From Candidatus Saccharimonadota bacterium (GTDB taxonomy: Bacteria; Patescibacteriota; Saccharimonadia; Saccharimonadales; UBA4665), in contig JARIHC010000004.1 of assembly GCA_029288485.1 (NCBI GenBank), positions 186,001 through 250,000 on the forward strand: 64,000 nt of DNA. Direction: 5' to 3'. Below, piece after piece: positions 1-64,000 of this stretch; the first letter of the stretch is position 1, and every line of letters starts with the position of its first letter. The position numbers and the translations under genes were made by a program. The notes beneath the pieces are model-generated. The model did no database searches, had not been told where the DNA came from, and worked only from the letters and a program-made list of their open reading frames with translations.

Positions 1-162
1 AGCTAACAAGAGAATTATAGTTACGTCAATTAGCCGAAGAGTAAGCGGGCTGAGATTATAATGCAGAAGAATTGCTGGGTCTGGAGCCGGCAAAAGCACG
101 AAAGCAATGTAAAGAAGCAGAAATATTAGGTAGCTGTAGAAAAGTTTGGATTGTAATTTCAA
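1..162 (-). CDS. Partial membrane protein (N-terminus only)
   Basis: The minus strand is open from a TTG at 160-162 to the window edge, giving 54 residues with no stop. A GGAGG sequence about 8 nt before the TTG supports this start. The reading starts with a short charged segment, then a hydrophobic stretch (SYLIFLLLYIAFVLLP) and a second hydrophobic segment entering the window edge, so it looks like the beginning of a polytopic membrane protein. The family is not recognised. It is divergent from the gene at 406, and the space between them holds both promoters. The protein continues outside the window, so its length and function cannot be judged. Confidence 0.55.
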   Translation of the reverse strand, partial: MKLQSKLFYSYLIFLLLYIAFVLLPAPDPAILLHYNLSPLTLRLIDVTIILLLA

Positions 163-405
163 ACCAGTAGCCTCCAATTACACGAAGATCGGATACATTG
201 TATGAAGTGCGTCGTCTGACTGCCGAAGCACCCTTTGCAATACTAAAACAAGCTCGGCGACGGTCTTTGTGAGATAACTTACAGACAGTATCATAACTTC
301 TTAGCTTAAGAGATATACCTTTTGTCTATAAGTTATTGTAGACGATATTTACACAGAGCATAAACCGGGCGTATGCTGCGGGTGTAGCTAACGAAAGGAG
401 TCATT
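163..405. promoter_or_regulatory. Divergent intergenic region with short inverted repeat
   Basis: This 243-nt gap separates the divergent genes at 162 (minus) and 406 (plus). An inverted repeat, GTCTA-10 nt-TAGAC, lies near 321-340 and could be an operator or part of the promoter for the plus-strand gene. An AAAGGAG Shine-Dalgarno sequence at about 393-399 precedes the ATG at 406. I see no gene or structured RNA here. Confidence 0.35.
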
Positions 406-1590
406 ATGGACGTACTTGCTGCACCAGCCACGCCTGAACGGCGTCAGATTCACATATTTGGCGGCGCTACGACAGAATCAACTAACGACAACCCCCTGAG
501 CGGGCAGATTGCCAAGCGTATTGGCGAGCTGACCCAGGTGTTTATGCCACAGCTTGATACCCGTCTGCATCTAACCGACCAGGCTGGCGGAGAACTTGGT
601 ATAGCAACTGACGAGGATCTATATAACGCTGCCCACCAAGTCGCCGCCAACTATCCGACCAAAATGGTCTTTTGGGTGCCGGATAGCCCCAGCGCCCGCG
701 AAATCGCACCAATCTTCCGGCAAGAACAGGTGGATGGTATGGCGCCGCGTAAAGACATATTTTTAGTCGGCATGACAGCCACCAAAGGTGCTGCCGGCGC
801 GGAACAGTTTGATCAAGGCTTAAACTTCGTGAAAGGCGCCAGCGCGAACCTAGATCTAGCTTACGATTACGGCACCAGAAACGGTATGGTCGTAGCCCCC
901 GAAGAATCCAGATATGAAGAAAGTACCGAATTCGATATGGTACTGCGAGGGTTGATGGAGATGTCCTATTTACGCTCTCAACTTACTTTTACGCGCTCGA
1001 CCGTTATAGGTGGAGAGCCGGTTGACTGGAATGGTCCAGAAGTATATCCGACACTGCGCCAAGTCGTCGACTACTGTATCGAGAACGGCGCCTACAAGCC
1101 GTTCATGGGAGTCACCGCCGGACACTTTGCTTGTAAGGTCGGCGATACCGAGTTCTTAACGTCGCGGCGCAAAACCAACTTTAACGACTTGGGCAGCAGC
1201 GGACTGGTCAGGGTAATAACCGACGGACCGGATAAGGTAGTCGCCATGGGTGGCAAACCGTCCGTAGGCGGTCAATCCCAGCGGATCGTGTTTGAGCATC
1301 ATCCGGAGCGCGACAGCATCGTTCACTTCCACTGTCCGCCAAAAGAGGGTTCTAAAGTGCCTGTGGTTTCGCAGCGAGAATATGAATGCGGCAGCCATGA
1401 ATGTGGCCAGAATACCTCTGATGGCTTGGCTCTGGTTGATGACGGTATTGAAGCAGTCATGCTAGACAACCATGGCCCGAATGTGGTCTTTCACCATGAA
1501 GAAAATCCGGCCAAGATCATAGAGTTCATACGTGATAACTTCGATCTAACTAAGAAAACCGGCGGCTATGTACTGCCGACGGCGGTGTGA
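406..1590 (+). CDS. PPCS-like domain fused to class II aldolase/adducin-like domain
   Basis: The 394-residue protein has two parts. Residues about 12-215 resemble a phosphopantothenoylcysteine synthetase (CoaB) fold: a GGATTES nucleotide-loop-like start and a TRNGMVVAPEESRY segment that parallels TRRLHIVAPDGSY in the adjacent coaB. The conserved AND motif of real CoaB is replaced (LAYDYG). Residues about 235-385 look like class II aldolase/adducin, with HFH near residue 306 and DNHGP near 358 as likely zinc ligands. The catalytic glutamate of the fuculose aldolase PSSE motif is missing (PSVGGQ). A strong AAAGGAG precedes the ATG. It lies 13 nt before coaB and is probably in the same operon. 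Its reaction is unknown; a step or regulatory role in CoA or pantothenate metabolism is only an inference. Confidence 0.6.
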   Translation: MDVLAAPATPERRQIHIFGGATTESTNDNPLSGQIAKRIGELTQVFMPQLDTRLHLTDQAGGELGIATDEDLYNAAHQVAANYPTKMVFWVPDSPSAREIAPIFRQEQVDGMAPRKDIFLVGMTATKGAAGAEQFDQGLNFVKGASANLDLAYDYGTRNGMVVAPEESRYEESTEFDMVLRGLMEMSYLRSQLTFTRSTVIGGEPVDWNGPEVYPTLRQVVDYCIENGAYKPFMGVTAGHFACKVGDTEFLTSRRKTNFNDLGSSGLVRVITDGPDKVVAMGGKPSVGGQSQRIVFEHHPERDSIVHFHCPPKEGSKVPVVSQREYECGSHECGQNTSDGLALVDDGIEAVMLDNHGPNVVFHHEENPAKIIEFIRDNFDLTKKTGGYVLPTAV

Positions 1591-1603
1591 GGAGCATAAG
1601 ACT

Positions 1604-2272
1604 ATGGAAACCGAGGAATACAACTGTCCGGATGTCGTAATTACCGCCGGAGGCACAAGAGAATATGTAGATGACGTCCGCTATCTAGGTAACTTTTCCG
1701 GGGGCAAGCTAGGACACGCTCTAGCCAGTACTTACGCTGAACTAGGGCAGCGGGTGTTGCTGCTAGCGCCAAATTGCGTACTAGAACGGCATGGCGAAAT
1801 AAATGGAGTGGAGCACCAGCCGTATACTTCGGCGGCTGATCTGCAAGCCGAGCTCTTGGCTGTGCCAGCCGCCCGGCTGGTGCTCCACGGCGCCGCTGTC
1901 TCCGATTACACACCCGATAAACTCGAAGGCAAGATCTCCTCTAATGAAGAGGAGTTGGTAATCCGCTGCCGGCGCACACCTAAAATTTTGCCTCAGCTGC
2001 GCGAGCACTACGGCCCTAGGGCTAAGATAGTCGGCTTTAAGCTTCTAAGCAACGTGGCCGAAACAGAACTGATCGACGTCGCTACTCAGCAGATAGCAAC
2101 TTGCCAGACTGACGCCTGCATAGCCAACGATCTACAGGAGCTGCTTGATACCAGACGTCTGCATATCGTCGCGCCAGATGGCAGCTATCAGACAGTTCAG
2201 GGCGATACGCGGGCCGTAGCCGAACAGATAGCCGTCGCGCTGCCAATAGAGCAGGAGGCAAGCCGTGTCTGA
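1604..2272 (+). CDS. coaB: Phosphopantothenate--cysteine ligase (CoaB), stand-alone
   Basis: CoaB joins 4'-phosphopantothenate to cysteine using a nucleotide triphosphate. The 222-residue product opens with VVITAGGTREYVDDVRYLGN and NFSGGKLG, matching the CoaB TAGGTxE...NxSSGKMG signature. GFKLLS and the IANDL motif (AND, substrate binding) follow near residues 150-185. The ATG at 1604 has GAGGAG overlapping the upstream stop, about 9 nt away, and is preferred over a GTG/TTG extension inside the upstream gene. In most bacteria CoaB is the C-terminal half of a CoaBC fusion. Here it is a separate protein encoded before coaC, overlapping it by 8 nt. Confidence 0.85.
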   Translation: METEEYNCPDVVITAGGTREYVDDVRYLGNFSGGKLGHALASTYAELGQRVLLLAPNCVLERHGEINGVEHQPYTSAADLQAELLAVPAARLVLHGAAVSDYTPDKLEGKISSNEEELVIRCRRTPKILPQLREHYGPRAKIVGFKLLSNVAETELIDVATQQIATCQTDACIANDLQELLDTRRLHIVAPDGSYQTVQGDTRAVAEQIAVALPIEQEASRV

Positions 2273-2804
2273 GCAAGGCAACCACCTGCTGCTTGGAGTT
2301 GGCGGCTCCATCGCTGCTTATCGCACGCCTGACTTAGCGGCCCAGCTGCGACGCTCCGGATTTGAAGTTAAAACGGTGCTGAGCCGCGCGGCAGAGCAGT
2401 TTGTAACTAAAACCAGCGTTGCTGCGATGTCGCGCGGCGAAGTCTACACAAGCAGCGACGCCTTAACTGATATATGGCGCCCGACGCACATAGAGCTAGC
2501 CGACTGGACCGACACAGCACTGATTGCGCCAGCCACCGCCGCTACCATCGGCAAACTAGCCTGCGGTATCGCCGAAGGACTATTAGCGGAAAGCTTTTTG
2601 GCGCTAAAACCAGAGGCGCGTCGATTCGTAGCTCCGGCCATGAACGGCAATATGCTGAATCAGCCATCCGTCCAGCGCAATCTAGAACAACTAGATCAAG
2701 ACAGCTTTACGATCATTGCTTCCAGGACTGGCGAACTAGCCTGCGGCTACGAGGGCAATGGGAAAATTGCCCGCATAGACAACATCGTTGAGGCTGTTAG
2801 TTAA
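2265..2804 (+). CDS. coaC: Phosphopantothenoylcysteine decarboxylase (CoaC), stand-alone
   Basis: This flavoprotein decarboxylates 4'-phosphopantothenoylcysteine to phosphopantetheine. The 179-residue sequence has GVGGSIAAYR at the N-terminus (FMN binding), a RPTHIELADW histidine near residue 77, an APATAATIGKLACGIA stretch, the APAMN motif near 125, and ELACGYEGNG with the catalytic-flap cysteine near 165. The start is GTG at 2265, with GGAGG a few bases upstream inside coaB, so the two are translationally coupled. The gene order coaB-coaC is the reverse of the usual fused CoaC-CoaB order. The gene ends only 2 nt from the convergent TrmB gene. Confidence 0.88.
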   Translation: MSEQGNHLLLGVGGSIAAYRTPDLAAQLRRSGFEVKTVLSRAAEQFVTKTSVAAMSRGEVYTSSDALTDIWRPTHIELADWTDTALIAPATAATIGKLACGIAEGLLAESFLALKPEARRFVAPAMNGNMLNQPSVQRNLEQLDQDSFTIIASRTGELACGYEGNGKIARIDNIVEAVS

Positions 2805-2806
2805 AT

Positions 2807-3577
2807 TTATTTAGCTGGTTTAGTATTTTGCCAAATGAAGTTAAAGACTAGTCTAAGCAACTCGGTGCTGGCACTGTTATGTATAGCGTGAGCTGTTTTT
2901 TGGTTATAGGGGTCAATAATCAGTGTCGTATTATCATATAAAATCACTAAGCTATTGAAGGCGCCGCGAAATTCCTCTGGCAAAACCCGCGGGTTACGAT
3001 AAAAAACGTCTTCTACCGAAGGGGTTTTGATGTTATCTGTCGGCTCCCACAACGTCTTCGCGGTAATACCCCGGTGTTTGCGCTCCTCTAAATAATACTT
3101 CTGATACTGTTTGCTCATGTGGTACAGAAAGTTATCGCGCGCCGCTATAATGTGCCACTGTTTGGAATCACAGCGCATAGCTTGCTCGATAGCCTGCTTA
3201 ATAGCCTCTGTGCCTTCGTAACGAGCTACATAGGAATCTTGCTGCGGCTTTTTAGCATTAAGCGTTTGGAAAACATTTTTTAAACTATCTAGCTGTTCGA
3301 TTTTTTGCCGCTCTGTTTTGATTGTGGATTCAATATTGCGTTTAAGCGCATCGATGTCCGCGCAGCGGTAAGTACGCACGTTATTTTGGGTATTCTCGGA
3401 TATTAGCCCGTTAGCCTTAAGCTGCGACAGAGTGTAGTAAATAGTCGTCCTGACCAGTCCGGTCTGGCGCTGTATATCGGACACTTTCCGCCCGGGGTGC
3501 TCTAAAATACAGGTGTAAACAGCGATTTCCGTATCGTTTAAACCGTAGGAGCGCAGCCACTTGTTAATTTCTTGCAT
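2807..3577 (-). CDS. TrmB-family transcriptional regulator
   Basis: The 256-residue protein starts with a winged helix-turn-helix of TrmB type (LNDTEIAVYTCILEHPGRKVSDIQRQTGLVRTTIYYTLSQLKANGL, residues about 14-60). A charged linker helix follows (about 75-105), then a C-terminal effector domain of the PLD-like fold seen in TrmB regulators. TrmB proteins in archaea respond to sugars; what this one senses is unknown. TATAAT lies exactly 7 nt before the ATG with no Shine-Dalgarno sequence, suggesting a leaderless message. A 31-bp palindrome over the promoter suggests autoregulation. Confidence 0.8.
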   Translation of the reverse strand: MQEINKWLRSYGLNDTEIAVYTCILEHPGRKVSDIQRQTGLVRTTIYYTLSQLKANGLISENTQNNVRTYRCADIDALKRNIESTIKTERQKIEQLDSLKNVFQTLNAKKPQQDSYVARYEGTEAIKQAIEQAMRCDSKQWHIIAARDNFLYHMSKQYQKYYLEERKHRGITAKTLWEPTDNIKTPSVEDVFYRNPRVLPEEFRGAFNSLVILYDNTTLIIDPYNQKTAHAIHNSASTELLRLVFNFIWQNTKPAK

Positions 3578-3580
3578 GAC

Positions 3581-3611
3581 GACTATTATATCATTTTATA
3601 TAAAAATAGTC
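3581..3611. promoter_or_regulatory. Palindromic operator over the TrmB promoter
   Basis: Seven-base arms GACTATT (3581-3587) and AATAGTC (3605-3611) form a dyad with a 17-nt AT-rich centre. The minus-strand -10 box TATAAT (3585-3590) lies inside the dyad. A bound dimer would cover the promoter of the TrmB gene, so autoregulation is a natural reading. No protein-binding data are available. Confidence 0.5.
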
Positions 3612-3632
3612 TACAAATGGTTGTCAACAATA

Positions 3633-4382
3633 TCAGATAGCGTGCGGCGGACCTTTTGTTTGCTGCGGAGCACTGGAAAGCTGCAGCGGCAAACGGGCGT
3701 CTGCCCGGCGCGGCCAGAGCACGCCCACTAAAAAGAAACTGAAGAAAATCGTATTAGTAATAACCGAGAAATGAGTCATTATGGAGCCAACGACCACCTC
3801 AAAGCCGGCACCAACTACGCCTACGCCCAAGAAAGCGCAACTGAGCGACACGGCGTTCAGCATGGCTTTAAAGCTGCTTTGTTTGGGTGCCATTCTAAGA
3901 AAATAGATGCCAACTGGACCAAATAAACCAAACATAAGAAGCGCTATTATCCAAGACGTAAAGCGCGGATTCTGAAACACAATAAAATTAGTCTCAACGG
4001 ATAGAGTGGTGTACGGCACAGCATAAATAAACGCCGCCAAGCCAAGCAATGCTACAGGTACGGTGAGGTAATAAACTGGAAAGCGCGGCCGGATAATCAA
4101 AAACCACATGATAGCCGCCTGGGCTACCATGGCCCCAAAGAAGGGGAACTCGCCAGCCACGCTCCAAAATAACAGCGTGCTTTCATTCAACGTAAAAAAT
4201 GCTGCGGCGCTAAACATAGCTAAGGCCATACCCATGAGCAGCGCGAACCAAGTCATATACTTTGACAAATCGTCGCGGGAACTGCGATAACGCCAGAGAC
4301 TTTTGCCGCCCAGCACAAGACACGCAACCGCGCCTATCAGGAACGATACGGAATCCAAAGGTATATCGCTAAGCGGCGTCAT
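3633..4382 (-). CDS. Polytopic membrane protein, probably seven helices
   Basis: The 249-residue product is almost entirely hydrophobic, with about seven predicted membrane segments, a short charged loop near residues 33-42 (RYRSSRDDLSKY) and a polar C-terminal tail. I do not recognise the family. TATAGT lies 7 nt before the ATG with no Shine-Dalgarno sequence, so the message is probably leaderless. It sits between the TrmB regulator and another small membrane protein on the same strand. It could be regulated by the neighbouring TrmB protein, but only proximity supports that. Confidence 0.65.
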   Translation of the reverse strand: MTPLSDIPLDSVSFLIGAVACLVLGGKSLWRYRSSRDDLSKYMTWFALLMGMALAMFSAAAFFTLNESTLLFWSVAGEFPFFGAMVAQAAIMWFLIIRPRFPVYYLTVPVALLGLAAFIYAVPYTTLSVETNFIVFQNPRFTSWIIALLMFGLFGPVGIYFLRMAPKQSSFKAMLNAVSLSCAFLGVGVVGAGFEVVVGSIMTHFSVITNTIFFSFFLVGVLWPRRADARLPLQLSSAPQQTKGPPHAI

Positions 4383-4420
4383 AGTTTTTACTATACACCT
4401 AAATTGGCTACCAGATTATA

Positions 4421-5011
4421 TTAGGCAGAAGCGTTGGCCTGTGCTTTAGCAAGCGCATCTTGTCTACGACTAAAAACAAGTACATCGCCAGAGGCTAAAG
4501 CAGTTAGCATAAGAGCCATCACGGGCACTAAGCCCATTCCCATAGCAACATCTATAGGTAAGTCTCCCCACTCCTTAGTTTGACTCTCGCTTAGATCTTG
4601 TTCAATGGCAGCATTAAGATCATGGTGACTAGGGAGCTCTACCGTTGCGTCAACAACCTTAGCAGACAAACGCGGTTCGCCGTAACCGCGGCCTACATTA
4701 CTAGTAGAAAGTATATCAGCCACTCGGCAATCTATCTGCTGTTTTGTGGTCAGAGAGCCTAACCGAACTGTTGCTGTATTAGCGTTTGGGCCGGACTTAT
4801 CATTAATAACGCGCTCGCAAGCCTGGTCTTGGCGAAGAGCTTTTAGACCTGCGTCGGCTTTATCTTGCGCTCGGTTGTTATCCACTACAGCAAAAAGACC
4901 CGTAGCGGCAATACCGAGCACCGCCAAGCTGCCAAAGAAACCTCTTTTATGCCGGCCTATCCAATACGGCGACTGACTACTTTTTTTGATTGTTTCACCT
5001 TGTTCGCTCAT
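4421..5011 (-). CDS. Hypothetical protein with N- and C-terminal membrane helices
   Basis: The 196-residue protein has a short basic cytoplasmic start, a membrane helix near residues 26-43 (GFFGSLAVLGIAATGLFAVV), an extracytoplasmic segment with two cysteines (ACER and IDCRV), a second helix near 153-172, and a short charged tail. The family is not recognised. A GAGG sequence about 10 nt upstream may serve as ribosome binding site. It is divergent from the lipoprotein gene at 5123. Base composition is more AT-rich than that of the enzyme genes around it. Confidence 0.6.
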   Translation of the reverse strand: MSEQGETIKKSSQSPYWIGRHKRGFFGSLAVLGIAATGLFAVVDNNRAQDKADAGLKALRQDQACERVINDKSGPNANTATVRLGSLTTKQQIDCRVADILSTSNVGRGYGEPRLSAKVVDATVELPSHHDLNAAIEQDLSESQTKEWGDLPIDVAMGMGLVPVMALMLTALASGDVLVFSRRQDALAKAQANASA

Positions 5012-5122
5012 GCAGAATTACCTCTATTAATATTTTACTTATCATAACATATAAATAGCCTCACACTTTATGTGATCATATGTTAATTATGTGTTATAGT
5101 GACAATAATTATTAGGAGTATT

Positions 5123-5590
5123 ATGAAAGAGTCTTTTCGCAGTAAACGAATTGCTACTTTTTTAGCTATAGTAGCAGGCGGCTTGGCGTTAGCAGGATGC
5201 AACGGCGAAACTCACGGTTTAGCCGGAGTGGAACTAGTGAATTGTCAAGAAGGACCCAAAACTAATGAAATAACCTTGCAAAATTTTACTAAAGGGCAGT
5301 CTTTTGGGCTAGGTCAAGACATCAAAACCGGAGACGGCGGGACAACAAATATCACTAATAAGTACAGTATCCATGCGCCGTTCACGATCACTTCGCTCGG
5401 CAAAGGAGTCTTCACTTATTACAGCGGGTACGATGAATCTAAGAGGGATGCTGTAACACCCCCAACTCCACATCCGGACGGAACCTACACGCTAACACTC
5501 TTAGACCAAGATCAGAAGTACGCATTAACTGGCAGTCCGAACCCGGACGGCTCGACACGTTTGACGATTGACGCGTCATGCACTCAGTAG
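5123..5590 (+). CDS. Small lipoprotein of unknown function
   Basis: The product is 155 residues from the ATG at 5123, which has TAGGAG 5 nt upstream; an ATA/ATG extension further upstream lacks this signal. A basic N-terminus and hydrophobic stretch end in the lipobox LALAGC near residue 25, so lipid modification at that cysteine is expected. The mature part is polar, with two further cysteines (VNCQE and the C-terminal SCTQ) that could form a disulfide. TTATAG in front of the gene is a likely -10 box. It is followed by a promoter and small-RNA-like unit. Confidence 0.7.
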   Translation: MKESFRSKRIATFLAIVAGGLALAGCNGETHGLAGVELVNCQEGPKTNEITLQNFTKGQSFGLGQDIKTGDGGTTNITNKYSIHAPFTITSLGKGVFTYYSGYDESKRDAVTPPTPHPDGTYTLTLLDQDQKYALTGSPNPDGSTRLTIDASCTQ

Positions 5591-5603
5591 CGCCAGTAAA
5601 AGC

Positions 5604-5631
5604 TTGCGCTTAATATCATACGTGCTATAAT
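5604..5631 (+). promoter_or_regulatory. Strong promoter with extended -10 element
   Basis: TTGCGC (5604-5609) and a perfect TATAAT (5626-5631) are 16 nt apart, and TGC directly precedes the -10 box, giving an extended -10 element. Transcription should begin near 5638 and run into the terminator at 5687-5713. Confidence 0.7.
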
Positions 5632-5637
5632 CTCTCG

Positions 5638-5713
5638 CAGTGTGATCAAAAGACCACCGCAATACCGCAATAAACAAAGCGCAGGGAATCGCCCCAAAAG
5701 GGGCGATTTTTTT
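5638..5713 (+). ncRNA. Candidate small RNA or leader RNA of about 76 nt
   Basis: A good promoter (5604-5631) is followed about 50 nt later by a strong intrinsic terminator, with no open frame of useful length between them. The interval contains a tandem CCGCAATA repeat near 5657-5672. It could be a free small RNA, or a terminated leader that controls the amidohydrolase gene at 5779. A weak promoter-like pair (TTCAAT at 5736, TTAAAA at 5759) may serve that gene separately, which favours a free RNA. It matches no RNA family I know. Confidence 0.5.
5687..5713 (+). terminator. Rho-independent terminator
   Basis: AATCGCCCC (5687-5695) pairs with GGGGCGATT (5700-5708) around an AAAA loop, followed directly by a run of seven T residues. 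It is the only textbook intrinsic terminator I could find in the window. Confidence 0.85.
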
Positions 5714-5778
5714 ATGCCTCAAATATTTAAACTCCTTCAATTTAGGCCCTTTAACAGATTAAAACGAGAGGAGGCAAG

Positions 5779-6795
5779 GTGAGCTGGCAAGCAGTTGACC
5801 CCAAACAACAACTAACGACCATGGTCGAGATGGGAGGAGGCTGGGTCAACGCCCACGCCCACATTGACCGCAGCTATATTATTAACGCCGATAATTGGGC
5901 GCGTACAAACGACGCACTGGCCACCAAGTGGGATCTAACGGACGAATATAAACGCTCGGCAAGTGTCGAGGAAATTCTAGGACATATGTCTATGGCAGCC
6001 GAACACTTGCTAATGCAAGGCGGCCAGGCGTTAGGCTCGTTCATAGATTGCGATAGTGTGGTGCGCGACAAAAGCCTGCGTGCCGCCGAAAAACTCAGAG
6101 AGCGTTACGCGGATGAGCTAGAGATAGTCTTTATGAGCCAGCCAATCAAAGGTTTGAGCGACCCGGTTGAGCGGGAATGGTTTGAGCATGCCGCCGAATT
6201 CGTGGACATAATCGGTGGGCTGCCTGAGCGCGACGGCCACCACGACCCGTCCCTCGACAGGTCGGACGAACACTTCGACACCATCTTCGGACTGGCGGGC
6301 GAGCACGACAAACCGTTGCATATTCACGTCGACCAGCACAACACGCCGGCCCAGATTGAAACCGAGAGAGCTATAGCCAAAACCCGCGAACACGGCTACG
6401 CCGGCCGGGTTACGCTGATCCACTGCATATCGCTAGCGGCACACCCTAAGCCGTACCGCGAACGCATTTACGCCGATCTGACTGAGCAAGATATAGGTGT
6501 AGTAACTTGTCCGACAGCCTGGATTGACCACCGGCGCAGCGAAACCCTAACGCCGACACATAACGCCATCACGCCTGTAGACGAAATGGTCAAAGCCGGG
6601 ATACGCGTAGCGATCGGTACGGATAATATCGCCGATATCTACAAGCCTTTCAGCGACGGCGACATGTGGACCGAGCTGCGCTTTTTGCTGGAAGCTACGC
6701 ACATGTACGACATGGACACACTAGCTAGAATTGCCACTAGAAGCGGGCTAGAAGCACTTGGTCTAGCGGAAACCAGATCAGCCATAGCCGCTTAG
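5779..6795 (+). CDS. Amidohydrolase of the cytosine deaminase-like group
   Basis: The 338-residue protein carries the metal-dependent amidohydrolase signature: HAHID near residue 26, HVDQH near 191 (third histidine), HC near 215 and GTDN near 279 (metal-binding aspartate). This order matches the cytosine deaminase/amidohydrolase superfamily. The substrate cannot be read from the sequence; candidates are cytosine, related pyrimidines or another cyclic amide. The start is GTG at 5779, supported by AGGAGG 4 nt upstream. It stands between the small-RNA unit and a leaderless gene of unknown function. Confidence 0.75.
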   Translation: MSWQAVDPKQQLTTMVEMGGGWVNAHAHIDRSYIINADNWARTNDALATKWDLTDEYKRSASVEEILGHMSMAAEHLLMQGGQALGSFIDCDSVVRDKSLRAAEKLRERYADELEIVFMSQPIKGLSDPVEREWFEHAAEFVDIIGGLPERDGHHDPSLDRSDEHFDTIFGLAGEHDKPLHIHVDQHNTPAQIETERAIAKTREHGYAGRVTLIHCISLAAHPKPYRERIYADLTEQDIGVVTCPTAWIDHRRSETLTPTHNAITPVDEMVKAGIRVAIGTDNIADIYKPFSDGDMWTELRFLLEATHMYDMDTLARIATRSGLEALGLAETRSAIAA

Positions 6796-6831
6796 GTAAT
6801 TAACACCCTTAGCGCCGCGCCATGCTTGTGC

Positions 6832-6859
6832 TTGCAAATATCCGGGTTAGTTATACAAT
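6832..6859 (+). promoter_or_regulatory. Promoter giving a leaderless message for the gene at 6866
   Basis: TTGCAA (6832-6837) and TACAAT (6854-6859) are 16 nt apart. The start codon at 6866 lies 6 nt after the -10 box, which is where transcription should begin. There is no Shine-Dalgarno sequence. Confidence 0.6.
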
Positions 6860-6865
6860 TAACCG

Positions 6866-7516
6866 ATGAGTATGGCTAATAACGCAGAGGCGATCGAGCC
6901 TATATCTTTCGTGCAAGAGCAATATCCGGAGCTTATTTTGAGTTCGGATATACATGATCTACAAGGTGCTGTAGCCTGCGCCGAATACCTCGGTCAACAG
7001 CAGCCAGGCACACGATCCAGCAAAAATTTAATCAGCTCCAGCCAAGACACGTTAAATGATCAAGATCTTATTGACCTGTGTTCCGGTAAAGATGCTCTGT
7101 CTTTCGAAGCGTCAACTGCGGCGAGGAGGCTAGTAATACGGGCAGCAGAGAAAGCTTTCTCGCCAGTATTCAGATATCATACCAAAGTAGCTAGAGCAGT
7201 AGGGCTATTTTCACTCACACAGTACAAAGTAGAGGCGGGCGAGCCGCTGGACACTCAGCAAATAACCAAAGAATATGAACAGCTGATGGAAATCACGAGC
7301 GGCTTTTTCTCGCGCGGGTTTATTAAACAAGTTTGGCTGGAGCGGCACTACAAGGACCTGTTGGCCGCCAAAAGACCGTTAAGCCAAGCAGAACTAGCTT
7401 CGGCTCAAGCCGGTCTGGATGTATGTAAGGCTTATACCCGCAATCCTCTCGCCAAAGGCGATTTTATGCTTGATCAATGGCGTATCAACAGGCGCCTTAA
7501 GCGGGCTGCGGCATAA
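6866..7516 (+). CDS. Hypothetical soluble protein
   Basis: The 216-residue protein has no signal peptide or membrane helix and is rich in predicted alpha helices. It ends in a basic helix (RINRRLKRAAA). I do not recognise the family. The message seems leaderless. The next gene starts 2 nt after its stop without its own ribosome-binding site, so the two are probably co-translated and may function together. Confidence 0.6.
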   Translation: MSMANNAEAIEPISFVQEQYPELILSSDIHDLQGAVACAEYLGQQQPGTRSSKNLISSSQDTLNDQDLIDLCSGKDALSFEASTAARRLVIRAAEKAFSPVFRYHTKVARAVGLFSLTQYKVEAGEPLDTQQITKEYEQLMEITSGFFSRGFIKQVWLERHYKDLLAAKRPLSQAELASAQAGLDVCKAYTRNPLAKGDFMLDQWRINRRLKRAAA

Positions 7517-7517
7517 T

Positions 7518-8162
7518 ATGGCTGAGCAGCTACAACCCCTAATCAATGCCGAACCTTACTTACAAGGTCCTGATATGAGTGCAACTAGAGCGGGGAGTTT
7601 AGTCCTCGATGCTATGGAGCGCTACAGTGAACCTTGGCGGCGCCACCACGTAGTTGACCACATGTGCGATGTGATCGGGTTTTTGCTAGAGAATGTGGAC
7701 GAATTAGATAATCCGCGGCGCACTCTGTGGGCGGCGATTGATCACGATATAGTTTATGTCCCGGAGGCTTCATTAGCGCCAGGCGCTAATGAAAGGCGCA
7801 GCGCACAACTTAATCAGCAGCGCCTAGATGGGTTATTACCGACCGAAGAAGTAGATTCCTCTGGCGCGTACATTATAGCCACGGCGGACCATAGCTGGGA
7901 TGGCCAGGATATGGATCTAGCTTATCTATTAGACGCGGACCTTAAAATCTTGGGCGCGCCAGAAGATGAGTTTGATAAATTCGACGATAATATCTGGGAA
8001 GAATATAAAGAAATTGTGGATTTAGATACCTACAATACTAATCGTGAAGGTATTTTGCGCGGTTTTTACGACAAAAAGCGGCTATTTATAACCGACGCCG
8101 CGCACAAACAGTTTGAAGATCAGGCCAAAGCTAACCTAGAGCGACGCCTTAGCCGGTTTTAA
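7518..8162 (+). CDS. Predicted HD-superfamily metal-dependent phosphohydrolase
   Basis: The 214-residue product is read from the ATG at 7518, directly after the preceding stop; an upstream in-frame start would lie inside that gene. RRHHVVDHMCDV (near residue 36), AIDHDIVYVP (near 74) and NERRSAQ (near 93) match the pattern of the HD phosphohydrolase group annotated as COG4339. In that group H...HD...NE(R)RSA residues line the metal site. DADLKILG near 136 completes the set of acidic residues. The substrate is unknown; a nucleotide or phosphate monoester is likely from the superfamily. It is convergent with coaD. Confidence 0.7.
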   Translation: MAEQLQPLINAEPYLQGPDMSATRAGSLVLDAMERYSEPWRRHHVVDHMCDVIGFLLENVDELDNPRRTLWAAIDHDIVYVPEASLAPGANERRSAQLNQQRLDGLLPTEEVDSSGAYIIATADHSWDGQDMDLAYLLDADLKILGAPEDEFDKFDDNIWEEYKEIVDLDTYNTNREGILRGFYDKKRLFITDAAHKQFEDQAKANLERRLSRF

Positions 8163-8198
8163 GTCGGTGTTTGCGAGCCGGTTAAGAGATCCGCGGGC

Positions 8199-8726
8199 TT
8201 ACAATGCAGCCTGGCGCTCCACGATCGCATCAAGCACAGGCTCTGGAACAATTTCCGCTACAACCTTTTTCCAGTTGGGCGAATTAGCATCTAGAATTTG
8301 CTTGACTGCGCTTGAGCTAACCGCCTCGTAGTTAGGATTACAGGGTATAAAGATGGTTTCGACCTCTTCTGGCATGATCAGCTTATTAATTTTAAGCAAC
8401 GTCATTTCTTCGCCGAAATCCAGCTCAGTTCGAAGGCCGCGGATTAAGCCTGAAAAGCCGTTTTCGTGAGCATAATCCATCAAGAAACCATCAGGAGAAT
8501 GGCCAATGGCAACATTTCCCAGGTCGGCCGTGAGCTCTTCCATAAGCTCAAGTCTTTTTGGAGTTTCAAAAAAGGGTTTCTTTTTAGAGTTCACAGCCAC
8601 ATGCCATTCAACATGCGGGAAGATCTTGGCCGTCCTTCTAACTATATCGAGGTGGCCGCTGGTAGGGGGATCAAACGAGCCTCCGTACAGTACTTTAGGT
8701 TTAACTTCGCCGGTGGAATTTGCCAT
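8199..8726 (-). CDS. coaD: Phosphopantetheine adenylyltransferase (CoaD)
   Basis: CoaD transfers AMP from ATP to 4'-phosphopantetheine, giving dephospho-CoA. The 175-residue length fits the family. YGGSFDPPTSGHLDIVRR near residue 14 contains the nucleotidyltransferase (T/H)xGH motif. RGLRTELDFGEEM near 97 matches the family RGLR...D...E block, and VSSSAVK near 141 matches the ISSSxVR nucleotide-binding motif. AAGGAG precedes the ATG. It is divergent from coaE, with about 100 nt between them, so the last two CoA enzymes share one intergenic region. Confidence 0.92.
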   Translation of the reverse strand: MANSTGEVKPKVLYGGSFDPPTSGHLDIVRRTAKIFPHVEWHVAVNSKKKPFFETPKRLELMEELTADLGNVAIGHSPDGFLMDYAHENGFSGLIRGLRTELDFGEEMTLLKINKLIMPEEVETIFIPCNPNYEAVSSSAVKQILDANSPNWKKVVAEIVPEPVLDAIVERQAAL

Positions 8727-8826
8727 AGCTCGCTCCTTAAAGTTAAAATTCTGCTTTCTTAAATTTATAACAAACTAGATATACACGCAAGCCAGTGGTA
8801 TGGTGTATATAGATTAGACAAAAGAT

Positions 8827-9456
8827 ATGAGCGCAGAAACCTCACCATCACTTTTCACCCTAACGGGCGGCATGGGCTCCGGCAAATCTACTGTCGGCAA
8901 AGAGCTATTGAAGCTGGGCGCCGGTGTTATTGACGCCGACAACATCGTACGCGACCTCAACCGGCCTGGCGAGCCGGGGTTTGCGGCTATGGTCGATATA
9001 CTCGGCCAAGAGGTTGTTGCCGACGATGGCCAGCTAGACAAAGACAAAGTGAGCTCAATGATGTTCAGTAGTCCAGTCCTGAAGCAGGAGGTTGAGCGAG
9101 TGGTTCACCCCCTGGTCTGGAGCAACATGTTCGAAGAGGTGCGAAAATTAGACAAAAACACTATTCCCATACTAGAAATACCTCTTTTAAAACCTGAGCA
9201 CACTAGATTTTTTGACGGTGTAGTTGTAGTTAATACCGACCCCGAACTAGCCGTAGAAAGGCTGGCTATGCGCGGTTTTACGCCTGAACAGGCTTGGGAC
9301 CGCATAAACACTCAGATGACCAATGAAGAGCGAGCAGAAATGGCCGACTACGTGATAGACAATAACGGCACCTATGACGAGTTAATGATAGCTGCTCGCG
9401 GTTCCTGGCACTGGATGCAAACAGTTAATATTCGACAACAGGTCGCTACGCGATAG
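8827..9456 (+). CDS. coaE: Dephospho-CoA kinase (CoaE)
   Basis: CoaE phosphorylates the 3'-hydroxyl of dephospho-CoA. The 209-residue protein opens with TGGMGSGKSTVGKE (P-loop), then DADNIVRDL near residue 37 (the DAD acceptor motif). VVHPLVW near 90, EIPLL near 110 and VVVNTDPELAVERLAMRG near 125 are typical of the family. VIDNNGT near 170 is the usual NNGT close to the C-terminus. A TATATA box lies about 15 nt before the ATG and no clear Shine-Dalgarno sequence is seen. It ends 2 nt from the convergent dioxygenase gene. Confidence 0.92.
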   Translation: MSAETSPSLFTLTGGMGSGKSTVGKELLKLGAGVIDADNIVRDLNRPGEPGFAAMVDILGQEVVADDGQLDKDKVSSMMFSSPVLKQEVERVVHPLVWSNMFEEVRKLDKNTIPILEIPLLKPEHTRFFDGVVVVNTDPELAVERLAMRGFTPEQAWDRINTQMTNEERAEMADYVIDNNGTYDELMIAARGSWHWMQTVNIRQQVATR

Positions 9457-9458
9457 AA

Positions 9459-10175
9459 CTAGGTATTAAAACGTACTCTCTGTAAATGGCGCTCTGGATC
9501 TAAAATATTATCTCTAGCGTGCAGGGCGCGCCAGTTGTCCACCAGAATCAACTCACCGGCTTGCGGCATATGCCGAATAGACGGCGTGGAGCGAATAACT
9601 CTATCCAGACCTAAAAGCGCCAGCTTCTGCTCAGTGCTCAGCTCGCCCTGCTGGATACATTCGTGGCGATAGCGAATATTATCCCGACAATCATCTTCAC
9701 CGTCAAATATAACGGGTAAGTCCTTTTGTTTGCTGTCTTTTTGGAACTCCAGCGGCACCTTCCACGGATATAAGGTGCTAGATAAAACATTACGGTCGTC
9801 TTCGCTCAATCCTTCTATAAGAGCGCTGAGCGGTAAAAATTTTTGCTGACCTCCGCCGCGGCGGTCGCCATGCAAAACTTGAAGCATAAAGTAGCGGGGC
9901 GGCGGCTCCTCGAATGATGCATCGGTGTGCCAGACAAACTCATCAGCCGTGTGCGAACGCGGGACCCCTGGAGCCGCCGCCGCTTGCGCCTTGACATCCC
10001 AGAGTAAGTCGCCAGCTGCATTATGTGCAGCCGGCTGTAAGCCAATTTCCCGGCCAAAGGCAACTAAATCGACAGACCGGTGCATAGTAAATACACCGAC
10101 CTCCTGACAAGGGAAGTCTGCGCTCAAAACAGTTAATTCAGGCATTCTGTCTGACAGCTCCTCTATGCTCTTCAT
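9459..10175 (-). CDS. TauD/TfdA-family Fe(II)/2-oxoglutarate dioxygenase-like protein
   Basis: The 238-residue protein has the facial triad of the TauD family: VWHTD near residue 84 (HxD) and RALHARDN near 216 (distal histidine), followed by HLQRVRFN whose arginine would bind 2-oxoglutarate. The substrate cannot be read. The ATG at 10175 overlaps the upstream gene by 4 nt (ATGA), and AAAGGAAG upstream gives a clear ribosome-binding site. The coupling with a possible ATP-grasp-like enzyme suggests a two-step modification pathway, perhaps of an amino acid or peptide. That role is an inference from context. Confidence 0.75.
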   Translation of the reverse strand: MKSIEELSDRMPELTVLSADFPCQEVGVFTMHRSVDLVAFGREIGLQPAAHNAAGDLLWDVKAQAAAAPGVPRSHTADEFVWHTDASFEEPPPRYFMLQVLHGDRRGGGQQKFLPLSALIEGLSEDDRNVLSSTLYPWKVPLEFQKDSKQKDLPVIFDGEDDCRDNIRYRHECIQQGELSTEQKLALLGLDRVIRSTPSIRHMPQAGELILVDNWRALHARDNILDPERHLQRVRFNT

Positions 10176-11356
10176 GATTCACTTCCTTTTACGGCAATCG
10201 TAAGCCCCTTGAAACCTTTTAGCCGGCGGCGCGGATAGACACGAACAATACCAGGACCGAAAACTTCGTCGTTTAACGTCATCGGCAAAGTGCCAGCAAT
10301 CTCTAGTTCTTCGCCTTTGGGAGATATAAGTTTAGGCTGCGATATGCGAGGCTGATAAACATAGGCTGCAGGATCATCAAGCCGCTCAGCGTAATCTGCT
10401 AAGCGAACAACCTGCAGGCTATCTCCTTTACCGGATATAGCACCTTTGGCTAGTGCCGATTTGGCCGCTATTCGCTCCGGCTCGCGCCCCTCCCAACCCG
10501 GGTGATACGAGGGCACTATGCCGTCAGCTAAGATTTGGGCGTTAGTTTCGCCTACTAGGTCAGCCATATACTCTTTGTCAGAGAGTGGCACCAACAAGCG
10601 TTTATCATGCAAGAGCATAATTACGCGTGGGTCGTTGTGAACCGGGACACCGGCCAATTTGAGCGATATCACGTCTTCTAGCGCACCAGCCAGTTCGTGT
10701 TGATGCAGCTCCAGAACCAACCGGCCAATTTTGCCAGGATCCAACAATCTGAGCGCTTCAGAGCTCACCGAGCAAACTGCTTCTGATCGCTGTTTCTGCA
10801 GAGTTATGTCGTGCTCCGGTTCGCTGTCTTGAGCAAACACTACCGGGCCCTCTTCGGCGTCAGAGCCGCCGTAGGTCTTAACCAGCCAGTCGTTTAGCCG
10901 TTGGTATGGCTCAGTATCAATATCGTAGCGACGACTTAGGTAAGCAGCCATGTGCGTCGAGGCAATGTTGCCATTAAAGATAAAACGGGTGTTGATTTCG
11001 CAAACTCTTGGGCGGCCGCCGTGGTCATAAATATAATCCGGACGAACTAGCTGCGGACTGAGCGGGATATCCTTCAGTCTATTAAGTTCTTCGCGGTCGG
11101 CTTCCCTTATTGACAGCAGGGCATGGAGCCTCTTATCGGTCTGAGCAGCGTCCAAAATAGCCAGAGCACCAACTTGCAAAGCTTTCTGAACCTCAATCAA
11201 TCGGTCGTAATGGGCCGCTTCGTGCACATACGGCACCCACAGGTTTTCCTCTGTCAAATAATCAGGTAGCGCCTCGTATTGGCTGGCTAGCAGTTGCTGG
11301 TATTCGCGCTGCTGCACAGCTGGCAAAAGTGCTAACTCTCCCTGTTCTTTGGTCAT
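10172..11356 (-). CDS. Uncharacterised enzyme, possibly ATP-grasp-like, paired with TauD protein
   Basis: The 394-residue soluble protein has an RPDYIYDHGGRPRVCEIN segment near residue 111 followed by an RFIFNG motif. This pattern of acid-asparagine-arginine residues recalls circularly permuted ATP-grasp enzymes, but I cannot confirm the fold by eye. NDPRVIMLLHDKRLLVPL near 240 would be a second nucleotide-binding-type segment. A TTGTTT -35 box, 17 nt, TAACAT -10 box and 7 nt lead to the ATG, so the message is probably leaderless. It overlaps the downstream TauD-like gene by 4 nt. Ligation of an amino acid or polyamine is possible, not shown. Confidence 0.5.
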   Translation of the reverse strand: MTKEQGELALLPAVQQREYQQLLASQYEALPDYLTEENLWVPYVHEAAHYDRLIEVQKALQVGALAILDAAQTDKRLHALLSIREADREELNRLKDIPLSPQLVRPDYIYDHGGRPRVCEINTRFIFNGNIASTHMAAYLSRRYDIDTEPYQRLNDWLVKTYGGSDAEEGPVVFAQDSEPEHDITLQKQRSEAVCSVSSEALRLLDPGKIGRLVLELHQHELAGALEDVISLKLAGVPVHNDPRVIMLLHDKRLLVPLSDKEYMADLVGETNAQILADGIVPSYHPGWEGREPERIAAKSALAKGAISGKGDSLQVVRLADYAERLDDPAAYVYQPRISQPKLISPKGEELEIAGTLPMTLNDEVFGPGIVRVYPRRRLKGFKGLTIAVKGSES

Positions 11357-11435
11357 TTATATGATGTTACAACTATCTGGACTTTAAAACAAATAGTTTA
11401 TAGAACAAGCATTAAATGTTATGTAGAGGAGTGCA

Positions 11436-11609
11436 TTAGTGGCCGTAGTCGCGCGATCCGTAGCCGTTCATGGCACTGCTGTGGCTTTCGCTTGAAAAGG
11501 CGCCAATCAATGCTGAAAAACCTAGGATTGAAATTATGCCAAGCCCCACCGTTACCAGAAATTGGTGGCGCGTCATTTCTTTACTCAATAATTCGTCAAA
11601 CCGCGACAT
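11436..11609 (-). CDS. 57-residue single-helix membrane protein
   Basis: A short minus-strand frame runs from ATG (11607-11609) to TAA (11436-11438). It encodes a charged N-terminus (MSRFDELLSKEMTRHQFL), a hydrophobic helix near residues 18-37 and a polar glycine/tyrosine tail (GYGSRDYGH). The MTRHQFL segment looks like a degenerate twin-arginine motif, although the second arginine is histidine. No Shine-Dalgarno sequence is seen. It lies about 100 nt downstream of the surface-protein operon on the same strand and may be its last member. Confidence 0.6.
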   Translation of the reverse strand: MSRFDELLSKEMTRHQFLVTVGLGIISILGFSALIGAFSSESHSSAMNGYGSRDYGH

Positions 11610-11705
11610 GGCTTTTTTGTTTTTGATTTTCTATTTTGCACTTAGATGCTAATGCTAATACTACACCTTAAGACAAGTTTTGGCAACAATATGTATAGCG
11701 TAGGC

Positions 11706-12320
11706 TCAGTTGGCTATTGCCGTATAAGTTACCTGAGTAGTGTAAGCACCGCTGCTAACGCTGACATCAGCACAGGCACCGTACCACACATCAGTGCCCA
11801 CGGCTGGATTAGCCGCAGACGAAGTTGTAGCGATAGTATCAGCCGTTTGGTTGCTAGCCTTGATACCGGCGAACACTGTGCTCGGTATAGCTATGTTGGA
11901 TTGGGCAGTGGTTGGGCCCGCGCCAAAACTTCCCAAACCGTCTACTCTATAACCCCACTGATTGGCCGACAAAGCCGCCGGGCTAGCGAATGTAGCCGAG
12001 GTGGCCGGTATGGTACCGCTGCCGTCAGAAAGGGCAGTGTTGGTGCTACTGTCAGCCAGCGTCAGGGTGTAGCCATTCGTATCATCGGTCTGCACTAAAG
12101 CCGTGTCTTTTTGAATAGTGCAACGGCCGCTGGAAGTAGGCGTAATATCGACGCTGATAGCGCCGTTACTAGTAAGAGTAATGCTGCAGGCGTCACCGTA
12201 AGTGCAAGTTCCGTAACTGCCGCTGCCGTAGGTACCGGTGGCGTAAGCAGCCGCCAGACCAGATGTCAGCGCAACTGTTGCTACCAGCACCCCAACCGAG
12301 CATATAAGCCGCTTAATCAT
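11706..12320 (-). CDS. Small secreted surface protein (repeat family, member 3)
   Basis: The 204-residue protein has a signal peptide (MIKRLICSVGVLVATVALTSGLAAA cut near residue 25) and a beta-rich mature part. Motifs shared with the two proteins encoded at 13254 and 13970 are SVDITPT, NGYTLTL, NQWGYRVDGLGSFG, and the ending VTYTA followed by AN. Unlike them it has four cysteines, possibly two disulfides, plus a tyrosine/glycine-rich start. It begins 3 nt after the DUF916-like gene. The arrangement resembles WxL protein/WxL-interacting-protein loci of Firmicutes, but I see no clear WxL motif. Confidence 0.65.
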   Translation of the reverse strand: MIKRLICSVGVLVATVALTSGLAAAYATGTYGSGSYGTCTYGDACSITLTSNGAISVDITPTSSGRCTIQKDTALVQTDDTNGYTLTLADSSTNTALSDGSGTIPATSATFASPAALSANQWGYRVDGLGSFGAGPTTAQSNIAIPSTVFAGIKASNQTADTIATTSSAANPAVGTDVWYGACADVSVSSGAYTTQVTYTAIAN

Positions 12321-12323
12321 GGC

Positions 12324-13247
12324 TTACTTTTTAGGCTTTTTGGCTCGCCGGCGCCCGTATTGTTTGCGAAAGACTACAAATAGAACAATCAGAACAATTA
12401 TAACTAGCAGTGCCGCTCTAACTGTCTGCGACATAACTAGCACCCATTTAGTGCCCAGAGACTGTTTATGGCCCAAAAAACTTACCGTACCTTTAACCTT
12501 AAATATACCTATCGGAGGTGTTTTCTGCCAGGGAATAGTGACCCGGCGAATAGTCTGCGGCAACACCTCTTTAACCGTCTTAAGCTGGTATTTATTGTGC
12601 CCAAAAGCGTCTTGAACCTGATAGCTAATAGCAGCAGGATAGTGTGCGCCACCAGAGTTTTCCAACCTGAGCGAGGAAGTTAGCGGCGGCGCCTGGAAAA
12701 AACCCGATTTCCAAGTTAACAGTTGGCCTTTTTTGGCCACCGGACCGGCTGCCTGCAGATAAAATATTTCGCCCACGCGCTCATTCAAGACTACCGAATT
12801 AGGCTTAGGTGGCAGCTTAGTCTCTGCAAAAGCCGCTGCATAGTAGCCGCCAGGCACTGTATTGGCCGGCATGTTAACCGTGTAGTTAACGGTGGCTGTC
12901 TGGCCAGGATTCAGGTGTACAGTTTTGGTCGAAAAAGTGAACCAGCTAGCAACATCAGGCTTGCCGGGCAGCGGTGTGAAATCTGGCGTATAATCCTCGC
13001 CTTTGGCGCTATATGGTGCAGCATAGACATAAAAGGTGTAGCTGCTCTGTCCTTGGTTCAATATCTGAAACGAGCCGTTATAACTGCCGCCCGGCTCAAT
13101 TATGCGGTCCAGCGATGTTGGTGTCATGGTGATAACCTGAGGCGCAGCACTAGCTGAACCTCCAACGACCAAGAAAGTCGCAATTACCAGCATAGCCAAT
13201 CCTATGATTTGTAGGCGGCGGATACGGCTCATCAACATACTTGGCAT
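12324..13247 (-). CDS. DUF916-like (WxL-interacting-protein-like) membrane protein
   Basis: The 307-residue protein has a signal sequence (residues about 10-35) and two beta-sandwich-like regions. The first (about 40-155) includes DRIIEPGGSYNGSFQILNQGQSSYTFYVY and NPGQTATVNYTVNMPANTVPGGYYAAAF, as in DUF916 proteins. The second covers about 165-265. A C-terminal membrane helix (about 272-292) is followed by a basic tail (RKQYGRRRAKKPKK). DUF916 proteins in Firmicutes bind WxL proteins at the wall. It is encoded between related small secreted proteins and probably anchors them at the membrane; that role is inferred. Confidence 0.65.
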   Translation of the reverse strand: MPSMLMSRIRRLQIIGLAMLVIATFLVVGGSASAAPQVITMTPTSLDRIIEPGGSYNGSFQILNQGQSSYTFYVYAAPYSAKGEDYTPDFTPLPGKPDVASWFTFSTKTVHLNPGQTATVNYTVNMPANTVPGGYYAAAFAETKLPPKPNSVVLNERVGEIFYLQAAGPVAKKGQLLTWKSGFFQAPPLTSSLRLENSGGAHYPAAISYQVQDAFGHNKYQLKTVKEVLPQTIRRVTIPWQKTPPIGIFKVKGTVSFLGHKQSLGTKWVLVMSQTVRAALLVIIVLIVLFVVFRKQYGRRRAKKPKK

Positions 13248-13253
13248 ACTATT

Positions 13254-13853
13254 TTAGTTAGCGGTAGCAGTGTACTTGACAACGTTAGTGTAAGTGCCCG
13301 ATGGCTGGCTAGTGTTAGCAGCTACAGCATACACGACAGTAGTGGTGTCGTTAGAGGCAACGCCCGAAGTTGTCTTAAGGGTATTTGGCGAACCACTGCC
13401 TGGAACTGCGGCGAATTTAAGAGTACCGCTTATGGCTGCGTTGCTAGTTGGGGTGTAGCCACTGGAGTTGAAGCCGCCCACGCCTGCAACTGCATACCCC
13501 CAGGTGTTGGCCGCCATCACTATTGGAGTCGTCTGGCTACCTGCAGAATGAGGAATAGTGTTGCTTCCGGACACTAGATCGGTACTAGCGGTGTTTTCTT
13601 CGAGCTGCAGAGTGTAGCCGGATGAATCGTTGGTGCTGACAGTCACAGTATCGTTAGCGATAGTCTGGGCGCCAGCGCCGGTCGGAGTAACATCAACGTT
13701 TACAGTGCCAGAAGTAGTAAATACGCTTATTACGGCACTAATCTGTGAACTAATTGTCGTCGTAGCAGTCGCAGCCGAGACTATCGCCGTAGTACCAAAC
13801 AAAGTAAACACTACCGCCACCAGGAACAGACCGAGCCGCAAATCCTTCATCAT
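13254..13853 (-). CDS. Small secreted surface protein (repeat family, member 2)
   Basis: About 199 residues from the ATG pair at 13853/13850, with GGAGGG just upstream; the further TTG is less likely. A signal peptide (about residues 1-27) is followed by the family pattern: SGTVNVDVTPTGAGAQTI, NDSSGYTLQLEE, LVSGSNTIPHS, NTWGYAVAGVGGF, and a C-terminal VKYTATAN. It has no cysteines. It is very close in sequence to the protein at 13970, so the pair are recent duplicates. It ends 6 nt before the DUF916-like gene. Confidence 0.65.
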   Translation of the reverse strand: MMKDLRLGLFLVAVVFTLFGTTAIVSAATATTTISSQISAVISVFTTSGTVNVDVTPTGAGAQTIANDTVTVSTNDSSGYTLQLEENTASTDLVSGSNTIPHSAGSQTTPIVMAANTWGYAVAGVGGFNSSGYTPTSNAAISGTLKFAAVPGSGSPNTLKTTSGVASNDTTTVVYAVAANTSQPSGTYTNVVKYTATAN

Positions 13854-13969
13854 ACCCTCCGACAAAACCCCAGTTCTTTATTTAAATGCGTGAGCTATGA
13901 ACTAATATTAACACAACAGATAGCGCGTTAAGCTATATCAATGTGCATAACACAACAACGTGATTACGC

Positions 13970-14584
13970 TTAATTGGTAGTAGCTGTATAGGTCACGCTA
14001 TTAGTGTAGGTGCCGAAGGGTTGAGTAGTGTTGGCGGCGACGCCATACCAAACGTTCGTAGTGTCATTAGAGGCCACGCCAGAGGTAGTTTTGATGATGT
14101 TGGCTGAGCCATTATCAGGAACGGCAGCGAATTTTATACTGCCAATAGCAATGTTAGTCTGCTGGGTAGTCGGCCCGGCGCCAAAACCGCCGACGCCATC
14201 TACTCGGTAACCCCAGGTGTTAGCTGACATAGCAACAGGGGTGGTCTGGCTGCCGGCAGAATGAGGAATAGTGTTGCTTCCGGACACTAGATCTGTGCTA
14301 GCGCCAGTTTCTTCCAGGGTTAGGGTGTAGCCGGCTGTATCGTTGGTGCTAACCGTAACGATGTCGTTGTTAATACTTTGTGCGCCCGAGCCGGTAGGTG
14401 TAACGTCAACATTTACCGTGCCCGAAGTTGTCAGCAGACTAATAACAGCGCCGAGACTGGAGCTAATAGTAGAAGTGGCTGTGAGAGCCGAAACCATCGC
14501 CGTACCAGCAACCAAAACGCATGTAGCCACCAAAATTAATAGGGGCAGCCGTACTTTCCTAAAAACCGATTTTTTGATAAACAT
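13970..14584 (-). CDS. Small secreted surface protein (repeat family, member 1)
   Basis: About 204 residues from the ATG at 14584 (MFIKKSVF). An ATG 30 nt upstream sits directly beside a TATGAT box, so it is less likely to be the start. A basic N-terminus and hydrophobic signal segment end near residue 33. The mature protein repeats the family motifs: SGTVNVDVTPTGSGAQSI, TAGYTLTLEE, DLVSGSNTIPHS, NTWGYRVDGVGGFG and VTYTATTN. It is the first gene of the surface operon and divergent from the tail-fibre-like genes. Confidence 0.65.
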   Translation of the reverse strand: MFIKKSVFRKVRLPLLILVATCVLVAGTAMVSALTATSTISSSLGAVISLLTTSGTVNVDVTPTGSGAQSINNDIVTVSTNDTAGYTLTLEETGASTDLVSGSNTIPHSAGSQTTPVAMSANTWGYRVDGVGGFGAGPTTQQTNIAIGSIKFAAVPDNGSANIIKTTSGVASNDTTNVWYGVAANTTQPFGTYTNSVTYTATTN

Positions 14585-14690
14585 TTTTTGTTCTTCTGAA
14601 CTGCCATATATCATATCATAAGCGTAAGCAGAGTGGAAGCTAAAACTTCTGTGGTAATATTAGACCAATAGCTGATAAGTGGAGGGCTGC

Positions 14691-15545
14691 ATGGCGAATT
14701 TACCCACCGTCGGTGGCGACGCCAATAACTGGGGTACTATATTAAACGACTATTTGCAGCAGGCACTAGCGTCTGACGGCAAACTCGTTACTAGCGCTAC
14801 AAACTCCTACACGGGCCTAACAAACACCAATCTAGCGACGGGCAGCCAGCCTGGTCTGGTGCAGCTTGCAACCGACTTAGGCAACACCGCCGCATCACCT
14901 AAAGTGGTGGGCTTACAAGGTCGATCGGTCGATTCCAGCACTCCCAGCGACGGCAACGTCCTAACTTGGAGCAACTCCAGCAGCAAGTGGCTAGCACAAG
15001 CTCCCACCGCTTACACTGCCGGCAGCGGCCTAACTTTATCTAGCAACGCATTTTCTATAACTGCCCCCGTTTCTGTGGCTAACGGAGGTACAGGAGCTAC
15101 CACTCTAAGCGGCATAATAAAGGGTAACGGCACATCGGCATTCACAGCCGTCACAGCTCCGTCGGGCACGATAGTAGGAACCAGCGATACACAGACTTTA
15201 ACAAACAAGCGGATCACGCCTAGGACCGGTTCAACTGCTTCATCCGCCACTCCCTCAATCAATACCGACAACGTCGATGTTTACAGTATCACCGCGTTGG
15301 CTGCCAATATTACTTCCATGACTACCAACCTGACCGGCACGCCGAATGATGGCGACAAATTACTTTTGCGAATTAAAGACAACGGCACTAGTCGCACTAT
15401 AACTTGGGGCGCCAGTTTCACAAGCTCGGGAGTTGCTACTTTGCTGGCAGCCACGGTAGCCAGTCAACAACACACTATCGGACTTATATACAGCTCTGCC
15501 ACGTCTAAATGGATTTGTCTGGCGGTTGATGCCACGGGGTATTAA
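14691..15545 (+). CDS. Phage tail-fibre-like protein
   Basis: The product is 284 residues from the ATG at 14691; GGAGGG 4 nt upstream decides the start over a GTG extension. The sequence is rich in Ser, Thr and Gly and contains segments widespread in tail fibres: VANGGTGATTLSG, GTSDTQTLTNKRI near residue 165, and a C-terminal beta domain (INTDNVDVYSITA...WGASF). There is no signal peptide or membrane helix. The next gene begins right after its stop, so they form a pair. No other phage structural genes are nearby. It may be a domesticated adhesin or contact protein, but how it leaves the cell is not visible. Confidence 0.6.
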   Translation: MANLPTVGGDANNWGTILNDYLQQALASDGKLVTSATNSYTGLTNTNLATGSQPGLVQLATDLGNTAASPKVVGLQGRSVDSSTPSDGNVLTWSNSSSKWLAQAPTAYTAGSGLTLSSNAFSITAPVSVANGGTGATTLSGIIKGNGTSAFTAVTAPSGTIVGTSDTQTLTNKRITPRTGSTASSATPSINTDNVDVYSITALAANITSMTTNLTGTPNDGDKLLLRIKDNGTSRTITWGASFTSSGVATLLAATVASQQHTIGLIYSSATSKWICLAVDATGY

Positions 15546-18500
15546 ATGGCAATAAGCCGGATTGGTGCAACTTGGTCTGAAGGCACTTCGGTCACTATGC
15601 CAACCCACCAGGTGGGAGATCTTCTGGTCACTTTCGCTTACCGAGATGGTTCAGCTACAGCCCCGACCTTAGCCGCTGGCTGGACTTCAATTCAATCAGG
15701 CGGAGCAAACACCAACTCGGCTATCGCAGCCTATAAATTCGCTACCAGCACCACTGACGGCTCAGATACCTGGACTAACGCTACCGAGGTAGTGGCTGTC
15801 ATTTACCGCGGGACCAGCCCATTGCTTCCAATCGGCAACAGCGTCCAGAACGGCGCCGCCAGCACAGTTATCGATTATCCAGCCGATACTTTAGCTAGTG
15901 TTGCCGGCACATCGTGGGTGGTGGGTTTTGCGGGCCACCGGAGCACGAATGTGTCAATTACGACCCCGCCGACAGGTATGACAAACCTTGCCGGAGGTAA
16001 CGGCGCAGCAGCTTCAGCAGCAGCCGCTGATACAAATGCTCCCGTGTCTAGCTGGTCGGATCAGACAGTTAATGTCGGTGGTACGTCATCTGGCTGGCGG
16101 TCAATGGTCATAGAGATCCTAGCGCCCACGACCACTTTGTTCCTGCATCAGACAACAACAATTTCACACCCTAATTCCATTAATACCGGCTCGCTTTCGA
16201 CAGCCTTACCGGCCGGCACCAACCACTCGCCAACAGCTACTACGGCCATGGATATGGATTCTACTATGGGTAGCAGCCAGACCAGCCGCACCTCTACTAC
16301 AGGCACATCAGCTGTTTTAACATCCGCCAGGGTTGGCACTTGGGTGAGCAATCCTTTGAATGTAAGCACCATAAACGCCCAAAACTGGACGGTTGGTTTT
16401 GGATACCAGGAAAACAATGCTAACGCCAACCAGTTCATGGCTTTTTCAATCTATGTGCTTAAATCCGACGGTACCGTCAGAGGATATATTTATGATTCCG
16501 CAACTGCTCTTAGTACTGAGTTTACTACCGCAGAACAAGGCAGGGCCGCTACCGTGGCGGGTAGCGCCGTTTCAGGAATACAAAATACCGATCAGCTTTG
16601 CATTGAAATTTGGGCCACCGGAACGCAAACTCTTACAACTAGTAGAACTATAACCTACTATTGGGATGGCGGCACTATAGTATCGGATGGTGTCGCGACC
16701 TCGGACGCGGGAGCTTACGTTCATACCGGCGCTCAAGCAATAGCTTTCTCCACTAACACTTCGCCAACTGTGGCCTTGAACAGTCCTACAGATAGCAGCA
16801 CCTCCACCACAACCACGCCTATGCTAAATTTCACTGGCACTGATGCGAACAGCGACACCATATCTTACGAAGTTGAAGTAGATACAGTTAATACGTTTAA
16901 TAGCCACATCGGAACGCCCTCGTACGTACAAACTGCCACAAGCGGCAGCAGCGCAGGTAGCGCCGTCAATAGCCAATCAGTCAATATTACACCTACGGCA
17001 GGTAACACGCTTATTCTTGCCATAGGCTGTCAAGCCGGCCTAACCATTACCGGCATTTCAGATACAGTGAACGGTTCGTGGCCGGCCGCAATCATCAGCT
17101 CTATATGGAATAGCTCTATATCCCAAAGTCTTCTCTATTACTATCCAAATACAGCCGCCGGACCACTAACTATAACTGTAAACCTGAGCGGTAACTCGCA
17201 AAATTTTTACGTTGATGTTTCTGAATTTTCCGGCATATTAAGCGCTAACGCAGTAGATGGTTCGGCCACCGCTAATGTGGCTAACTCAACTTCAGGCACT
17301 AACAATGCTACGGCCGCGACCTATACTTCTAGCGTTGATGGCGATCTAATATTTGCCTGGGGCAACTATCTTGAGGGTCCTCTAGTCGCTGGTACTGGCT
17401 ACACCAACATATCAGGCGGACACGCTTCGGCAGAATACACAGTTCAATCCACTCATGGATCTATAACTCCGACCTTTACCGACCAATTTGGGTCGGGAGA
17501 CGGTTACGATATATTGGTCGCCGGCTTCAAAGCCAGCTCAACCCAGCCGCTAATAAACGCTTTCTCGGCTACTGGTGGTCACGACGCCGCTAACTTTGTC
17601 GACGTAACACATGGAGCGGACACTGATCCGTTCGCGTCCGGCGACCAAATAGCCTTCACTGTCCCAGCTGGCGAAGCCCTCGCCGACACCACTACATACT
17701 ATTGGCGGGTCCGCGGTATCGACCCAAGCGGCTCCAACATATGGGGTAATTGGAGTAGTACTTACAGTTTTACAGTTAATACTAGCGTACCGCCTAATAC
17801 GCCTACTTTGAGTAGCCCTTCAAACGCCGGTACGGTTTCTAGCATTACTCCCGTGCTAACATTCACCGACACAGATAACAATAACAACAACTTAAGTTAT
17901 GAAGTCGAAGTCGATACGGTAAATACTTTTAATTCTCAATCAGGCGCCATAACCCGCGACACGACAAACGTCCCGACTACCAACCCTTTTACATCTACAG
18001 GCAACTTCAGCACTACCAGAACCAGCGGCAGCTTTTCGCCACAGGCCAACTCCGCCATTTTCGTTGTCTTAGGATTTGCCGATAACGGAGGCGGGACTCC
18101 AGCCGCTACCGTCACCGACAATCATAGCAACACCTACACGCTCTTAAAAGCTAGTGCTGCCTCAGCCGCCAACCTGATCGGGATTTACTGGTGCTACTAT
18201 TCTTCTGCGCCAGGATCGACTACGGTGAGCGCACATGCGACCGCCAATAGCTCTAACGGCGGCATGTTTGAAGTGCTGAATTACTTAGGCGTCTCTCCAA
18301 CCCAGACCGGTAATACCGTATCAGTTACCAGAACCACGGCAGGGGTTCTACAGGGCTCATTGACAGTAGCAAGCGGCAACATTGTAATCGGCGGCGGTAC
18401 CGATTGGGCCAGCTCCAACGCCCTCACTACGCTCGCTAATTCTACATCTGCAGGCGGCTTTCAAGACACGAGCAACGGCGACTCTTACAACTCATTTACG

Positions 18501-18866
18501 TCAACGACTACAGGCACCAATACATATGGCTACTCCACCAGCACCAAGGGCGGCTTTGCAGCTGTGGAGGTGCAGGCTGCCGGCGGGTCGCCACTTATAG
18601 ATGTGCTATCTAGCGCCAATGCCGGCTTTGCTGACGTTACCAACCCAAGCGACACCGACCCTTTCGCTTCCGGCGATACGATAACTTACACTGTCCAGGC
18701 CGGTAATGCCCTCACAAATAGCACCACTTATTACTGGCGGGTCCGCGCTATAGACCCCAGCGGTTCTAACACCTGGAGTAGCTGGAGCAGTATCTACAGC
18801 TTCACGGTCAACGTCAGCACCGCCATGGCAGCTAACTTCTTCTATTTGTTTTCTGACCTGTTATAA
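15546..18866 (+). CDS. Large beta-rich adhesin-like protein with Fn3-like repeats
   Basis: The 1106-residue protein begins at the base after the upstream TAA. Residues about 1-195 form a beta-rich domain, and 200-400 a second one. Two long repeats follow (about 410-750 and 755-1095). Each starts with SYEVEVDTVNTFNS, carries an extra segment of about 215 residues, and ends with TTYYWRVR, IDPSGSN and YSFTVN. The repeat ends look like one Fn3-type domain split by an inserted domain resembling the N-terminal one. No signal peptide is seen. The last residues are hydrophobic. A surface or binding role is inferred from composition. Confidence 0.6.
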   Translation: MAISRIGATWSEGTSVTMPTHQVGDLLVTFAYRDGSATAPTLAAGWTSIQSGGANTNSAIAAYKFATSTTDGSDTWTNATEVVAVIYRGTSPLLPIGNSVQNGAASTVIDYPADTLASVAGTSWVVGFAGHRSTNVSITTPPTGMTNLAGGNGAAASAAAADTNAPVSSWSDQTVNVGGTSSGWRSMVIEILAPTTTLFLHQTTTISHPNSINTGSLSTALPAGTNHSPTATTAMDMDSTMGSSQTSRTSTTGTSAVLTSARVGTWVSNPLNVSTINAQNWTVGFGYQENNANANQFMAFSIYVLKSDGTVRGYIYDSATALSTEFTTAEQGRAATVAGSAVSGIQNTDQLCIEIWATGTQTLTTSRTITYYWDGGTIVSDGVATSDAGAYVHTGAQAIAFSTNTSPTVALNSPTDSSTSTTTTPMLNFTGTDANSDTISYEVEVDTVNTFNSHIGTPSYVQTATSGSSAGSAVNSQSVNITPTAGNTLILAIGCQAGLTITGISDTVNGSWPAAIISSIWNSSISQSLLYYYPNTAAGPLTITVNLSGNSQNFYVDVSEFSGILSANAVDGSATANVANSTSGTNNATAATYTSSVDGDLIFAWGNYLEGPLVAGTGYTNISGGHASAEYTVQSTHGSITPTFTDQFGSGDGYDILVAGFKASSTQPLINAFSATGGHDAANFVDVTHGADTDPFASGDQIAFTVPAGEALADTTTYYWRVRGIDPSGSNIWGNWSSTYSFTVNTSVPPNTPTLSSPSNAGTVSSITPVLTFTDTDNNNNNLSYEVEVDTVNTFNSQSGAITRDTTNVPTTNPFTSTGNFSTTRTSGSFSPQANSAIFVVLGFADNGGGTPAATVTDNHSNTYTLLKASAASAANLIGIYWCYYSSAPGSTTVSAHATANSSNGGMFEVLNYLGVSPTQTGNTVSVTRTTAGVLQGSLTVASGNIVIGGGTDWASSNALTTLANSTSAGGFQDTSNGDSYNSFTSTTTGTNTYGYSTSTKGGFAAVEVQAAGGSPLIDVLSSANAGFADVTNPSDTDPFASGDTITYTVQAGNALTNSTTYYWRVRAIDPSGSNTWSSWSSIYSFTVNVSTAMAANFFYLFSDLL

Positions 18867-18869
18867 ACG

Positions 18870-19298
18870 CTATTGATTGCCAGTTAACAAAGTAGACACA
18901 ATAGCCGAGTTAAAAAACCGAGCCGGCTTAAGGCTATCATCTTGACGCTTATATATAACACCTGTTTTTCGCTGGTCTACGCCGCTCATAATAGCGGCAT
19001 ACTGCTTAGAAATAGCGGGAGTTAACGCGGTCGTCGGCCCCTCAGCGTTGCCTTTATGCACACTTGGCATAATGTCGCCCGACCCATTGCTCAGTATCTC
19101 CGTAATTTGGCCTTTTTTGTCTACCACTATGATCCGAACCGGCTCTATACGCGCCGCCACCACGCTGCTACCTGCCGAACCAGCCCCCGAAAGTGAATCC
19201 GCCGAGGCCACAGGGGCAGCACCTATCAGCAACAGAGCACTGACTATAACTAAACAAAAACCAATAACGCCCCGTAGGCTCCCGTACCCATCTGACAT
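18870..19298 (-). CDS. Secreted hypothetical protein
   Basis: The 142-residue protein has a signal peptide ending in PVASADS near residue 33. A short conserved-looking beta segment follows (ARIEPVRIIVVDKKGQITEILSNG, residues about 49-72) and then a polar C-terminal part. The family is not recognised. TTCTAT or TATTCT lies 8-10 nt before the ATG with no Shine-Dalgarno sequence, suggesting a very short leader. It is convergent with the large adhesin-like gene (3 nt between stops). Confidence 0.6.
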   Translation of the reverse strand: MSDGYGSLRGVIGFCLVIVSALLLIGAAPVASADSLSGAGSAGSSVVAARIEPVRIIVVDKKGQITEILSNGSGDIMPSVHKGNAEGPTTALTPAISKQYAAIMSGVDQRKTGVIYKRQDDSLKPARFFNSAIVSTLLTGNQ

Positions 19299-19382
19299 AA
19301 GTAGTCATAGAATAGTATAACTCAGATAGAAAGTTGTAAATAGAACATCAAAGCATAAGCGCGGTTATGCGAGCGTCAGATT

Positions 19383-20363
19383 TTAGATAGCTGCCTGCGG
19401 TGGACCGGATACCAAGCGTACATTAACAATAGTAGCGGCATCACTTAAGTAGTTAACCGTTAGCTGCCTAGGACCGCGGTCAGGCATAACAGGAGCTGAT
19501 GGTCGAGAGGTCAAGTTAACGCGCGGTCTGCTCAAACGATCTTGCTGAACAACCTGATCTTGCTCCAAAAGCTCCACGATATGTGCCGGGCGGGTAGCGC
19601 CGCGATTAGCCCGCCATACAAGCAAAATGCTCAGATTATACATAAAGATTACCGGCAAGATAATGATCAGTTGGCTCAGCACATTAGGAGTCGGCGCCAT
19701 TATCATGCCTATGATGACAGCGGCCACTATTACGTAGCGCTCGGCCCCGAGAAGCTTGCGAGGCGGCAACGGTCGAATGCGATTAATAAACGAAATGATC
19801 ACTGGCAGCTGAAACAGCAGCATAGAGCCCAGCAAGTAGACCAAGAGAAAATTCATATATTCTTGGACAGTAAATAGGGCATGGACTTGATTAGTCGTAA
19901 ACTGATGGCTCAAAAAGTGCAGCGCCCTGGGCAGTCCGACGAAATATGCCAGGCAAAGCCCAAGTATAGCTAACAAGCCAGAGGACAAACTATAGCGAAC
20001 TATTAGGTGTCTTGTATTAGATTTTATAAGCGGCGCAAAAAATCCCAAAACCTGATAAACAACCACAGGAATACTAATTGCTATACCAACATATAAACAA
20101 ACCGTGAATAGAAAATTAATACCGCCGGCCGGAGAAGTGTATATAAATTGCTGGCCAGCTGATGGCCTAAGCAGAAAACTAACAATATGCTGCTGCACAA
20201 AGTAGGCTAGCGTTGAAAACGCTATTACCGATGCGGCTATATAAATTAGCCGACGACGCAGCTCATAGAGATGCTCTATAAACGGCAGTTTGGTTTCGGC
20301 TGTTAGCTCAGGCTGCAGTCTTCTTCTTTTTAGTAGTTTGTTTTTTTGTTGTTTTGGTTTCAT
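19383..20363 (-). CDS. tatC: Sec-independent protein translocase TatC
   Basis: TatC is the receptor for twin-arginine signal peptides. Six membrane segments are visible, and LPFIEHLYELRRRLIY near residue 26 carries the conserved FxxHLxELRxRL motif. The APTPNVLSQ loop near 218 fits the family PTPD/DPxSQ motif. The C-terminal tail is longer than usual (about 75 polar residues). I choose the ATG at 20363, with AAGGTG 8 nt before it; a GTG at 20372 is the alternative. Either start lies inside tatA, an overlap of about 56 nt in another frame. Confidence 0.88.
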   Translation of the reverse strand: MKPKQQKNKLLKRRRLQPELTAETKLPFIEHLYELRRRLIYIAASVIAFSTLAYFVQQHIVSFLLRPSAGQQFIYTSPAGGINFLFTVCLYVGIAISIPVVVYQVLGFFAPLIKSNTRHLIVRYSLSSGLLAILGLCLAYFVGLPRALHFLSHQFTTNQVHALFTVQEYMNFLLVYLLGSMLLFQLPVIISFINRIRPLPPRKLLGAERYVIVAAVIIGMIMAPTPNVLSQLIIILPVIFMYNLSILLVWRANRGATRPAHIVELLEQDQVVQQDRLSRPRVNLTSRPSAPVMPDRGPRQLTVNYLSDAATIVNVRLVSGPPQAAI

Positions 20364-20526
20364 TTTTGGCACCTTCGTCTATGCCTTTTCTAAACTCACG
20401 CATTGATTCGCCCAGACTTCTGGACAGCTTAGGTAAGTTTTTGCCCCCGAACAAAAGCAAGATAATTAACAAGATAATTAACAGTTCTGGCGTGCTCAGG
20501 TCCAGGAACGCAAATTGTTCAAACAT
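20308..20526 (-). CDS. tatA: Tat translocase pore subunit TatA/TatE
   Basis: The 72-residue protein has the TatA plan: an N-terminal membrane helix (TPELLIILLIILLLFG), the hinge FGGKNLPKLSRSLG, an amphipathic helix (ESMREFRKGIDE) and a short basic tail. It assembles with TatC to move folded proteins across the membrane. The lysine-rich tail is encoded by an A-rich stretch shared, in another frame, with the first residues of TatC. A second TatB-like gene is not seen in the window, so this may be a minimal TatAC system. Confidence 0.88.
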   Translation of the reverse strand: MFEQFAFLDLSTPELLIILLIILLLFGGKNLPKLSRSLGESMREFRKGIDEGAKNETKTTKKQTTKKKKTAA

Positions 20527-20609
20527 GTTTTTTTCAATCCCCTCACTTGGTGATTTAGATTATACATAAGTAATAATACCACACCGTAACTACTGTGAAG
20601 CAAGTGTTT

Positions 20610-21875
20610 TTAAGACTGGCGGCATAGTAGCTCGAAGTACCGAGTAGTACCGAACGGAATTTTTTGCTTCACGACGCCGCGGGAAGGAAAGCTGCCGGCG
20701 AAAGTCACTGTGAAGTCGCCGTATTGCTGATTGATCTGATCGACCGCCTCGGTTAGCCAGTTTTCGCGGTTAACTTCTTCTAGTAAGCTCACTTGGTTGC
20801 GATCTGACGCCTCTAACCGATAACAAGTAACACCGATCTCGCGCACGTAATCATCGCGCGGGCGGCGATTAAACAGCAGTTGCGCACGGCGATGAACCTC
20901 GGCATTAGAGAAAAAGGTAGATTTGAACATCCGTCGCTCGTACCAATAGTCGCCACTTACATAGCGGGCGTAGACCATGATGCCGCGAGCGCTGAAACCT
21001 TTATAGCGCAGCTTCATCCCCGTGGTTTCGCACAGATAAGCCAGACGAGAGTTGATAGTCGCTTCGTCCAGGCGGGTGTCTTCTAGCACGTACTGGCGGC
21101 CGATAGTCTTAGTGTCATGCTCATGGCTGTCTACTTCGTGCCCGCGCAAGCGCTGATACCAGTCTTCGCCGCATATGCTGCGAAAAACATGCCGGCGCAA
21201 CAGCTCGCTTGGCGCATCTAAAAACTGCAGCGGCGTGTAGATACCGGCGGCATTTAGGCGCGCCTGGTTACGCTCAGCAATGCCATGCAGATCAGTCAGT
21301 TGGAGCCCAGCCAGTACTTGGCGCAAATTCTTATGCGTAATAATATCCAGACCGTCCGGTTTGTGCAGAGATGCCGCTAACTTAGCTAAAAACCTGTTGG
21401 GAGCAATGCCTACATTGCAGCGCATCCAGCAGCCCACATCTTCTTTCAGCCGCTGTTTAACTTCGCGGCCGATTTCTTCTAGCGAGCGTTGGTTAATATG
21501 CTCACGCGTACCATGGAAATCAATCACGCCTTCGTCGATGCTCTTCATGGTCACGTGCGGCGAATAAGAGCGCATGATTTTAACCAGCTGCTGGTAGGCA
21601 AAGTGGTATTTAGGAGGATCAGTCTCTAGGATCACAATACCGGGAGCTAGGCGGCGGGCTTCATCGGCCCTCATGCCTACCTTTACGCCTAATGCCTTAG
21701 CTTCGTAAGAAGCCGCTACAATACAGGCGTACTCGGCCTGCTTACCGCGCCGGTTAGTGACGCCAACCGGGCGGCCGCGCAACATGGGCCGGGCCTGCTG
21801 CTCTACAGTAGCAAAACAGGAATTCAGGTCTATATGCATAACCTGGGGCGCTTCGGCGTTAAGCGGCAGGTACAT
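20610..21875 (-). CDS. Y-family DNA polymerase (DinB/UmuC-like)
   Basis: About 421 residues from the ATG at 21875. Catalytic acids are visible in VMHIDLNSCFATVEQQ (first aspartate) and MKSIDEGVIDF (Asp-Glu pair near residue 110). NVGIAPNRFLAKLAA near 155 matches the family GIAxNKxLAKxAS motif. The palm, thumb and little-finger regions are all present in length. Such polymerases copy damaged DNA. SCFATVEQQ and the second half look closer to UmuC/ImuB-type relatives than to E. coli DinB, so I give no gene symbol. The start overlaps the 101-residue gene upstream by 17 nt, which suggests coupled translation. Confidence 0.82.
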   Translation of the reverse strand: MYLPLNAEAPQVMHIDLNSCFATVEQQARPMLRGRPVGVTNRRGKQAEYACIVAASYEAKALGVKVGMRADEARRLAPGIVILETDPPKYHFAYQQLVKIMRSYSPHVTMKSIDEGVIDFHGTREHINQRSLEEIGREVKQRLKEDVGCWMRCNVGIAPNRFLAKLAASLHKPDGLDIITHKNLRQVLAGLQLTDLHGIAERNQARLNAAGIYTPLQFLDAPSELLRRHVFRSICGEDWYQRLRGHEVDSHEHDTKTIGRQYVLEDTRLDEATINSRLAYLCETTGMKLRYKGFSARGIMVYARYVSGDYWYERRMFKSTFFSNAEVHRRAQLLFNRRPRDDYVREIGVTCYRLEASDRNQVSLLEEVNRENWLTEAVDQINQQYGDFTVTFAGSFPSRGVVKQKIPFGTTRYFELLCRQS

Positions 21876-22164
21876 AACTTGGCAGAGCGTGAAAGTTCTC
21901 AGTTTGGTCGGCAATATAGACTAAACGCCAGCGCAACGCCTCGGCGTCAAACTCCAATCTGTAATCAGCTTGTCCGTCGGTCATATCAAACACGTGGATC
22001 ATACGCTTACCTCGGTGTGTCGGGTGGCGCAGGCCGGTCTCGGTAAAAGTGATGGTACGACCGCCGTACTCCATCTTTTTGGGGAAACATGTGGGGCGCT
22101 TTTTGTCTTTAAAATAATAGGCCACTATAGTTACATCTTGTCCTACGAATGTTACATCTTCCAT
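21859..22164 (-). CDS. Small protein upstream of the Y-family polymerase
   Basis: The 101-residue protein starts at an ATG with AAGGAG upstream. It is beta-rich (YGGRTITFTETGLRHPTHRGKRMIHVFDMTDG, residues about 33-64) and ends in a more helical part. The family is not recognised. It overlaps the polymerase gene by 17 nt and is therefore in the same transcript. Its function is probably linked to the damage response, but only context supports that. Confidence 0.65.
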   Translation of the reverse strand: MEDVTFVGQDVTIVAYYFKDKKRPTCFPKKMEYGGRTITFTETGLRHPTHRGKRMIHVFDMTDGQADYRLEFDAEALRWRLVYIADQTENFHALPSYVPAA

Positions 22165-22223
22165 TTTGAGCTCCTTGTTCTTGGTAATAATTAAGAGGTG
22201 CGATTGACTCGCTTGGCGGCTTT

Positions 22224-22391
22224 TTACTCTGTTAGTAGAGTGGAGCTTACCGGATAAGTGCTAGCCACCGCCAGGGACAGCATAGAGCCGGAAAACTTAT
22301 TGGAGCTTGGAGACAGCAGGGGCCGAAGCATGCTTTCTCGGTTGTAATAATTGGCCTGCACGGAGGAACCTGGCAAAGCGCCGGAGCCCAT
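22224..22391 (-). CDS. Possible 55-residue protein at the head of the polymerase operon
   Basis: A minus-strand frame of 55 codons begins at the ATG 22389-22391, 14 nt after a TATAAT box (22406-22411), and ends at 22224. The predicted product (MGSGALPGSSVQANYYNRES..., then MLSLAVASTYPVSSTLLTE) is rich in Ser and Leu and matches nothing I recognise. The same stretch contains inverted repeats (TGGCGG near 22214 with CCGCCA near 22268, and ACTCT/AGAGT near 22226-22241), so it could instead be a structured leader RNA. Confidence 0.4.
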   Translation of the reverse strand: MGSGALPGSSVQANYYNRESMLRPLLSPSSNKFSGSMLSLAVASTYPVSSTLLTE

Positions 22392-22406
22392 ACACGGCTA
22401 TCTTAA

Positions 22407-23438
22407 TTATACACCACTTAAGTTTTTAGCAATAAAGCCCTCCAGTTGGCCAATCACCCTTAGGTCAGTGGTTCTGAGACACACCTCTGCATTACCAGCC
22501 CACACGTGCAGATCATGGAAATTATGAGATCCAACGTAGGCTACTTTCTGGCCTGACTTATAGGTAATAACAGCTGTCTTTAAGTGATTAAACTTATCCG
22601 GTCTTTTATCGATCCAGGCAGTTTTAGCCTTAAGAGCATGTGCTTGAGCGAGCCATCTCTCGTAAACGGAGGATAGAGGAAGACGAAACTTTGAGGGATG
22701 ATTAGCGTAAAAAGTTATATCGGCGCCTTTTTTCATATGCTTAGCGAGCATACTATCCAATCTACCGGAGGGGACTGATGTAGAACTTAGCGTAGCTGTT
22801 TTTATACTGCGGCGCAGATCGTCCAGCAGGCTATCCATAATGATTGATTTATTGCCTAGCCCCAGGCAATTATTCCTGCGCCCGTAATCTATCAATATCT
22901 CATTCAAGGGGTCGAGAGAGAATCTTTCGCCAGCACCCACCTTCCTAATATGAACGCCTTTCTCGGCAATTTCGTGCAAACGCCTAACAAAGATGTCGGA
23001 CTCAAAATCTAACATTACATCAATAAAGCCATACGAAGCAGGCACACAGTTAACACCCCCAAGTGATAGCACTTTGTTGCCAACCGCGTAAGCCTTAATA
23101 TGACAGCGATTAAGAATAGTGCTGTTAGTTAGATTTACGGATGGGGGCGGCCCCATAACCACGTAGGAACCGGGGAAGTTCTCCTGAAACTCTCTCCTGG
23201 CAGCTTTATGAGATTTCTTCATCACCCCAGTTGGAATCATGCCGTGCCGGTGGCCAAAATAATCTAGGGCGAAGATGTCCTTTGGCCTGCCGTACTCCAT
23301 AAGGCCCTTGATAATCGGATTACTCTCAAACCATGCGGACATAGAGGTCACAAAAGCGGTTTCGTTGTTTTGCCTGTTTTTTAATCTATTTACAAAGATG
23401 TTGGGCACCTGTTGAGCAGACACCACTGATATATTCAT
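22407..23438 (-). CDS. Phospholipase D-like (HxK) protein
   Basis: The product is 343 residues from the ATG at 23438; a TTG 30 nt upstream is less likely. Two PLD-type motifs are visible: CHIKAYAVG near residue 118 and FNHLKTAVITYKSG near 285, each followed by a glycine-rich GGVN or GSHN segment. The aspartate of the classical HKD motif is missing in both, so it is a divergent member. Relatives include cardiolipin synthases and nucleases. The reaction is not predictable. Its stop overlaps the likely promoter of the polymerase operon, and it is divergent from purM. Confidence 0.65.
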   Translation of the reverse strand: MNISVVSAQQVPNIFVNRLKNRQNNETAFVTSMSAWFESNPIIKGLMEYGRPKDIFALDYFGHRHGMIPTGVMKKSHKAARREFQENFPGSYVVMGPPPSVNLTNSTILNRCHIKAYAVGNKVLSLGGVNCVPASYGFIDVMLDFESDIFVRRLHEIAEKGVHIRKVGAGERFSLDPLNEILIDYGRRNNCLGLGNKSIIMDSLLDDLRRSIKTATLSSTSVPSGRLDSMLAKHMKKGADITFYANHPSKFRLPLSSVYERWLAQAHALKAKTAWIDKRPDKFNHLKTAVITYKSGQKVAYVGSHNFHDLHVWAGNAEVCLRTTDLRVIGQLEGFIAKNLSGV

Positions 23439-23522
23439 GCAAAAACTATACCACGTCCAACCGTCCAAGGAAGATGCTCAAGCTTGCAGGAACGTAGATA
23501 ATTAGGTCATAATTACTCTTGC

Positions 23523-24623
23523 ATGTCACCTAAGACCTATGAACAATCCGGCGTTAATTACGGCGCTTTGGACCCCTTTAAAGTAGCTGCTCAGCAGGCA
23601 GCCAACACTACCTCAGTTCATCTGTTGAGCCGGGGCTACGAAGAAGTGTCTGCCAGCCGCGGCGAATCGGCTTACGTTTGGGACGAGGGCGACAGATACG
23701 GTGCCATGGTAACAGAAGGTCTCGGCACCAAAAATTTGATAGCCGACGAGGTGCGTAAAATAACTGGTAAAACCCATTACGATGCTATTGCTCAAGATGC
23801 TGCAGCCATGATTATCAATGATCTGATTACGGTGGGGGCTACGCCGTTAGTTATTGGCGCGCACTTTTCCGTCGCTGATGCCAGCTGGTTTGAGGACCGC
23901 GAGCGAGCCAACGATCTGGTCAACGGCTTTCGCAGCGCCTGCCACCAAGCACGGGTTACCTGGGGCGGCGGCGAAACACCAGCACTCAAAGGCATTTTAC
24001 AGCCAGGCGTAGTGGAGCTATCAGGTCCGGCAGTTGGCGAAATCAAGCCCAAAGAACGATTGGCGTCGGCCGATAAGCTGCGAGCGAGCGACAGCATCAT
24101 TCTGCTTGGCGGTAGCGGTTTGCACGCTAACGGCGCGTCGCTAGCTAGAGCTATCGCAGAAGAGCTGCCAGAGGGCTATGCCACCAAACTGGAGGATGGC
24201 AGCACTTACGGCGAAGCCCTATTAAAACCCACTCCGCTATATGCTAAAGCGGTAGAGGCAGTATTTAGGGCTGGTGTCGATATCCATTACATGGCCAATA
24301 TCACTGGCCACGGCTGGCGCAAATTAATGCGCGCTGAGCGCTACTTAGGCTATCAGATTGATGCAGTACCGGAACCGCAGCCAGTTTTTCGCTTCATCCA
24401 AGAAAAGTCTGGCAATGATGACTATGAAATGTACGGCAACTTTAACATGGGTGCTGGCTACGCTCTGTTCGTGCCGGCCAAGCAGACTTACATGACGCTA
24501 GAGGCTTTAGCGGACGCCGGCTATCCGGCTATGCGCGCCGGTCAAGTAATCAACGGGCCTAAGGAAGTAGTGATACGACCTAAACAGATTATCTTCACTG
24601 AGGACACCCTTAACCTGCGCTAA
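23523..24623 (+). CDS. purM: Phosphoribosylformylglycinamidine cyclo-ligase-like (PurM)
   Basis: The 366-residue protein follows the PurM/AIR synthase plan. SGVNYGALDPFK is at the N-terminus, GLGTKNLIADE near residue 67 and AQDAAAMIINDLITVGATPL near 90 (the metal- and ATP-binding DxxAMxxND segment). GGSGLHANGASLAR near 198 and an ANITGHGWRKLMR segment near 257 match the ATP-binding C-terminal half. PurM closes the imidazole ring in purine synthesis. A TAATTA-like -10 box lies 7 nt before the ATG. Together with purN at 26977 it argues for at least part of the purine pathway. Confidence 0.85.
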   Translation: MSPKTYEQSGVNYGALDPFKVAAQQAANTTSVHLLSRGYEEVSASRGESAYVWDEGDRYGAMVTEGLGTKNLIADEVRKITGKTHYDAIAQDAAAMIINDLITVGATPLVIGAHFSVADASWFEDRERANDLVNGFRSACHQARVTWGGGETPALKGILQPGVVELSGPAVGEIKPKERLASADKLRASDSIILLGGSGLHANGASLARAIAEELPEGYATKLEDGSTYGEALLKPTPLYAKAVEAVFRAGVDIHYMANITGHGWRKLMRAERYLGYQIDAVPEPQPVFRFIQEKSGNDDYEMYGNFNMGAGYALFVPAKQTYMTLEALADAGYPAMRAGQVINGPKEVVIRPKQIIFTEDTLNLR

Positions 24624-24646
24624 GCTGCTTATGTTAAAATTAAGGG

Positions 24647-25909
24647 GTGGGCAAGGCCGCTAAAAAACCTTTTTGGAAACGTCAAACACACCTCAAACAC
24701 TTTTTGATTGGTTTATTAGTAATCGTCGTGATTTTGGCCGGTCTTATACTTCATTCCAAGTGGCAGGTTAACCATCGCCAAAAACAGTTGCAGCCTTTTT
24801 ATAATACTGCCGGGCTAAGTTTGGCTGGACCAATGGGGCAGGTGGTTCGGCAAGAGCCTCTAAGCGTTAGGATTGACCACGGAAGCGCGGAGCGGATTTT
24901 ATACAGAACACAGCGCGGCGACGGCACCGTGACGTTTTCCAGCGGCATGATTTTTATCCCTGATAATTCCAATGCGGGAACGCCGAGACCGGTAGTAGCA
25001 TGGGCACACGGCACAGTCGGTATGGGGGACCAGTGTGCACCGTCCAGGATCGCTAATCCTGCGGGGAATATAGCGTGGGTAAGCCAGATGTTAGCCAAAG
25101 GCTGGGTTGTAACGGCAACTGATTATGCCGGCCTGGGCACGCCGGGTACGGAGGGATACTTGGTCGGCGGCGACGAGGCGCGCGATGTGCTCAATAGCGT
25201 GCGCGCGGCCCAGGGCTTGCCAGCTGCCCAGGCCGGCAACCGTTTCGCCATTTGGGGACATTCCCAGGGTGGCCACTCAGCGCTATTCACGGCCGCCGAA
25301 GCATCCGGTTATGCGCCAGAACTGCATTTGGTAGGCACAGTGGCCTCTGCGCCAGCGGCTGAATTACCGGCACTTTTAAACGAAACCTACGGCAGCACGC
25401 TAGACTGGGTAATCGGACCGGAGGTACTTAGCTCGTGGCCCGAGATTTATCCAAGTCTCAACCGGCAATCAGTTACTACTGCCAACGGCTACAAGAACTA
25501 CAGCCGCATAGCCAATCAGTGCATAGAACAGGCAACTTTGGGTGGTCTTGCCCGAAATAAACTTAAGCAGCAGTTCTTTAAAACTAATCCTATCAATTTA
25601 CCTGCTTGGCGATCAGCGGCCCAGAATCAAACCGCACCAACTCTTCAGCCTAACCAGCCCTTAATGGTCGCCGAAAGCCTGACCGACCAAGTTGTTCTAC
25701 CTAACACCACAGCCTTGTATATGCAGCATGCTTGCGCCGCCCGCTCAGACTTAACCACGCTATGGTTAACAGATGTAAACCACGTGCAATTAGCAAACGT
25801 AATTGCGCCGCAGGTTACAGATTGGATTAGCGATCATTTCGCAGGCTTGCCAAGTACTAACAGCTGCCGCCAAGCGTTGCCGATCACTCCTGCTACCGCA
25901 CCGTCTTAG
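24647..25909 (+). CDS. Secretory lipase-like alpha/beta hydrolase, membrane-anchored
   Basis: The 420-residue protein has one N-terminal membrane helix (residues about 16-38) and an extracytoplasmic hydrolase domain. The nucleophile elbow GHSQGG is near residue 204, preceded by an AWAHGTVG oxyanion-type segment near 122. LTDQVV near 345 could give the aspartate and VNHVQL near 380 the histidine. The pattern fits the secretory lipase (LIP) family. The start is GTG at 24647; a TAAAAT box ends 6 nt before it, so the message is probably leaderless. Release of fatty acids from host or environmental lipids is a plausible inference. Confidence 0.7.
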   Translation: MGKAAKKPFWKRQTHLKHFLIGLLVIVVILAGLILHSKWQVNHRQKQLQPFYNTAGLSLAGPMGQVVRQEPLSVRIDHGSAERILYRTQRGDGTVTFSSGMIFIPDNSNAGTPRPVVAWAHGTVGMGDQCAPSRIANPAGNIAWVSQMLAKGWVVTATDYAGLGTPGTEGYLVGGDEARDVLNSVRAAQGLPAAQAGNRFAIWGHSQGGHSALFTAAEASGYAPELHLVGTVASAPAAELPALLNETYGSTLDWVIGPEVLSSWPEIYPSLNRQSVTTANGYKNYSRIANQCIEQATLGGLARNKLKQQFFKTNPINLPAWRSAAQNQTAPTLQPNQPLMVAESLTDQVVLPNTTALYMQHACAARSDLTTLWLTDVNHVQLANVIAPQVTDWISDHFAGLPSTNSCRQALPITPATAPS

Positions 25910-25989
25910 TAAAAAATTTCGCTGTAATCTTCGGCCAAGGATGTTTTAATGCGTTTTATAAACTGGGAACTATAAGAGGAGGGAAGCCT

Positions 25990-26913
25990 ATGTACGGCCG
26001 GGCTATCGCGCATAATTACCGTTTGTATCGTAAGGAATTTATTGCCGCTATTGTCGCAATTATCGGTATTTTGATGCTAACATTTAGCTTGATTTTAGCT
26101 CCGACTGCCAATGCCATTAGTATCGGCGGACCTAGTGACTGCGATGACAACGCTATTATCCATTGCGGCGCGCATTCCACCGCCGCACTCATTAATGCAT
26201 ACAACTCCAGCGCTTATGTGCGCGGCGTCTATGCCGAATTCGGCATTAGCCAGGCCGATATGGCCAATCTACCCTCTTCCGATATTGTCGGCCGAGTGAC
26301 CAAAAGTGGCAACGTATTCATAGACGGCCGGCAAAGCGCCGTCGCTACCAATGCTATTACCGGCGGCCGGCAAGACATAGCCGGCAGCACCAAGGTCAAC
26401 CATCAGGGAGCAATTTTTTACCGACGGCCTCCCAGCGTATCGTTTCAGCAAGATTCTTTGCCAGCATTCGTGTCCATGAAAAACGGCCGATTTCAGTTTG
26501 CCGTTATAGCTAGCTGCGGTAATGCGGTATCGGCCCAGCCTACAACCCCTCAACAACAAACAGCTGTTGCGCCAGCCCGAGCAGTAAGTAAGCCCAAACC
26601 ACAGCAGCCAACGCCGCCACCCCCCGCACCTACTCAGACTCAAAGTCAAAGCCAAGAAGTAAATGTTAATAACACTAATATTAATCAAAATTCACAGACA
26701 CAGATCAACAAGCAACAAGCTGCTGCGCCGCAGACCGCCGCTCAGCCCCAGACTCCAGCCGAAACTCCAGCCCAGCAGCCAGCCACTCAAACTAGTGCCG
26801 CCGTGCTGCCTAACACCGGTCCAACCGGAGTAATCGGTGTATTCTTAGCCGCCGTAGGCCTAGGCACTTTAGGCTACCGCAGCTTACTGCTACGCCGTTT
26901 AAGCAGCCACTAA
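25990..26913 (+). CDS. LPNTG-anchored cell-surface protein
   Basis: The 307-residue protein has a signal sequence (residues about 15-42), a globular domain with three cysteines in its first half (DCDDNAIIHCGAHS near 50), and a Gln/Pro/Thr-rich stalk (about 180-270). The C-terminus is a sorting signal: LPNTG near 274, a hydrophobic segment and RRLSSH. A sortase is encoded at 53188 and is the likely processing enzyme. AGGAGGG precedes the ATG. Similar N-terminal domains recur in Saccharibacteria from my recollection, but the function is unknown. Confidence 0.75.
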   Translation: MYGRAIAHNYRLYRKEFIAAIVAIIGILMLTFSLILAPTANAISIGGPSDCDDNAIIHCGAHSTAALINAYNSSAYVRGVYAEFGISQADMANLPSSDIVGRVTKSGNVFIDGRQSAVATNAITGGRQDIAGSTKVNHQGAIFYRRPPSVSFQQDSLPAFVSMKNGRFQFAVIASCGNAVSAQPTTPQQQTAVAPARAVSKPKPQQPTPPPPAPTQTQSQSQEVNVNNTNINQNSQTQINKQQAAAPQTAAQPQTPAETPAQQPATQTSAAVLPNTGPTGVIGVFLAAVGLGTLGYRSLLLRRLSSH

Positions 26914-26951
26914 TAGTTGCTTAAGCTTGAGCAGCGCTGAGTTTAAGCTCA

Positions 26952-26970
26952 TAATTGCTCTAGGAGCAAT
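26952..26970 (+). promoter_or_regulatory. Hairpin over the purN ribosome-binding site
   Basis: AATTGCTC and GAGCAATT form a perfect 8-bp inverted repeat with a 3-nt loop just before purN. The AGGAG that would bind the ribosome lies within it. It may be an operator or a translational control hairpin. Confidence 0.4.
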
Positions 26971-26976
26971 TAGCCA

Positions 26977-27684
26977 GTGGAGCAAATCAGCGAACCAAAT
27001 ATAGCTATATTAGCCTCGGGCAGCGGCACTACCGCCGAGGCCTTTATTCACGCCACCCAGACAGGCATAGTCAGCGCCAACGTAAGACTAGTCATATCCA
27101 GCAAACCAGATACCGAAATCTTTGGGCGGGTTGAACGGCTTAATAAGCAGTACGGTCTTGGCATCAAAATTCTTCATATTAACGGACTGACACACCCCGA
27201 GGGGCCAGGCCAGAGAGGCGAACAAACCCTGGGTGAGTCCGCCGCCATTCTGGAAGAAATTACCAAACACGATATTGCTCTAGTAGCTCTATTGGGTTAC
27301 ATGAAAAAGGTTCGCGGTCCGCTGCTTGAAGAGTATGGAGCCTTGTCAAGCCACAAATCGATATTCGAGGCACGTATGATCAATACTCACCCGGGGCCGC
27401 TGCCGGCGACCCGAGGCCTCGCAGGACTTAACGCTCAGAAAAAAGTACTAGAGATGGGTCTTGAAAATTCAGCACAGACCTTGCATGTGGTATCAGCAGA
27501 TTACGATACGGGCGCTACCTATGCCGAACAGCTCGTACCCGTTATGCCGGATGATACCGCTGACAGCCTATTTGCAGCCGTACAAGCTACAGAGAAAAGC
27601 CGATTACCTAAAGATATCAACAACTTTTTAATATCTCAGCTTAAATGGCAGCAGGGAGATTCTCCGCCGGCGCGCATTAGTTAG
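26977..27684 (+). CDS. purN: Phosphoribosylglycinamide formyltransferase-like (PurN)
   Basis: PurN transfers a formyl group from 10-formyltetrahydrofolate to GAR. The 235-residue product shows IAILASGSGTTAEAF at the N-terminus (phosphate-binding loop), LLGYMKKV near residue 107, and MINTHPGPLPATRGL near 140 containing the catalytic Asn, His and downstream aspartate (DYDTGAT near 170). The start is GTG, with AGGAG about 10 nt upstream inside a hairpin. Unusual inserts around 60-80 make it longer than E. coli PurN. It is separated from purM by two surface-related genes. Confidence 0.8.
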   Translation: MEQISEPNIAILASGSGTTAEAFIHATQTGIVSANVRLVISSKPDTEIFGRVERLNKQYGLGIKILHINGLTHPEGPGQRGEQTLGESAAILEEITKHDIALVALLGYMKKVRGPLLEEYGALSSHKSIFEARMINTHPGPLPATRGLAGLNAQKKVLEMGLENSAQTLHVVSADYDTGATYAEQLVPVMPDDTADSLFAAVQATEKSRLPKDINNFLISQLKWQQGDSPPARIS

Positions 27685-27763
27685 TCTGTGGATTTTCTTA
27701 TTCACGCCCTGACTAGATCGCTTATACTAAAGTTATATCTAACTTAAAATGAAGGAGGGTTTA

Positions 27764-28366
27764 ATGTACACTCTGCCAGATCTTGACTACAACTACGACG
27801 CGCTGGGCAAATACATCAGCAAAGATATTATGGAGCTGCATCACAGTAAGCACCATCAGACCTATATTGATAAACTGAACGCTGCGCTAGAGAAGGCGCC
27901 CGAATTCAAACAAAAATCATTAGAAGACCTGTTGCGCGACCTGGACGGGCTACCAAAAGAAGTCCGTACTGTAGTCCGCAATAATGGCGGCGGACATTAT
28001 AACCATACTCAGTTCTGGAAGTGGATGTCGCCGGACGGCGGCGGCGAGCCCAGCGGCGAACTAGCCGATGCCCTGAAAGCTAAGTATGGTGATTTTCAAA
28101 AATTTGTAGATGAATTCAGTGCACAAGCCGCCGCCGTATTTGGCTCCGGTTGGGCTTGGCTGATGCCAGACCTTAGCATTAACACCAGCCCTAACCAGGA
28201 TAATCCGCTGAACACCGGCCAACCGGAGCCAATCCTAGGCTTAGATGTTTGGGAGCACGCCTATTACCTGGACTACAAAAATAAGCGGCCGGATTACATA
28301 AAAGCCTGGTGGAACGTCGTTAACTGGCACGATGTCGCCGAGCGCTTCGCAAAATCCAGCAAGTAG
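27764..28366 (+). CDS. Superoxide dismutase, Fe/Mn type
   Basis: The 200-residue protein has the family metal ligands: His26 in ELHHSKHHQTY, a second histidine in GGGHYNHTQFWKWM, and the Asp and His of DVWEHAYYLDY. GSGWAWL is also typical. It dismutates superoxide in the cytoplasm; Mn or Fe use cannot be told by eye. The ATG at 27764 is chosen because GGAGGG lies 5 nt before it; five residues upstream in the same frame would overlap that site. A TATACT box is about 35 nt upstream. Confidence 0.9.
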   Translation: MYTLPDLDYNYDALGKYISKDIMELHHSKHHQTYIDKLNAALEKAPEFKQKSLEDLLRDLDGLPKEVRTVVRNNGGGHYNHTQFWKWMSPDGGGEPSGELADALKAKYGDFQKFVDEFSAQAAAVFGSGWAWLMPDLSINTSPNQDNPLNTGQPEPILGLDVWEHAYYLDYKNKRPDYIKAWWNVVNWHDVAERFAKSSK

Positions 28367-28393
28367 CTCATCAAGTAGCAATATATATTTTAG

Positions 28394-29911
28394 TTAGGCG
28401 CTAGCACGGGCTTCTTGATAGCCGGCAGCCGATACACGCTCAAAACTGACTTCGTCTTGTAAGATTGAGATAGTAGGGAAGGCGCCGGTACACATTTCTA
28501 TCTTCGCGCCCCGGGTCAGTTCGTGAAATTTGCGGGCGACTGGGCCCTGCAACGGGATCTCTTTTTCTACGCCCTCTACGAATAACTCTTCCGATGGATC
28601 ATTGCTGCCATAGCGGTTACGCGCAGCCATACTGCGGCGCTGTTCTTTGGCCGAACCCATGCCGTTATATTCCTTGTACTGCGTGCCGTCGGCTCTTGTC
28701 ATAACCGGCGCCGCGGCCTCGTCCGTAGCTGCTACATAGCCTCCTACCATAACTGATGATGCTCCCAGCGCCAAAGCCTTAACGAAGTCGCTTGGCCCGC
28801 GAACACCACCGTCGGCACAAATATGGATATTAGGGTCAATGGCTTTGACGGCTTTGCTGCATTTATAAATAGCAGTTGCTTGCGGCGTACCGCCGCCCAG
28901 TTTTTCGCGCGAAATACAAATACCGCTCGGACCTCGCCCAACCCTAATAGCATCAGGACCCTCTTTAGCTAGCTCGGCAGCTGCGAAGGCATCCGAAACG
29001 TTTCCCACCATAATGTCTATGTTGGCAAAGTTTTCGCGCAAGTCTTTGACAGTCTTTCTGGCTTGCTTAAGGTCTTTTAAGGCGTCAAATGAATACTTGC
29101 TTTCTCCGTGCGACGTATCAATTACTACCATGTCTAGATATTTACCGCTTTCTTGCAGACGCTCCAAGGCATCGCCATCGTACGTAGACACTGACATAAA
29201 AGTGCGCAGACGGCCGTTTTCGTCTAAATTGTAATTTTCCGGATTGCCGCGCACAGCTCGTAACACATCTGGCAGTACATACAGCCCGGCGACCCGGTAT
29301 GAGTCATCTAGCAAAGGCAGTACTTTTATTTTACGCTCTCGCATCAGTTCATAGGCTTCGCCAACATCGGTGCCAACTATTGCCGTAAAAATCTCTTTGG
29401 CCGGCGTCATAGCTTCGCGCACCGGCGTAGTTTTGTCACCGTCATGAAAAAGTTGGAAATGCGTATTAGTCATCAGACCGACAAAACGCGCATTTCCATC
29501 AACGACCGGCAAGGTTCGAAAATCAAAATCCTCATTCTCTATGCGCTGCAATGTGCTTTCGACAGTGTCGTTAGCATTAACAGTTATAGGGTCTTCAATA
29601 ATGCCATTCAAGTGAAACTTAACTCGGCGGACCTGGCGTTTTTGTTCTTCGGGAGTGTTAGCATGATGGATGATCCCACCGCCGCCTTCCTTGGCAGCCG
29701 CGATGCCCATTTCGGCTTCTGTGATAGTGGTCATCGGCGATGTTAAAATAGGCACTTTGGCTGCAATCCGCCTAGAAAAGTTGCTAGACAGGTCAATGTC
29801 GTGCCAATCCAGATCGCTCGGTCTTTCGTTAAGGATGGTCAGCTCGTCAAAAGTGGTCGCCAAGAATTGGTCGCTTAGAACGTTAAATAGTGCGTCTTTA
29901 TTGCCAGCCAT
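28394..29911 (-). CDS. IMP dehydrogenase-like protein with CBS domains
   Basis: The product is 505 residues from the ATG at 29911, with GGAGGG 5 nt upstream. It has the IMPDH barrel interrupted by two CBS domains (residues about 100-230: GIIEDPITVNANDTV and VREAMTPAKEIF). The second barrel half contains VGRGPSGICISRE near 325, where the usual GPGSICTTR cysteine loop is changed to GPSGICIS, then ADGGVRGPSDFVKALALGA and YNGMGS. IMPDH oxidises IMP to XMP. The altered active-site loop makes GuaB likely but not certain, with GMP-reductase-like activity an alternative. Confidence 0.75.
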   Translation of the reverse strand: MAGNKDALFNVLSDQFLATTFDELTILNERPSDLDWHDIDLSSNFSRRIAAKVPILTSPMTTITEAEMGIAAAKEGGGGIIHHANTPEEQKRQVRRVKFHLNGIIEDPITVNANDTVESTLQRIENEDFDFRTLPVVDGNARFVGLMTNTHFQLFHDGDKTTPVREAMTPAKEIFTAIVGTDVGEAYELMRERKIKVLPLLDDSYRVAGLYVLPDVLRAVRGNPENYNLDENGRLRTFMSVSTYDGDALERLQESGKYLDMVVIDTSHGESKYSFDALKDLKQARKTVKDLRENFANIDIMVGNVSDAFAAAELAKEGPDAIRVGRGPSGICISREKLGGGTPQATAIYKCSKAVKAIDPNIHICADGGVRGPSDFVKALALGASSVMVGGYVAATDEAAAPVMTRADGTQYKEYNGMGSAKEQRRSMAARNRYGSNDPSEELFVEGVEKEIPLQGPVARKFHELTRGAKIEMCTGAFPTISILQDEVSFERVSAAGYQEARASA

Positions 29912-30054
29912 ACAACCCTCCGCTGCAGTTTTAATAATTCTAACACCGCCCAGCAAAATACGCCATTAAATGTTCTTATAACAACGCTTAGCTCTCAGAT
30001 AATTTCACGCGTTCATGATAAAGTAGATATAGATTACAAAACGAGGGTAAATAC

Positions 30055-31692
30055 TTGAAAGCAGCTAGAGTTTTTGTCGCTTCACTAGAGGCCGCCGGCG
30101 TACAATACGTGTTCGGAGTTCCAGGCGAGGAGAACCTAGCGTTTGTGGAGGCACTACGCGAATCAAAAATTGAACTGATAACTACCCGCGATGAACAAGC
30201 AGCTGTATTTATGGCAGCTACGATGGGACGCTTGAGCGGCCGGGTCGGCGTAGCTCTCTCTACATTAGGTCCGGGCGCTACTAATTTAGTCACTGGCGTG
30301 GCTTACGCTCAGCTCGGCGGCATGCCGCTAATGGTCATCACCGGCCAAAAACCGATCAAAAAGAGCAAACAGGGTAAGTTTCAGATTATCGACGTGGTGG
30401 ATATGATGAGGCCGCTCACCAAATTTGCTGAACGAATCGTCAGCGCCGACCGCATACCGACCACCGTTTATCACGCCGTGCGATTGGCCGAAAGCGAGCG
30501 GCCCGGAGCCGTACATTTGGAGCTGCCGGAAGATATTGCCGAAGAAAGCAGCGACTCCGTGCCAATCGAGTGGCAGAAACTACGCCGGCCAGTACCCGAC
30601 GAAAAAAGCATCGAACGCTTACTGGAAATGGTAGAAGCCGCGGCTAAGCCGGTGATAGTAATTGGCGCCGGCGCTAACCGCAAACTTATTGGTAAGCAGC
30701 TAAAGAATTTTATCGACAAGACTGGCATTCCGTTTGTCAGCACCCAGATGGGCAAGGGTGTGGTCGACGAAAGCTCCGAACTATACCTCGGTACAACGGC
30801 ACTCAGCAGCGACGACTTTGTACATGGAGCCCTGGAAGCCGCCGACCTGATTATCATGCTTGGCCATGACATCACTGAAAAACCGCCGATCATAGCCAAT
30901 GGCAAGCACCATATTATTCACATCAACTTTTACCCGGCCGACCTCGATGCCGTATATCAGCCCACGCTGGAAGTAATCGGTGATATTTCATATGCCCTAT
31001 GGGCGGTGAGCGGACGCATCAGGCCGCAGAATCACTGGCAATTGGACATTTTTAAGCCCTTCAAGCAAAAACAGCTAGCGGATACGCTGGAGCGGGCCGA
31101 TGATGATGCTTTTCCGATCAAGCCGCAGCGCATGGTTAAAGACTTGCGCGCAGCATTACCTCGTGAAGCCGTTCTAAGTCTAGACAATGGGATGTTTAAG
31201 ATTTGGGTGGCTCGGAATTACCCAGCTTACGAGCAGAACACCGTCTTACTCGACAACGCACTGGCAACCATGGGAGCGGGCCTGGGTGCCGGGACTGCCG
31301 CCAAGCTGCTACACCCGGAAAGACCAGTAGTAGTTATTGCGGGTGATGGCGGCATAATGATGAACATTGCAGACCTGGAAACGGTCATTCGTCTAAAGCT
31401 CGACCTAGTAGTTGTGGTTGTCAACGACAGCGGCTATGGCATGATCAAGTGGAAGCAGGGCAGTATGGGTCTGGCGGATTACGGCCTTAATTTTGGTAAT
31501 CCGGATTTTGTGAAATTGGCTGAGAGTTTTGGTGCTAGCGGGCATCGCGCCCAAAAGGCAGCTGACTTTCAGACAATTCTAGAAGACGCCTTGCAAACAG
31601 GCGGAGTGCACATCATAGACCTGCCCATTGATTACAGCGAAAACGATGGCCTGATAGGTGAAAATCTGCGGCAACGCACAAGCCAAGAATAG
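30055..31692 (+). CDS. Acetolactate synthase-like ThDP enzyme
   Basis: The 545-residue protein is a full thiamine diphosphate enzyme. The N-terminal Pyr domain has VFGVPGEENLAFVEAL with the catalytic glutamate in TTRDEQAAVFMA near residue 48. There is a central FAD/DHAP-type domain, and a PP domain with GDGGIMMNIADLETVIRLKLDLVVVVVNDSGYGM near 425 (GDG...N). QGKFQIIDVVDMMRPLTK is close to catabolic acetolactate synthases. It condenses two pyruvates, giving a fermentative route to acetoin. The start is TTG with GAGGG about 9 nt upstream. The next gene starts 8 nt after its stop. Confidence 0.8.
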   Translation: MKAARVFVASLEAAGVQYVFGVPGEENLAFVEALRESKIELITTRDEQAAVFMAATMGRLSGRVGVALSTLGPGATNLVTGVAYAQLGGMPLMVITGQKPIKKSKQGKFQIIDVVDMMRPLTKFAERIVSADRIPTTVYHAVRLAESERPGAVHLELPEDIAEESSDSVPIEWQKLRRPVPDEKSIERLLEMVEAAAKPVIVIGAGANRKLIGKQLKNFIDKTGIPFVSTQMGKGVVDESSELYLGTTALSSDDFVHGALEAADLIIMLGHDITEKPPIIANGKHHIIHINFYPADLDAVYQPTLEVIGDISYALWAVSGRIRPQNHWQLDIFKPFKQKQLADTLERADDDAFPIKPQRMVKDLRAALPREAVLSLDNGMFKIWVARNYPAYEQNTVLLDNALATMGAGLGAGTAAKLLHPERPVVVIAGDGGIMMNIADLETVIRLKLDLVVVVVNDSGYGMIKWKQGSMGLADYGLNFGNPDFVKLAESFGASGHRAQKAADFQTILEDALQTGGVHIIDLPIDYSENDGLIGENLRQRTSQE

Positions 31693-31700
31693 GAGAAAAA

Positions 31701-33068
31701 ATGGTCCTAAGATCAATCAATCCGGCAACCGAAGAAGTTATCCAGGAATTCGAGGAATTATCCGAACAGCAGATCGAGCAAAAATTAGCGGCCGCTCAAG
31801 CATCATTTGAAAAGTGGCGCGAGGTATCTTTTGAAGAGCGAGCCAAACTCATGCGCCGCGCTGCTGAAGTACTGCGTGCTCAAAAATCCGAGCTTGGAAA
31901 AATTATCACCAGCGAAATGGGCAAAACGATAGGAGCGGCTGAAGCCGAAATAGAAAAATGTGCCGCTACCTGCGACTATTACGCCGATAACGCGGCCAAG
32001 TTCTTAGCACCGGAAAAAGTTGAAACCGACGGCAGCGCAAGCTATGCACGGTTTGACCCAATAGGCGTGGTGCTGGCCGTGATGCCCTGGAATTTCCCGT
32101 TCTGGCAAGTCTTTCGGTTTGCTGCGCCGGCACTCATGGCCGGTAACGTCGGCGTGCTTAAGCACGCCTCCAATGTCCAGCTTAGCGGCCAGGCAATCGA
32201 AAAAGTATTTACAGAAGCCGGCTTCCCAGCAGGTGCTTTTGCTAATTTAGAAATCGGTTCGGCCAAAGTTGATGCCATTATTCGCGATCCGCGTATTAAA
32301 GCCGTCACGCTCACCGGCAGTGAATACGCGGGCAGCCAAGTAGCTAAAACCGCCGGCGAGGTTATCAAAAAGACTGTGCTCGAACTTGGCGGCAGCGATC
32401 CGTTTATTGTGTTAGCTGGCGCCGACATTGACGCTGCCGCCAAGACCGCCGTAGCTACCCGGCTGCAATTTAACGCCGGCCAAAGTTGTATTTCGGCCAA
32501 GCGCTTTATTGTGGAAGCACCGGTAGCCAAAGAATTTGCCAAAAAACTCGTATCTAACGTTAAGGGGTTAAAAATTGGCGATCCAACCAAGTCAGATACC
32601 GATGTAGGTCCTCTAGTCAACGAACAGGGACTCAATGATATCGATAAACAAGTAAAAGACTCGGTAGCTCAAGGCGCCAAGCTGCTGTGCGGCGGCGAGC
32701 GGCTACCCGGAAAAGGGTTTTTCTATTCTACGGCCGTGCTGGCAGATATCAAAAAATCTATGCCAGTTTTTGCAGAAGAAGTATTCGGTCCGGTGCTTCC
32801 AATCATTGTCGCTAAAGACGCTGACCAGGCAATCCGCATGGCCAACGACAGCCCTTACGGCTTAGCCTCGACTATCTTCACCGCCGACACAGCTGCCGCC
32901 CAGAAACTAGCGGCAAAGATCGACTCCGGCGCTGTCTTCATTAACGGCCAGGTTAAATCCGACCCGCGGCTGCCATTCGGCGGTATTAAACAGTCCGGTT
33001 ACGGGCGCGAACTGTCGCATTACGGCATTAAGGAATTCGTCAATATCAAGACCGTTTGGGTGAAATGA
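31701..33068 (+). CDS. NAD(P)-dependent aldehyde dehydrogenase (succinate-semialdehyde-like)
   Basis: The 455-residue protein has the aldehyde dehydrogenase layout: MPWNFPFWQVFR near residue 130 (Rossmann domain), TGSEYAGSQVA near 205, the catalytic glutamate in LELGGSDPF near 232, and the nucleophilic cysteine in NAGQSCISAKRF near 265. FGPVLPI near 365 binds the nicotinamide ribose. Length and motifs fit the GabD-like group, often annotated as succinate-semialdehyde dehydrogenase, but the substrate is not proven. AGGAG precedes the ATG. It is in one operon with acetolactate synthase and overlaps the protease gene by 4 nt. Confidence 0.8.
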   Translation: MVLRSINPATEEVIQEFEELSEQQIEQKLAAAQASFEKWREVSFEERAKLMRRAAEVLRAQKSELGKIITSEMGKTIGAAEAEIEKCAATCDYYADNAAKFLAPEKVETDGSASYARFDPIGVVLAVMPWNFPFWQVFRFAAPALMAGNVGVLKHASNVQLSGQAIEKVFTEAGFPAGAFANLEIGSAKVDAIIRDPRIKAVTLTGSEYAGSQVAKTAGEVIKKTVLELGGSDPFIVLAGADIDAAAKTAVATRLQFNAGQSCISAKRFIVEAPVAKEFAKKLVSNVKGLKIGDPTKSDTDVGPLVNEQGLNDIDKQVKDSVAQGAKLLCGGERLPGKGFFYSTAVLADIKKSMPVFAEEVFGPVLPIIVAKDADQAIRMANDSPYGLASTIFTADTAAAQKLAAKIDSGAVFINGQVKSDPRLPFGGIKQSGYGRELSHYGIKEFVNIKTVWVK

Positions 33069-34231
33069 TCATAGATATTGCCATTGTCATCTTCGCCGTC
33101 AGCGCGCTGTACCGCGGGCGGGAGATCGGCTTTGTGCGCCAACTTTTTTCAACCCTTGGTTTTTTTGGCGGCCTATTTTTAGGCGCTTGGCTTGAGCAGT
33201 ACACCGTACACTTAAGCCACACTCATACCAGCCGGTCAGTAGTAACGCTTATTACTACCCTGGGGTGCGCACTTATATTGCTCACTATCGGCGAGTTTGT
33301 AGGCATAAAGCTAAAACGCAAAGTCCTCTTAAAGCGTATTAACATTTTGGATAACGGACTTGGCGGGTTACTGGGAGTAGCGTCTTTGCTGCTTTCTGTA
33401 TGGTTGATAGCGGCTGTGCTTGGCAGTTTTCCGTTTCTAGGCATACAGTCAGCGCTGCGTTCATCCAAAATTGTAAGCACTTTGAGCAAGACTTTACCTA
33501 ACGCGCCAACGGTGATTAGCAATTTGGGCCGGCTGGTCGATCCGAACGGCTTTCCACAAGTCTTTGTTGGCCAAGAGCCCAGCCCAAATAACCAGGTTAA
33601 CATCCCGTCGTTAGGAGATCTGCAAGCAGCCGTCAATAAGGACAAGGCGTCGGTAGTAAAAATTGAAGGTCAGGGCTGCGGCGGCGTAGTGGCAGGTTCT
33701 GGTTTCGTGGTAGGCTCCAATTTAGTAGCCACCAACGCCCATGTAGTGGCGGGCATTCGAAGCCCCTATGTCGAAGACAGTAACGGCACTCACGGTGGTA
33801 CAGTTATATGGTTTGACCCTAAACTAGACTTCGCAGTATTAAGAGTTTCTAACTTAGCCGGCCCAAGCCTAGTTATCACTAACGACCGTTCTCCTGTCGG
33901 TACGGCAGCGGCCGCTCTGGGCTACCCGGGCGGCGGCTCATTTAGAGCTGAGCCGGCGGCGGTATCCAATCAGTTTACGGCTAGCGGTAGGGACATTTAC
34001 GATCGCAGCACTACAATGCGTGAAGTCTATGAACTGCGCGCCAACATTATCCCTGGCAACTCCGGTGGTCCTCTTGTTAAAAAAGATGGAACGGTTATTG
34101 GAGTAATCTTTGCTCAATCAACAAACTATCCGCATACCGGTTACGCCCTAACATCCGATCAGGTAACAGGCGAGATAAATCAAGCGGCCGCCCAAAACCA
34201 ACCGGTTGGCACCGGCCAATGCGCCAAGTAG
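33065..34231 (+). CDS. MarP-like membrane serine protease (CvpA domain plus trypsin-like domain)
   Basis: The product is 388 residues from the ATG at 33065, which overlaps the previous stop. Residues about 1-140 form a CvpA/colicin V-production domain with four membrane helices. Residues about 190-375 are a trypsin-like protease with His226 (TNAHVVAG), Asp255 (DPKLDFAVLRV) and Ser333 (PGNSGGPLV). The architecture matches the mycobacterial acid-resistance protease MarP. A pair of cysteines (GQGCGG near 200 and GQCAK at the end) could form a disulfide. VKOR follows directly. A role in envelope stress or wall remodelling is inferred. Confidence 0.82.
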   Translation: MIIDIAIVIFAVSALYRGREIGFVRQLFSTLGFFGGLFLGAWLEQYTVHLSHTHTSRSVVTLITTLGCALILLTIGEFVGIKLKRKVLLKRINILDNGLGGLLGVASLLLSVWLIAAVLGSFPFLGIQSALRSSKIVSTLSKTLPNAPTVISNLGRLVDPNGFPQVFVGQEPSPNNQVNIPSLGDLQAAVNKDKASVVKIEGQGCGGVVAGSGFVVGSNLVATNAHVVAGIRSPYVEDSNGTHGGTVIWFDPKLDFAVLRVSNLAGPSLVITNDRSPVGTAAAALGYPGGGSFRAEPAAVSNQFTASGRDIYDRSTTMREVYELRANIIPGNSGGPLVKKDGTVIGVIFAQSTNYPHTGYALTSDQVTGEINQAAAQNQPVGTGQCAK

Positions 34232-34236
34232 TTTGC

Positions 34237-34242
34237 TATAAT
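34237..34242 (+). promoter_or_regulatory. Extended -10 box for the VKOR gene
   Basis: TGC precedes a perfect TATAAT. The ATG lies 8 nt downstream, where transcription should start, and there is no Shine-Dalgarno sequence, so the message is probably leaderless. Confidence 0.6.
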
Positions 34243-34250
34243 TAAATGTG

Positions 34251-34856
34251 ATGAACGTCAAAAACTGGAAACTGCAAAAAGTCTTACCTTGGATCTTGAT
34301 CATCGGCGGCATCGCTGCCACTTATTGCGCCTTCATTCTGACTTTAGATAAATTCAAAATTGCCGAAAACCCTAATTTCATACCATCGTGCAACATTAAT
34401 CCAATCATTGCTTGCGGCAACGTCATGCAAAGCTCTCAAGCCAAAGCGTTCGGCTTCCCAAATCCATTTTTAGGTTTGATTGGCTACAGCGTGGTGATAA
34501 CTATCGGCGTCACTATTTTAGCCGGCGGCAAATTTAAGCGTTGGTTTTGGCTAGCTGTAAATACCGGTCTTTTGCTGGCCACGATTTTCTTATCATGGCT
34601 ATTTGTACAAAGCTTATATCAGATTCACGCTTTGTGCCCGTACTGCCTTGGCGTAGACGCTGTTACTATTCCAATGCTGTGGTACGTAACGCTCTATAAT
34701 ATCGACCAGAAATACATTCGTTTGCCAAAAGGCAAGGCTCAAAAAGCTTACGGCTGGGTACGGCGGCATCATCTTGATATCCTCATTTTATTCTTCCTGA
34801 TTATAGTTGCCTGGATTCTCAAACACTTTTGGTACTATTACGGAAAACATCTTTAA
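34251..34856 (+). CDS. Vitamin K epoxide reductase (VKOR)-family protein
   Basis: The 201-residue protein has four or five membrane helices and both VKOR cysteine pairs: a loop pair in SCNINPIIACG (near residue 40) and the catalytic CPYC near 130. In bacteria VKOR re-oxidises a DsbA-type thioredoxin, taking the place of DsbB. The NPF...GY segment near 68 is also typical. No thioredoxin domain is fused and no DsbA gene is visible in the window. The protein probably supports disulfide formation in exported proteins, many of which here have paired cysteines. Confidence 0.85.
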   Translation: MNVKNWKLQKVLPWILIIGGIAATYCAFILTLDKFKIAENPNFIPSCNINPIIACGNVMQSSQAKAFGFPNPFLGLIGYSVVITIGVTILAGGKFKRWFWLAVNTGLLLATIFLSWLFVQSLYQIHALCPYCLGVDAVTIPMLWYVTLYNIDQKYIRLPKGKAQKAYGWVRRHHLDILILFFLIIVAWILKHFWYYYGKHL

Positions 34857-34875
34857 TATATAATTTTGTAAGATT

Positions 34876-36252
34876 ATGTCGAAAAAACAAAAAGACTACT
34901 TGCGCAGAACGGCTGAAGCGCCAGCGGAACTTTTGGACTATGGAGTTACCGCTACCGAAAAAGTTGTTACTAATTTACCCGGCAATCCAGTTGTCAAGAA
35001 AACCGGCGATTATTGGCACGCTCTCGGCCCAGGTTTAACTACGGGCGCGTCAGATGATGACCCTTCTGGCATTGCTACCTATTCGCAAGCTGGTGCCCAG
35101 TACGGCTATCAGCTCCTTTGGATGTCAGCGCTGACGTTCCCTCTGATGGCCGTAGTCCAGGAAATGTGCGCCCGTATCGGCCTGGTAACGGGGCGGGGGT
35201 TGGCTGGTACTATCCGGCTGCATTTCCCACGACGCATCCTGCTGCTGTGCATGATGCTTTTATTCATCGCCAACAGCTTTAACTTAGGCGCTGATCTTGG
35301 CGCTATGGCTCAAGCTGCTCAGCTGCTACGTCCGGATATCGGTTTCGGCCCGCTTGTTATTGGCTTTACTGTTCTATGTCTTGGACTGCAGATATTCACC
35401 CCGTATGACAGATACGCCAGATACCTAAAATGGCTGGCGCTAGTGCTACTGTCTTATGTTGCGTCGGCCTTGCTGGCCCACCTTAACTGGCCTGACGTAC
35501 TAAAACACGCTTTTGTGCCCACCCTAACTTTTAGCAAGGATCAGATTATCCTTATCTGCGCCATTTTTGGTACCACTATTTCGCCATTCCTGTTTTTCTG
35601 GCAAACGTCGCAAGAGGTAGAAGATAAGATAGCGGCTGGCAAAGTTACGGCGGCTCTCCGGCGCGGTACCAATAAGTCAGCCATAAAAAGTATGCGCGTA
35701 GACGTTTGGTCTGGAATGCTTTTATCCAACCTAGTGATGTTCTTTATTATCGCAGCTTGCGGCGGAACTTTATTTCCGCATGGAATTACAAACATCCAAA
35801 ACTCGGCCCAAGCGGCACAGGCGCTTAAGCCATTTGCCGGTGAAACTACTTTTTGGCTATTTGCTCTAGGTATCATTGGCACTGGCATGTTAGCTATTCC
35901 GGTTCTAGCAGGTTCAACGTCGTACGTCGTTGCCGAAAGCTTTAAGTGGCAGTCTGGCTTTAGCCGCGAGCTCAAGCAAGCTTACGCATTTTACGGCGTG
36001 TTAATTATAGCCATGCTAGTAGGATTGAGTATTAACTTTATCGGCCTGGACCCGATCAAAGCCTTGATCTACGCGGCTGTCGCTAACGGCATCGTGGCGC
36101 CCCTGGTGCTGGGCCTGATCGTCCTAATCAGCAGCAATAGCAAGATTATGGGGCACTGGGTCAACAAGCGCTATGTCAGCGCTATCGGCTGGGCCACAAC
36201 TGGCCTCATGACCATCTCTGGCATCGCTGCTATCTGGGCATTGTTCCAATAA
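34876..36252 (+). CDS. Nramp (SLC11)-related divalent metal transporter
   Basis: The 458-residue membrane protein has about eleven helices. Helix 1 carries GLTTGASDDDPSGIATYSQAG, with DPSG where Mn/Fe Nramp proteins have DPGN, and helix 6 has TTISPFLFFWQ, lacking the metal-binding methionine of the MPH motif. These changes match what is described for Nramp-related magnesium transporters, so Mg or an unusual ion is a fair inference. TATAAT lies 11 nt before the ATG. The TauE/SafE gene overlaps its stop by 1 nt. Confidence 0.75.
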   Translation: MSKKQKDYLRRTAEAPAELLDYGVTATEKVVTNLPGNPVVKKTGDYWHALGPGLTTGASDDDPSGIATYSQAGAQYGYQLLWMSALTFPLMAVVQEMCARIGLVTGRGLAGTIRLHFPRRILLLCMMLLFIANSFNLGADLGAMAQAAQLLRPDIGFGPLVIGFTVLCLGLQIFTPYDRYARYLKWLALVLLSYVASALLAHLNWPDVLKHAFVPTLTFSKDQIILICAIFGTTISPFLFFWQTSQEVEDKIAAGKVTAALRRGTNKSAIKSMRVDVWSGMLLSNLVMFFIIAACGGTLFPHGITNIQNSAQAAQALKPFAGETTFWLFALGIIGTGMLAIPVLAGSTSYVVAESFKWQSGFSRELKQAYAFYGVLIIAMLVGLSINFIGLDPIKALIYAAVANGIVAPLVLGLIVLISSNSKIMGHWVNKRYVSAIGWATTGLMTISGIAAIWALFQ

Positions 36253-37022
36253 TGCTGCACTTTCCCCAGCTAGCTCCAAGCTTTGAGTGGTGGCATCTTC
36301 CGTTGCTGTTTGTTGCCGGATTAATAGGCGAAAGTTTTGGCGCACTTGTTGGCGGCGGCAGCGTTATCACTATGCCCGCACTATTACTAACAGGCATACC
36401 GCTGCAGTCAGCTATCGCCGTAGATAACGCGGCTTCGCTCGGCACCGAAGCCGGCATAGTGTCTGAAACCTGGCCAAAAGTAGTTAAAAATAAACGCATT
36501 GTTTTACTAATGGCGCTGCCTCTAACACTTGGCGGAGCCCTAGGCACTTGGCTGCTGCTAACTGTTCCTGGAGATGTAATAAGGTATCTGATGGCGGCAA
36601 CAATCATCGTCCTATTGATAGAAGCTCACTTCGCAAAAAAACCGCGCGCCGGCCGCATAAGCATGTCAAGGTATGAAATAGTGATTGCGTTTTTATTCTT
36701 GATAGGCATATATTCCAACTTTATGGCCGCAGGGGAAGGAGCCTTCAGTCGAGTCGGCTTGATGTTAATCCTGGGGTGGTCGTTTATAAAAAGCCAGGGT
36801 ATAAAAGCGGCAGCCACCATGCCATCCCGAATTTATTTACTAATAGTCACCGCTGCGACAGGACTGATTATTTGGCCATACTTGCTAACAATGTGGTGCG
36901 CCACGTTTTTTGCCGGCAAGTATGCCACAGAGTTTGCCAAAAAGATTCCTGATCGGCACATGAGAAGCGCCCTAACTGTCATAAGTTTGGCATTTGTCGT
37001 GTATCTGCTGTTCTTCTATTAA
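36252..37022 (+). CDS. TauE/SafE-family permease
   Basis: The 256-residue protein has about eight membrane helices in the two-repeat arrangement of TauE/SafE (DUF81) proteins. A GALVGGGSVITMPALLLTG segment near residue 32 matches the family GxGGGxxxxP pattern, and GAFSRVG near 160 marks the second repeat. The family exports sulfite, sulfoacetate or other organic anions; the substrate here is unknown. The start codon overlaps the transporter stop by 1 nt, so it is co-translated. It ends 4 nt into the convergent GNAT gene. Confidence 0.75.
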   Translation: MLHFPQLAPSFEWWHLPLLFVAGLIGESFGALVGGGSVITMPALLLTGIPLQSAIAVDNAASLGTEAGIVSETWPKVVKNKRIVLLMALPLTLGGALGTWLLLTVPGDVIRYLMAATIIVLLIEAHFAKKPRAGRISMSRYEIVIAFLFLIGIYSNFMAAGEGAFSRVGLMLILGWSFIKSQGIKAAATMPSRIYLLIVTAATGLIIWPYLLTMWCATFFAGKYATEFAKKIPDRHMRSALTVISLAFVVYLLFFY

Positions 37023-37513
37023 GCGAGATCTAAAGACATTAAGGTGTCGCCACGATCTTTGTTGCGGCCCACAGTTAAAAAACCAATGGCTTGATAAATG
37101 TGGATAGCATGCTCTCTTTCGCCGGTTGCTACATGAAGCTTTTGAAATCCGTTGTCTTGCGCCCAGTCAACCGCCGTTTGCGCCAATCTGCTGCCAATTC
37201 GCTGTCTGCGGAAAGAGGGTAGGACCGCCATACGTTTTATCTGGCCTTCGGTTGCAGTAATCTTTTTAAGCCCAATGAACCCAGCTATTGTCTTAAGTGT
37301 TTTATCGCGGGCTATAAAAAAGTTGCCGCCCGGCTCGACATAATAATTCTGCATATCTCTAAGATCGGCCTGAGAAGAATAAATTCTGCCATGGAAGTCG
37401 CTTTCGCCGTCAATTCTTTGCTGAAACCTAACTGCTAAGTGGTGGGTAGCTATTAAGTCGGCTGTTTCTTGATCTCCATTGAACGCCCCTATAGCAATTT
37501 CACTCGCAACCAT
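37019..37513 (-). CDS. GNAT-family N-acetyltransferase
   Basis: The 164-residue protein has the GNAT acetyl-CoA-binding motif A, IKRMAVLPSFRRQRIGSRLAQTAV (residues about 92-115), and motif B ATGEREHAIHIYQAIGF near 130. It transfers an acetyl group to an amine of an unknown small molecule or protein. It lies immediately downstream of the MacB-type permease (2 nt apart), so it is in the same transcript. Its stop overlaps that of the convergent TauE gene by 4 nt. Confidence 0.8.
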   Translation of the reverse strand: MVASEIAIGAFNGDQETADLIATHHLAVRFQQRIDGESDFHGRIYSSQADLRDMQNYYVEPGGNFFIARDKTLKTIAGFIGLKKITATEGQIKRMAVLPSFRRQRIGSRLAQTAVDWAQDNGFQKLHVATGEREHAIHIYQAIGFLTVGRNKDRGDTLMSLDLA

Positions 37514-37515
37514 AT

Positions 37516-38760
37516 TTACTCCGAGCGCAGGGCTTCAATAGGATCGCGACGAGCAGCCTTGAGAGCCGGGATAGTGCCAAATATTACACCGACCACCAAA
37601 GACACGCCAAAGGCCAGCACTACAGTTTGCCAGCTAATGGCTGGGCGGATGTCCGTGAAAGCGCGCATCAAGCCATCGATCGCCAGAGCCAAAACTACGC
37701 CGATCGTACCACCGATTACACTCAACGTGGCCGCTTCTACCATGAACTGGCTCAGAATCTGGCGGTTGGTCGCACCAACAGCTTTACGGATGCCAATTTC
37801 ATGTGTGCGTTCCGACACCGACACCAGCATAACGTTCATGATGCCGACTCCACCCACCAGCAGGGAGATGGCCGCTACACCAGCTACTAATTTGGTCAAT
37901 AAACTCAAAATATCTTGGCTGGCAACAACGTTCTGATTACCACGCGACACAGACAAATTACTTTGGCCGCCGTGCGACCTGTCTAGAGCGCGCTGGATAG
38001 AATCGGCCACTTGATTGACCTGCTTCGGGTTGGATGGCTTAGCCAAAATTTCGTAGGTGGGCGCAGCATTATTAGCAAGATCTTGTGCAACTTCATTAGG
38101 GATAAAGATAGCATTATTAAAATCCGTTTCCTGGGTGAGCGGCGTGGTGGTGAAATTATTAAAGATACCGCGGACAATAAAGCGTTGACCGTGAAAATTA
38201 AAGCTCCGGCCCAGCGGTACGTCCTCGTTAAACAGCGCCTCGGCGGCGTGCGGCCCCAGAACAGCCGCGTTGGAACCCTCGTCATCAGACGTTAAAAAGC
38301 TGCCGTAAGCTACCGATTGATTGAGTAGGCTGTCGAGATCAGTACCGGTACCAATTACAAAACCCTGGTCGTAGTTACCTTGGTCGCCGGTAACTTTGCC
38401 GGTCACAATGGTCAATGGCGCGCTCGCAGCTACGCCTTTTACGCCAGCTACCGTAGTAATGTCGTGCGTCCGCAAAGTACCGCTAAGGCCACTGCTGTCG
38501 GATAGCAGACTAACGCTGCCGTTCCCGTGGTCGCCGCCGGGATGAAGCTGTGCAGGCCGAACTGTTATAAGGTCATTACCAAGATGGTGAATTTGCCCGG
38601 TAACTTGCCGGCTAACCCCTTGGCCAATACCAATTATGGTGATCACCGAAACAACGCCAATAATCACGCCAAACATTGTCCAAAAACTGCGCAGTTTAGC
38701 GCCACGTACGGCATCAATGCCAGCCTTGAAATGACCGCGCGTTAGAGACGATTTCCTCAC
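37516..38760 (-). CDS. MacB/FtsX-type ABC transporter permease
   Basis: The 414-residue protein has one N-terminal membrane helix (residues about 25-45), a large extracytoplasmic MacB-type domain (about 50-285) and three C-terminal helices. SVSERTHEIGIRKAVGATNRQIL near 320 is the hallmark of FtsX-domain permeases. It would work with the ATPase encoded directly upstream, with which it overlaps by 4 nt. MacB-like systems export peptides, lipids or antimicrobial compounds, or transmit conformational signals. The substrate here is not known and no membrane-fusion partner is visible. Confidence 0.85.
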   Translation of the reverse strand: MRKSSLTRGHFKAGIDAVRGAKLRSFWTMFGVIIGVVSVITIIGIGQGVSRQVTGQIHHLGNDLITVRPAQLHPGGDHGNGSVSLLSDSSGLSGTLRTHDITTVAGVKGVAASAPLTIVTGKVTGDQGNYDQGFVIGTGTDLDSLLNQSVAYGSFLTSDDEGSNAAVLGPHAAEALFNEDVPLGRSFNFHGQRFIVRGIFNNFTTTPLTQETDFNNAIFIPNEVAQDLANNAAPTYEILAKPSNPKQVNQVADSIQRALDRSHGGQSNLSVSRGNQNVVASQDILSLLTKLVAGVAAISLLVGGVGIMNVMLVSVSERTHEIGIRKAVGATNRQILSQFMVEAATLSVIGGTIGVVLALAIDGLMRAFTDIRPAISWQTVVLAFGVSLVVGVIFGTIPALKAARRDPIEALRSE

Positions 38761-39635
38761 GACTGTCTCCGTTTTTTAGCCGCTGTCCGCTTGATTGGTT
38801 TGGCCTTGGTCTTTTTGCGCTTAGGCCGAGGGGTAGTCAACTTGCTAGGTATAGCTTTCATGATAGCCGAGACGCCAGCCAAAACATCATCTTCATTTAC
38901 TGCGGCAGGCAGTGTATAGAGAACTTTGCGCGCCGTAGTAGCCACCCGGCCGAGAGCTGTTTTTTCGTCGTGAACAATCTGGCCATCGTGCATATACAAC
39001 ACCCGCGTAGCGTAACGGGTAAGTTCCGGGTTATGAGTTACAAAAATAACGGTGTTGCCGGATTTATGAATATCGGCCAAAAGCTCCATGACCAGTAAAG
39101 AACTGGCACTATCCAAGTTGCCAGTTGGCTCGTCGGCAATGATTAGCTTAGGGTTGTTGACCAGCGCCCGAGCAATAGCAGCACACTGCGCTTGACCGCC
39201 GCTCAGCTGGCCGGGCAAGAAATATTCGCGGTTTTGCACGCCCACGCGCTCCAACATTTCGCTAGCCAGTTTGATCCGCCGGCTAACCGACACGCCTTTG
39301 TAAACCAGAGGTAAAGCAACATTCTCCAGTGTCGTCAGGCGGGGGAGGAAGTTGAAAGATTGGAAAATAAAGCCAATGCTATCACGGCGAATTTTAGCGG
39401 CTTGATTTGGCCTAAGGCGTCCGACCGGCTTAGAATCAAACTTATAGCTGCCGTGCGTAGGTCGGTCTAATAAACCGATGATGTTCATAAGCGTGCTCTT
39501 GCCGCAGCCGCTAGGGCCCATCACTGCCACGCACTCGCCCTTTTCAATCTTTAAACTGACCTCGTCGAGCGCCAGCGTAGAGGCGTCGCCGAAGCCGTAC
39601 AGTTTACTGACGTCTTGGACTTCTATGAGCGGCAT
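38757..39635 (-). CDS. ABC transporter ATPase, MacB/LolD type
   Basis: The 292-residue protein carries Walker A (GPSGCGKST near residue 40), the signature LSGGQAQCAAIAR near 143, Walker B (LIIADEPT near 164) and the H-loop histidine (FVTHNPE near 200). It powers the permease encoded next. About 60 residues beyond the normal end form a lysine-rich tail (PKRKKTKAKPIKRTAAKKRR) that is unusual for this family and may contact nucleic acid or membrane lipids. There is no clear ribosome-binding site. Confidence 0.88.
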   Translation of the reverse strand: MPLIEVQDVSKLYGFGDASTLALDEVSLKIEKGECVAVMGPSGCGKSTLMNIIGLLDRPTHGSYKFDSKPVGRLRPNQAAKIRRDSIGFIFQSFNFLPRLTTLENVALPLVYKGVSVSRRIKLASEMLERVGVQNREYFLPGQLSGGQAQCAAIARALVNNPKLIIADEPTGNLDSASSLLVMELLADIHKSGNTVIFVTHNPELTRYATRVLYMHDGQIVHDEKTALGRVATTARKVLYTLPAAVNEDDVLAGVSAIMKAIPSKLTTPRPKRKKTKAKPIKRTAAKKRRQS

Positions 39636-39696
39636 CTTAATACTAGTTTAAACCCTGGTTTGCACTTTTCGCAAGGTGTTTTGTAGTAATTTTTTG

Positions 39697-39702
39697 TATA
39701 AT
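39697..39702 (+). promoter_or_regulatory. -10 box of the tRNA-Ser promoter
   Basis: A perfect TATAAT lies 18 nt before the tRNA, with a poor -35 region. It should start transcription near 39709. Confidence 0.55.
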
Positions 39703-39720
39703 GGGTTGGAATGGCATCTT

Positions 39721-39812
39721 GGAGAGGTGTCCGAGTGGTTGAAGGAGCACGCTTGGAAAGCGTGTATGCGCCTCACGGCGTATCGAGGGTTCGAATCCCT
39801 CTCTCTCCGCCA
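39721..39812 (+). tRNA. tRNA-Ser (GGA)
   Basis: The cloverleaf is complete: acceptor GGAGAGG pairs with TCTCTCC, the anticodon loop is TTGGAAA (anticodon GGA), a long variable arm is present, and the T-arm GAGGGTTCGAATCCCTC is perfect. The discriminator is G, as expected for serine, and CCA is encoded. Confidence 0.95.
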
Positions 39813-39817
39813 ATTAT

Positions 39818-40954
39818 TCAGACTTGAGAAATTAGCAAGCGAACGGTTTTGAAAATGTTGTGGGCGGCGCCAACTGTTAAATTATCGCCAGTAGCCCATA
39901 GCCGTAGGCCATATTGACCAAATAATTCACTTTGCCGCACGCGGCCCACATGCACATCAGTAGTGCCAACTGCGTTGACTGGCTGAGGCACATCCTCACC
40001 GGTATGAAGCTCTACGCCAGGAGTTTCCGCCAATATATCTTTGGCGTCGCCAGCCGATATCGGTCTATCGAATTGAGCGTGGATGTCCACCGAGTGGCCA
40101 TTAAACACGGGCACGCGAGCGCAAGTTACATCAATCGTCACGTCCTCGTCTAAGCCGAAGATCTTGCGAGTCTCGTTCTTATACTTTAACTCCTCGCTGG
40201 TGTCGTATCCTTCAAATGTGCCGGCTTTGGGCGCTACGTTGAAAGCCGTCAGTTCGGGAAAGACTTCTGATTGCGGATAAGAAGGGTAGGTGCGCCCGTC
40301 TAGCATTTCTTTTTGTCTTGTGAGCATCGCTTCAACATGCTGCCGGAATTCATTAATGCCAGGCCAGCCCTGGCCAGAAATTGACTGGTAAGTGCTAACT
40401 GACAGGCTGCGTAAACTTGCTACCTCATGCAGACCGTAGATCGCTAAGGAACCAATGGTAGTAGTGCAGTTAGATTTAGCTAAGATACCATTTTCGGCAT
40501 GATGAATAGCATCGGGGTTAATTTCGGGAATTATAAGCGGGACGCTAGGATCTTTACGCAGATCCGAAGATGCATCTACGAAATATCCGGCCTCGTCGGC
40601 TATCCGTTCGGCGTGGTCTTTAGCAAAGCCTGCCGGCGCGGTGTTGCAAACCGCGAAAAGGCCGCCGTAATCGGCTTCAGAAGCTAACTCAATCTGGACA
40701 GGATGACCGCCGACTTCAATAATATCGCCGGCGGAACGATAACTGGCAAAGACACGGGTGATTTCGGCAATCTCTGAATCTTCAAAATATTTTATTAGCT
40801 TAGAGCCAACTAGCCCGGGCCCGATTATGCCAATAGCCGGTGGAGCAGCTATAGCATGCGGCACTGAACCCGTTCCGACTGGAACAAGTATTTCGTCAGT
40901 TTCGACTTCGTCAACCGTTAACGTTGGCATTTCAAGCAGTTGTCCCATAATCAT
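39818..40954 (-). CDS. asd: Aspartate-semialdehyde dehydrogenase-like protein
   Basis: The 378-residue protein follows the Asd plan: GIIGPGLVGSKLIKYF (NADP-binding loop), a SSDLRKD segment, the nucleophile cysteine in AKSNCTTTIG near residue 163, and CARVPVFNGHSVDI near 280 with the active-site histidine. It would reduce aspartyl phosphate to the semialdehyde for lysine, diaminopimelate, threonine or methionine synthesis. About 40 residues precede the usual start, so the true start may be an ATG at 40948 (TAAAAT 9 nt before it) or an internal GTG. It is isolated from other amino acid genes. Confidence 0.8.
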   Translation of the reverse strand: MIMGQLLEMPTLTVDEVETDEILVPVGTGSVPHAIAAPPAIGIIGPGLVGSKLIKYFEDSEIAEITRVFASYRSAGDIIEVGGHPVQIELASEADYGGLFAVCNTAPAGFAKDHAERIADEAGYFVDASSDLRKDPSVPLIIPEINPDAIHHAENGILAKSNCTTTIGSLAIYGLHEVASLRSLSVSTYQSISGQGWPGINEFRQHVEAMLTRQKEMLDGRTYPSYPQSEVFPELTAFNVAPKAGTFEGYDTSEELKYKNETRKIFGLDEDVTIDVTCARVPVFNGHSVDIHAQFDRPISAGDAKDILAETPGVELHTGEDVPQPVNAVGTTDVHVGRVRQSELFGQYGLRLWATGDNLTVGAAHNIFKTVRLLISQV

Positions 40955-41010
40955 ATTATTTTAAAACATGTTGCCATATTTAGCTAGAACAGCAGCAAAC
41001 TCTGTTTTTC

Positions 41011-41035
41011 CACTTCGGTAGAGAAGTGTTACAAT
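41011..41035 (+). promoter_or_regulatory. Promoter and inverted repeat before the Clp-like operon
   Basis: CACTTC (41011-41016) and GAAGTG (41023-41028) form an inverted repeat with a 6-nt spacer, directly before a TACAAT -10 box (41030-41035). The start codon follows 10 nt later. The repeat may be an operator; it does not match the CIRCE element. Confidence 0.45.
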
Positions 41036-41045
41036 AGTCTTTATT

Positions 41046-41405
41046 ATGCTTGTGGCTAGTTTCTTTATCTGGTGGTACGGTCGTGGCTGGAAACAGGTGG
41101 CGCTGAGTATTAAACCGCGACTAAGTTCCGTAGCCTATACTTTTTCGGTTACTCAGCTGCTTAGGACTCTGTTCGCTCCCTGGCGCCGAATCATTACTTA
41201 TCCCGGCTCTAGTTTAGGGGAGCGACTAAAAGCTTGGGGTGATAATATCGTCAGTCGCACCATCGGTTTTTTGGTGCGTTTGATAGTGCTCGGCGCCGCT
41301 TTAGTGGCGATAACTACAGTAAGCCTATTGAGCGTGATTGAGCTAATCCTGTGGCCACTACTGCCGCCAGCTATACCGTTATTAATTATTTTGGGGATAG
41401 TCTGA
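41046..41405 (+). CDS. Small membrane protein partnered with the Clp-like ATPase
   Basis: The 119-residue protein has a hydrophobic N-terminus, a central amphipathic part with basic residues (LFAPWRRIITYPGSSLGERLKAW, residues about 42-64) and one or two C-terminal membrane helices (about 72-119). The family is not recognised. It ends 2 nt before the ATG of the large membrane-anchored AAA+ protein. Co-transcription suggests it forms a complex with or recruits that ATPase. Confidence 0.6.
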   Translation: MLVASFFIWWYGRGWKQVALSIKPRLSSVAYTFSVTQLLRTLFAPWRRIITYPGSSLGERLKAWGDNIVSRTIGFLVRLIVLGAALVAITTVSLLSVIELILWPLLPPAIPLLIILGIV

Positions 41406-41407
41406 TC

Positions 41408-43810
41408 ATGCAGCCGGACACTCAAACTTCCCCCAGCACCCAGCTTATAAATCTTAAGACCCGCCGGGCTGGCGAAGCCAGAGTGGGCAAATTTCTCAAT
41501 AAAACCGCCTACAACGGTTTGCTAATCGTCGGTGTAGCGGCTCTGCTGGCTGGCGTAGCGGTGATTGTCCTAGAGCACAGCCTGCATGGATATTTACTAA
41601 TCGCCTTGTCACTTATTTGCTACGTGCCGGCTGTTTGGTGGCACCGACGTCTCAAGCCGCTGCCAGCCGATGGTACCGATCTTAACAGCCGTCTATCGGC
41701 CGACGTATTGGCGTTGCTTAAGCCCGGTACCGCCAATCAGATGTCAGGTGTCTGGTCAGCACTCGGCGACCACTGGCAAGCCAGGTTTTTCTTAAATCAC
41801 TTGCTGCTAACCAGACCGATGGTGGCCGAACACCTTAATACAGATCCAGCTGCTCTAGGTCAGGCTTTACAGACCGCTACCAGATTGGCGGACGCCAATC
41901 ACAGCCCGCTTATAGAGCCCGGCTTCGTAATTGCCGGAATGATGTTAGCTTCGCCTGGAGTCAGTCAGTTGTTAACACAGTTCAAGGCTCGTCCCGCCGA
42001 CACAGAGGCTATAGCTAATTGGCTGGCCCGCGGCCTAGCCGAGGAAGCCCGCCGCGATCAGCAAAAGTTTGGCGGCATCGGCCGCGATTGGGCCTTTGGC
42101 TACACCCCTCTGCTTAACCGGTTCGGACAGAACTTTAGTTTAGGCATCGCTAAATACGGTGCCCATTTTGACTGGCTGGCTAATTCGGAAGGTGTCAAGG
42201 CGATTGAAGCGGCGTTTGAAAACCGAGCCGGCGCCATTGCTTTGGTCGGCCCGGACGGTATCGGTAAAACATCCACCATTTACGCTCTAGCCCAAAAACT
42301 TATAGAGGGCAAGACTGGCCAGCGGCTGGCATATCACCAAGTAGTAGCGCTCAATGCCACTGACATAACTTCTACCGCACGTGGCCCCGGCGAACTAGAG
42401 CACATCATGTTAAGTCTCGCCAGTGAAGCCAGCCATGCCGGCCATGTAATTCTATTTTTCGACGACGCACAACTGCTATTAGGCGGCGGTCCGGGCAGTT
42501 TTGATGCTACGCAGATTCTGCTCTCTGTCATCAAGGCCGCTTCCGTGCCGATAATCCTAGCTTTTACGCCCAACGACTACCAGAGGCTTAGAACCAAGAA
42601 CCAAAGCCTGGCCAACCTAATGACGCCGGTCATACTCCAAGAACTTCCGGAAGCCGGCGTGATGCGCGTACTCGAAGACACGGCCATCGGCCTGGAAAAT
42701 CATCATCAAATCTTAGTGTCGTATGAAGCCATGCGCGAAGCTTACCGTCTAAGCGGTCGTTATGATCAAGACGCCGCTTACCCCGGGAAGGCTATTAAGC
42801 TGTTAGGCCAGGCTGTGCCTTATTCAATACACTCGGTTGTCACAGCCGAGAGCGTTCAAAAAGCTATCGAGCAAACCCGCGGCGTCAAAGCTTCGTCGGC
42901 AGCGCCGGCCGAAGCCGACGCGCTTCTCAACTTAGAAGACAATATTCACCGCCGAATGATCAATCAGTCCCACGCTGTTAGCGTAGTAGCCAGCGCGCTG
43001 CGCCGAGCAAGAGCAGGCGTTACCAACCCCAATCGACCAATCGGCAGTTTTTTGTTCCTCGGACCAACCGGTGTCGGTAAAACCGAGCTAGCCAAATCAG
43101 TGGCAGCTACTTACTTTGGCTCCGAAAAAGCTATGGTGCGGCTAGATATGAGCGAATACCAGCAACCAGATGACGTGCAGCGGCTGCTTTCAACCGGCGC
43201 CGAGGCCAGCCAAACCAACAGCCTATTAATGTCGGTCCGCAACCAGCCATTTACAGTAGTGTTATTAGACGAGATTGAGAAAGCCCACTCCAACATCTTA
43301 AATTTGTTGCTCCAGCTGCTAGACGAAGGCCAGTTGACCGACTCGGCAGGCAAGGTCGCGTCATTTAAGGATTGCGTAATTATTGCTACTTCTAATGCCG
43401 GCGCCACCGAAATCCGAGATCGGGTAGGCCGCGGCGAGAGCCTGGAAAGTTTCGCGCCGCAGTTCACAGACCAGCTAATCCAGAGCGGTCAGTTTAAGCC
43501 GGAGCTTTTGAACCGTTTCGACGAAATGGTTTTGTTCCGTCCGCTAACGCCGGAAGAGTTGGGCCAGGTCGTTCAATTAATGGTCGGCTCGGTAAATAAA
43601 ACTTTAGCCAATCAAAACATTACCGTAGAGCTCACTCCGGCCGCCATTGCTAAAATTGTCGAGAAGGGCAATGATCCGCGCCTGGGCGCCAGGCCGATGC
43701 GCCGTACTTTGCAAAAAGCCGTCGAAGACACAGTTGCCCAAAAGATACTCCGCGGCCAAGCCCAAGCTGGCAGCCACATCCGCCTTGATGCCCCCGATCT
43801 GGCTATTTAA
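41408..43810 (+). CDS. Membrane-anchored ClpB/ClpC-like AAA+ ATPase
   Basis: The product is 800 residues from the ATG at 41408, with GGGGA about 10 nt upstream. Two membrane helices (residues about 36-80) lie at the N-terminus. A helical region follows (about 100-250), then a first AAA+ domain with GPDGIGKTS (about 280) and HVILFFDDAQLL (about 345), and a second with GPTGVGKTELAKS (about 555), VVLLDEIEKAH (about 620) and a ClpB-type small domain. LGARPMRRTLQ near 762 is the arginine sensor segment. No ClpP gene is in the window. An unfoldase acting at the membrane is inferred. Confidence 0.82.
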   Translation: MQPDTQTSPSTQLINLKTRRAGEARVGKFLNKTAYNGLLIVGVAALLAGVAVIVLEHSLHGYLLIALSLICYVPAVWWHRRLKPLPADGTDLNSRLSADVLALLKPGTANQMSGVWSALGDHWQARFFLNHLLLTRPMVAEHLNTDPAALGQALQTATRLADANHSPLIEPGFVIAGMMLASPGVSQLLTQFKARPADTEAIANWLARGLAEEARRDQQKFGGIGRDWAFGYTPLLNRFGQNFSLGIAKYGAHFDWLANSEGVKAIEAAFENRAGAIALVGPDGIGKTSTIYALAQKLIEGKTGQRLAYHQVVALNATDITSTARGPGELEHIMLSLASEASHAGHVILFFDDAQLLLGGGPGSFDATQILLSVIKAASVPIILAFTPNDYQRLRTKNQSLANLMTPVILQELPEAGVMRVLEDTAIGLENHHQILVSYEAMREAYRLSGRYDQDAAYPGKAIKLLGQAVPYSIHSVVTAESVQKAIEQTRGVKASSAAPAEADALLNLEDNIHRRMINQSHAVSVVASALRRARAGVTNPNRPIGSFLFLGPTGVGKTELAKSVAATYFGSEKAMVRLDMSEYQQPDDVQRLLSTGAEASQTNSLLMSVRNQPFTVVLLDEIEKAHSNILNLLLQLLDEGQLTDSAGKVASFKDCVIIATSNAGATEIRDRVGRGESLESFAPQFTDQLIQSGQFKPELLNRFDEMVLFRPLTPEELGQVVQLMVGSVNKTLANQNITVELTPAAIAKIVEKGNDPRLGARPMRRTLQKAVEDTVAQKILRGQAQAGSHIRLDAPDLAI

Positions 43811-43819
43811 TAGGCTTCC

Positions 43820-43848
43820 TTGCTAAAATCTCTTATTGCATATTTAAT
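43820..43848 (+). promoter_or_regulatory. Promoter of the APH-like gene
   Basis: TTGCTA (43820-43825) and TTTAAT (43843-43848) are exactly 17 nt apart. The ATG at 43856 follows 7 nt after the -10 box, so the message is probably leaderless. This shows the TTG at 43820 is a -35 box rather than a start codon. Confidence 0.6.
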
Positions 43849-43855
43849 ATCTTTT

Positions 43856-44857
43856 ATGCCAGAAACCACGCGAACCAGTATGACGGCAGCGCCTCCCCAA
43901 GTTACGGAAGCTTACTATCCAGCCGGCATCGCTTCCCAAGAACTATTGCTCGGCGGTCATATCAATACCACGTTTTTGATTACAGATAGTGAGGGTCAAA
44001 AATCTATATTACAGCGTCTTAACCATTCTACTGACAATTCCATGGCCGTTGACTACCAAGTAGTTTCATCACACTTGGAGGAAAAAGGTTGGGAAATGGC
44101 CCAGCTGCGCGAAACCGTGGACGGCAAGACATATTTGTCAGATAATCGTGAAAAATTGTGGAGATCGTTATCTTATATAGAATCGGAGTCGAGTAGTGTT
44201 GCCGAAGGCAGCATTGAAGCCAATGTTGCTCTTGGAGGTTTACTTGGCAAGTTGCACAGAGATTTATCGCAGCTGGATTATCAGCCCCGAACAACCGTCT
44301 CACCTTACCGTGATGTTCGTCAATTCACGAGCCAGCTAGTTGATCTTGTACCTGAAATGCCGCGTCGGGAGACGCGTATTCTGGCTTCTGCTGTAGCCGT
44401 TGAGGCCGATAAAAACACGATAAACGACACTTCCCAGCAGCTTATCCATGGCGATCCCAGGATGGCTAACGCGCTATGCAGACAGGGTAAACCTTTCACG
44501 TTTATTGACTGGGACGGCTTAGTCGCCGCTAGCCCGCTGTTCGATGTCGGCGACTTGATCCAATCGGTAGCAGCCAGACTAAAGTTCGAACCGGCGGGCA
44601 ACTTCTCAAGATCAGATATACAAGATGTAATAACGGCTTATCATGATAGCGCAGAGCTTGATATTCCCCAGAAAGTATTTATGCGAAAAGCCATGGCAGC
44701 AGGGAGATCGGTAGCACTCTGCCTCAGCATGAGATGTTTGATTGACAGCGTAGAAGATTACTATTTCGGCTGGGAGGCTAGTGGTTTTGATTCACGCCAG
44801 GAGTTTAACCTGCACAGGGCCAACAGACAATGGGAAGTTTACCGGTCATTGTCTTGA
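43856..44857 (+). CDS. APH/choline-kinase-like phosphotransferase
   Basis: The 333-residue protein has the APH fold signature: a GGHINTTFLI glycine loop near residue 34, Brenner motif LIHGDPRMANALC near 200 (HxDxxxxN) and FIDWDG near 218 (metal aspartate). DVGDLIQS near 233 is also typical. Relatives phosphorylate choline, homoserine or small alcohols, or confer aminoglycoside resistance; a metabolic role is likelier in this context. The start is the ATG at 43856, beneath a good promoter. It is convergent with pyrH. Confidence 0.75.
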   Translation: MPETTRTSMTAAPPQVTEAYYPAGIASQELLLGGHINTTFLITDSEGQKSILQRLNHSTDNSMAVDYQVVSSHLEEKGWEMAQLRETVDGKTYLSDNREKLWRSLSYIESESSSVAEGSIEANVALGGLLGKLHRDLSQLDYQPRTTVSPYRDVRQFTSQLVDLVPEMPRRETRILASAVAVEADKNTINDTSQQLIHGDPRMANALCRQGKPFTFIDWDGLVAASPLFDVGDLIQSVAARLKFEPAGNFSRSDIQDVITAYHDSAELDIPQKVFMRKAMAAGRSVALCLSMRCLIDSVEDYYFGWEASGFDSRQEFNLHRANRQWEVYRSLS

Positions 44858-44868
44858 GTAAAGAAGTT

Positions 44869-45585
44869 TTAGCTAATTAATGTGCCGACAGCGTCGCCGC
44901 GAGCGGCTTTAGCAAGATTGTCGGCCTTAAATGCATCAAAGACCACAATTGGCTTGCTATGCTCGGAGGCTAGGCCGATAGCCGCCTTATCCATGACTTG
45001 GATTGAGTTATTTTCCAGCGCGTCTTGAAACGACACTTTTTCTAATTTGGTAGCGTCGTCGAATTTGGCCGGATCTTTATCATAAACGCCTTCAAACTTT
45101 GTGGCTTTGAGCACCGGCTGGCAATCCAATTCCAGTGCGAAGCTGACAGCTGCCGTATCGTGCGTCACGTAAGGCCGAGCAGTACCGCCGGCAATTATTA
45201 ACACACGGCCTTTTTGCAAGTGTTTTTCGGCCAGGCGGTAAGAATACGACTCAGCGATTTGCGTAGCGTAGATGTTACTCAAGCAGCGCGTTTGTACATC
45301 GCGAGCTTCAAAAATGTCAGTCAGCGCCATTGAGTTAATAAGACCGCTCAGCATACCCATTTGGTCGCCGGTGACGCGCTTGATACCATGGCCGGCTATC
45401 TCGGCGCCGCGCACCATATTGCCGCCGCCAACTATCAGTACCACCTGGCAGCCAGTTTTGATAACTTTTTTAATTTCTTCAGCCAGGAAGGCGGCTATTT
45501 CCGGATCAACGCCAAAGTCATACTTGCCAGCCAGCTGTTCGCCGGAGAGTTTCAACAGGATGCGCTTGTAAGGTGTCTCTGCCAT
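44869..45585 (-). CDS. pyrH: UMP kinase (PyrH)
   Basis: PyrH phosphorylates UMP to UDP. The 238-residue protein fits the bacterial family: KRILLKLSGEQLAG near residue 7, VVLIVGGGNMVRG near 49, DQMGMLSGLINSMAL near 73, IIAGGTARPYVTHDTAAVSFALELD near 130 and KATKFEGVYDKDPAKF near 160. The ATG at 45585 gives the normal length; upstream residues in the same frame are not conserved-looking. It is divergent from the repeat protein gene at 45671, and both promoters lie in the 85 nt between. Confidence 0.92.
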   Translation of the reverse strand: MAETPYKRILLKLSGEQLAGKYDFGVDPEIAAFLAEEIKKVIKTGCQVVLIVGGGNMVRGAEIAGHGIKRVTGDQMGMLSGLINSMALTDIFEARDVQTRCLSNIYATQIAESYSYRLAEKHLQKGRVLIIAGGTARPYVTHDTAAVSFALELDCQPVLKATKFEGVYDKDPAKFDDATKLEKVSFQDALENNSIQVMDKAAIGLASEHSKPIVVFDAFKADNLAKAARGDAVGTLIS

Positions 45586-45670
45586 CTCGTCATACAGTGT
45601 AGCAGATAAAACAATTAAATTAATCTTAAACTTTATAGCCAGACCTTGGGTGGTCTGCTTTACTGGAAAC

Positions 45671-46090
45671 ATGCCTCAATTAACCAAACAGGATGTCGCC
45701 GACGTAGTCGAGGAAGTTCTAGACCGTAAACTCGATGAAAAGCTAGATAAGAAACTCGGCTTGCAAGCAGGCCAGACTCTAGATGATAAATTAGGCCTGA
45801 AGCCTGGCGAGAATCTAGGCGACAAGTTAGGCCTGAAACCTGGCGAAACTCTAGACAGTAAGTTGGGCCTTCGGCCCGAGGAAACTCTAGATGACAAACT
45901 GGACCAAAAGTTTGGCTTTTTTGCTGAGCACATGGATAACAAGCTCGATAGTCTGGCAGAAGCAGTCAGCACCATAAATACTACTATGCACAGCTTGGCT
46001 CGCCAGAGCGATCTGGAAGAAGTAAAAGCAGATGTTAAAACCATCAAGCTCGCCGTACGAGCCACTAACGACGACCTCCATCGTTTATAA
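45671..46090 (+). CDS. Coiled-coil protein with 12-residue tandem repeats
   Basis: The product is 139 residues from the ATG at 45671. The N-terminus (TKQDVADVVEEVLDRKLDEKLDK) is helical. Four near-perfect 12-residue repeats follow (KLGLKPGETLDD and variants, residues about 28-75). The end is a coiled coil with KADVKTIKLAVRATNDDLHRL. The repeat at DNA level is about 36 bp. The C-terminal part resembles the 88-residue protein encoded next (LKNDMKAVKQAIKETNKDLREL). TTTACT lies 6 nt before the ATG. The function is unknown; variable repeat number between strains is likely. Confidence 0.6.
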   Translation: MPQLTKQDVADVVEEVLDRKLDEKLDKKLGLQAGQTLDDKLGLKPGENLGDKLGLKPGETLDSKLGLRPEETLDDKLDQKFGFFAEHMDNKLDSLAEAVSTINTTMHSLARQSDLEEVKADVKTIKLAVRATNDDLHRL

Positions 46091-46200
46091 AACGGTTTCG
46101 ACCGATTCGCGCAAGCCTGTAGTTTAATCAAACAAGCCACAATGCTGTCGTACTTATTACTATTTTATTGCTGACAGCAGGAGTCTATACTAAGTAGCCT

Positions 46201-46467
46201 ATGGGAGACAAAAAGTACGACGACGAGGCATTGCAGCGCGTCGCCGAATTAGTAGCCGAGCAAGTTAGCAGCCAGCTCAAGACCGCTTTGGAATCTTTGG
46301 ATGAGATTAAATTCCAGGTTGCTAGAATCCCGTCTATCTACGATGACTTAACGGAGCTCAAAAACGATATGAAAGCTGTTAAACAAGCTATCAAAGAGAC
46401 TAACAAGGATCTGCGCGAGCTGGATGCCCGGGTCACCGATCTGGAAACTGCCGCTTATCACGCTTAG
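46201..46467 (+). CDS. Small coiled-coil protein
   Basis: The 88-residue protein is almost entirely helical, with heptad-like spacing of hydrophobic residues and many charged positions. Its C-terminal half is related to that of the preceding repeat protein. TATACT lies 9 nt before the ATG, and there is no Shine-Dalgarno sequence. Inverted repeat arms TGCTGTC and GACAGCA lie within the 110-nt gap upstream. The xth gene starts 11 nt after its stop, so it may share that transcript. Confidence 0.55.
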   Translation: MGDKKYDDEALQRVAELVAEQVSSQLKTALESLDEIKFQVARIPSIYDDLTELKNDMKAVKQAIKETNKDLRELDARVTDLETAAYHA

Positions 46468-46478
46468 ATATTAAGGTC

Positions 46479-47285
46479 ATGGCCCGTATTAAACTTTACT
46501 CCTGGAACATCAACGGCATCCGTGCCGTTGCCCGGAAAGAATTATTTCAACCCTTTTTAGACGGTGAAAAACCAGACATTTTGTGCTTGCAGGAAATCAA
46601 AGCCAAACCAGACCAGATCGACGTCGACATAGACGGTTATGACGCTTTTTGGTACTCAGCTGAAAAGCCAGGCTACAGCGGCACCGGGCTACTCACCAAA
46701 CCAAAGCCCCTGCAAGTAATCAACGGCTTTCCTAAGGACATTATCAAGAAGTTCAAAGTTAGCGGCGATACTTACGGCGACCCAAACGCCGAAGGGCGGG
46801 TGATAGCTGCTGAGTTCGACAAATTTTGGATCGTGACAGTTTACACACCAAACGCCAAAGACGACCTCAGCCGTATACCGCTTCGGCACAAACATTGGGA
46901 TCCGGCCTTTTTAGCATATTGCCAGCAACTAGAGAAGACCAAGCCGGTCATCTTCTGTGGCGACCTAAATGTAGCCCACACGCCTGACGATCTGGCCAAC
47001 GACAAAGCCAACGTCGGCAAAAAGGGCTTCACCGACGAAGAACGCGCCGGTTTTCAGGCCTTTGTCGATGCTGGCTTTGTCGACACCTTCCGCATGTTCA
47101 AGCAAGGCAAAGGCTACTACACCTGGTGGTCGCACTTTGCCAAGGCTCGCGAACGAAACGTCGGCTGGCGCATTGACTACTTTCTTATTTCAAGCAGCCT
47201 AAAAGATAAGGTCAAAGCTGCTGCCATCCACGCGGACGTAATGGGCTCTGACCACTGTCCGGTGTCTGTTACACTGGAAGTATGA
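46479..47285 (+). CDS. xth: Exodeoxyribonuclease III (AP endonuclease)
   Basis: The 268-residue protein has the ExoIII/APE1 motifs: SWNINGIRA at the N-terminus (catalytic asparagine), LQEIKA near residue 40 (metal glutamate), GRVIAAEF and VYTPNA near 118-125, CGDLNVAHTPDDL near 160 (Asp-Asn), and GSDHCPV at the end (catalytic histidine). It cuts DNA at abasic sites during base-excision repair. The next gene overlaps its stop by 4 nt, forming a coupled operon. Confidence 0.92.
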   Translation: MARIKLYSWNINGIRAVARKELFQPFLDGEKPDILCLQEIKAKPDQIDVDIDGYDAFWYSAEKPGYSGTGLLTKPKPLQVINGFPKDIIKKFKVSGDTYGDPNAEGRVIAAEFDKFWIVTVYTPNAKDDLSRIPLRHKHWDPAFLAYCQQLEKTKPVIFCGDLNVAHTPDDLANDKANVGKKGFTDEERAGFQAFVDAGFVDTFRMFKQGKGYYTWWSHFAKARERNVGWRIDYFLISSSLKDKVKAAAIHADVMGSDHCPVSVTLEV

Positions 47286-47683
47286 GCAAGACTGACGCCA
47301 ACACTACTCTCCAGGAGTTAAAAAACCTGGTGGACAAGTTCGAGCAAGAGCGCGGATGGAAAAAACATCATACGCCCAAGAACGTCGCTATTTCGCTTTG
47401 CATAGAGGCCGCTGAACTGCTTGAACATTTTCAGTGGGATGAATACCAGCGTAACGATCCCGATGGCATAGCAGACGAGTTAGCGGACGTTATCCTAAAT
47501 TGCCTCAATTTCGCCAATCAAATGGATATCGATATCACAGCTGCTTTTATGAGCAAGTTCGAGCGCGTCCAAAAGAAATATCCTGTAGAACTTTTTAACC
47601 CCGCTAACGACAATTCAGAAGAATACTTCCGAATTAAAAAACGATACCGCCAGCAGGGGGACAAAAAAGAGGACAAAAAGTGA
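47282..47683 (+). CDS. MazG-like nucleotide pyrophosphohydrolase
   Basis: The 133-residue protein has the all-alpha NTP pyrophosphatase pattern: an N-terminal helix, SLCIEAAELLEHFQWDE (residues about 37-53, the first ExxE metal pair) and IADELADVILNCLN (about 62-75, the second ExxD pair). A single domain of this size fits dCTPase/MazG-like enzymes that clean the nucleotide pool. Placement right after an AP endonuclease, with a 4-nt overlap, fits a joint housecleaning role. The lysine-rich tail overlaps the next start. Confidence 0.82.
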   Translation: MSKTDANTTLQELKNLVDKFEQERGWKKHHTPKNVAISLCIEAAELLEHFQWDEYQRNDPDGIADELADVILNCLNFANQMDIDITAAFMSKFERVQKKYPVELFNPANDNSEEYFRIKKRYRQQGDKKEDKK

Positions 47684-48624
47684 CACCCGACAAGCACACT
47701 AATCAAGAGCTCTTTTTAGAGGTCGGCGACGGGCATCAACTTTACGTCCACGACTGGGGTAATCCTAAAGCTAAGACGCCAATTATCTACCTCCACGGCG
47801 GGCCCGGAGCAGGTTGCAACGACGGCCACAAACAAACCTATGACCCAGAGCTACAAAGAGTAATATTCTTTGACCAGCGAGGGTCGGGCAAGAGCCTGCC
47901 CGCGGCCGAGCTATCAAACAACACTACAAGTCGCCTCGTTGAAGATATTAACCAGATAGCTGACAAATTGCAGATCAATAAATTTATCTTACACGGCAGA
48001 TCATGGGGAAGCTGCTTGGCCCTTTGTTATGCTATTGAATACCCCAAGCGGGTCGCCGCTATGGTAATCGGCGGTATTTTCTTAGGCACTAAAGAAGAAC
48101 TGGACTTTGATGAAAAGGGTACCCGCTACCATACATTTTTCCCTGAAGCCTGGCAAGATTTCTTAAATAACACACCTAAAGCCCACCATACCCACCCCAT
48201 GACTTACCATATGGAAGCCATGGCAAAAGGCACGCCCGAGGAAGCCAAAAAGTCAGCATATGCATATTCGACACTAATCTTAAGTGTGCTGAGGCTAGAT
48301 GACCGGCCGCGGACTTTGGACTATAAAGCCTTCGGCGACAACGATGATTGGTTTGGCTTAAAAGTCGAAGCACACTATAAAATCAACTCTTGTTTTCTGG
48401 ACGATCAATACATCGATCAAAATGCGGCGGCACTGACTATGCCGGTATGGATTATCCAAGGCAGATACGACGTAATGTGCGTACCAGAAGTGGCTTACCA
48501 ACTACATCAAAAATTACCCGATAGCCGTCTTATGTGGGTGGCTGCTGGGCATAGCGGCAGCGACCGCGCAATTTACGACGCCACCAGGCCTTTATTGTTA
48601 TCGCTAACCGATGCGCTGTCATGA
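47680..48624 (+). CDS. pip: Proline iminopeptidase-like alpha/beta hydrolase
   Basis: The 314-residue cytoplasmic protein has the Pip family motifs: YLHGGPGAGC near residue 38 (HGGPG oxyanion loop), FFDQRGSGKS near 65 and the nucleophile elbow HGRSWGSCLAL near 108, where GGSWGS is usual. The catalytic aspartate is likely in QGRYDVMC near 265 and the histidine in AAGHSGSD near 290. It would release N-terminal proline from peptides. The start is GTG, overlapping the upstream stop by 4 nt; the HAD gene overlaps its end likewise. Confidence 0.8.
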   Translation: MTPDKHTNQELFLEVGDGHQLYVHDWGNPKAKTPIIYLHGGPGAGCNDGHKQTYDPELQRVIFFDQRGSGKSLPAAELSNNTTSRLVEDINQIADKLQINKFILHGRSWGSCLALCYAIEYPKRVAAMVIGGIFLGTKEELDFDEKGTRYHTFFPEAWQDFLNNTPKAHHTHPMTYHMEAMAKGTPEEAKKSAYAYSTLILSVLRLDDRPRTLDYKAFGDNDDWFGLKVEAHYKINSCFLDDQYIDQNAAALTMPVWIIQGRYDVMCVPEVAYQLHQKLPDSRLMWVAAGHSGSDRAIYDATRPLLLSLTDALS

Positions 48625-49349
48625 GTCGCCCGTACGCTGTTTTTGATATCGACGGCACCATTATCCGTTGGCAGCTGTACCACGCCATTGCAGACAATCT
48701 AGCCAAAACAGGGCATATCGAAGCTGATCTGTTTGAACAAGCCCGCGCCTCTCGTATGGAGTGGAAGAAGCGGGTCGGCGACGACGCCTTTAAAGACTAC
48801 GAGAAAAAGCTGGTTAGTATCTACGACAAAGCTCTAACCGCCTTAACGGCTGATGATTTTATGGCCGCCGTACAGCATGTGTTCGATGAGTACAAACAGC
48901 AGACCTATACCTATACCCGCGACTTAATCCACTCCCTGCAAAAGCAAAACTATCTGTTATTCGCCATATCGGCCTCTCAAGAGGAGGTTGTGAAAATGCT
49001 GGCTGAATATTATGATTTTGATGCTTGGGCAGGCTCCACTTACCCTCGTAAAGGCAGTCATTTCACCGGCCAAAAAGTACCGCTCAGAAGTGACCTCAAG
49101 GTCAAGACTCTGCAGAAATTTATTAAACAGTTTGACGCCACTAACAGAGATAGTGTAGCCGTTGGCGACAGCGATAGCGATATCCCTATGCTAGAAGCAG
49201 TAGAGCATCCAATAGCTTTCAACCCGGATAAAAAATTGTTCCAGCATGCTAATCAACAGGAGTGGAAAATAGTTGTAGAGCGCAAAAATATGGTTTACGA
49301 ATTGGAAAGTGAAAATGGATCGTACATACTGGCACAAACAAACACCTGA
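48621..49349 (+). CDS. HAD-family hydrolase (HAD-IB, phosphoserine phosphatase-like)
   Basis: The 242-residue protein has HAD motif I FDIDGTII near residue 8, motif II serine in FAISASQEE near 115, a lysine in SDLKVKTL near 155, and motif IV VAVGDSDSDIPMLE near 175. A helical cap lies between motifs I and II. It dephosphorylates an unknown small molecule. The start overlaps pip by 4 nt, and the next gene begins inside its last 35 nt, so all five genes of this operon are coupled. Confidence 0.8.
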   Translation: MSRPYAVFDIDGTIIRWQLYHAIADNLAKTGHIEADLFEQARASRMEWKKRVGDDAFKDYEKKLVSIYDKALTALTADDFMAAVQHVFDEYKQQTYTYTRDLIHSLQKQNYLLFAISASQEEVVKMLAEYYDFDAWAGSTYPRKGSHFTGQKVPLRSDLKVKTLQKFIKQFDATNRDSVAVGDSDSDIPMLEAVEHPIAFNPDKKLFQHANQQEWKIVVERKNMVYELESENGSYILAQTNT

Positions 49350-50121
49350 TAAGCCGCTGTTTCCGGATCTGGTATGGAGCCGGCCGGAAAATAAGCGGCA
49401 AGCTGGTAAACTGCTGATCGTAGGCGGCAACGCGCACGGTTTCGCATCTCCAGCTGAAGCTTACGCCGAGGCCGAAAAAACGGGGGTCGGCGCCGCCCGC
49501 GTTATCTTACCCGACAGCCTGCAAACAACGGTTGGTAAAGCCTTTGCTGCCGGCGAATACGCACCCAGCACACCCAGCGGCAGTTTGTCCCAAAAGGCAC
49601 TTAGCGAGCTGTTAGACGCCGCCAAGTGGGCTGACGCTACGCTCCTAGCCGGCGACTTTGGTCATAATAGCGAAACCGCTATATTACTCGAAAAATTTGT
49701 CCAGAATTACGATGGGTTATTAGTATTAACACAAGATGCTATCGACTATTTTACCTCTCTTAGCAGAGCAGTAGTAGAGCGCCCGAACACATTGCTTGTA
49801 CTGAGCTTTGCGCAGCTGCAAAAGTTAGCAGCTAACGCGCGGTTTACCACTCCGTTTACTTATGATATGGATCTGCTTCATTTAGTAGATAGGCTGCATG
49901 AGTTTACTGCGCAATACGAGCCTCACGTAATTACCAAACATTGGCCGACTCTCTTTGCGTCCGCCAGTGGTCAAGTAAGCACCACCAAGCTAGAAGACGA
50001 CCCTGATATAGGGCGAGTTATTACTGCCGCCAGAGCTGCTGTTTGGTGGCTGCAAAACCCCGGCAAGCCATTCGAAGCCTTAACCACATCTTTAGTGCCT
50101 GTAAATCCAGATGAGACATAG
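49315..50121 (+). CDS. NAD(P)HX dehydratase-like (YjeF C-terminal) kinase-fold protein
   Basis: The product is 268 residues from the ATG at 49315. KRQAGKLLIVGGNAHGFASPAEAYAEAEKTGVGAARVILPDS (residues about 26-68; only the pattern matters) follows the ribokinase-like ADP/ATP-dependent NAD(P)HX dehydratase family. LLAGDFGHNSETAIL near 115 corresponds to the GPGLG-type loop, and the active-site part is weaker than in typical members. It may repair hydrated NADH or act as a small-molecule kinase. It overlaps the HAD gene by 35 nt. Confidence 0.6.
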   Translation: MDRTYWHKQTPDKPLFPDLVWSRPENKRQAGKLLIVGGNAHGFASPAEAYAEAEKTGVGAARVILPDSLQTTVGKAFAAGEYAPSTPSGSLSQKALSELLDAAKWADATLLAGDFGHNSETAILLEKFVQNYDGLLVLTQDAIDYFTSLSRAVVERPNTLLVLSFAQLQKLAANARFTTPFTYDMDLLHLVDRLHEFTAQYEPHVITKHWPTLFASASGQVSTTKLEDDPDIGRVITAARAAVWWLQNPGKPFEALTTSLVPVNPDET

Positions 50122-50157
50122 TTTGCTATACACGCAATAACATTGTAAACTTATACT

Positions 50158-50958
50158 ATGGAGTTGTCATCCATCCGATCATACTCTCGTATGCCGGACC
50201 AGTTATTGGGCGCGGCCTTTGCTCAAGATCACGGCGACATCCAAGCAGCAGTAAGCAAAGTTGATCAGCTTAATGACCAAGCCGCTTCACTACTTCTAGA
50301 GCCCTGGGAGAGCGACCCTAGATATACCGTACGAGGACTACGAATTGCGGCTATGTACGCCTGTGCACCTAGCTTACGCACAGTGGCTAGCTCTCAAGCG
50401 CATAAAATTAGCACAGCTCAAGAAGTTGCAGATAACATGCAGGACATGTGCGCCCACTTGGTATCACCCCGTTTCGAGGTTGTAAAAGAAAAGCCCGAAC
50501 ATAAGGCTCAACTTATTGGCCAGCTTAGCGAGATCGCGGTGCTTGCAGCTATGTGGTGGGGCGTCGCTAACGGCTACAGAGACGAAAGAAGTTACATGCT
50601 GCCGGCCACCAAAAAAGAAGATGTAGGATATAGCAAGGGTGGCTATAAGTTCGCGGCAGACTTAGTTTTGCGCCAGAAGAGCGGTAAGAAACAATTTATT
50701 CAGGTGAAAAACGGTTATTCAAGAAGTGCTAAGCGGGCAATTGAGTTTCATCACCCTGAATTAGCCATAGTAATAGTCAACGACCTCGCAGAAAGTAGTT
50801 CGTCCGGACCAGCGCCATTACTTAAAGCCGTTGCCAGCAATCACCGATCCGTGCTAGAAGTCGCCAACCAAAAGATTGACGACAGATTGAGTACTGCCAG
50901 CAAAAGGGGCGTAGAACACCGCAGACAGTCAAGGTCGCAGCAAGTAGCGCTTGCTTAA
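50158..50958 (+). CDS. PD-(D/E)XK nuclease-like protein
   Basis: The 266-residue protein is not a recognised family member, but residues about 120-185 fit a PD-(D/E)XK core: GQLSEIAVLAAMWWG (glutamate on the first helix), KFAADLVLRQ (aspartate) and KQFIQVKNG (QxK). A helical region precedes it and a basic, disordered tail follows. TATACT touches the ATG at 50158, so either that box is not the promoter or the true start lies downstream (TTG 50164 or ATG 50191). It could be a repair or restriction-type nuclease; this is inferred from motif spacing only. Confidence 0.5.
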   Translation: MELSSIRSYSRMPDQLLGAAFAQDHGDIQAAVSKVDQLNDQAASLLLEPWESDPRYTVRGLRIAAMYACAPSLRTVASSQAHKISTAQEVADNMQDMCAHLVSPRFEVVKEKPEHKAQLIGQLSEIAVLAAMWWGVANGYRDERSYMLPATKKEDVGYSKGGYKFAADLVLRQKSGKKQFIQVKNGYSRSAKRAIEFHHPELAIVIVNDLAESSSSGPAPLLKAVASNHRSVLEVANQKIDDRLSTASKRGVEHRRQSRSQQVALA

Positions 50959-50986
50959 AGGGAGTAAGAATTAAAGGAGGTAGCAG

Positions 50987-51766
50987 ATGAAATGGCCGGA
51001 AACTCTAACAGTTGTACGACATGGCGAGTCAGCCTATAACGCCCTCAAGAAAGCCAGAGAACAAGATCCGCGCTACGCTGATTTCAAACGCGCCTTCAAT
51101 CGCCGCCGCAAAAATCCTGAAGTCGCTAAGGCAATGGCCGAAGAACTGGTAAGAGACGGCACTTTTTCACTCGGCGTTGGCGACCATGATACGCCGCTGA
51201 GCGAAAAAGGGCATGAGCAAGCCAGAATTACCGGCAAAAAATTAGCAAAGATGATTGATCTGCCGGATGTAATTTTCGTTTCACCTTACGAGCGCACCCG
51301 GGAAACATTGGCATCTATGGCAACTGCGTGGCCGGAACTTGGCGAGGTAAAAGTGGTAGAGGAAGAGCGGTTGCGCGAGCAAGAACACGGCACCGCGTTA
51401 CTCTATAACGATTGGCGAATCTTCCAGCTTATGCATCCTGAGCAAGAAATACTACGCGACCGGGAGGGACCTTACTGGTATCGCTATCCGCAGGGTGAAA
51501 ACGTCCCGGACGCCAGAGAGCGTAACCGCTCATTGCTCGGCACGACGACACGAGATTACAGCGATAAAGACGTTATGTGGGTAGGACATCATTTGTCAAT
51601 TCTGTCTACGAGAGCTAATTTGGAGCGTTTCGGCGCCGATGAGTTCATAAGATTGGATGACGAAGAAAAACCCGTCAACTGCGGCGTGACTATCTACCGC
51701 GGCGACCCGGACCTTGGCCAGAACGGTCGGTTAGTCCTAGATGTTTATAACCAGCAGTTGTATTAA
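50987..51766 (+). CDS. Histidine phosphatase (phosphoglycerate mutase-like) family protein
   Basis: The 259-residue protein has the RHG motif (LTVVRHGESAYN, residues about 6-17), a second arginine in FVSPYERTRETL near 105, an acidic EEERLREQEHG segment near 125, and the distal histidine in MWVGHHLSIL near 200. It acts on an unknown phosphorylated small molecule or protein. AAAGGAGG before the ATG is one of the strongest ribosome-binding sites in the window. It is longer than typical members because of an insert around residues 25-60. Confidence 0.8.
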   Translation: MKWPETLTVVRHGESAYNALKKAREQDPRYADFKRAFNRRRKNPEVAKAMAEELVRDGTFSLGVGDHDTPLSEKGHEQARITGKKLAKMIDLPDVIFVSPYERTRETLASMATAWPELGEVKVVEEERLREQEHGTALLYNDWRIFQLMHPEQEILRDREGPYWYRYPQGENVPDARERNRSLLGTTTRDYSDKDVMWVGHHLSILSTRANLERFGADEFIRLDDEEKPVNCGVTIYRGDPDLGQNGRLVLDVYNQQLY

Positions 51767-51820
51767 ATTAAGGAAAGTTCTTTTCGAAGCTTAGACGACC
51801 GGTAGCTTTAGCGGCTGCAT

Positions 51821-52156
51821 TTAGTAGCAGTTTGTTGAGGCGTAATCGCCAAAACCATAGGTACTACAATGCGTAGGGGCGTAGCTGTTGCTACCATTCA
51901 CACCATTAGCTCCACTAAAACCACGCGGACCCATTGCGCCACTATCACCTTTATCGCCCTTGTCGCCTTTCAGTTCTTCTTTGTGAGCTTGTGCGTAACT
52001 ATCGACCTGAGCCGGAATACTGCTTAGGGCTACTAGGCTCAAACCAGCTGCAACCAGACTTACAAATAGCGTTACAATGCACAGCGCCACTAGCCACTTA
52101 GGTGATTGTGGTTTGGTTTTCGCATGTCTAACGTTTTTCTCTACTGGCAATTTCAT
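51821..52156 (-). CDS. Membrane-anchored collagen-like protein
   Basis: The 111-residue protein has a basic cytoplasmic start, a membrane helix (residues about 22-45), a short helical stalk and then nine G-X-Y triplets (GDKGDKGDSGAMGPRG onward, residues about 65-91). The end carries two cysteines (THCSTYG and NCY). Collagen-like triplets form triple helices and are common in surface fibres. It is encoded 12 nt after a membrane protein gene on the same strand and is probably co-transcribed. Confidence 0.65.
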   Translation of the reverse strand: MKLPVEKNVRHAKTKPQSPKWLVALCIVTLFVSLVAAGLSLVALSSIPAQVDSYAQAHKEELKGDKGDKGDSGAMGPRGFSGANGVNGSNSYAPTHCSTYGFGDYASTNCY

Positions 52157-52168
52157 TCTTAAACTCCC

Positions 52169-52954
52169 TTAATTCAATTCGTTTCGTCCAGCAAGTACGG
52201 CAACTAGAATGAGAGCAGCTAAAATCATTAGAGCCGCTAGAAGTACCCATCCAAGTATTCTCCGTGCTCTTTTACGCTTCGGCTCCTCTGCAAGCCATTG
52301 CCGGTCGGAAACAAAAGCTTTCGCTCCCAGCTCTTCATACTCTTTGAGTTTTTTATTCATTCTCCAGAATTCAATGTCTATGAGTATAGGTATAAGTCCA
52401 AGACATAGGGGCAAGGTTGCTATGGCGGCTGCTTTTACTAACCCGCGGCTCGGCACTTTCTCCGGCTTAAGCTTAGTGGCCAAGACCCCATAAAATACTG
52501 CCCACGGTATAAAGTAAATTGACAATACGGAGATAATCGCCATTATAATAGCGGATGAGCGCTGGCCCTTAATCAGCGCCTGTAGCTCTAGCGGCGGCAT
52601 ATGGCCCGAGGGACTGCTTATCGAAGGGTCCTCATTTTTGAGTTGCTTTTTCAGCTCTTCGGCCCTGAGGTAGCTGCTGCCATGAGTTTCGACAGCTTGA
52701 TTTATGAAGTCAAGTGACTCAGCGTCATCGCCATTAAAATAATGTATGATTGCTTGCAGCTCATAAAGTTTATAAACTTCTGTACCGATTTTCTCGTTGT
52801 ATTGATACTTATCCGCAAGTGTATCTAGATGCTTTTGGGCATTGTCGAGTAAATCTAGGTCGAGTTCGCCTTCGGTAGCTTTTTCTATTCTATCCTCAAG
52901 GGCTTTGACTTGCTTGATGTAATTTTGCTGGATTTTTGAGCGCGCTAATTCCAT
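52169..52954 (-). CDS. TPR-like protein with C-terminal membrane helices
   Basis: About 261 residues from the ATG at 52954, preceded by GGGGAG about 10 nt upstream. The in-frame sequence further upstream is the antisense-free reading of tRNA-Leu and is not protein. Residues about 1-110 are helical with a TPR-like pair (YELQAIIHYFNGDDAESLDFINQAVE). Two or three membrane segments follow (about 130-190), then a charged loop and a last helix (about 235-258). The family is not recognised. Confidence 0.6.
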   Translation of the reverse strand: MELARSKIQQNYIKQVKALEDRIEKATEGELDLDLLDNAQKHLDTLADKYQYNEKIGTEVYKLYELQAIIHYFNGDDAESLDFINQAVETHGSSYLRAEELKKQLKNEDPSISSPSGHMPPLELQALIKGQRSSAIIMAIISVLSIYFIPWAVFYGVLATKLKPEKVPSRGLVKAAAIATLPLCLGLIPILIDIEFWRMNKKLKEYEELGAKAFVSDRQWLAEEPKRKRARRILGWVLLAALMILAALILVAVLAGRNELN

Positions 52955-53008
52955 TATTATAAATCTCCCCAGATTCACTTCACGGTGCATTTCTGAAAAA
53001 ATCAGAAT

Positions 53009-53093
53009 TGGTGGGCGAGGAGGGAATCGAACCCTCAATCCGTTAGGAACACGATTTTGAGTCGTGCGCGTATACCAGTTCCGCCACTCGCCC
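53009..53093 (-). tRNA. tRNA-Leu (CAA)
   Basis: On the minus strand the acceptor GGGCGAG pairs with CTCGCCC, the anticodon loop is CTCAAAA (anticodon CAA), a long variable arm is present and the T-arm is GAGGGTTCGATTCCCTC. The discriminator is A and CCA is encoded at 53009-53011. Confidence 0.95.
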
Positions 53094-53143
53094 TCAGACA
53101 TAAACCGCTTGTGTAAACGGTAGGTTACAAGGGGTAATTGTAC

Positions 53144-53187
53144 TATAATTGACTGCGTAGAGCCAGCTAAAGGCTCGTGTTATTGTT
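53144..53187 (+). promoter_or_regulatory. Sortase gene promoter and leader hairpin
   Basis: TATAAT (53144-53149) is followed by a leader of about 30 nt containing the inverted repeat GAGCC-AGCTAAA-GGCTC (53160-53176). There is no Shine-Dalgarno sequence before the ATG at 53188. Confidence 0.45.
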
Positions 53188-54444
53188 ATGGCTACAAACC
53201 AATCGCGCTCACCAGACAAACATAAGTCCCAGACAGATAAGTCTGAGGATTCGAGTGCCAAAATAGCTGCGGGTATTATCCGTGAAAAGGTTGCTCGCTT
53301 GTACAGCAAAGAGCCCGACGCCAAACAAGAATTAACCAAAGTTGAAACTGTGCCCAGACGCAGCAAGCATCAGAAGTTTATGCATGAACTTAGTACTTCA
53401 GGTAAAGACCTGGCCGCTATCCAAACAGAGTGGCACAAGTATTATCAAGGTCTTACTAGCCGCGAAAAACACGAAGTTTGGCATGAATTTTACGCAAGTC
53501 AACCGGCGCTTGAAAACCGCACAGATAACCCCCAAACTTTGGCGGAGCATAAGCACGAGGCAGTCCGGCCTAACCGTAAGCTGCGCGAGGCTCGCAGCAA
53601 ACAAGAGGTAGGGGCTGCGCTGCGCGAAAAAGTTACAGCCGGCGGCCAACTAAAAGCCAAGCATCATTTGCAGTCGTTGTTGTTCGGACTGGCTATCGGC
53701 TTGATTGTGGTAATTGTTTTTCTATTTGGTTTCTTTAACGAAGTGGTGATTGCGCCTTTCATACAACCTAGTCGAGCAGCCACAGCTACGCCGCTGATCG
53801 TCAACAGCGGCAGCATCAGCCCGACCGCCACGCCAGAAGTTATTATTCCTAAAATCAACGTTGAGATTCCGGTTGATTACTCGCAAACTACCACCAACGA
53901 AGCAGATATAGAAAACGCCCTGGAAAGCGGCGTGGTGCATTATCCAACTACAGCTCGGCCCGGCCAGAACGGCAACGCGGCTTTCTTTGGCCACAGCAGC
54001 AATAACATATTCAATAAAGGCAAATACAAGTTTGCTTTTGTGCTGCTTCACGTACTGCAGAACGGCGACACCTTTTACCTGACTTATCAAAATAAGGTGT
54101 ACGCTTACAAGGTCATCAGCACAACCATCGTTGACCCAAGCAACGTAGGCGTCCTAGGGCCAGTTCCGGGTCAGGCTGCCACTGCCACACTGATAACTTG
54201 CGATCCCCCAGGCACAAGCTTGCACCGGCTAATTGTTGTCGGTCAACAAATTAGCCCAGACCCCTCGACTAACTCTCAGGCCTCCGCTAGCAACCAACCA
54301 GCCAGCAGCACTAACTTGCCGGGCAATGGGCCAACTCTATGGTCTCGCTTCGTTCGCACAGTCTGGGGCAAGCTGATAATTGCCGGGCTGCTTATAGCCC
54401 TGATTTACGCGGCAGTCCGTTGGACTATTGGTCCGCGGACGTAA
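53188..54444 (+). CDS. Sortase with long cytoplasmic N-terminal region
   Basis: The 418-residue protein has a charged, helical cytoplasmic N-terminus (about 160 residues), a membrane helix (about 165-190), an extracellular sortase domain (about 210-345), a Ser/Asn-rich linker and a second membrane helix near the end. The catalytic residues are visible: histidine in AAFFGHSS near 272, cysteine in TLITCDPPG near 333 and arginine in LHRLIV near 342. Two helices resemble class C/E sortases. Its likely substrate is the LPNTG protein at 25990. It overlaps the convergent PEGA gene by 20 nt. Confidence 0.85.
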   Translation: MATNQSRSPDKHKSQTDKSEDSSAKIAAGIIREKVARLYSKEPDAKQELTKVETVPRRSKHQKFMHELSTSGKDLAAIQTEWHKYYQGLTSREKHEVWHEFYASQPALENRTDNPQTLAEHKHEAVRPNRKLREARSKQEVGAALREKVTAGGQLKAKHHLQSLLFGLAIGLIVVIVFLFGFFNEVVIAPFIQPSRAATATPLIVNSGSISPTATPEVIIPKINVEIPVDYSQTTTNEADIENALESGVVHYPTTARPGQNGNAAFFGHSSNNIFNKGKYKFAFVLLHVLQNGDTFYLTYQNKVYAYKVISTTIVDPSNVGVLGPVPGQAATATLITCDPPGTSLHRLIVVGQQISPDPSTNSQASASNQPASSTNLPGNGPTLWSRFVRTVWGKLIIAGLLIALIYAAVRWTIGPRT

Positions 54445-55921
54445 GCAGAGGAGTTTGATTGAGATTGACTTGGCCGGCTGGAGTACTAGCTGCGGCGGGA
54501 GCAGACGCCAGCGTGTAAACAAACTTAAAATTCGGCGCGAAAGCTGGCAAGTAAGCCGGGCTGGCCGGGATCATGATTTGCTGGTTGGTGTCATCGTAAT
54601 CAAACATTATTAATTGGCCGCCAGTCACGTAAGTTAAGCGATTGCCATCCATCCAGGCCGCGTGCTGCTGCGGCGCATCAATTGGCTGCTGGGTAACGTA
54701 GCTGTAGCCTTTTTTATTCTCAATGTCATATACGCCGAACTGGTTACCGTTTTCGGCCATTATAAACTGCGCACTGTTAGAAAAGCTTACGAAGCTAGGC
54801 TGAGGAACGTGCAAGACTTGGGTCGGCACCAAAGCGTGGTCAGGCAATTTTTTGAGTTGCCCAACCGGATCTTTGTAAATGTAAGTTCGATCCAAATTGC
54901 TAGCGCCGGCCGCTACATAGAGCGTGCCGCTGTATTTGGTTAGGTCAAGTAGATATGTGCCACCGGCCGGGAAAGTGCGTTCCGGATAAACACGGTCGCC
55001 AATCTTCAGGCGCACCAGCACTTTCCCGGCCGGCGCGCCACTGTCTGTAGCGTAGAGCAGAGTATCGCTAGCATAAGACTGGTAGGCTAGAACGTGTTCT
55101 AACACTGTCACGGCTGCAGGAGCCGTTAAAGTAGCTTTTTGCAGCGCCAGAGTTTTAGCATCATACAAATAGTATTGGTCATATTTTTTATTGAGCAAGG
55201 TTAGCTTAGTTGGATTGGCCGATAAGACCTTATCAATATTCTGGGATTTGGCCAGGTCGGTTCTATCAATCAATATAAATTCGCTTTTGCCGTCGTAGTT
55301 ATGCTGCAGCACGACATGCTTATTATCGTCAGCCCATTCTTCCAACTGCCAGTTTTCACCAGGTGTTGCAGCTTTAGACAGGAGATTATCAGGAAGTCTG
55401 AGACTCTCGGCTGGTTTGTCGGGATTTTTTAAATCGTAAAGATTGAAATCTATCATAGAGCCAGGCTTTTGTATCAACAGCCAGCGGCGGTCTGGGCTTT
55501 GCGTAGCCAGCGGCGGCGAAGCAGCGTAGGATTGTATTTTTTTACTGGTCAGTTTTTTGGGTATCAAGAACGGATAATCAAAGTGCTGCACATCGCCGCC
55601 TTCCACTTCAATAGTGCGTTGCCAGTTGCGATAACCATCGCGAGTTAACTGAACGTGATAAATACCAGCCGGCAGGGAAACGCGGGCATTGGTCTGAGAG
55701 TTGTTAAGTTTGCCGTTAAGGTAAATATTAGCCGGGTCAGGCTGGCTGGATAAGAACACCAGTCCGCTCTGTATAACCGTACCGTTTTTGCCTATACCAA
55801 AACCATAAGCTTGGTATAGCAAAACCAACGTAGCAATTACGATACCAGCGGCTATTAATACATAGCCAATCCACAAGATAACACGGTGCCTGGCTTGTCT
55901 GGCGGGGTCTAAAAAATCCAT
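54425..55921 (-). CDS. PEGA-domain membrane protein
   Basis: The 498-residue protein has one membrane helix (residues about 15-38), a PEGA domain (about 52-122; FLSSQPDPANIYLNGKL and LPAGIYHVQLTRDGYRNW), and a large beta-propeller-like C-terminal region with repeated SPDRRWLL/SNSAQFIMAE-type strands. PEGA domains occur on surface proteins and may bind the cell wall or other proteins. TACACT lies 6 nt before the ATG, with no Shine-Dalgarno sequence. The beta-propeller reading is an inference from the repeated hydrophobic strands. Confidence 0.7.
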   Translation of the reverse strand: MDFLDPARQARHRVILWIGYVLIAAGIVIATLVLLYQAYGFGIGKNGTVIQSGLVFLSSQPDPANIYLNGKLNNSQTNARVSLPAGIYHVQLTRDGYRNWQRTIEVEGGDVQHFDYPFLIPKKLTSKKIQSYAASPPLATQSPDRRWLLIQKPGSMIDFNLYDLKNPDKPAESLRLPDNLLSKAATPGENWQLEEWADDNKHVVLQHNYDGKSEFILIDRTDLAKSQNIDKVLSANPTKLTLLNKKYDQYYLYDAKTLALQKATLTAPAAVTVLEHVLAYQSYASDTLLYATDSGAPAGKVLVRLKIGDRVYPERTFPAGGTYLLDLTKYSGTLYVAAGASNLDRTYIYKDPVGQLKKLPDHALVPTQVLHVPQPSFVSFSNSAQFIMAENGNQFGVYDIENKKGYSYVTQQPIDAPQQHAAWMDGNRLTYVTGGQLIMFDYDDTNQQIMIPASPAYLPAFAPNFKFVYTLASAPAAASTPAGQVNLNQTPLLTSADQ

Positions 55922-55980
55922 AAATTTAGTGTACTTTTAGTATGAGGGTACTTGCGCAACTCATCAAGAGGGTTTAGTAT

Positions 55981-56514
55981 GTGTATAAGTTAATTTTCAG
56001 ATACAGAAAAGACAAAACTGTGGGCAAAACCAATATCATAACCATTAACGACAGTCCGGCTCGCACCAGCAGGCGGCCAGCTAAGAAATTATCACGGCAT
56101 TCCCAGCAGCGCTCTCAAACCTTAATGCGGCGGGCAGTTAAAAAGCCTGGAGCTAGCTTAAAACGCCGTATCAGAGTCCAAGGCCACACCGACGCTTTAA
56201 TCGATCAACCACTATCTCGAGTTATGCCAAAAACTTCTTTTGGAAGCCCTGACCCCAAGCGCTTGCAGCGGGCCAGCAACGTTAAGAAGAGTCAGCTTAT
56301 TAGGCACTTTAACCTTGGCGAACCTGGTTTTGCTATCTCGGTTACTGTCACGAAGCCGGTTGTCGAGCCTATAAGTCTGCCGGTTTCAGCTGAACCAACA
56401 GCACCTACGCCAGATTTTTTGGAACAAGCTATCGAGCGGGCCACTAGCCACTTGGAGCCTGCGCCTAAAAAACCACGCAAGCATCTATTACACCTTAAGC
56501 GTAAACACGCCTAA
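55981..56514 (+). CDS. Basic hypothetical protein
   Basis: The 177-residue protein is very basic over its first two thirds (RTSRRPAKKLSRHSQQRSQ, RRAVKKPGASLKRRIRVQGH) and Pro/Ala-rich later, ending in a lysine/histidine tail. There is no signal peptide, but a short hydrophobic patch lies near residue 115. The start is uncertain: GTG at 55981 or GTG at 56020. The family is not recognised. Nucleic-acid or membrane-lipid binding would fit the charge, without direct evidence. Confidence 0.5.
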   Translation: MYKLIFRYRKDKTVGKTNIITINDSPARTSRRPAKKLSRHSQQRSQTLMRRAVKKPGASLKRRIRVQGHTDALIDQPLSRVMPKTSFGSPDPKRLQRASNVKKSQLIRHFNLGEPGFAISVTVTKPVVEPISLPVSAEPTAPTPDFLEQAIERATSHLEPAPKKPRKHLLHLKRKHA

Positions 56515-56541
56515 GTACTCGCTCCTTTTCGCCTTTTCTCT

Positions 56542-56547
56542 TATAAT
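56542..56547 (+). promoter_or_regulatory. -10 box of gltX
   Basis: A perfect TATAAT lies 7 nt before the gltX ATG. There is no Shine-Dalgarno sequence, so the message is probably leaderless. Confidence 0.6.
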
Positions 56548-56554
56548 AAACCAG

Positions 56555-57961
56555 ATGAAACCTGCCCGAACCCGTTTCGCACCCAGTCCGACTGGATTTC
56601 TACACGTTGGCGGCGTTCGCACCGCGCTGTTTGCCTGGCTAGTTGCCAAGCAAACCGGCGGCCAGTTTATACTGCGCATTGAAGATACCGACAAAGTCCG
56701 CGAAGTAGCCGGCAGCATAGACCACATTCAGGATAGCCTTAAGTGGGTTGGAATTAACTGGGACGAAGGGCCGTTAAAGCAATCAGACCGCCTAGACATT
56801 TATAAGCAATGGGCCGACAAGCTGGTAGCGGCGGGCAGAGCATATGCCGATCCGTATTCTCCAGAAGAACTACAAGCCTTTCGCGGTCAAGCTAAGGCCG
56901 CAAAGAAACCTTTTTTATTCCGGGACCACCGGCCGGATAATCCGCCAAAGTGGGATGGCAAGCAACCGCTCAGATTCAAATCCGAGCCAAAAGATTACCA
57001 CTGGACCGATGCCGTCATGGGCGAGCTCAGCACTGGCCCGGAAGTTATCGACGACTTTATAATTATGAAATCCGACGGCTACCCGACCTACAATTTCGCC
57101 CACATAGTAGACGACGCCGAAATGAACATCACACACGTTATCCGCAGCCAAGAGTTTATAGCTTCAGTGCCAAAATACCTGAACTTGTACGAAGCGCTTG
57201 GCCTCTCACCGCCGATTTTAGCCTCGCTGCCATACGTAATGGCGCCAGCCGGCAACAAGAAGCTCAGTAAGCGCGATGGCGCCAAAGACATTTTGGATTA
57301 CGCCCAAGAAGGGTTCTTACCAGAAGCAATGATCAACTTTTTGGCTACGCTTGGCTGGAATGACGACACTGAGCAAGAAATATTTAGTGCCGATGAACTT
57401 ATTAAAAAGTTTGACTTAAATGAAGTTCACAAAGGCGGCGCGCACTTCGATGAGCGCCGGCTCGTATGGATGGACGGGGAATGGATACGGGGGGAAATTG
57501 AGTTCGATGACCTGTACAAACGCTCCAAAGATTTCTGGCCTCAGTCGGCCGCTGGCTACGATGATGATTACAAGCAAAAAGTGCTCGGCGTAGTCCGCGA
57601 ACGGCTAAAATTCTTTGCTGAGCTACCAGAACTTAGCTCGTTCTTTTTTGAAGACCTGCCAGTTGACCCGGAACTAATTAGCAGCCACAAGCAGCTTAAA
57701 AAACTCCCGGCAGATGAATTAAAGAACTTGCTTGAAAGCGCCCGCTCAAGTCTGGAGGAAAGTGACTTTAACATCGATGATTTAACCAAGCGGCTGAATA
57801 ATTTGCTAGAGCAAACCGCTCAAAAGCCGGCTGTATTATTCAGCCTGATCCGCATTGCCACCACGCAGGCACCGGCCAGTCCGGGGTTAGCCGACACGCT
57901 AGCGGTGCTCGGAAAAGACCGCAGCCTAAAGCGCATCGATGCCCAGTTAAAGACCCTTTGA
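56555..57961 (+). CDS. gltX: Glutamate--tRNA ligase
   Basis: The 468-residue protein charges tRNA-Glu, and in bacteria without glutaminyl-tRNA synthetase also tRNA-Gln. FAPSPTGFLHVGGVRTALFAW at the N-terminus contains the HIGH-type motif (HVGG), and KKLSKRDGA near residue 238 is the KMSKS-type motif. RIEDTD near 40 and the HVIRSQEFIASVPKYLNLYEALG segment near 195 are typical of class I GluRS. A complete C-terminal anticodon-binding region is present. A tRNA-Glu gene lies 6 kb away. Confidence 0.93.
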   Translation: MKPARTRFAPSPTGFLHVGGVRTALFAWLVAKQTGGQFILRIEDTDKVREVAGSIDHIQDSLKWVGINWDEGPLKQSDRLDIYKQWADKLVAAGRAYADPYSPEELQAFRGQAKAAKKPFLFRDHRPDNPPKWDGKQPLRFKSEPKDYHWTDAVMGELSTGPEVIDDFIIMKSDGYPTYNFAHIVDDAEMNITHVIRSQEFIASVPKYLNLYEALGLSPPILASLPYVMAPAGNKKLSKRDGAKDILDYAQEGFLPEAMINFLATLGWNDDTEQEIFSADELIKKFDLNEVHKGGAHFDERRLVWMDGEWIRGEIEFDDLYKRSKDFWPQSAAGYDDDYKQKVLGVVRERLKFFAELPELSSFFFEDLPVDPELISSHKQLKKLPADELKNLLESARSSLEESDFNIDDLTKRLNNLLEQTAQKPAVLFSLIRIATTQAPASPGLADTLAVLGKDRSLKRIDAQLKTL

Positions 57962-57991
57962 AGCAGACTAGTTTAAAACCATAAGCGTTGA

Positions 57992-57997
57992 TATAAT
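57992..57997 (+). promoter_or_regulatory. -10 box of the DUF3048 gene
   Basis: A perfect TATAAT lies 6 nt before the ATG at 58004, again without a Shine-Dalgarno sequence. Confidence 0.6.
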
Positions 57998-58003
57998 ACG
58001 CCT

Positions 58004-59308
58004 ATGGATAGTGACATCAGGCCGCCAAAGCGGCTGGATAAGTCTCTGCCCGAGGAACCTGAGACTATCCCGGCAGACGACAAAACCGAAACATTTAAAA
58101 CTCCCGAGGAGGCCGCCGCTCAAGACGATATAGGCGAGCAGCCGCCAGCTTCAGAGGCGCACGCCAATGCCGAGGACGCGTCTTTAGAGCCAGATGAATC
58201 CCTGGAAGAGTCAGACAAATCAATGCCCAAAAAAACATCCCGATGGAAAAAGTGGAATGCCTTTAATCGCTTAAACTGGCCGCCTGGCAAAAAAGAGTGG
58301 GCTATTTTTGTAGTCGCTTTGCTGCTAATTGCCGGCGGCGTATTCTGGTGGTTGCACAATAAAAAACCGGCTACCCTCAAGCCTATTCCTAAAGTTACCA
58401 GTACTAGCAAAACCGTACAGTCAACGCTCACCGGCCTGCCCGTCGACCCCAGCGTTAATAGCCGTACTGTCACCGGCGTAATGATAGAGAACAGTCTGCC
58501 GGCCCGCCCACAAGCCGGTCTTGGGCAGGCCGGCGTTGTTTTTGAGGCTGTAGCCGAAGCCGGCATCACGCGCTTTTTGGCACTCTACCAAGACACCGCG
58601 CCAAACAACATCGGTCCAGTGCGAAGCGCCCGGCCATATTACGTGCAATGGAATCTTGGCTTTAACGCCGGTTATGCTCATGTTGGCGGTAGCCCCGAAG
58701 CTTTAAACGACATCAAAGACTGGAACGTGCGCGACTTAAACCAGTTTTATAACGGTAGTTCGTATCACCGAATTAGCAGCCGGGCGGCGCCTCATAATGT
58801 GTATACCAGCATCGCCGCGCTTAACAAACTTGAAGTCGATAAGGGCTACACTACCAGCAAATACACTGGCTTTGCCCGCAAGAAGAAGGCCTATCGGCCC
58901 AAGAATCAGGCTGTCACAGCCGCTAAAATTAATTTCAATATATCTGGCGCGGAATATAACGTGCATTATGATTTTGACGCTAAAACCGATAGCTATGCAC
59001 GAAGCGAAGGCGGCGCTCCGCAGATGGATTCCAACACTAACCAGCAAATCAAGCCAGTGGTTGTGATTGCCTTAATCATTCCGTACAACCTGAAAAGCGA
59101 TGGCTACCATTCCAATTACGGCATTGTAGGCACCGGTCAGGCGATCGTTTTCCAGGATGGCCAGGCTATAAAAGCCACTTGGACGAAAAAGAGTAATACC
59201 GACCAGTTAACCTTTAAGGATGAGCAAGGCAAAGTTATTAGACTCAATCCCGGCTCCACTTGGTTAACTGCCGTTACTGGCATCGATAAGGTCGCTTATT
59301 CGCCGTAG
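58004..59308 (+). CDS. DUF3048-domain membrane protein
   Basis: The 434-residue protein has an acidic cytoplasmic start (about 80 residues), a membrane helix (about 102-120) and an extracellular DUF3048 (YerB-like) domain. Conserved-looking segments are VMIENSLPARPQAGL, VFEAVAEAGITRFLALY, IGPVRSARPYYVQW and AHVGGSPEAL. The domain's activity is not known in general. It lies 3 nt before the sensor kinase, suggesting one operon and perhaps a sensory role at the surface. Confidence 0.75.
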   Translation: MDSDIRPPKRLDKSLPEEPETIPADDKTETFKTPEEAAAQDDIGEQPPASEAHANAEDASLEPDESLEESDKSMPKKTSRWKKWNAFNRLNWPPGKKEWAIFVVALLLIAGGVFWWLHNKKPATLKPIPKVTSTSKTVQSTLTGLPVDPSVNSRTVTGVMIENSLPARPQAGLGQAGVVFEAVAEAGITRFLALYQDTAPNNIGPVRSARPYYVQWNLGFNAGYAHVGGSPEALNDIKDWNVRDLNQFYNGSSYHRISSRAAPHNVYTSIAALNKLEVDKGYTTSKYTGFARKKKAYRPKNQAVTAAKINFNISGAEYNVHYDFDAKTDSYARSEGGAPQMDSNTNQQIKPVVVIALIIPYNLKSDGYHSNYGIVGTGQAIVFQDGQAIKATWTKKSNTDQLTFKDEQGKVIRLNPGSTWLTAVTGIDKVAYSP

Positions 59309-59311
59309 GCC

Positions 59312-60856
59312 ATGGACTACCTAGAAATTCTGCGCCGGCACTTACGCCTCTACCTGGTAGTTATAATCATACTCAATAACATCGTTCTAGTTGGCCTGTG
59401 GGCAGCAGGGTTAGAGCTAGCTCATTTATCGCCGATCGGACTGGTTAGCTGCAGTTTAATAATTAGCGCGATTGGTGCCTTAGCAATCGTTTATATAGGC
59501 AGCAATTTAATCCTTAAGCCTATTCAGGCTCTCCGTCAAGCTATCCTTAGCCTTAGTCCAGACGGTCAGCGCACGCCGCCGCCAGATATTCAGAACTTAA
59601 AAGTCGGCCGCGAACTGGTTGCCAGTATGGTCGGACAAATCAACCAGCTATCGAGCGTTGCGCGGCAAACGTCTGCTGTCAACGAAACTCAGAACCACGA
59701 GTTGGGACGAAACTTTATAGCTCAGAATATACCTTTGCCGCTACTCATACTTGACCCAACTGAAACTATTATTTTTGCCAATAGCGCGGCTGCCCAGTAT
59801 ATTGGCATTGCCGCCGACCAGCTGCTAGGCAAAAATGTTTACATGGTTCTGGACATGGCTTTCCCAGATCAAAACACCTTTGATAGGTGGCTCAAGCAAG
59901 CCAAGACCGCGAACGCCACAGCCACAGCCAGCTGGGAGCGTGTGCGGCTCGGTGTGCGCGACACACACCCGGCCCGGTTATTTGATTTAGCGGCTTATTA
60001 TAACCGCGACAACCCTGACAAAATAGAAACTATGTTGGTGCTGTTCGATCACACCAAGCAGTACAGCCAGGACGAGCAGGCAATTAGCTTTATAGCCTTG
60101 ACCGTCCACGAACTGCGTACTCCGCTGACGTTGCTGCGCGGCTATATCGAGGTGTTTGAAGAGGAGCTGGGCAACTCGCCTAATGTCGATCCGGACCTAA
60201 AAAGCTTCATGCAAAAAATGCGCGCTCAAGCCGAGCAGTTAACATCGTTCGTGAATAATATCTTGAACGTTGCCAGGGTAGACGACAATCAGCTAGAACT
60301 CCACCTGGAAAAGGAAAGCTGGCCGAACATTCTCAAAAGCGCTGTGAATGCCCTGAGTTTGCAGGCCAAAGTCCGCGGCATCACCATACATTGCCGCATA
60401 GATACGAGCGTGCCAGAGGTCGGCGTGGACCGCTTAAGCGTTCAGGAAGTCATTAACAACCTAATCGACAACGCCATCAAATATAGCGGCACCAGCAAAG
60501 TCATTAATATTGATTCGCATCTTACCAAGGAAGGTTTAATAGAAACTACGGTCCAAGATTTCGGGGTCGGCATCCCTAGCAATGTAATGCAAAATCTGTT
60601 TACTAAGTTTTATCGCGACCATAGAAATCGGGCTCAAATTGGTGGTACCGGTCTAGGATTATACCTCAGTAAAGCTATTATTGATGCCCACGGCGGCACC
60701 CTTTGGGTGCGCAGCAGACCGGGCCAAGGTAGCACCTTTGGGTTCACTTTAGTGCCGTACGCCAAGCTAGCAGAAGAGCAAAAACAAAACGGCGACACAG
60801 ATCTAACGCGCAGCGCCCACGGCTGGATCAAGAACCATTCGCTATACCGGCGTTGA
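59312..60856 (+). CDS. Sensor histidine kinase with PAS domain
   Basis: The 514-residue protein has two N-terminal membrane helices (about 12-36 and 42-68), a HAMP-like linker, a PAS domain (about 135-245; IPLPLLILDPTETIIFANSAAAQYIG), a HisKA domain with the phospho-acceptor in LTVHELRTPLTLLRGY near 268, and an HATPase_c domain with NLIDNAIKYSG (N box), DFGVGIP (G1) and GGTGLGLYLSK (G2). The DUF3048 gene is 3 nt upstream. A receiver-only protein is encoded 1 kb downstream and may be a partner. The signal is unknown. Confidence 0.88.
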   Translation: MDYLEILRRHLRLYLVVIIILNNIVLVGLWAAGLELAHLSPIGLVSCSLIISAIGALAIVYIGSNLILKPIQALRQAILSLSPDGQRTPPPDIQNLKVGRELVASMVGQINQLSSVARQTSAVNETQNHELGRNFIAQNIPLPLLILDPTETIIFANSAAAQYIGIAADQLLGKNVYMVLDMAFPDQNTFDRWLKQAKTANATATASWERVRLGVRDTHPARLFDLAAYYNRDNPDKIETMLVLFDHTKQYSQDEQAISFIALTVHELRTPLTLLRGYIEVFEEELGNSPNVDPDLKSFMQKMRAQAEQLTSFVNNILNVARVDDNQLELHLEKESWPNILKSAVNALSLQAKVRGITIHCRIDTSVPEVGVDRLSVQEVINNLIDNAIKYSGTSKVINIDSHLTKEGLIETTVQDFGVGIPSNVMQNLFTKFYRDHRNRAQIGGTGLGLYLSKAIIDAHGGTLWVRSRPGQGSTFGFTLVPYAKLAEEQKQNGDTDLTRSAHGWIKNHSLYRR

Positions 60857-61747
60857 TTCTGAGCTCATAGAACTAAATAAGTCCGCCAACATAGCATCTT
60901 CAGCAGCTTGCTGTTTCAGCTGAGTCTCTATGGGCGTAACTTGAGGTCGGATGTCTTTAGCGAGCTCAAAGAGCCTGCGCATATGAGCAAGATCAACATG
61001 ATGAGCTTGCTCGGTTTGCTTTTGCTCAGGTTTAAAATCTCCAAATTTTATGTCGTTTGTATCAATTAGACCACTCAAGCGGCTTCTAATCCGAGTCTGT
61101 GGAACTGGCTTATCAAACCTGGTTTGCACGGACATATCAAATCGCCAAGTTGTAGGCCGCTCCGGCGCCAAAGCATCTTCATAAGCTACATTTAGCTCAA
61201 TACCTACTTTGTGGCGCTCGCCCCAATCTTCAGACGGATAATTGCTGTAATCTGGGCCGCGCATTAGCGACTCGCGGTAATCCGTATCGCCTCTGGGAAA
61301 ACGGTCACGTAGAACACTCAAAAGCAGCATCGCAGCAACCGGCTTATAGCGATCCGGGCCGCTTCTTTCGTTAGCTTCCTTTATGAGAGTGTGATGAGTA
61401 GTGGTAGGCCAGCTCATGCCGCCTGTAATAGCTTGACGCTTCAGAAACGCCTCCCACACCTCTTGCCTGGAAGTTTTGTCGGTAATCGTGATCGGCACGC
61501 GCCCGTATGCACCGCCTTCCCAAAGAACGCCTTCGTTGTCAGCGGTCAGCGTAGTACCGTTCTCGCCGCGCGCCCGCCGTTCGTCGGCAGCATAAACTGC
61601 TAATCGACCCGCCAGCCTATCAAATGTTTGGTTGGCCAGGTCAGCGATACCTTCGCTAACTATCCCGGGCGTTGACTCCGGCGACAAAACCATAGGCTGG
61701 ATATATCCAGAATCTGATTGCGGTTCAGTAACTGCCATTTCACCCAT
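60842..61747 (-). CDS. Hypothetical soluble protein
   Basis: The 301-residue protein has no signal peptide or membrane helix and matches no family I recognise. A central region (residues about 90-215) with KTSRQEVWEAFLKRQAITGG and WGERHKVGIELNVAYED could be a compact domain, followed by a helical end. AAAGGAG precedes the ATG at 61747. Its stop overlaps the convergent kinase gene by 15 nt. It is divergent from the receiver gene. Confidence 0.55.
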   Translation of the reverse strand: MGEMAVTEPQSDSGYIQPMVLSPESTPGIVSEGIADLANQTFDRLAGRLAVYAADERRARGENGTTLTADNEGVLWEGGAYGRVPITITDKTSRQEVWEAFLKRQAITGGMSWPTTTHHTLIKEANERSGPDRYKPVAAMLLLSVLRDRFPRGDTDYRESLMRGPDYSNYPSEDWGERHKVGIELNVAYEDALAPERPTTWRFDMSVQTRFDKPVPQTRIRSRLSGLIDTNDIKFGDFKPEQKQTEQAHHVDLAHMRRLFELAKDIRPQVTPIETQLKQQAAEDAMLADLFSSMSSESTPV

Positions 61748-61814
61748 TATTAAACTCCTTTGACGTTAGATCTATAGTATCGCTTGATCGGTGTCCGCAC
61801 AAGCAAGGCCATGC

Positions 61815-61820
61815 TATAGT
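61815..61820 (+). promoter_or_regulatory. Extended -10 box of the receiver gene
   Basis: TGC precedes TATAGT, and the ATG at 61829 follows 8 nt later with no Shine-Dalgarno sequence. Confidence 0.55.
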
Positions 61821-61828
61821 ATTTGTGA

Positions 61829-62224
61829 ATGGATACGAACACCAACACCCAGACTGGCCGCACCGTTCTTTGTATAGAAGACGAACACTTTATTAGTGAG
61901 CTTTACACCCGCGCACTTACTAAAGAGGGTTACAAAGTAACGAACGTGGCGGACGGCATAAAAGGCCTGGCCGAAGCCGAAACTAACCAGTACGACATAA
62001 TTTTGCTTGATTTAATGCTGCCTAATTTGACTGGGGTAGAGATCTTACGAAAACTGCGTGATCCGGCCCGCCAGCCAGCCATTCGCTCTAAAATTGTTAT
62101 CACCACTAATCTCGAGCAACGAGACGACGTCCGCGCCGATATTGAAAAACAAGCTGACGGCTATTTGGTAAAAGCCGAACTCACACCTCACGAACTCGTG
62201 GAGTTTTTAAATAAAGTTAAGTAG
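61829..62224 (+). CDS. Receiver-only response regulator (CheY-like)
   Basis: The 131-residue protein is a single receiver domain: acidic pair in LCIEDEHF near residue 18, phosphorylated aspartate in IILLDLMLPNLTG near 64, switch threonine in IVITTN near 92 and lysine in GYLVKAELT near 113. No DNA-binding domain is attached, so output would pass to another protein. It may take phosphate from the kinase at 59312 or the one beginning at 63853. Its stop overlaps the convergent gene by 8 nt. Confidence 0.85.
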   Translation: MDTNTNTQTGRTVLCIEDEHFISELYTRALTKEGYKVTNVADGIKGLAEAETNQYDIILLDLMLPNLTGVEILRKLRDPARQPAIRSKIVITTNLEQRDDVRADIEKQADGYLVKAELTPHELVEFLNKVK

Positions 62225-62690
62225 TTTGCGCCGCTAGAACGCTTGGCTCGCCAAACGCGGTTTCATCAAAAGGGTTGCCAGTGCGGCCCCACAGATAAGC
62301 CCGCCTGCATAGCTCGTCGAGACTCAACTTAAGCGTAGGCGAGGCTTCGTCTGGCACATATAACATATCGTCGCTAACCCACGCAAAATTGGATTCGGCC
62401 GCTTTATGCATCATTCTACCCATGAACTCTTCATCTATTTTGAGTGTCCGCAACACTCTTGACTCATAGCCGTATTCCACAAAAGCTCTAACTATATCAA
62501 ACGCATGCCGATTGTAGAGTTCCTTTTCGTCATCGGTAATATCTCCTCTGATAACCGCTTCTCGCAATGTATCCACCTGGCTTGACGCGATTAAGCCGGC
62601 ATTTTGGCCGTATTCGTCGTAACCCAGCTGGGCCCTAAAAGGGAATTGCTCGGGGTCAACTACCGACGGTCCGCATACTGTTTCAACCAT
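62217..62690 (-). CDS. Hypothetical protein
   Basis: The product is 157 residues from the ATG at 62690, with GAGGAG 6 nt upstream; longer in-frame starts lack this. It is soluble and mostly helical, with a conserved-looking core (DEKELYNRHAFDIVRAFVEYGYESRVLRTLKID, residues about 55-87) and a C-terminal helix (LSLDELCRRAYLWGRTGNP). I do not recognise the family. It overlaps the receiver gene by 8 nt at the 3' ends. Confidence 0.55.
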   Translation of the reverse strand: MVETVCGPSVVDPEQFPFRAQLGYDEYGQNAGLIASSQVDTLREAVIRGDITDDEKELYNRHAFDIVRAFVEYGYESRVLRTLKIDEEFMGRMMHKAAESNFAWVSDDMLYVPDEASPTLKLSLDELCRRAYLWGRTGNPFDETAFGEPSVLAAQTT

Positions 62691-62757
62691 TTCTACTCCT
62701 CGCCTTATACCTAATAAAATACAACGCAAGTCAACGAAGGGCAAGCATAAACAATAC

Positions 62758-62784
62758 GTGGTGACCTCACGGGGAATCGAACCC
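62758..62784 (-). repeat. 27-bp copy of the tRNA-Glu 3' end (possible attachment site)
   Basis: These 27 bases are identical to 63661-63687, which hold the CCA, acceptor 3' strand and T-arm part of tRNA-Glu. No 5' half is present here, so it cannot be a tRNA. Both copies have the same orientation and bracket one permease gene. This is the pattern left by integration into a tRNA 3' end, or the remnant of a duplicated tRNA gene. Confidence 0.7.
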
Positions 62785-62802
62785 TAAATTTGCCGTGCGT
62801 CG

Positions 62803-63645
62803 CTACAAATAACTAAATAGCACTATAACGAATAGAAGAGCGGCACTGGCGGCCAGCTGTTTAAATAAAACTTTTTCTTTCAAAACCACCGAACTGCATA
62901 TATAAATCAGTCCGGGCCCTAACAGTAAGATAAGAATAGTAAAGTTAAGACCCAGCCGCTGTATAGAGTAGAGGCTAGCCAAGCCACTTATTGCATACAA
63001 AAATCCTGAGCCTATGCCCCAAGTAACCTGCCGCTTGTCTAGGCTGGCCACATTGGGGCGCATGAGCAATCGGGTGAGCATTAATACGCCTGCTGTGCGA
63101 ATCAGCAGCAAATAGACTGGCGAAACTTTTTCGGCAAGTCCAAGCTTATAAGTACTATACGAGATGGCTGAGCACACAACTCCTAGAAAGAGATAAACTG
63201 TTCCTTTGTCGAGCTGCAGTCTTAACTTCTTGTCGGCATTACCCCAATACAGAATGACAACACCAATGACGATAGCAACTACATATTTGATTTGTCTTTC
63301 CGAGGGAAAAAGCACGTAAGCCAAAAAGCTGGCCAAGATAGGCTCAAGATTGTTGATCGGCTCCCTAAGTGAAAGATTCTTGGAGCTCAAGCCAACGTAA
63401 TCAAAGAAATTCTGACCGAAGGATACAACAATCATCACAACCATCAAGCAACCAAACCAAATGGTTAAACGAGGCAAGAATGGATGCGCAAAGAGTGCTA
63501 ATAACAGTAAGCTGCCAATCATGGTGCTAAACAGCAAAGTAACTAACTCGCCAGGCTTGATCTTGTTCTGGTTGTAGTTAAGTTTATCGACTGTCTTGCC
63601 GGCAACTTCGCCTATTACCGAGAGTAATGGGTAGATAAAATCCAT
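62803..63645 (-). CDS. DMT-superfamily (EamA-like) permease
   Basis: The 280-residue protein has about ten membrane helices in the EamA two-repeat arrangement. A REPINNLEPILASFLAYVLFPSERQ segment lies near residue 95, and GPGLIYICSSVVLKEKV near 240 is typical of the second repeat (PxxxxxxxxxxxxE). The substrate is unknown; relatives move amino acids, nucleosides or other metabolites. The ATG lies 16 nt after the tRNA-Glu 3' end, so the two may be co-transcribed. Its composition seems more AT-rich than that of neighbouring genes. It lies between tRNA-Glu and a copy of its 3' end. Confidence 0.7.
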   Translation of the reverse strand: MDFIYPLLSVIGEVAGKTVDKLNYNQNKIKPGELVTLLFSTMIGSLLLLALFAHPFLPRLTIWFGCLMVVMIVVSFGQNFFDYVGLSSKNLSLREPINNLEPILASFLAYVLFPSERQIKYVVAIVIGVVILYWGNADKKLRLQLDKGTVYLFLGVVCSAISYSTYKLGLAEKVSPVYLLLIRTAGVLMLTRLLMRPNVASLDKRQVTWGIGSGFLYAISGLASLYSIQRLGLNFTILILLLGPGLIYICSSVVLKEKVLFKQLAASAALLFVIVLFSYL

Positions 63646-63660
63646 GTTAATTAAGAGGGT

Positions 63661-63687
63661 GTGGTGACCTCACGGGGAATCGAACCC
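63661..63687 (-). repeat. 27-bp direct repeat at the tRNA-Glu 3' end
   Basis: This is the tRNA-resident copy of the 27-bp direct repeat, identical to 62758-62784. The distance between copies is 903 bp. Confidence 0.75.
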
Positions 63688-63736
63688 CGATTGCCAGGAT
63701 GAGAACCTGGTGTCCTAGCCGTTAGACGATGAGGCC
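63662..63736 (-). tRNA. tRNA-Glu (CTC)
   Basis: On the minus strand the acceptor GGCCTCA pairs with TGAGGTC, the anticodon stem CCAGG/CCTGG encloses loop TTCTCAT (anticodon CTC), and the T-arm is CGGGGTTCGATTCCCCG. The discriminator is A and CCA is encoded. Its last bases are the 27-bp repeat found again at 62758. Confidence 0.92.
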
Positions 63737-63852
63737 GAATCAGCCAATCCGAAGCTCGCCGTATCTTATCATATCTGTTAGAGGCCGTCCAGGGGTGGAC
63801 AAACGTAAGGGGATTACAGATAATAACACCATGACAATAAAGTGGTGGGCTG

Positions 63853-64000
63853 ATGTTCGGCTTCAAAAAAACATCCCAAAATAACTCTAAAACACCAGCT
63901 GGCAAATTGGCGGCCAGTCTACGCGACGAGCAAAAGCGCTTTGAGATTATTGTTAACAGTATCGATGACGGCGTCATTTTGATAGACAACCAGCAGGTAA
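63853..64000 (+). CDS. Partial PAS-domain sensor kinase (N-terminus only)
   Basis: From the ATG at 63853 the plus strand is open to the window end, giving 49 residues. After a short basic start (MFGFKKTSQNN), RFEIIVNSIDDGVILIDNQQV is a clear beginning of a PAS domain. Such N-termini usually belong to histidine kinases, but the rest is outside the window. GGTGGG before the ATG is a fair ribosome-binding site. A longer minus-strand frame overlapping this stretch runs antisense through it and the tRNA. Confidence 0.65.
   Translation, partial: MFGFKKTSQNNSKTPAGKLAASLRDEQKRFEIIVNSIDDGVILIDNQQV

Follow-up and report, generated by a model that had tools for sequence, protein, structure and literature searches.

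A phage-type fusion of CoaB-like and class II aldolase-fold domains at the head of a coaB-coaC operon in a Saccharibacterial genome

The window analyzed here is a stretch of 64,000 nucleotides from the genome (0.91 Mb) of a Candidatus Saccharimonadota bacterium. An open reading frame of 394 amino acids without internal stop codons (positions 406-1590, forward strand) joins a CoaB-like N-terminal half to a C-terminal half of class II aldolase fold, and is present as a single copy in the whole genome. Its ATG is preceded by a Shine-Dalgarno-like AGGAG and its stop codon ends at 1590, upstream of a canonical coaB (1604-2272, +) that encodes phosphopantothenate-cysteine ligase and was assigned by its DFP match (2.3e-34) and its placement in a tree. 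The coaB stop codon is overlapped by coaC (2265-2804, +), encoding phosphopantothenoylcysteine decarboxylase, and this arrangement supports an operon of genuine coaB and coaC genes headed by the fusion. A gene for a TrmB-family regulator (2807-3577, -) lies convergent to the operon. The pathway genes coaD (8199-8726, -; 134 bits, cut-off 103) and coaE (8827-9456, +; 136 bits, cut-off 66) were also detected, and a search of the window genome for a type III pantothenate kinase gave no match to this kinase type. Other genes in this region include a TauD-type Fe(II)/2-oxoglutarate dioxygenase (9459-10175, -), which overlaps the gene of a second 394-residue protein without Pfam match (10172-11356, -), and an amidohydrolase (5779-6795, +) that matches NCBIfam PRK06886 (379 bits, cut-off 340), a family named merely "hypothetical protein".

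A reading made from the sequence alone had described the protein as a degenerate CoaB-like domain fused to a class II aldolase-like domain, and had proposed structure prediction of both halves against the CoaB and FucA folds. AlphaFold2 models of the window protein and of an intact Saccharibacterial homologue (L089) reached mean pLDDT values of 93.6 and 93.4, respectively, and Foldseek recovered the CoaB fold in the homologue and a FucA/YgbL fold in the window C-terminal half. These models, the match of the family profile to the CoaB structure 2gk4 (E 2.1e-12) and the Pfam DFP domain of standalone homologues establish that both halves had been identified correctly, the similarity being much greater than chance would give. 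For L089, CoaB or phosphopantothenoylcysteine synthetase accounts for all 50 of the 50 matches listed (2gk4, E 6.8e-9; 6thc, TMt 0.73), and its N-terminal half also matches the structure of Mycobacterium smegmatis CoaB with CTP. A standalone N-half homologue of a phage reaches the Pfam DFP cut-off (E 1.7e-12). The N-terminal half of the window protein has no Pfam DFP match and its model matches CoaB more weakly (2gk4, E 1e-4 or weaker); a fold search of BFVD returned nothing significant.

Conservation is strongly uneven between the two halves, as measured in a 63-member alignment by counting departures from positions common to at least 90% of the other members. Of the 51 near-invariant positions of the CoaB-like domain (residues 11-200; 436-1005, +), 18 differ in the window copy, as against 2 of the 73 of the aldolase-fold domain (residues 205-394; 1018-1587, +) (Fisher p 1.3e-6), the family median being one departure per half. 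The only other strong N-half outlier (L038, 14 departures) is explained largely by gaps at the start of the domain, a part missing from the open reading frame used. In the window copy about 30 residues are missing between positions 93 and 115 (deletion site at 676-756, +), among them D113, present in 62 of the 63 members and equivalent to the cation-binding D281 of M. smegmatis CoaB, an enzyme that binds CTP (PMC7794376). The same deletion removes the counterpart of the K-x-K-K (or K-I-S-S) loop with which CoaB contacts the phosphates of CTP and which reads R-L-x-[ST] in the family (Arg in 61 of 63). The R...N-x-S-x-G-K loop of CoaB corresponds to RxHLALxAPAYG in the family and is partly deleted in the window copy, where five residues are missing from the family-conserved VRxHLALAAPAYG stretch (478-510, +). 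The absence of the AND motif, noted in the sequence-only reading, holds for this copy, which reads AYD (859-867, +), but it is a private loss and not a family trait, the Asn being present in 62 of 63 aligned members. The family signature of the N-terminal half (GGGT, HLAL, the D of xDF, AND, TRxNM) is thus largely lost, and the alignment shows a CoaB-like half devoid of the predicted equivalents of the cation-binding Asp, the basic loop and AND, joined to a conserved C-terminal half.

Compared with CoaB/phosphopantothenoylcysteine synthetase (DFP; 2gk4, 6thc, 1u7z), the family shares the fold, an Ala-x-x-Asp motif, the GF(K) strand and AND, whereas it carries HLALxAPAYG instead of the Asn-x-Ser-x-Gly-Lys loop and RLx[ST] instead of K-x-K-K and forms a separate clade; the window copy has lost even residues that the family and CoaB have in common.

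The C-terminal half of the window protein matches Pfam Aldolase_II (PF00596; 31.1 bits, cut-off 22.2). Its predicted metal ligands are H307 and H309 of HFH (1324-1332, +), both invariant, and, by alignment, H356 of DNHGP (1471-1473, +), and the HxH...H triad is found in 63 of 63 members. The catalytic Glu of class II aldolases (E73 of FucA) is replaced by a Gly that is invariant in the family (KPSVGG, compared with KPSAET in 2irp), so that the zinc-ligand motifs and the missing glutamate reported earlier are both borne out. An ECGSHECG motif (1384-1407, +) contains two Cys conserved in all 63 members, C328 and C333, and H331, found in 59; CGSxxCG is invariant throughout the 63. The leading Foldseek matches of the window model included YgbL, FucA and Fe(II) enzymes that share their fold, such as pyruvic oxime dioxygenase, at modest TM-scores of about 0.55 for the C-terminal half. 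FucA, YgbL and AraD have the fold and the HxH...H triad in common with the fusion, which differs from them by the Gly in place of Glu, the invariant CGSxxCG and the attached CoaB-like domain. Pyruvic oxime dioxygenase has a class II aldolase fold and the His triad, lacks Glu73 at the usual place and is active with Fe(II) (PMC11841055), and the same pattern of a His triad without Glu73 is present in the fusion. NovR and TqaM also share the fold and the triad, but neither they nor pyruvic oxime dioxygenase are closely related in sequence to the fusion C-terminal half. Judged from these residues and analogies, Zn lyase and Fe oxygenase chemistry would both be possible for this domain.

The fusion family is conserved and is mostly a gene of very large phages. 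In IMG/VR, profile scanning confirmed relatives on 96 stretches, from contigs of up to 578 kb; this number is a lower bound for the phage relatives, and 80 of the stretches were kept. A 595-kb uncultured phage (LR756511, 47%) encodes a close relative of the window protein, and the nearest ones are found in Saccharibacterial metagenome-assembled genomes (MAGs) (G139/L007, G009/L008 and G518/L089). Among GTDB genomes nine fusion loci were detected besides the window, ten in all: three in Saccharibacteria, one in another Patescibacterium, three in alphaproteobacterial MAGs, one in an actinomycete and one in a Saprospiraceae MAG. At least one of the alphaproteobacterial contigs carries ordinary cellular genes, although MAG contigs in general may contain phage sequence. 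The fusion is rare within the class and phylum of the window genome. Single-sequence scans of the GTDB contigs and IMG/VR gave no matches, and the family was recovered by profile scans.

The N-terminal half also occurs as a standalone protein in Caulobacter phages of the CcrSC type, Pseudomonas phages (PHROG 35624) and Variovorax plasmids. PHROG 35624, a phage protein of unknown function exemplified by PPSC2 orf72, belongs to the same family (E 2.4e-33 with L089) and has no aldolase-fold half. When a standalone C-terminal half was sought among annotated phages, nothing but the fusion was found. Two huge phages (L133 and L134; LR756500 and LR756501, 462 and 735 kb) encode a standalone CoaB of canonical type. 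The alphaproteobacterial members carry an extra N-terminal helix-turn-helix (HTH) domain (HTH_31/HTH_3; L093:7782-9257, L094:2299-3756, L095:5518-6975), and inspection of the phage and Saccharibacterial sequences revealed no extension of this type. Two of them adjoin a gene for a small protein (GRRLKW..AWAFHN..AHPL), which also follows the fusion in 12 phage loci. CoaB-type and class II aldolase-type folds do not usually occur in one protein, so the family should mark an unknown reaction. NCBIfam and Pfam hold no model for it, and, as far as the open-access literature was searched, no paper describes this combination of known folds, in spite of its occurrence in many large phages and a few bacteria.

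The origin of the N-terminal half was addressed with a tree of 37 CoaB-type domains, in which canonical CoaB and a phage-type clade are separated at 100/100 support. The window domain sits inside the latter, together with its Saccharibacterial counterparts (98/88), and a topology uniting it with the coaB genes of Saccharibacteria is rejected (AU p 3.6e-6). The fusion is therefore not a duplicate of the coaB of its lineage, and the early duplication put forward in the sequence-only reading is ruled out. A tree of full-length proteins unites the four Saccharibacterial copies in a single clade surrounded by phage sequences (support 100), with a window branch of 1.32 compared with 0.17-0.40 elsewhere in that clade. 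The likeliest history is a transfer between phages and a Saccharibacterial ancestor, in either direction.

The arrangement in the window had also suggested a function in CoA or pantothenate metabolism, to be examined by looking for the same fusion and its linkage to coaB and coaC in other genomes of the candidate phyla radiation (CPR). The fusion itself was found there, in the Saccharibacteria and the other Patescibacterium listed above, but a consistent linkage was not. CoaB and CoaC were not found in G009 and G139 (whole genomes searched, PF04127), in G518 no CoaC was found and no coaB within its 17-kb locus, and coaD is absent or below cut-off in all three. The linkage is thus confined to the window genome, one of the four Saccharibacteria with the fusion. 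Given these negative results for the other three, a function in CoA metabolism cannot apply to the fusion generally. The CoA connection as a whole is weak and indirect. The coaB gene itself is rare in the lineage (about 4 of 149 relatives).

A looser association is provided by the regulator. Members of one TrmB subfamily lie beside the fusion, canonical coaB or both in seven loci (the window and six other Saccharibacteria): the gene is adjacent to the fusion in G139 and G009, one gene away in G518 and located after coaC in the window, and it accompanies canonical coaB or the coaB operon in the window, G092, G144 and G722. Each of these genomes encodes one to three recognizable members of the subfamily; where paralogues were checked (G722, G518 and G092), they are unlinked to fusion, coaB, diiron or ArgC-like genes. 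The linkage is not exclusive, a close TrmB in G001 adjoining an unrelated gene, and the coaB of G709 has no TrmB on its 11.7-kb contig. The presence of the same TrmB-type regulator at fusion and coaB loci supports some loose connection to CoaB among Saccharibacteria. The coaB operons of G092 and G144 begin with a gene for a rubrerythrin/COQ7-like diiron protein (L139:1055-1618 and L137:9629-10186; 73% identical between the two), divergent from the TrmB regulator. The window fusion thus occupies the place of this unrelated diiron protein, a hint that pairing CoaB with a metal enzyme is a common theme.

The explanation that best accommodates these observations, to which we give about an even chance, is that of a phage-type fusion whose ligase half has decayed in the window copy, with the neighbouring CoaB supplying or superseding the ligase activity and the metal domain still working. 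In the intact family the N-terminal half would bind a nucleotide, probably CTP, and activate a carboxylic acid. This acid is probably other than 4'-phosphopantothenate, since RxHLALxAPAYG stands where CoaB has its RxxxNxSxGK loop. The C-terminal half would hold Zn or Fe(II) on its three His and transform a related small metabolite. The canonical CoaB encoded downstream in the window genome would provide or supersede the ligase activity, leaving the fused ligase domain free to decay; judging from this one genome, the domain may have become dispensable thanks to its neighbour. The function of the protein, co-expressed with coaB-coaC, would now reside chiefly in the metal domain. With one half decayed and a canonical CoaB next to it, the window copy represents a natural experiment on the task of each half.

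A broader version of this scheme, possible though on balance unlikely, takes the family as a bifunctional phage enzyme that combines CoaB-like acyl-nucleotidylation of a new acid with a three-His Fe(II)/Zn domain. The Saccharibacterial module would then occur fused, split into the diiron protein and canonical CoaB, or mixed as in the window, where a dead fused ligase is replaced by the adjacent CoaB. If split and fused modules were equivalent, a CoaB-linked step would be exposed in a lineage in which coaB is rare. Against the main explanation counts that no conserved phage neighbour indicates a pathway: the fusion has no fixed neighbour in phages, and the commonest neighbour clusters come largely from one group of related phages. 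The alphaproteobacterial HTH domain, for its part, suits a sensor.

Such a sensor or trigger enzyme is a possible but less likely alternative: both folds would bind a metabolite to control transcription, either on their own, in members with an HTH, or jointly with the TrmB regulator. It would account for the HTH_31/HTH_3 domains and for a TrmB-type gene adjacent to or one gene off the fusion in 4 of 4 Saccharibacteria. However, the phage and Saccharibacterial members show no HTH extension of the alphaproteobacterial type, TrmB is already a complete regulator by itself and invariant metal ligands in such a pattern typically belong to a catalytic site. A rather less probable explanation is a nucleotide-linked enzyme, with the CTP-type fold adapted to modify or recycle pyrimidine nucleotides and serving DNA or nucleotide metabolism in phages. 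CoaB does bind CTP (PMC7794376), phage neighbours include genes for nucleoside deoxyribosyltransferase-like proteins, ThyX, RNR, OMP decarboxylase and GTP cyclohydrolase, and one alphaproteobacterial copy is located upstream of genes for GTP cyclohydrolase II-like, DUF1688 and uracil phosphoribosyltransferase proteins; yet no such neighbour recurs in more than a few of the roughly 60 loci, and nucleotide genes are common in large phages regardless.

That the whole gene is a decaying pseudogene seems improbable: its long branch and the N-half deletions would fit, but the frame is open, AGGAG precedes the ATG and the near-intact C-terminal half (2 of 73 positions changed) disfavours decay of the entire gene. 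Least credible is the scheme of the sequence-only reading, a CPR coaB duplicate joined to an aldolase partner and serving CoA synthesis, since the shared operon and the presence of coaD and coaE within 8 kb are outweighed by a clade apart from all canonical CoaB sampled, by the rejected grouping with Saccharibacterial coaB and by fusions occurring where coaB and coaC were not detected.

Several minor observations concern the neighbourhoods of these genes. An ArgC-like gene directly follows coaB or coaC in G722 and G090 (L147:6252-7037 and L138:1662-2453, about 36% identical to each other), and the ArgC-like gene that follows a phage-type CoaB-like gene on Variovorax plasmids (L104) is unrelated or very distant; homology between the Saccharibacterial and Variovorax proteins was unsupported by phmmer, with pairwise BLAST reaching only E 9e-4. 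Downstream of one alphaproteobacterial copy, the genes at L093:10445-13729 (GTP cyclohydrolase II-like, DUF1688 and uracil phosphoribosyltransferase) are similar to the URC set for uracil degradation. M23 peptidase-like genes are located beside or near the fusion or the standalone N-terminal half in unrelated loci (L095:6972-7511, L006:8878-9486 and L103:5591-6268).
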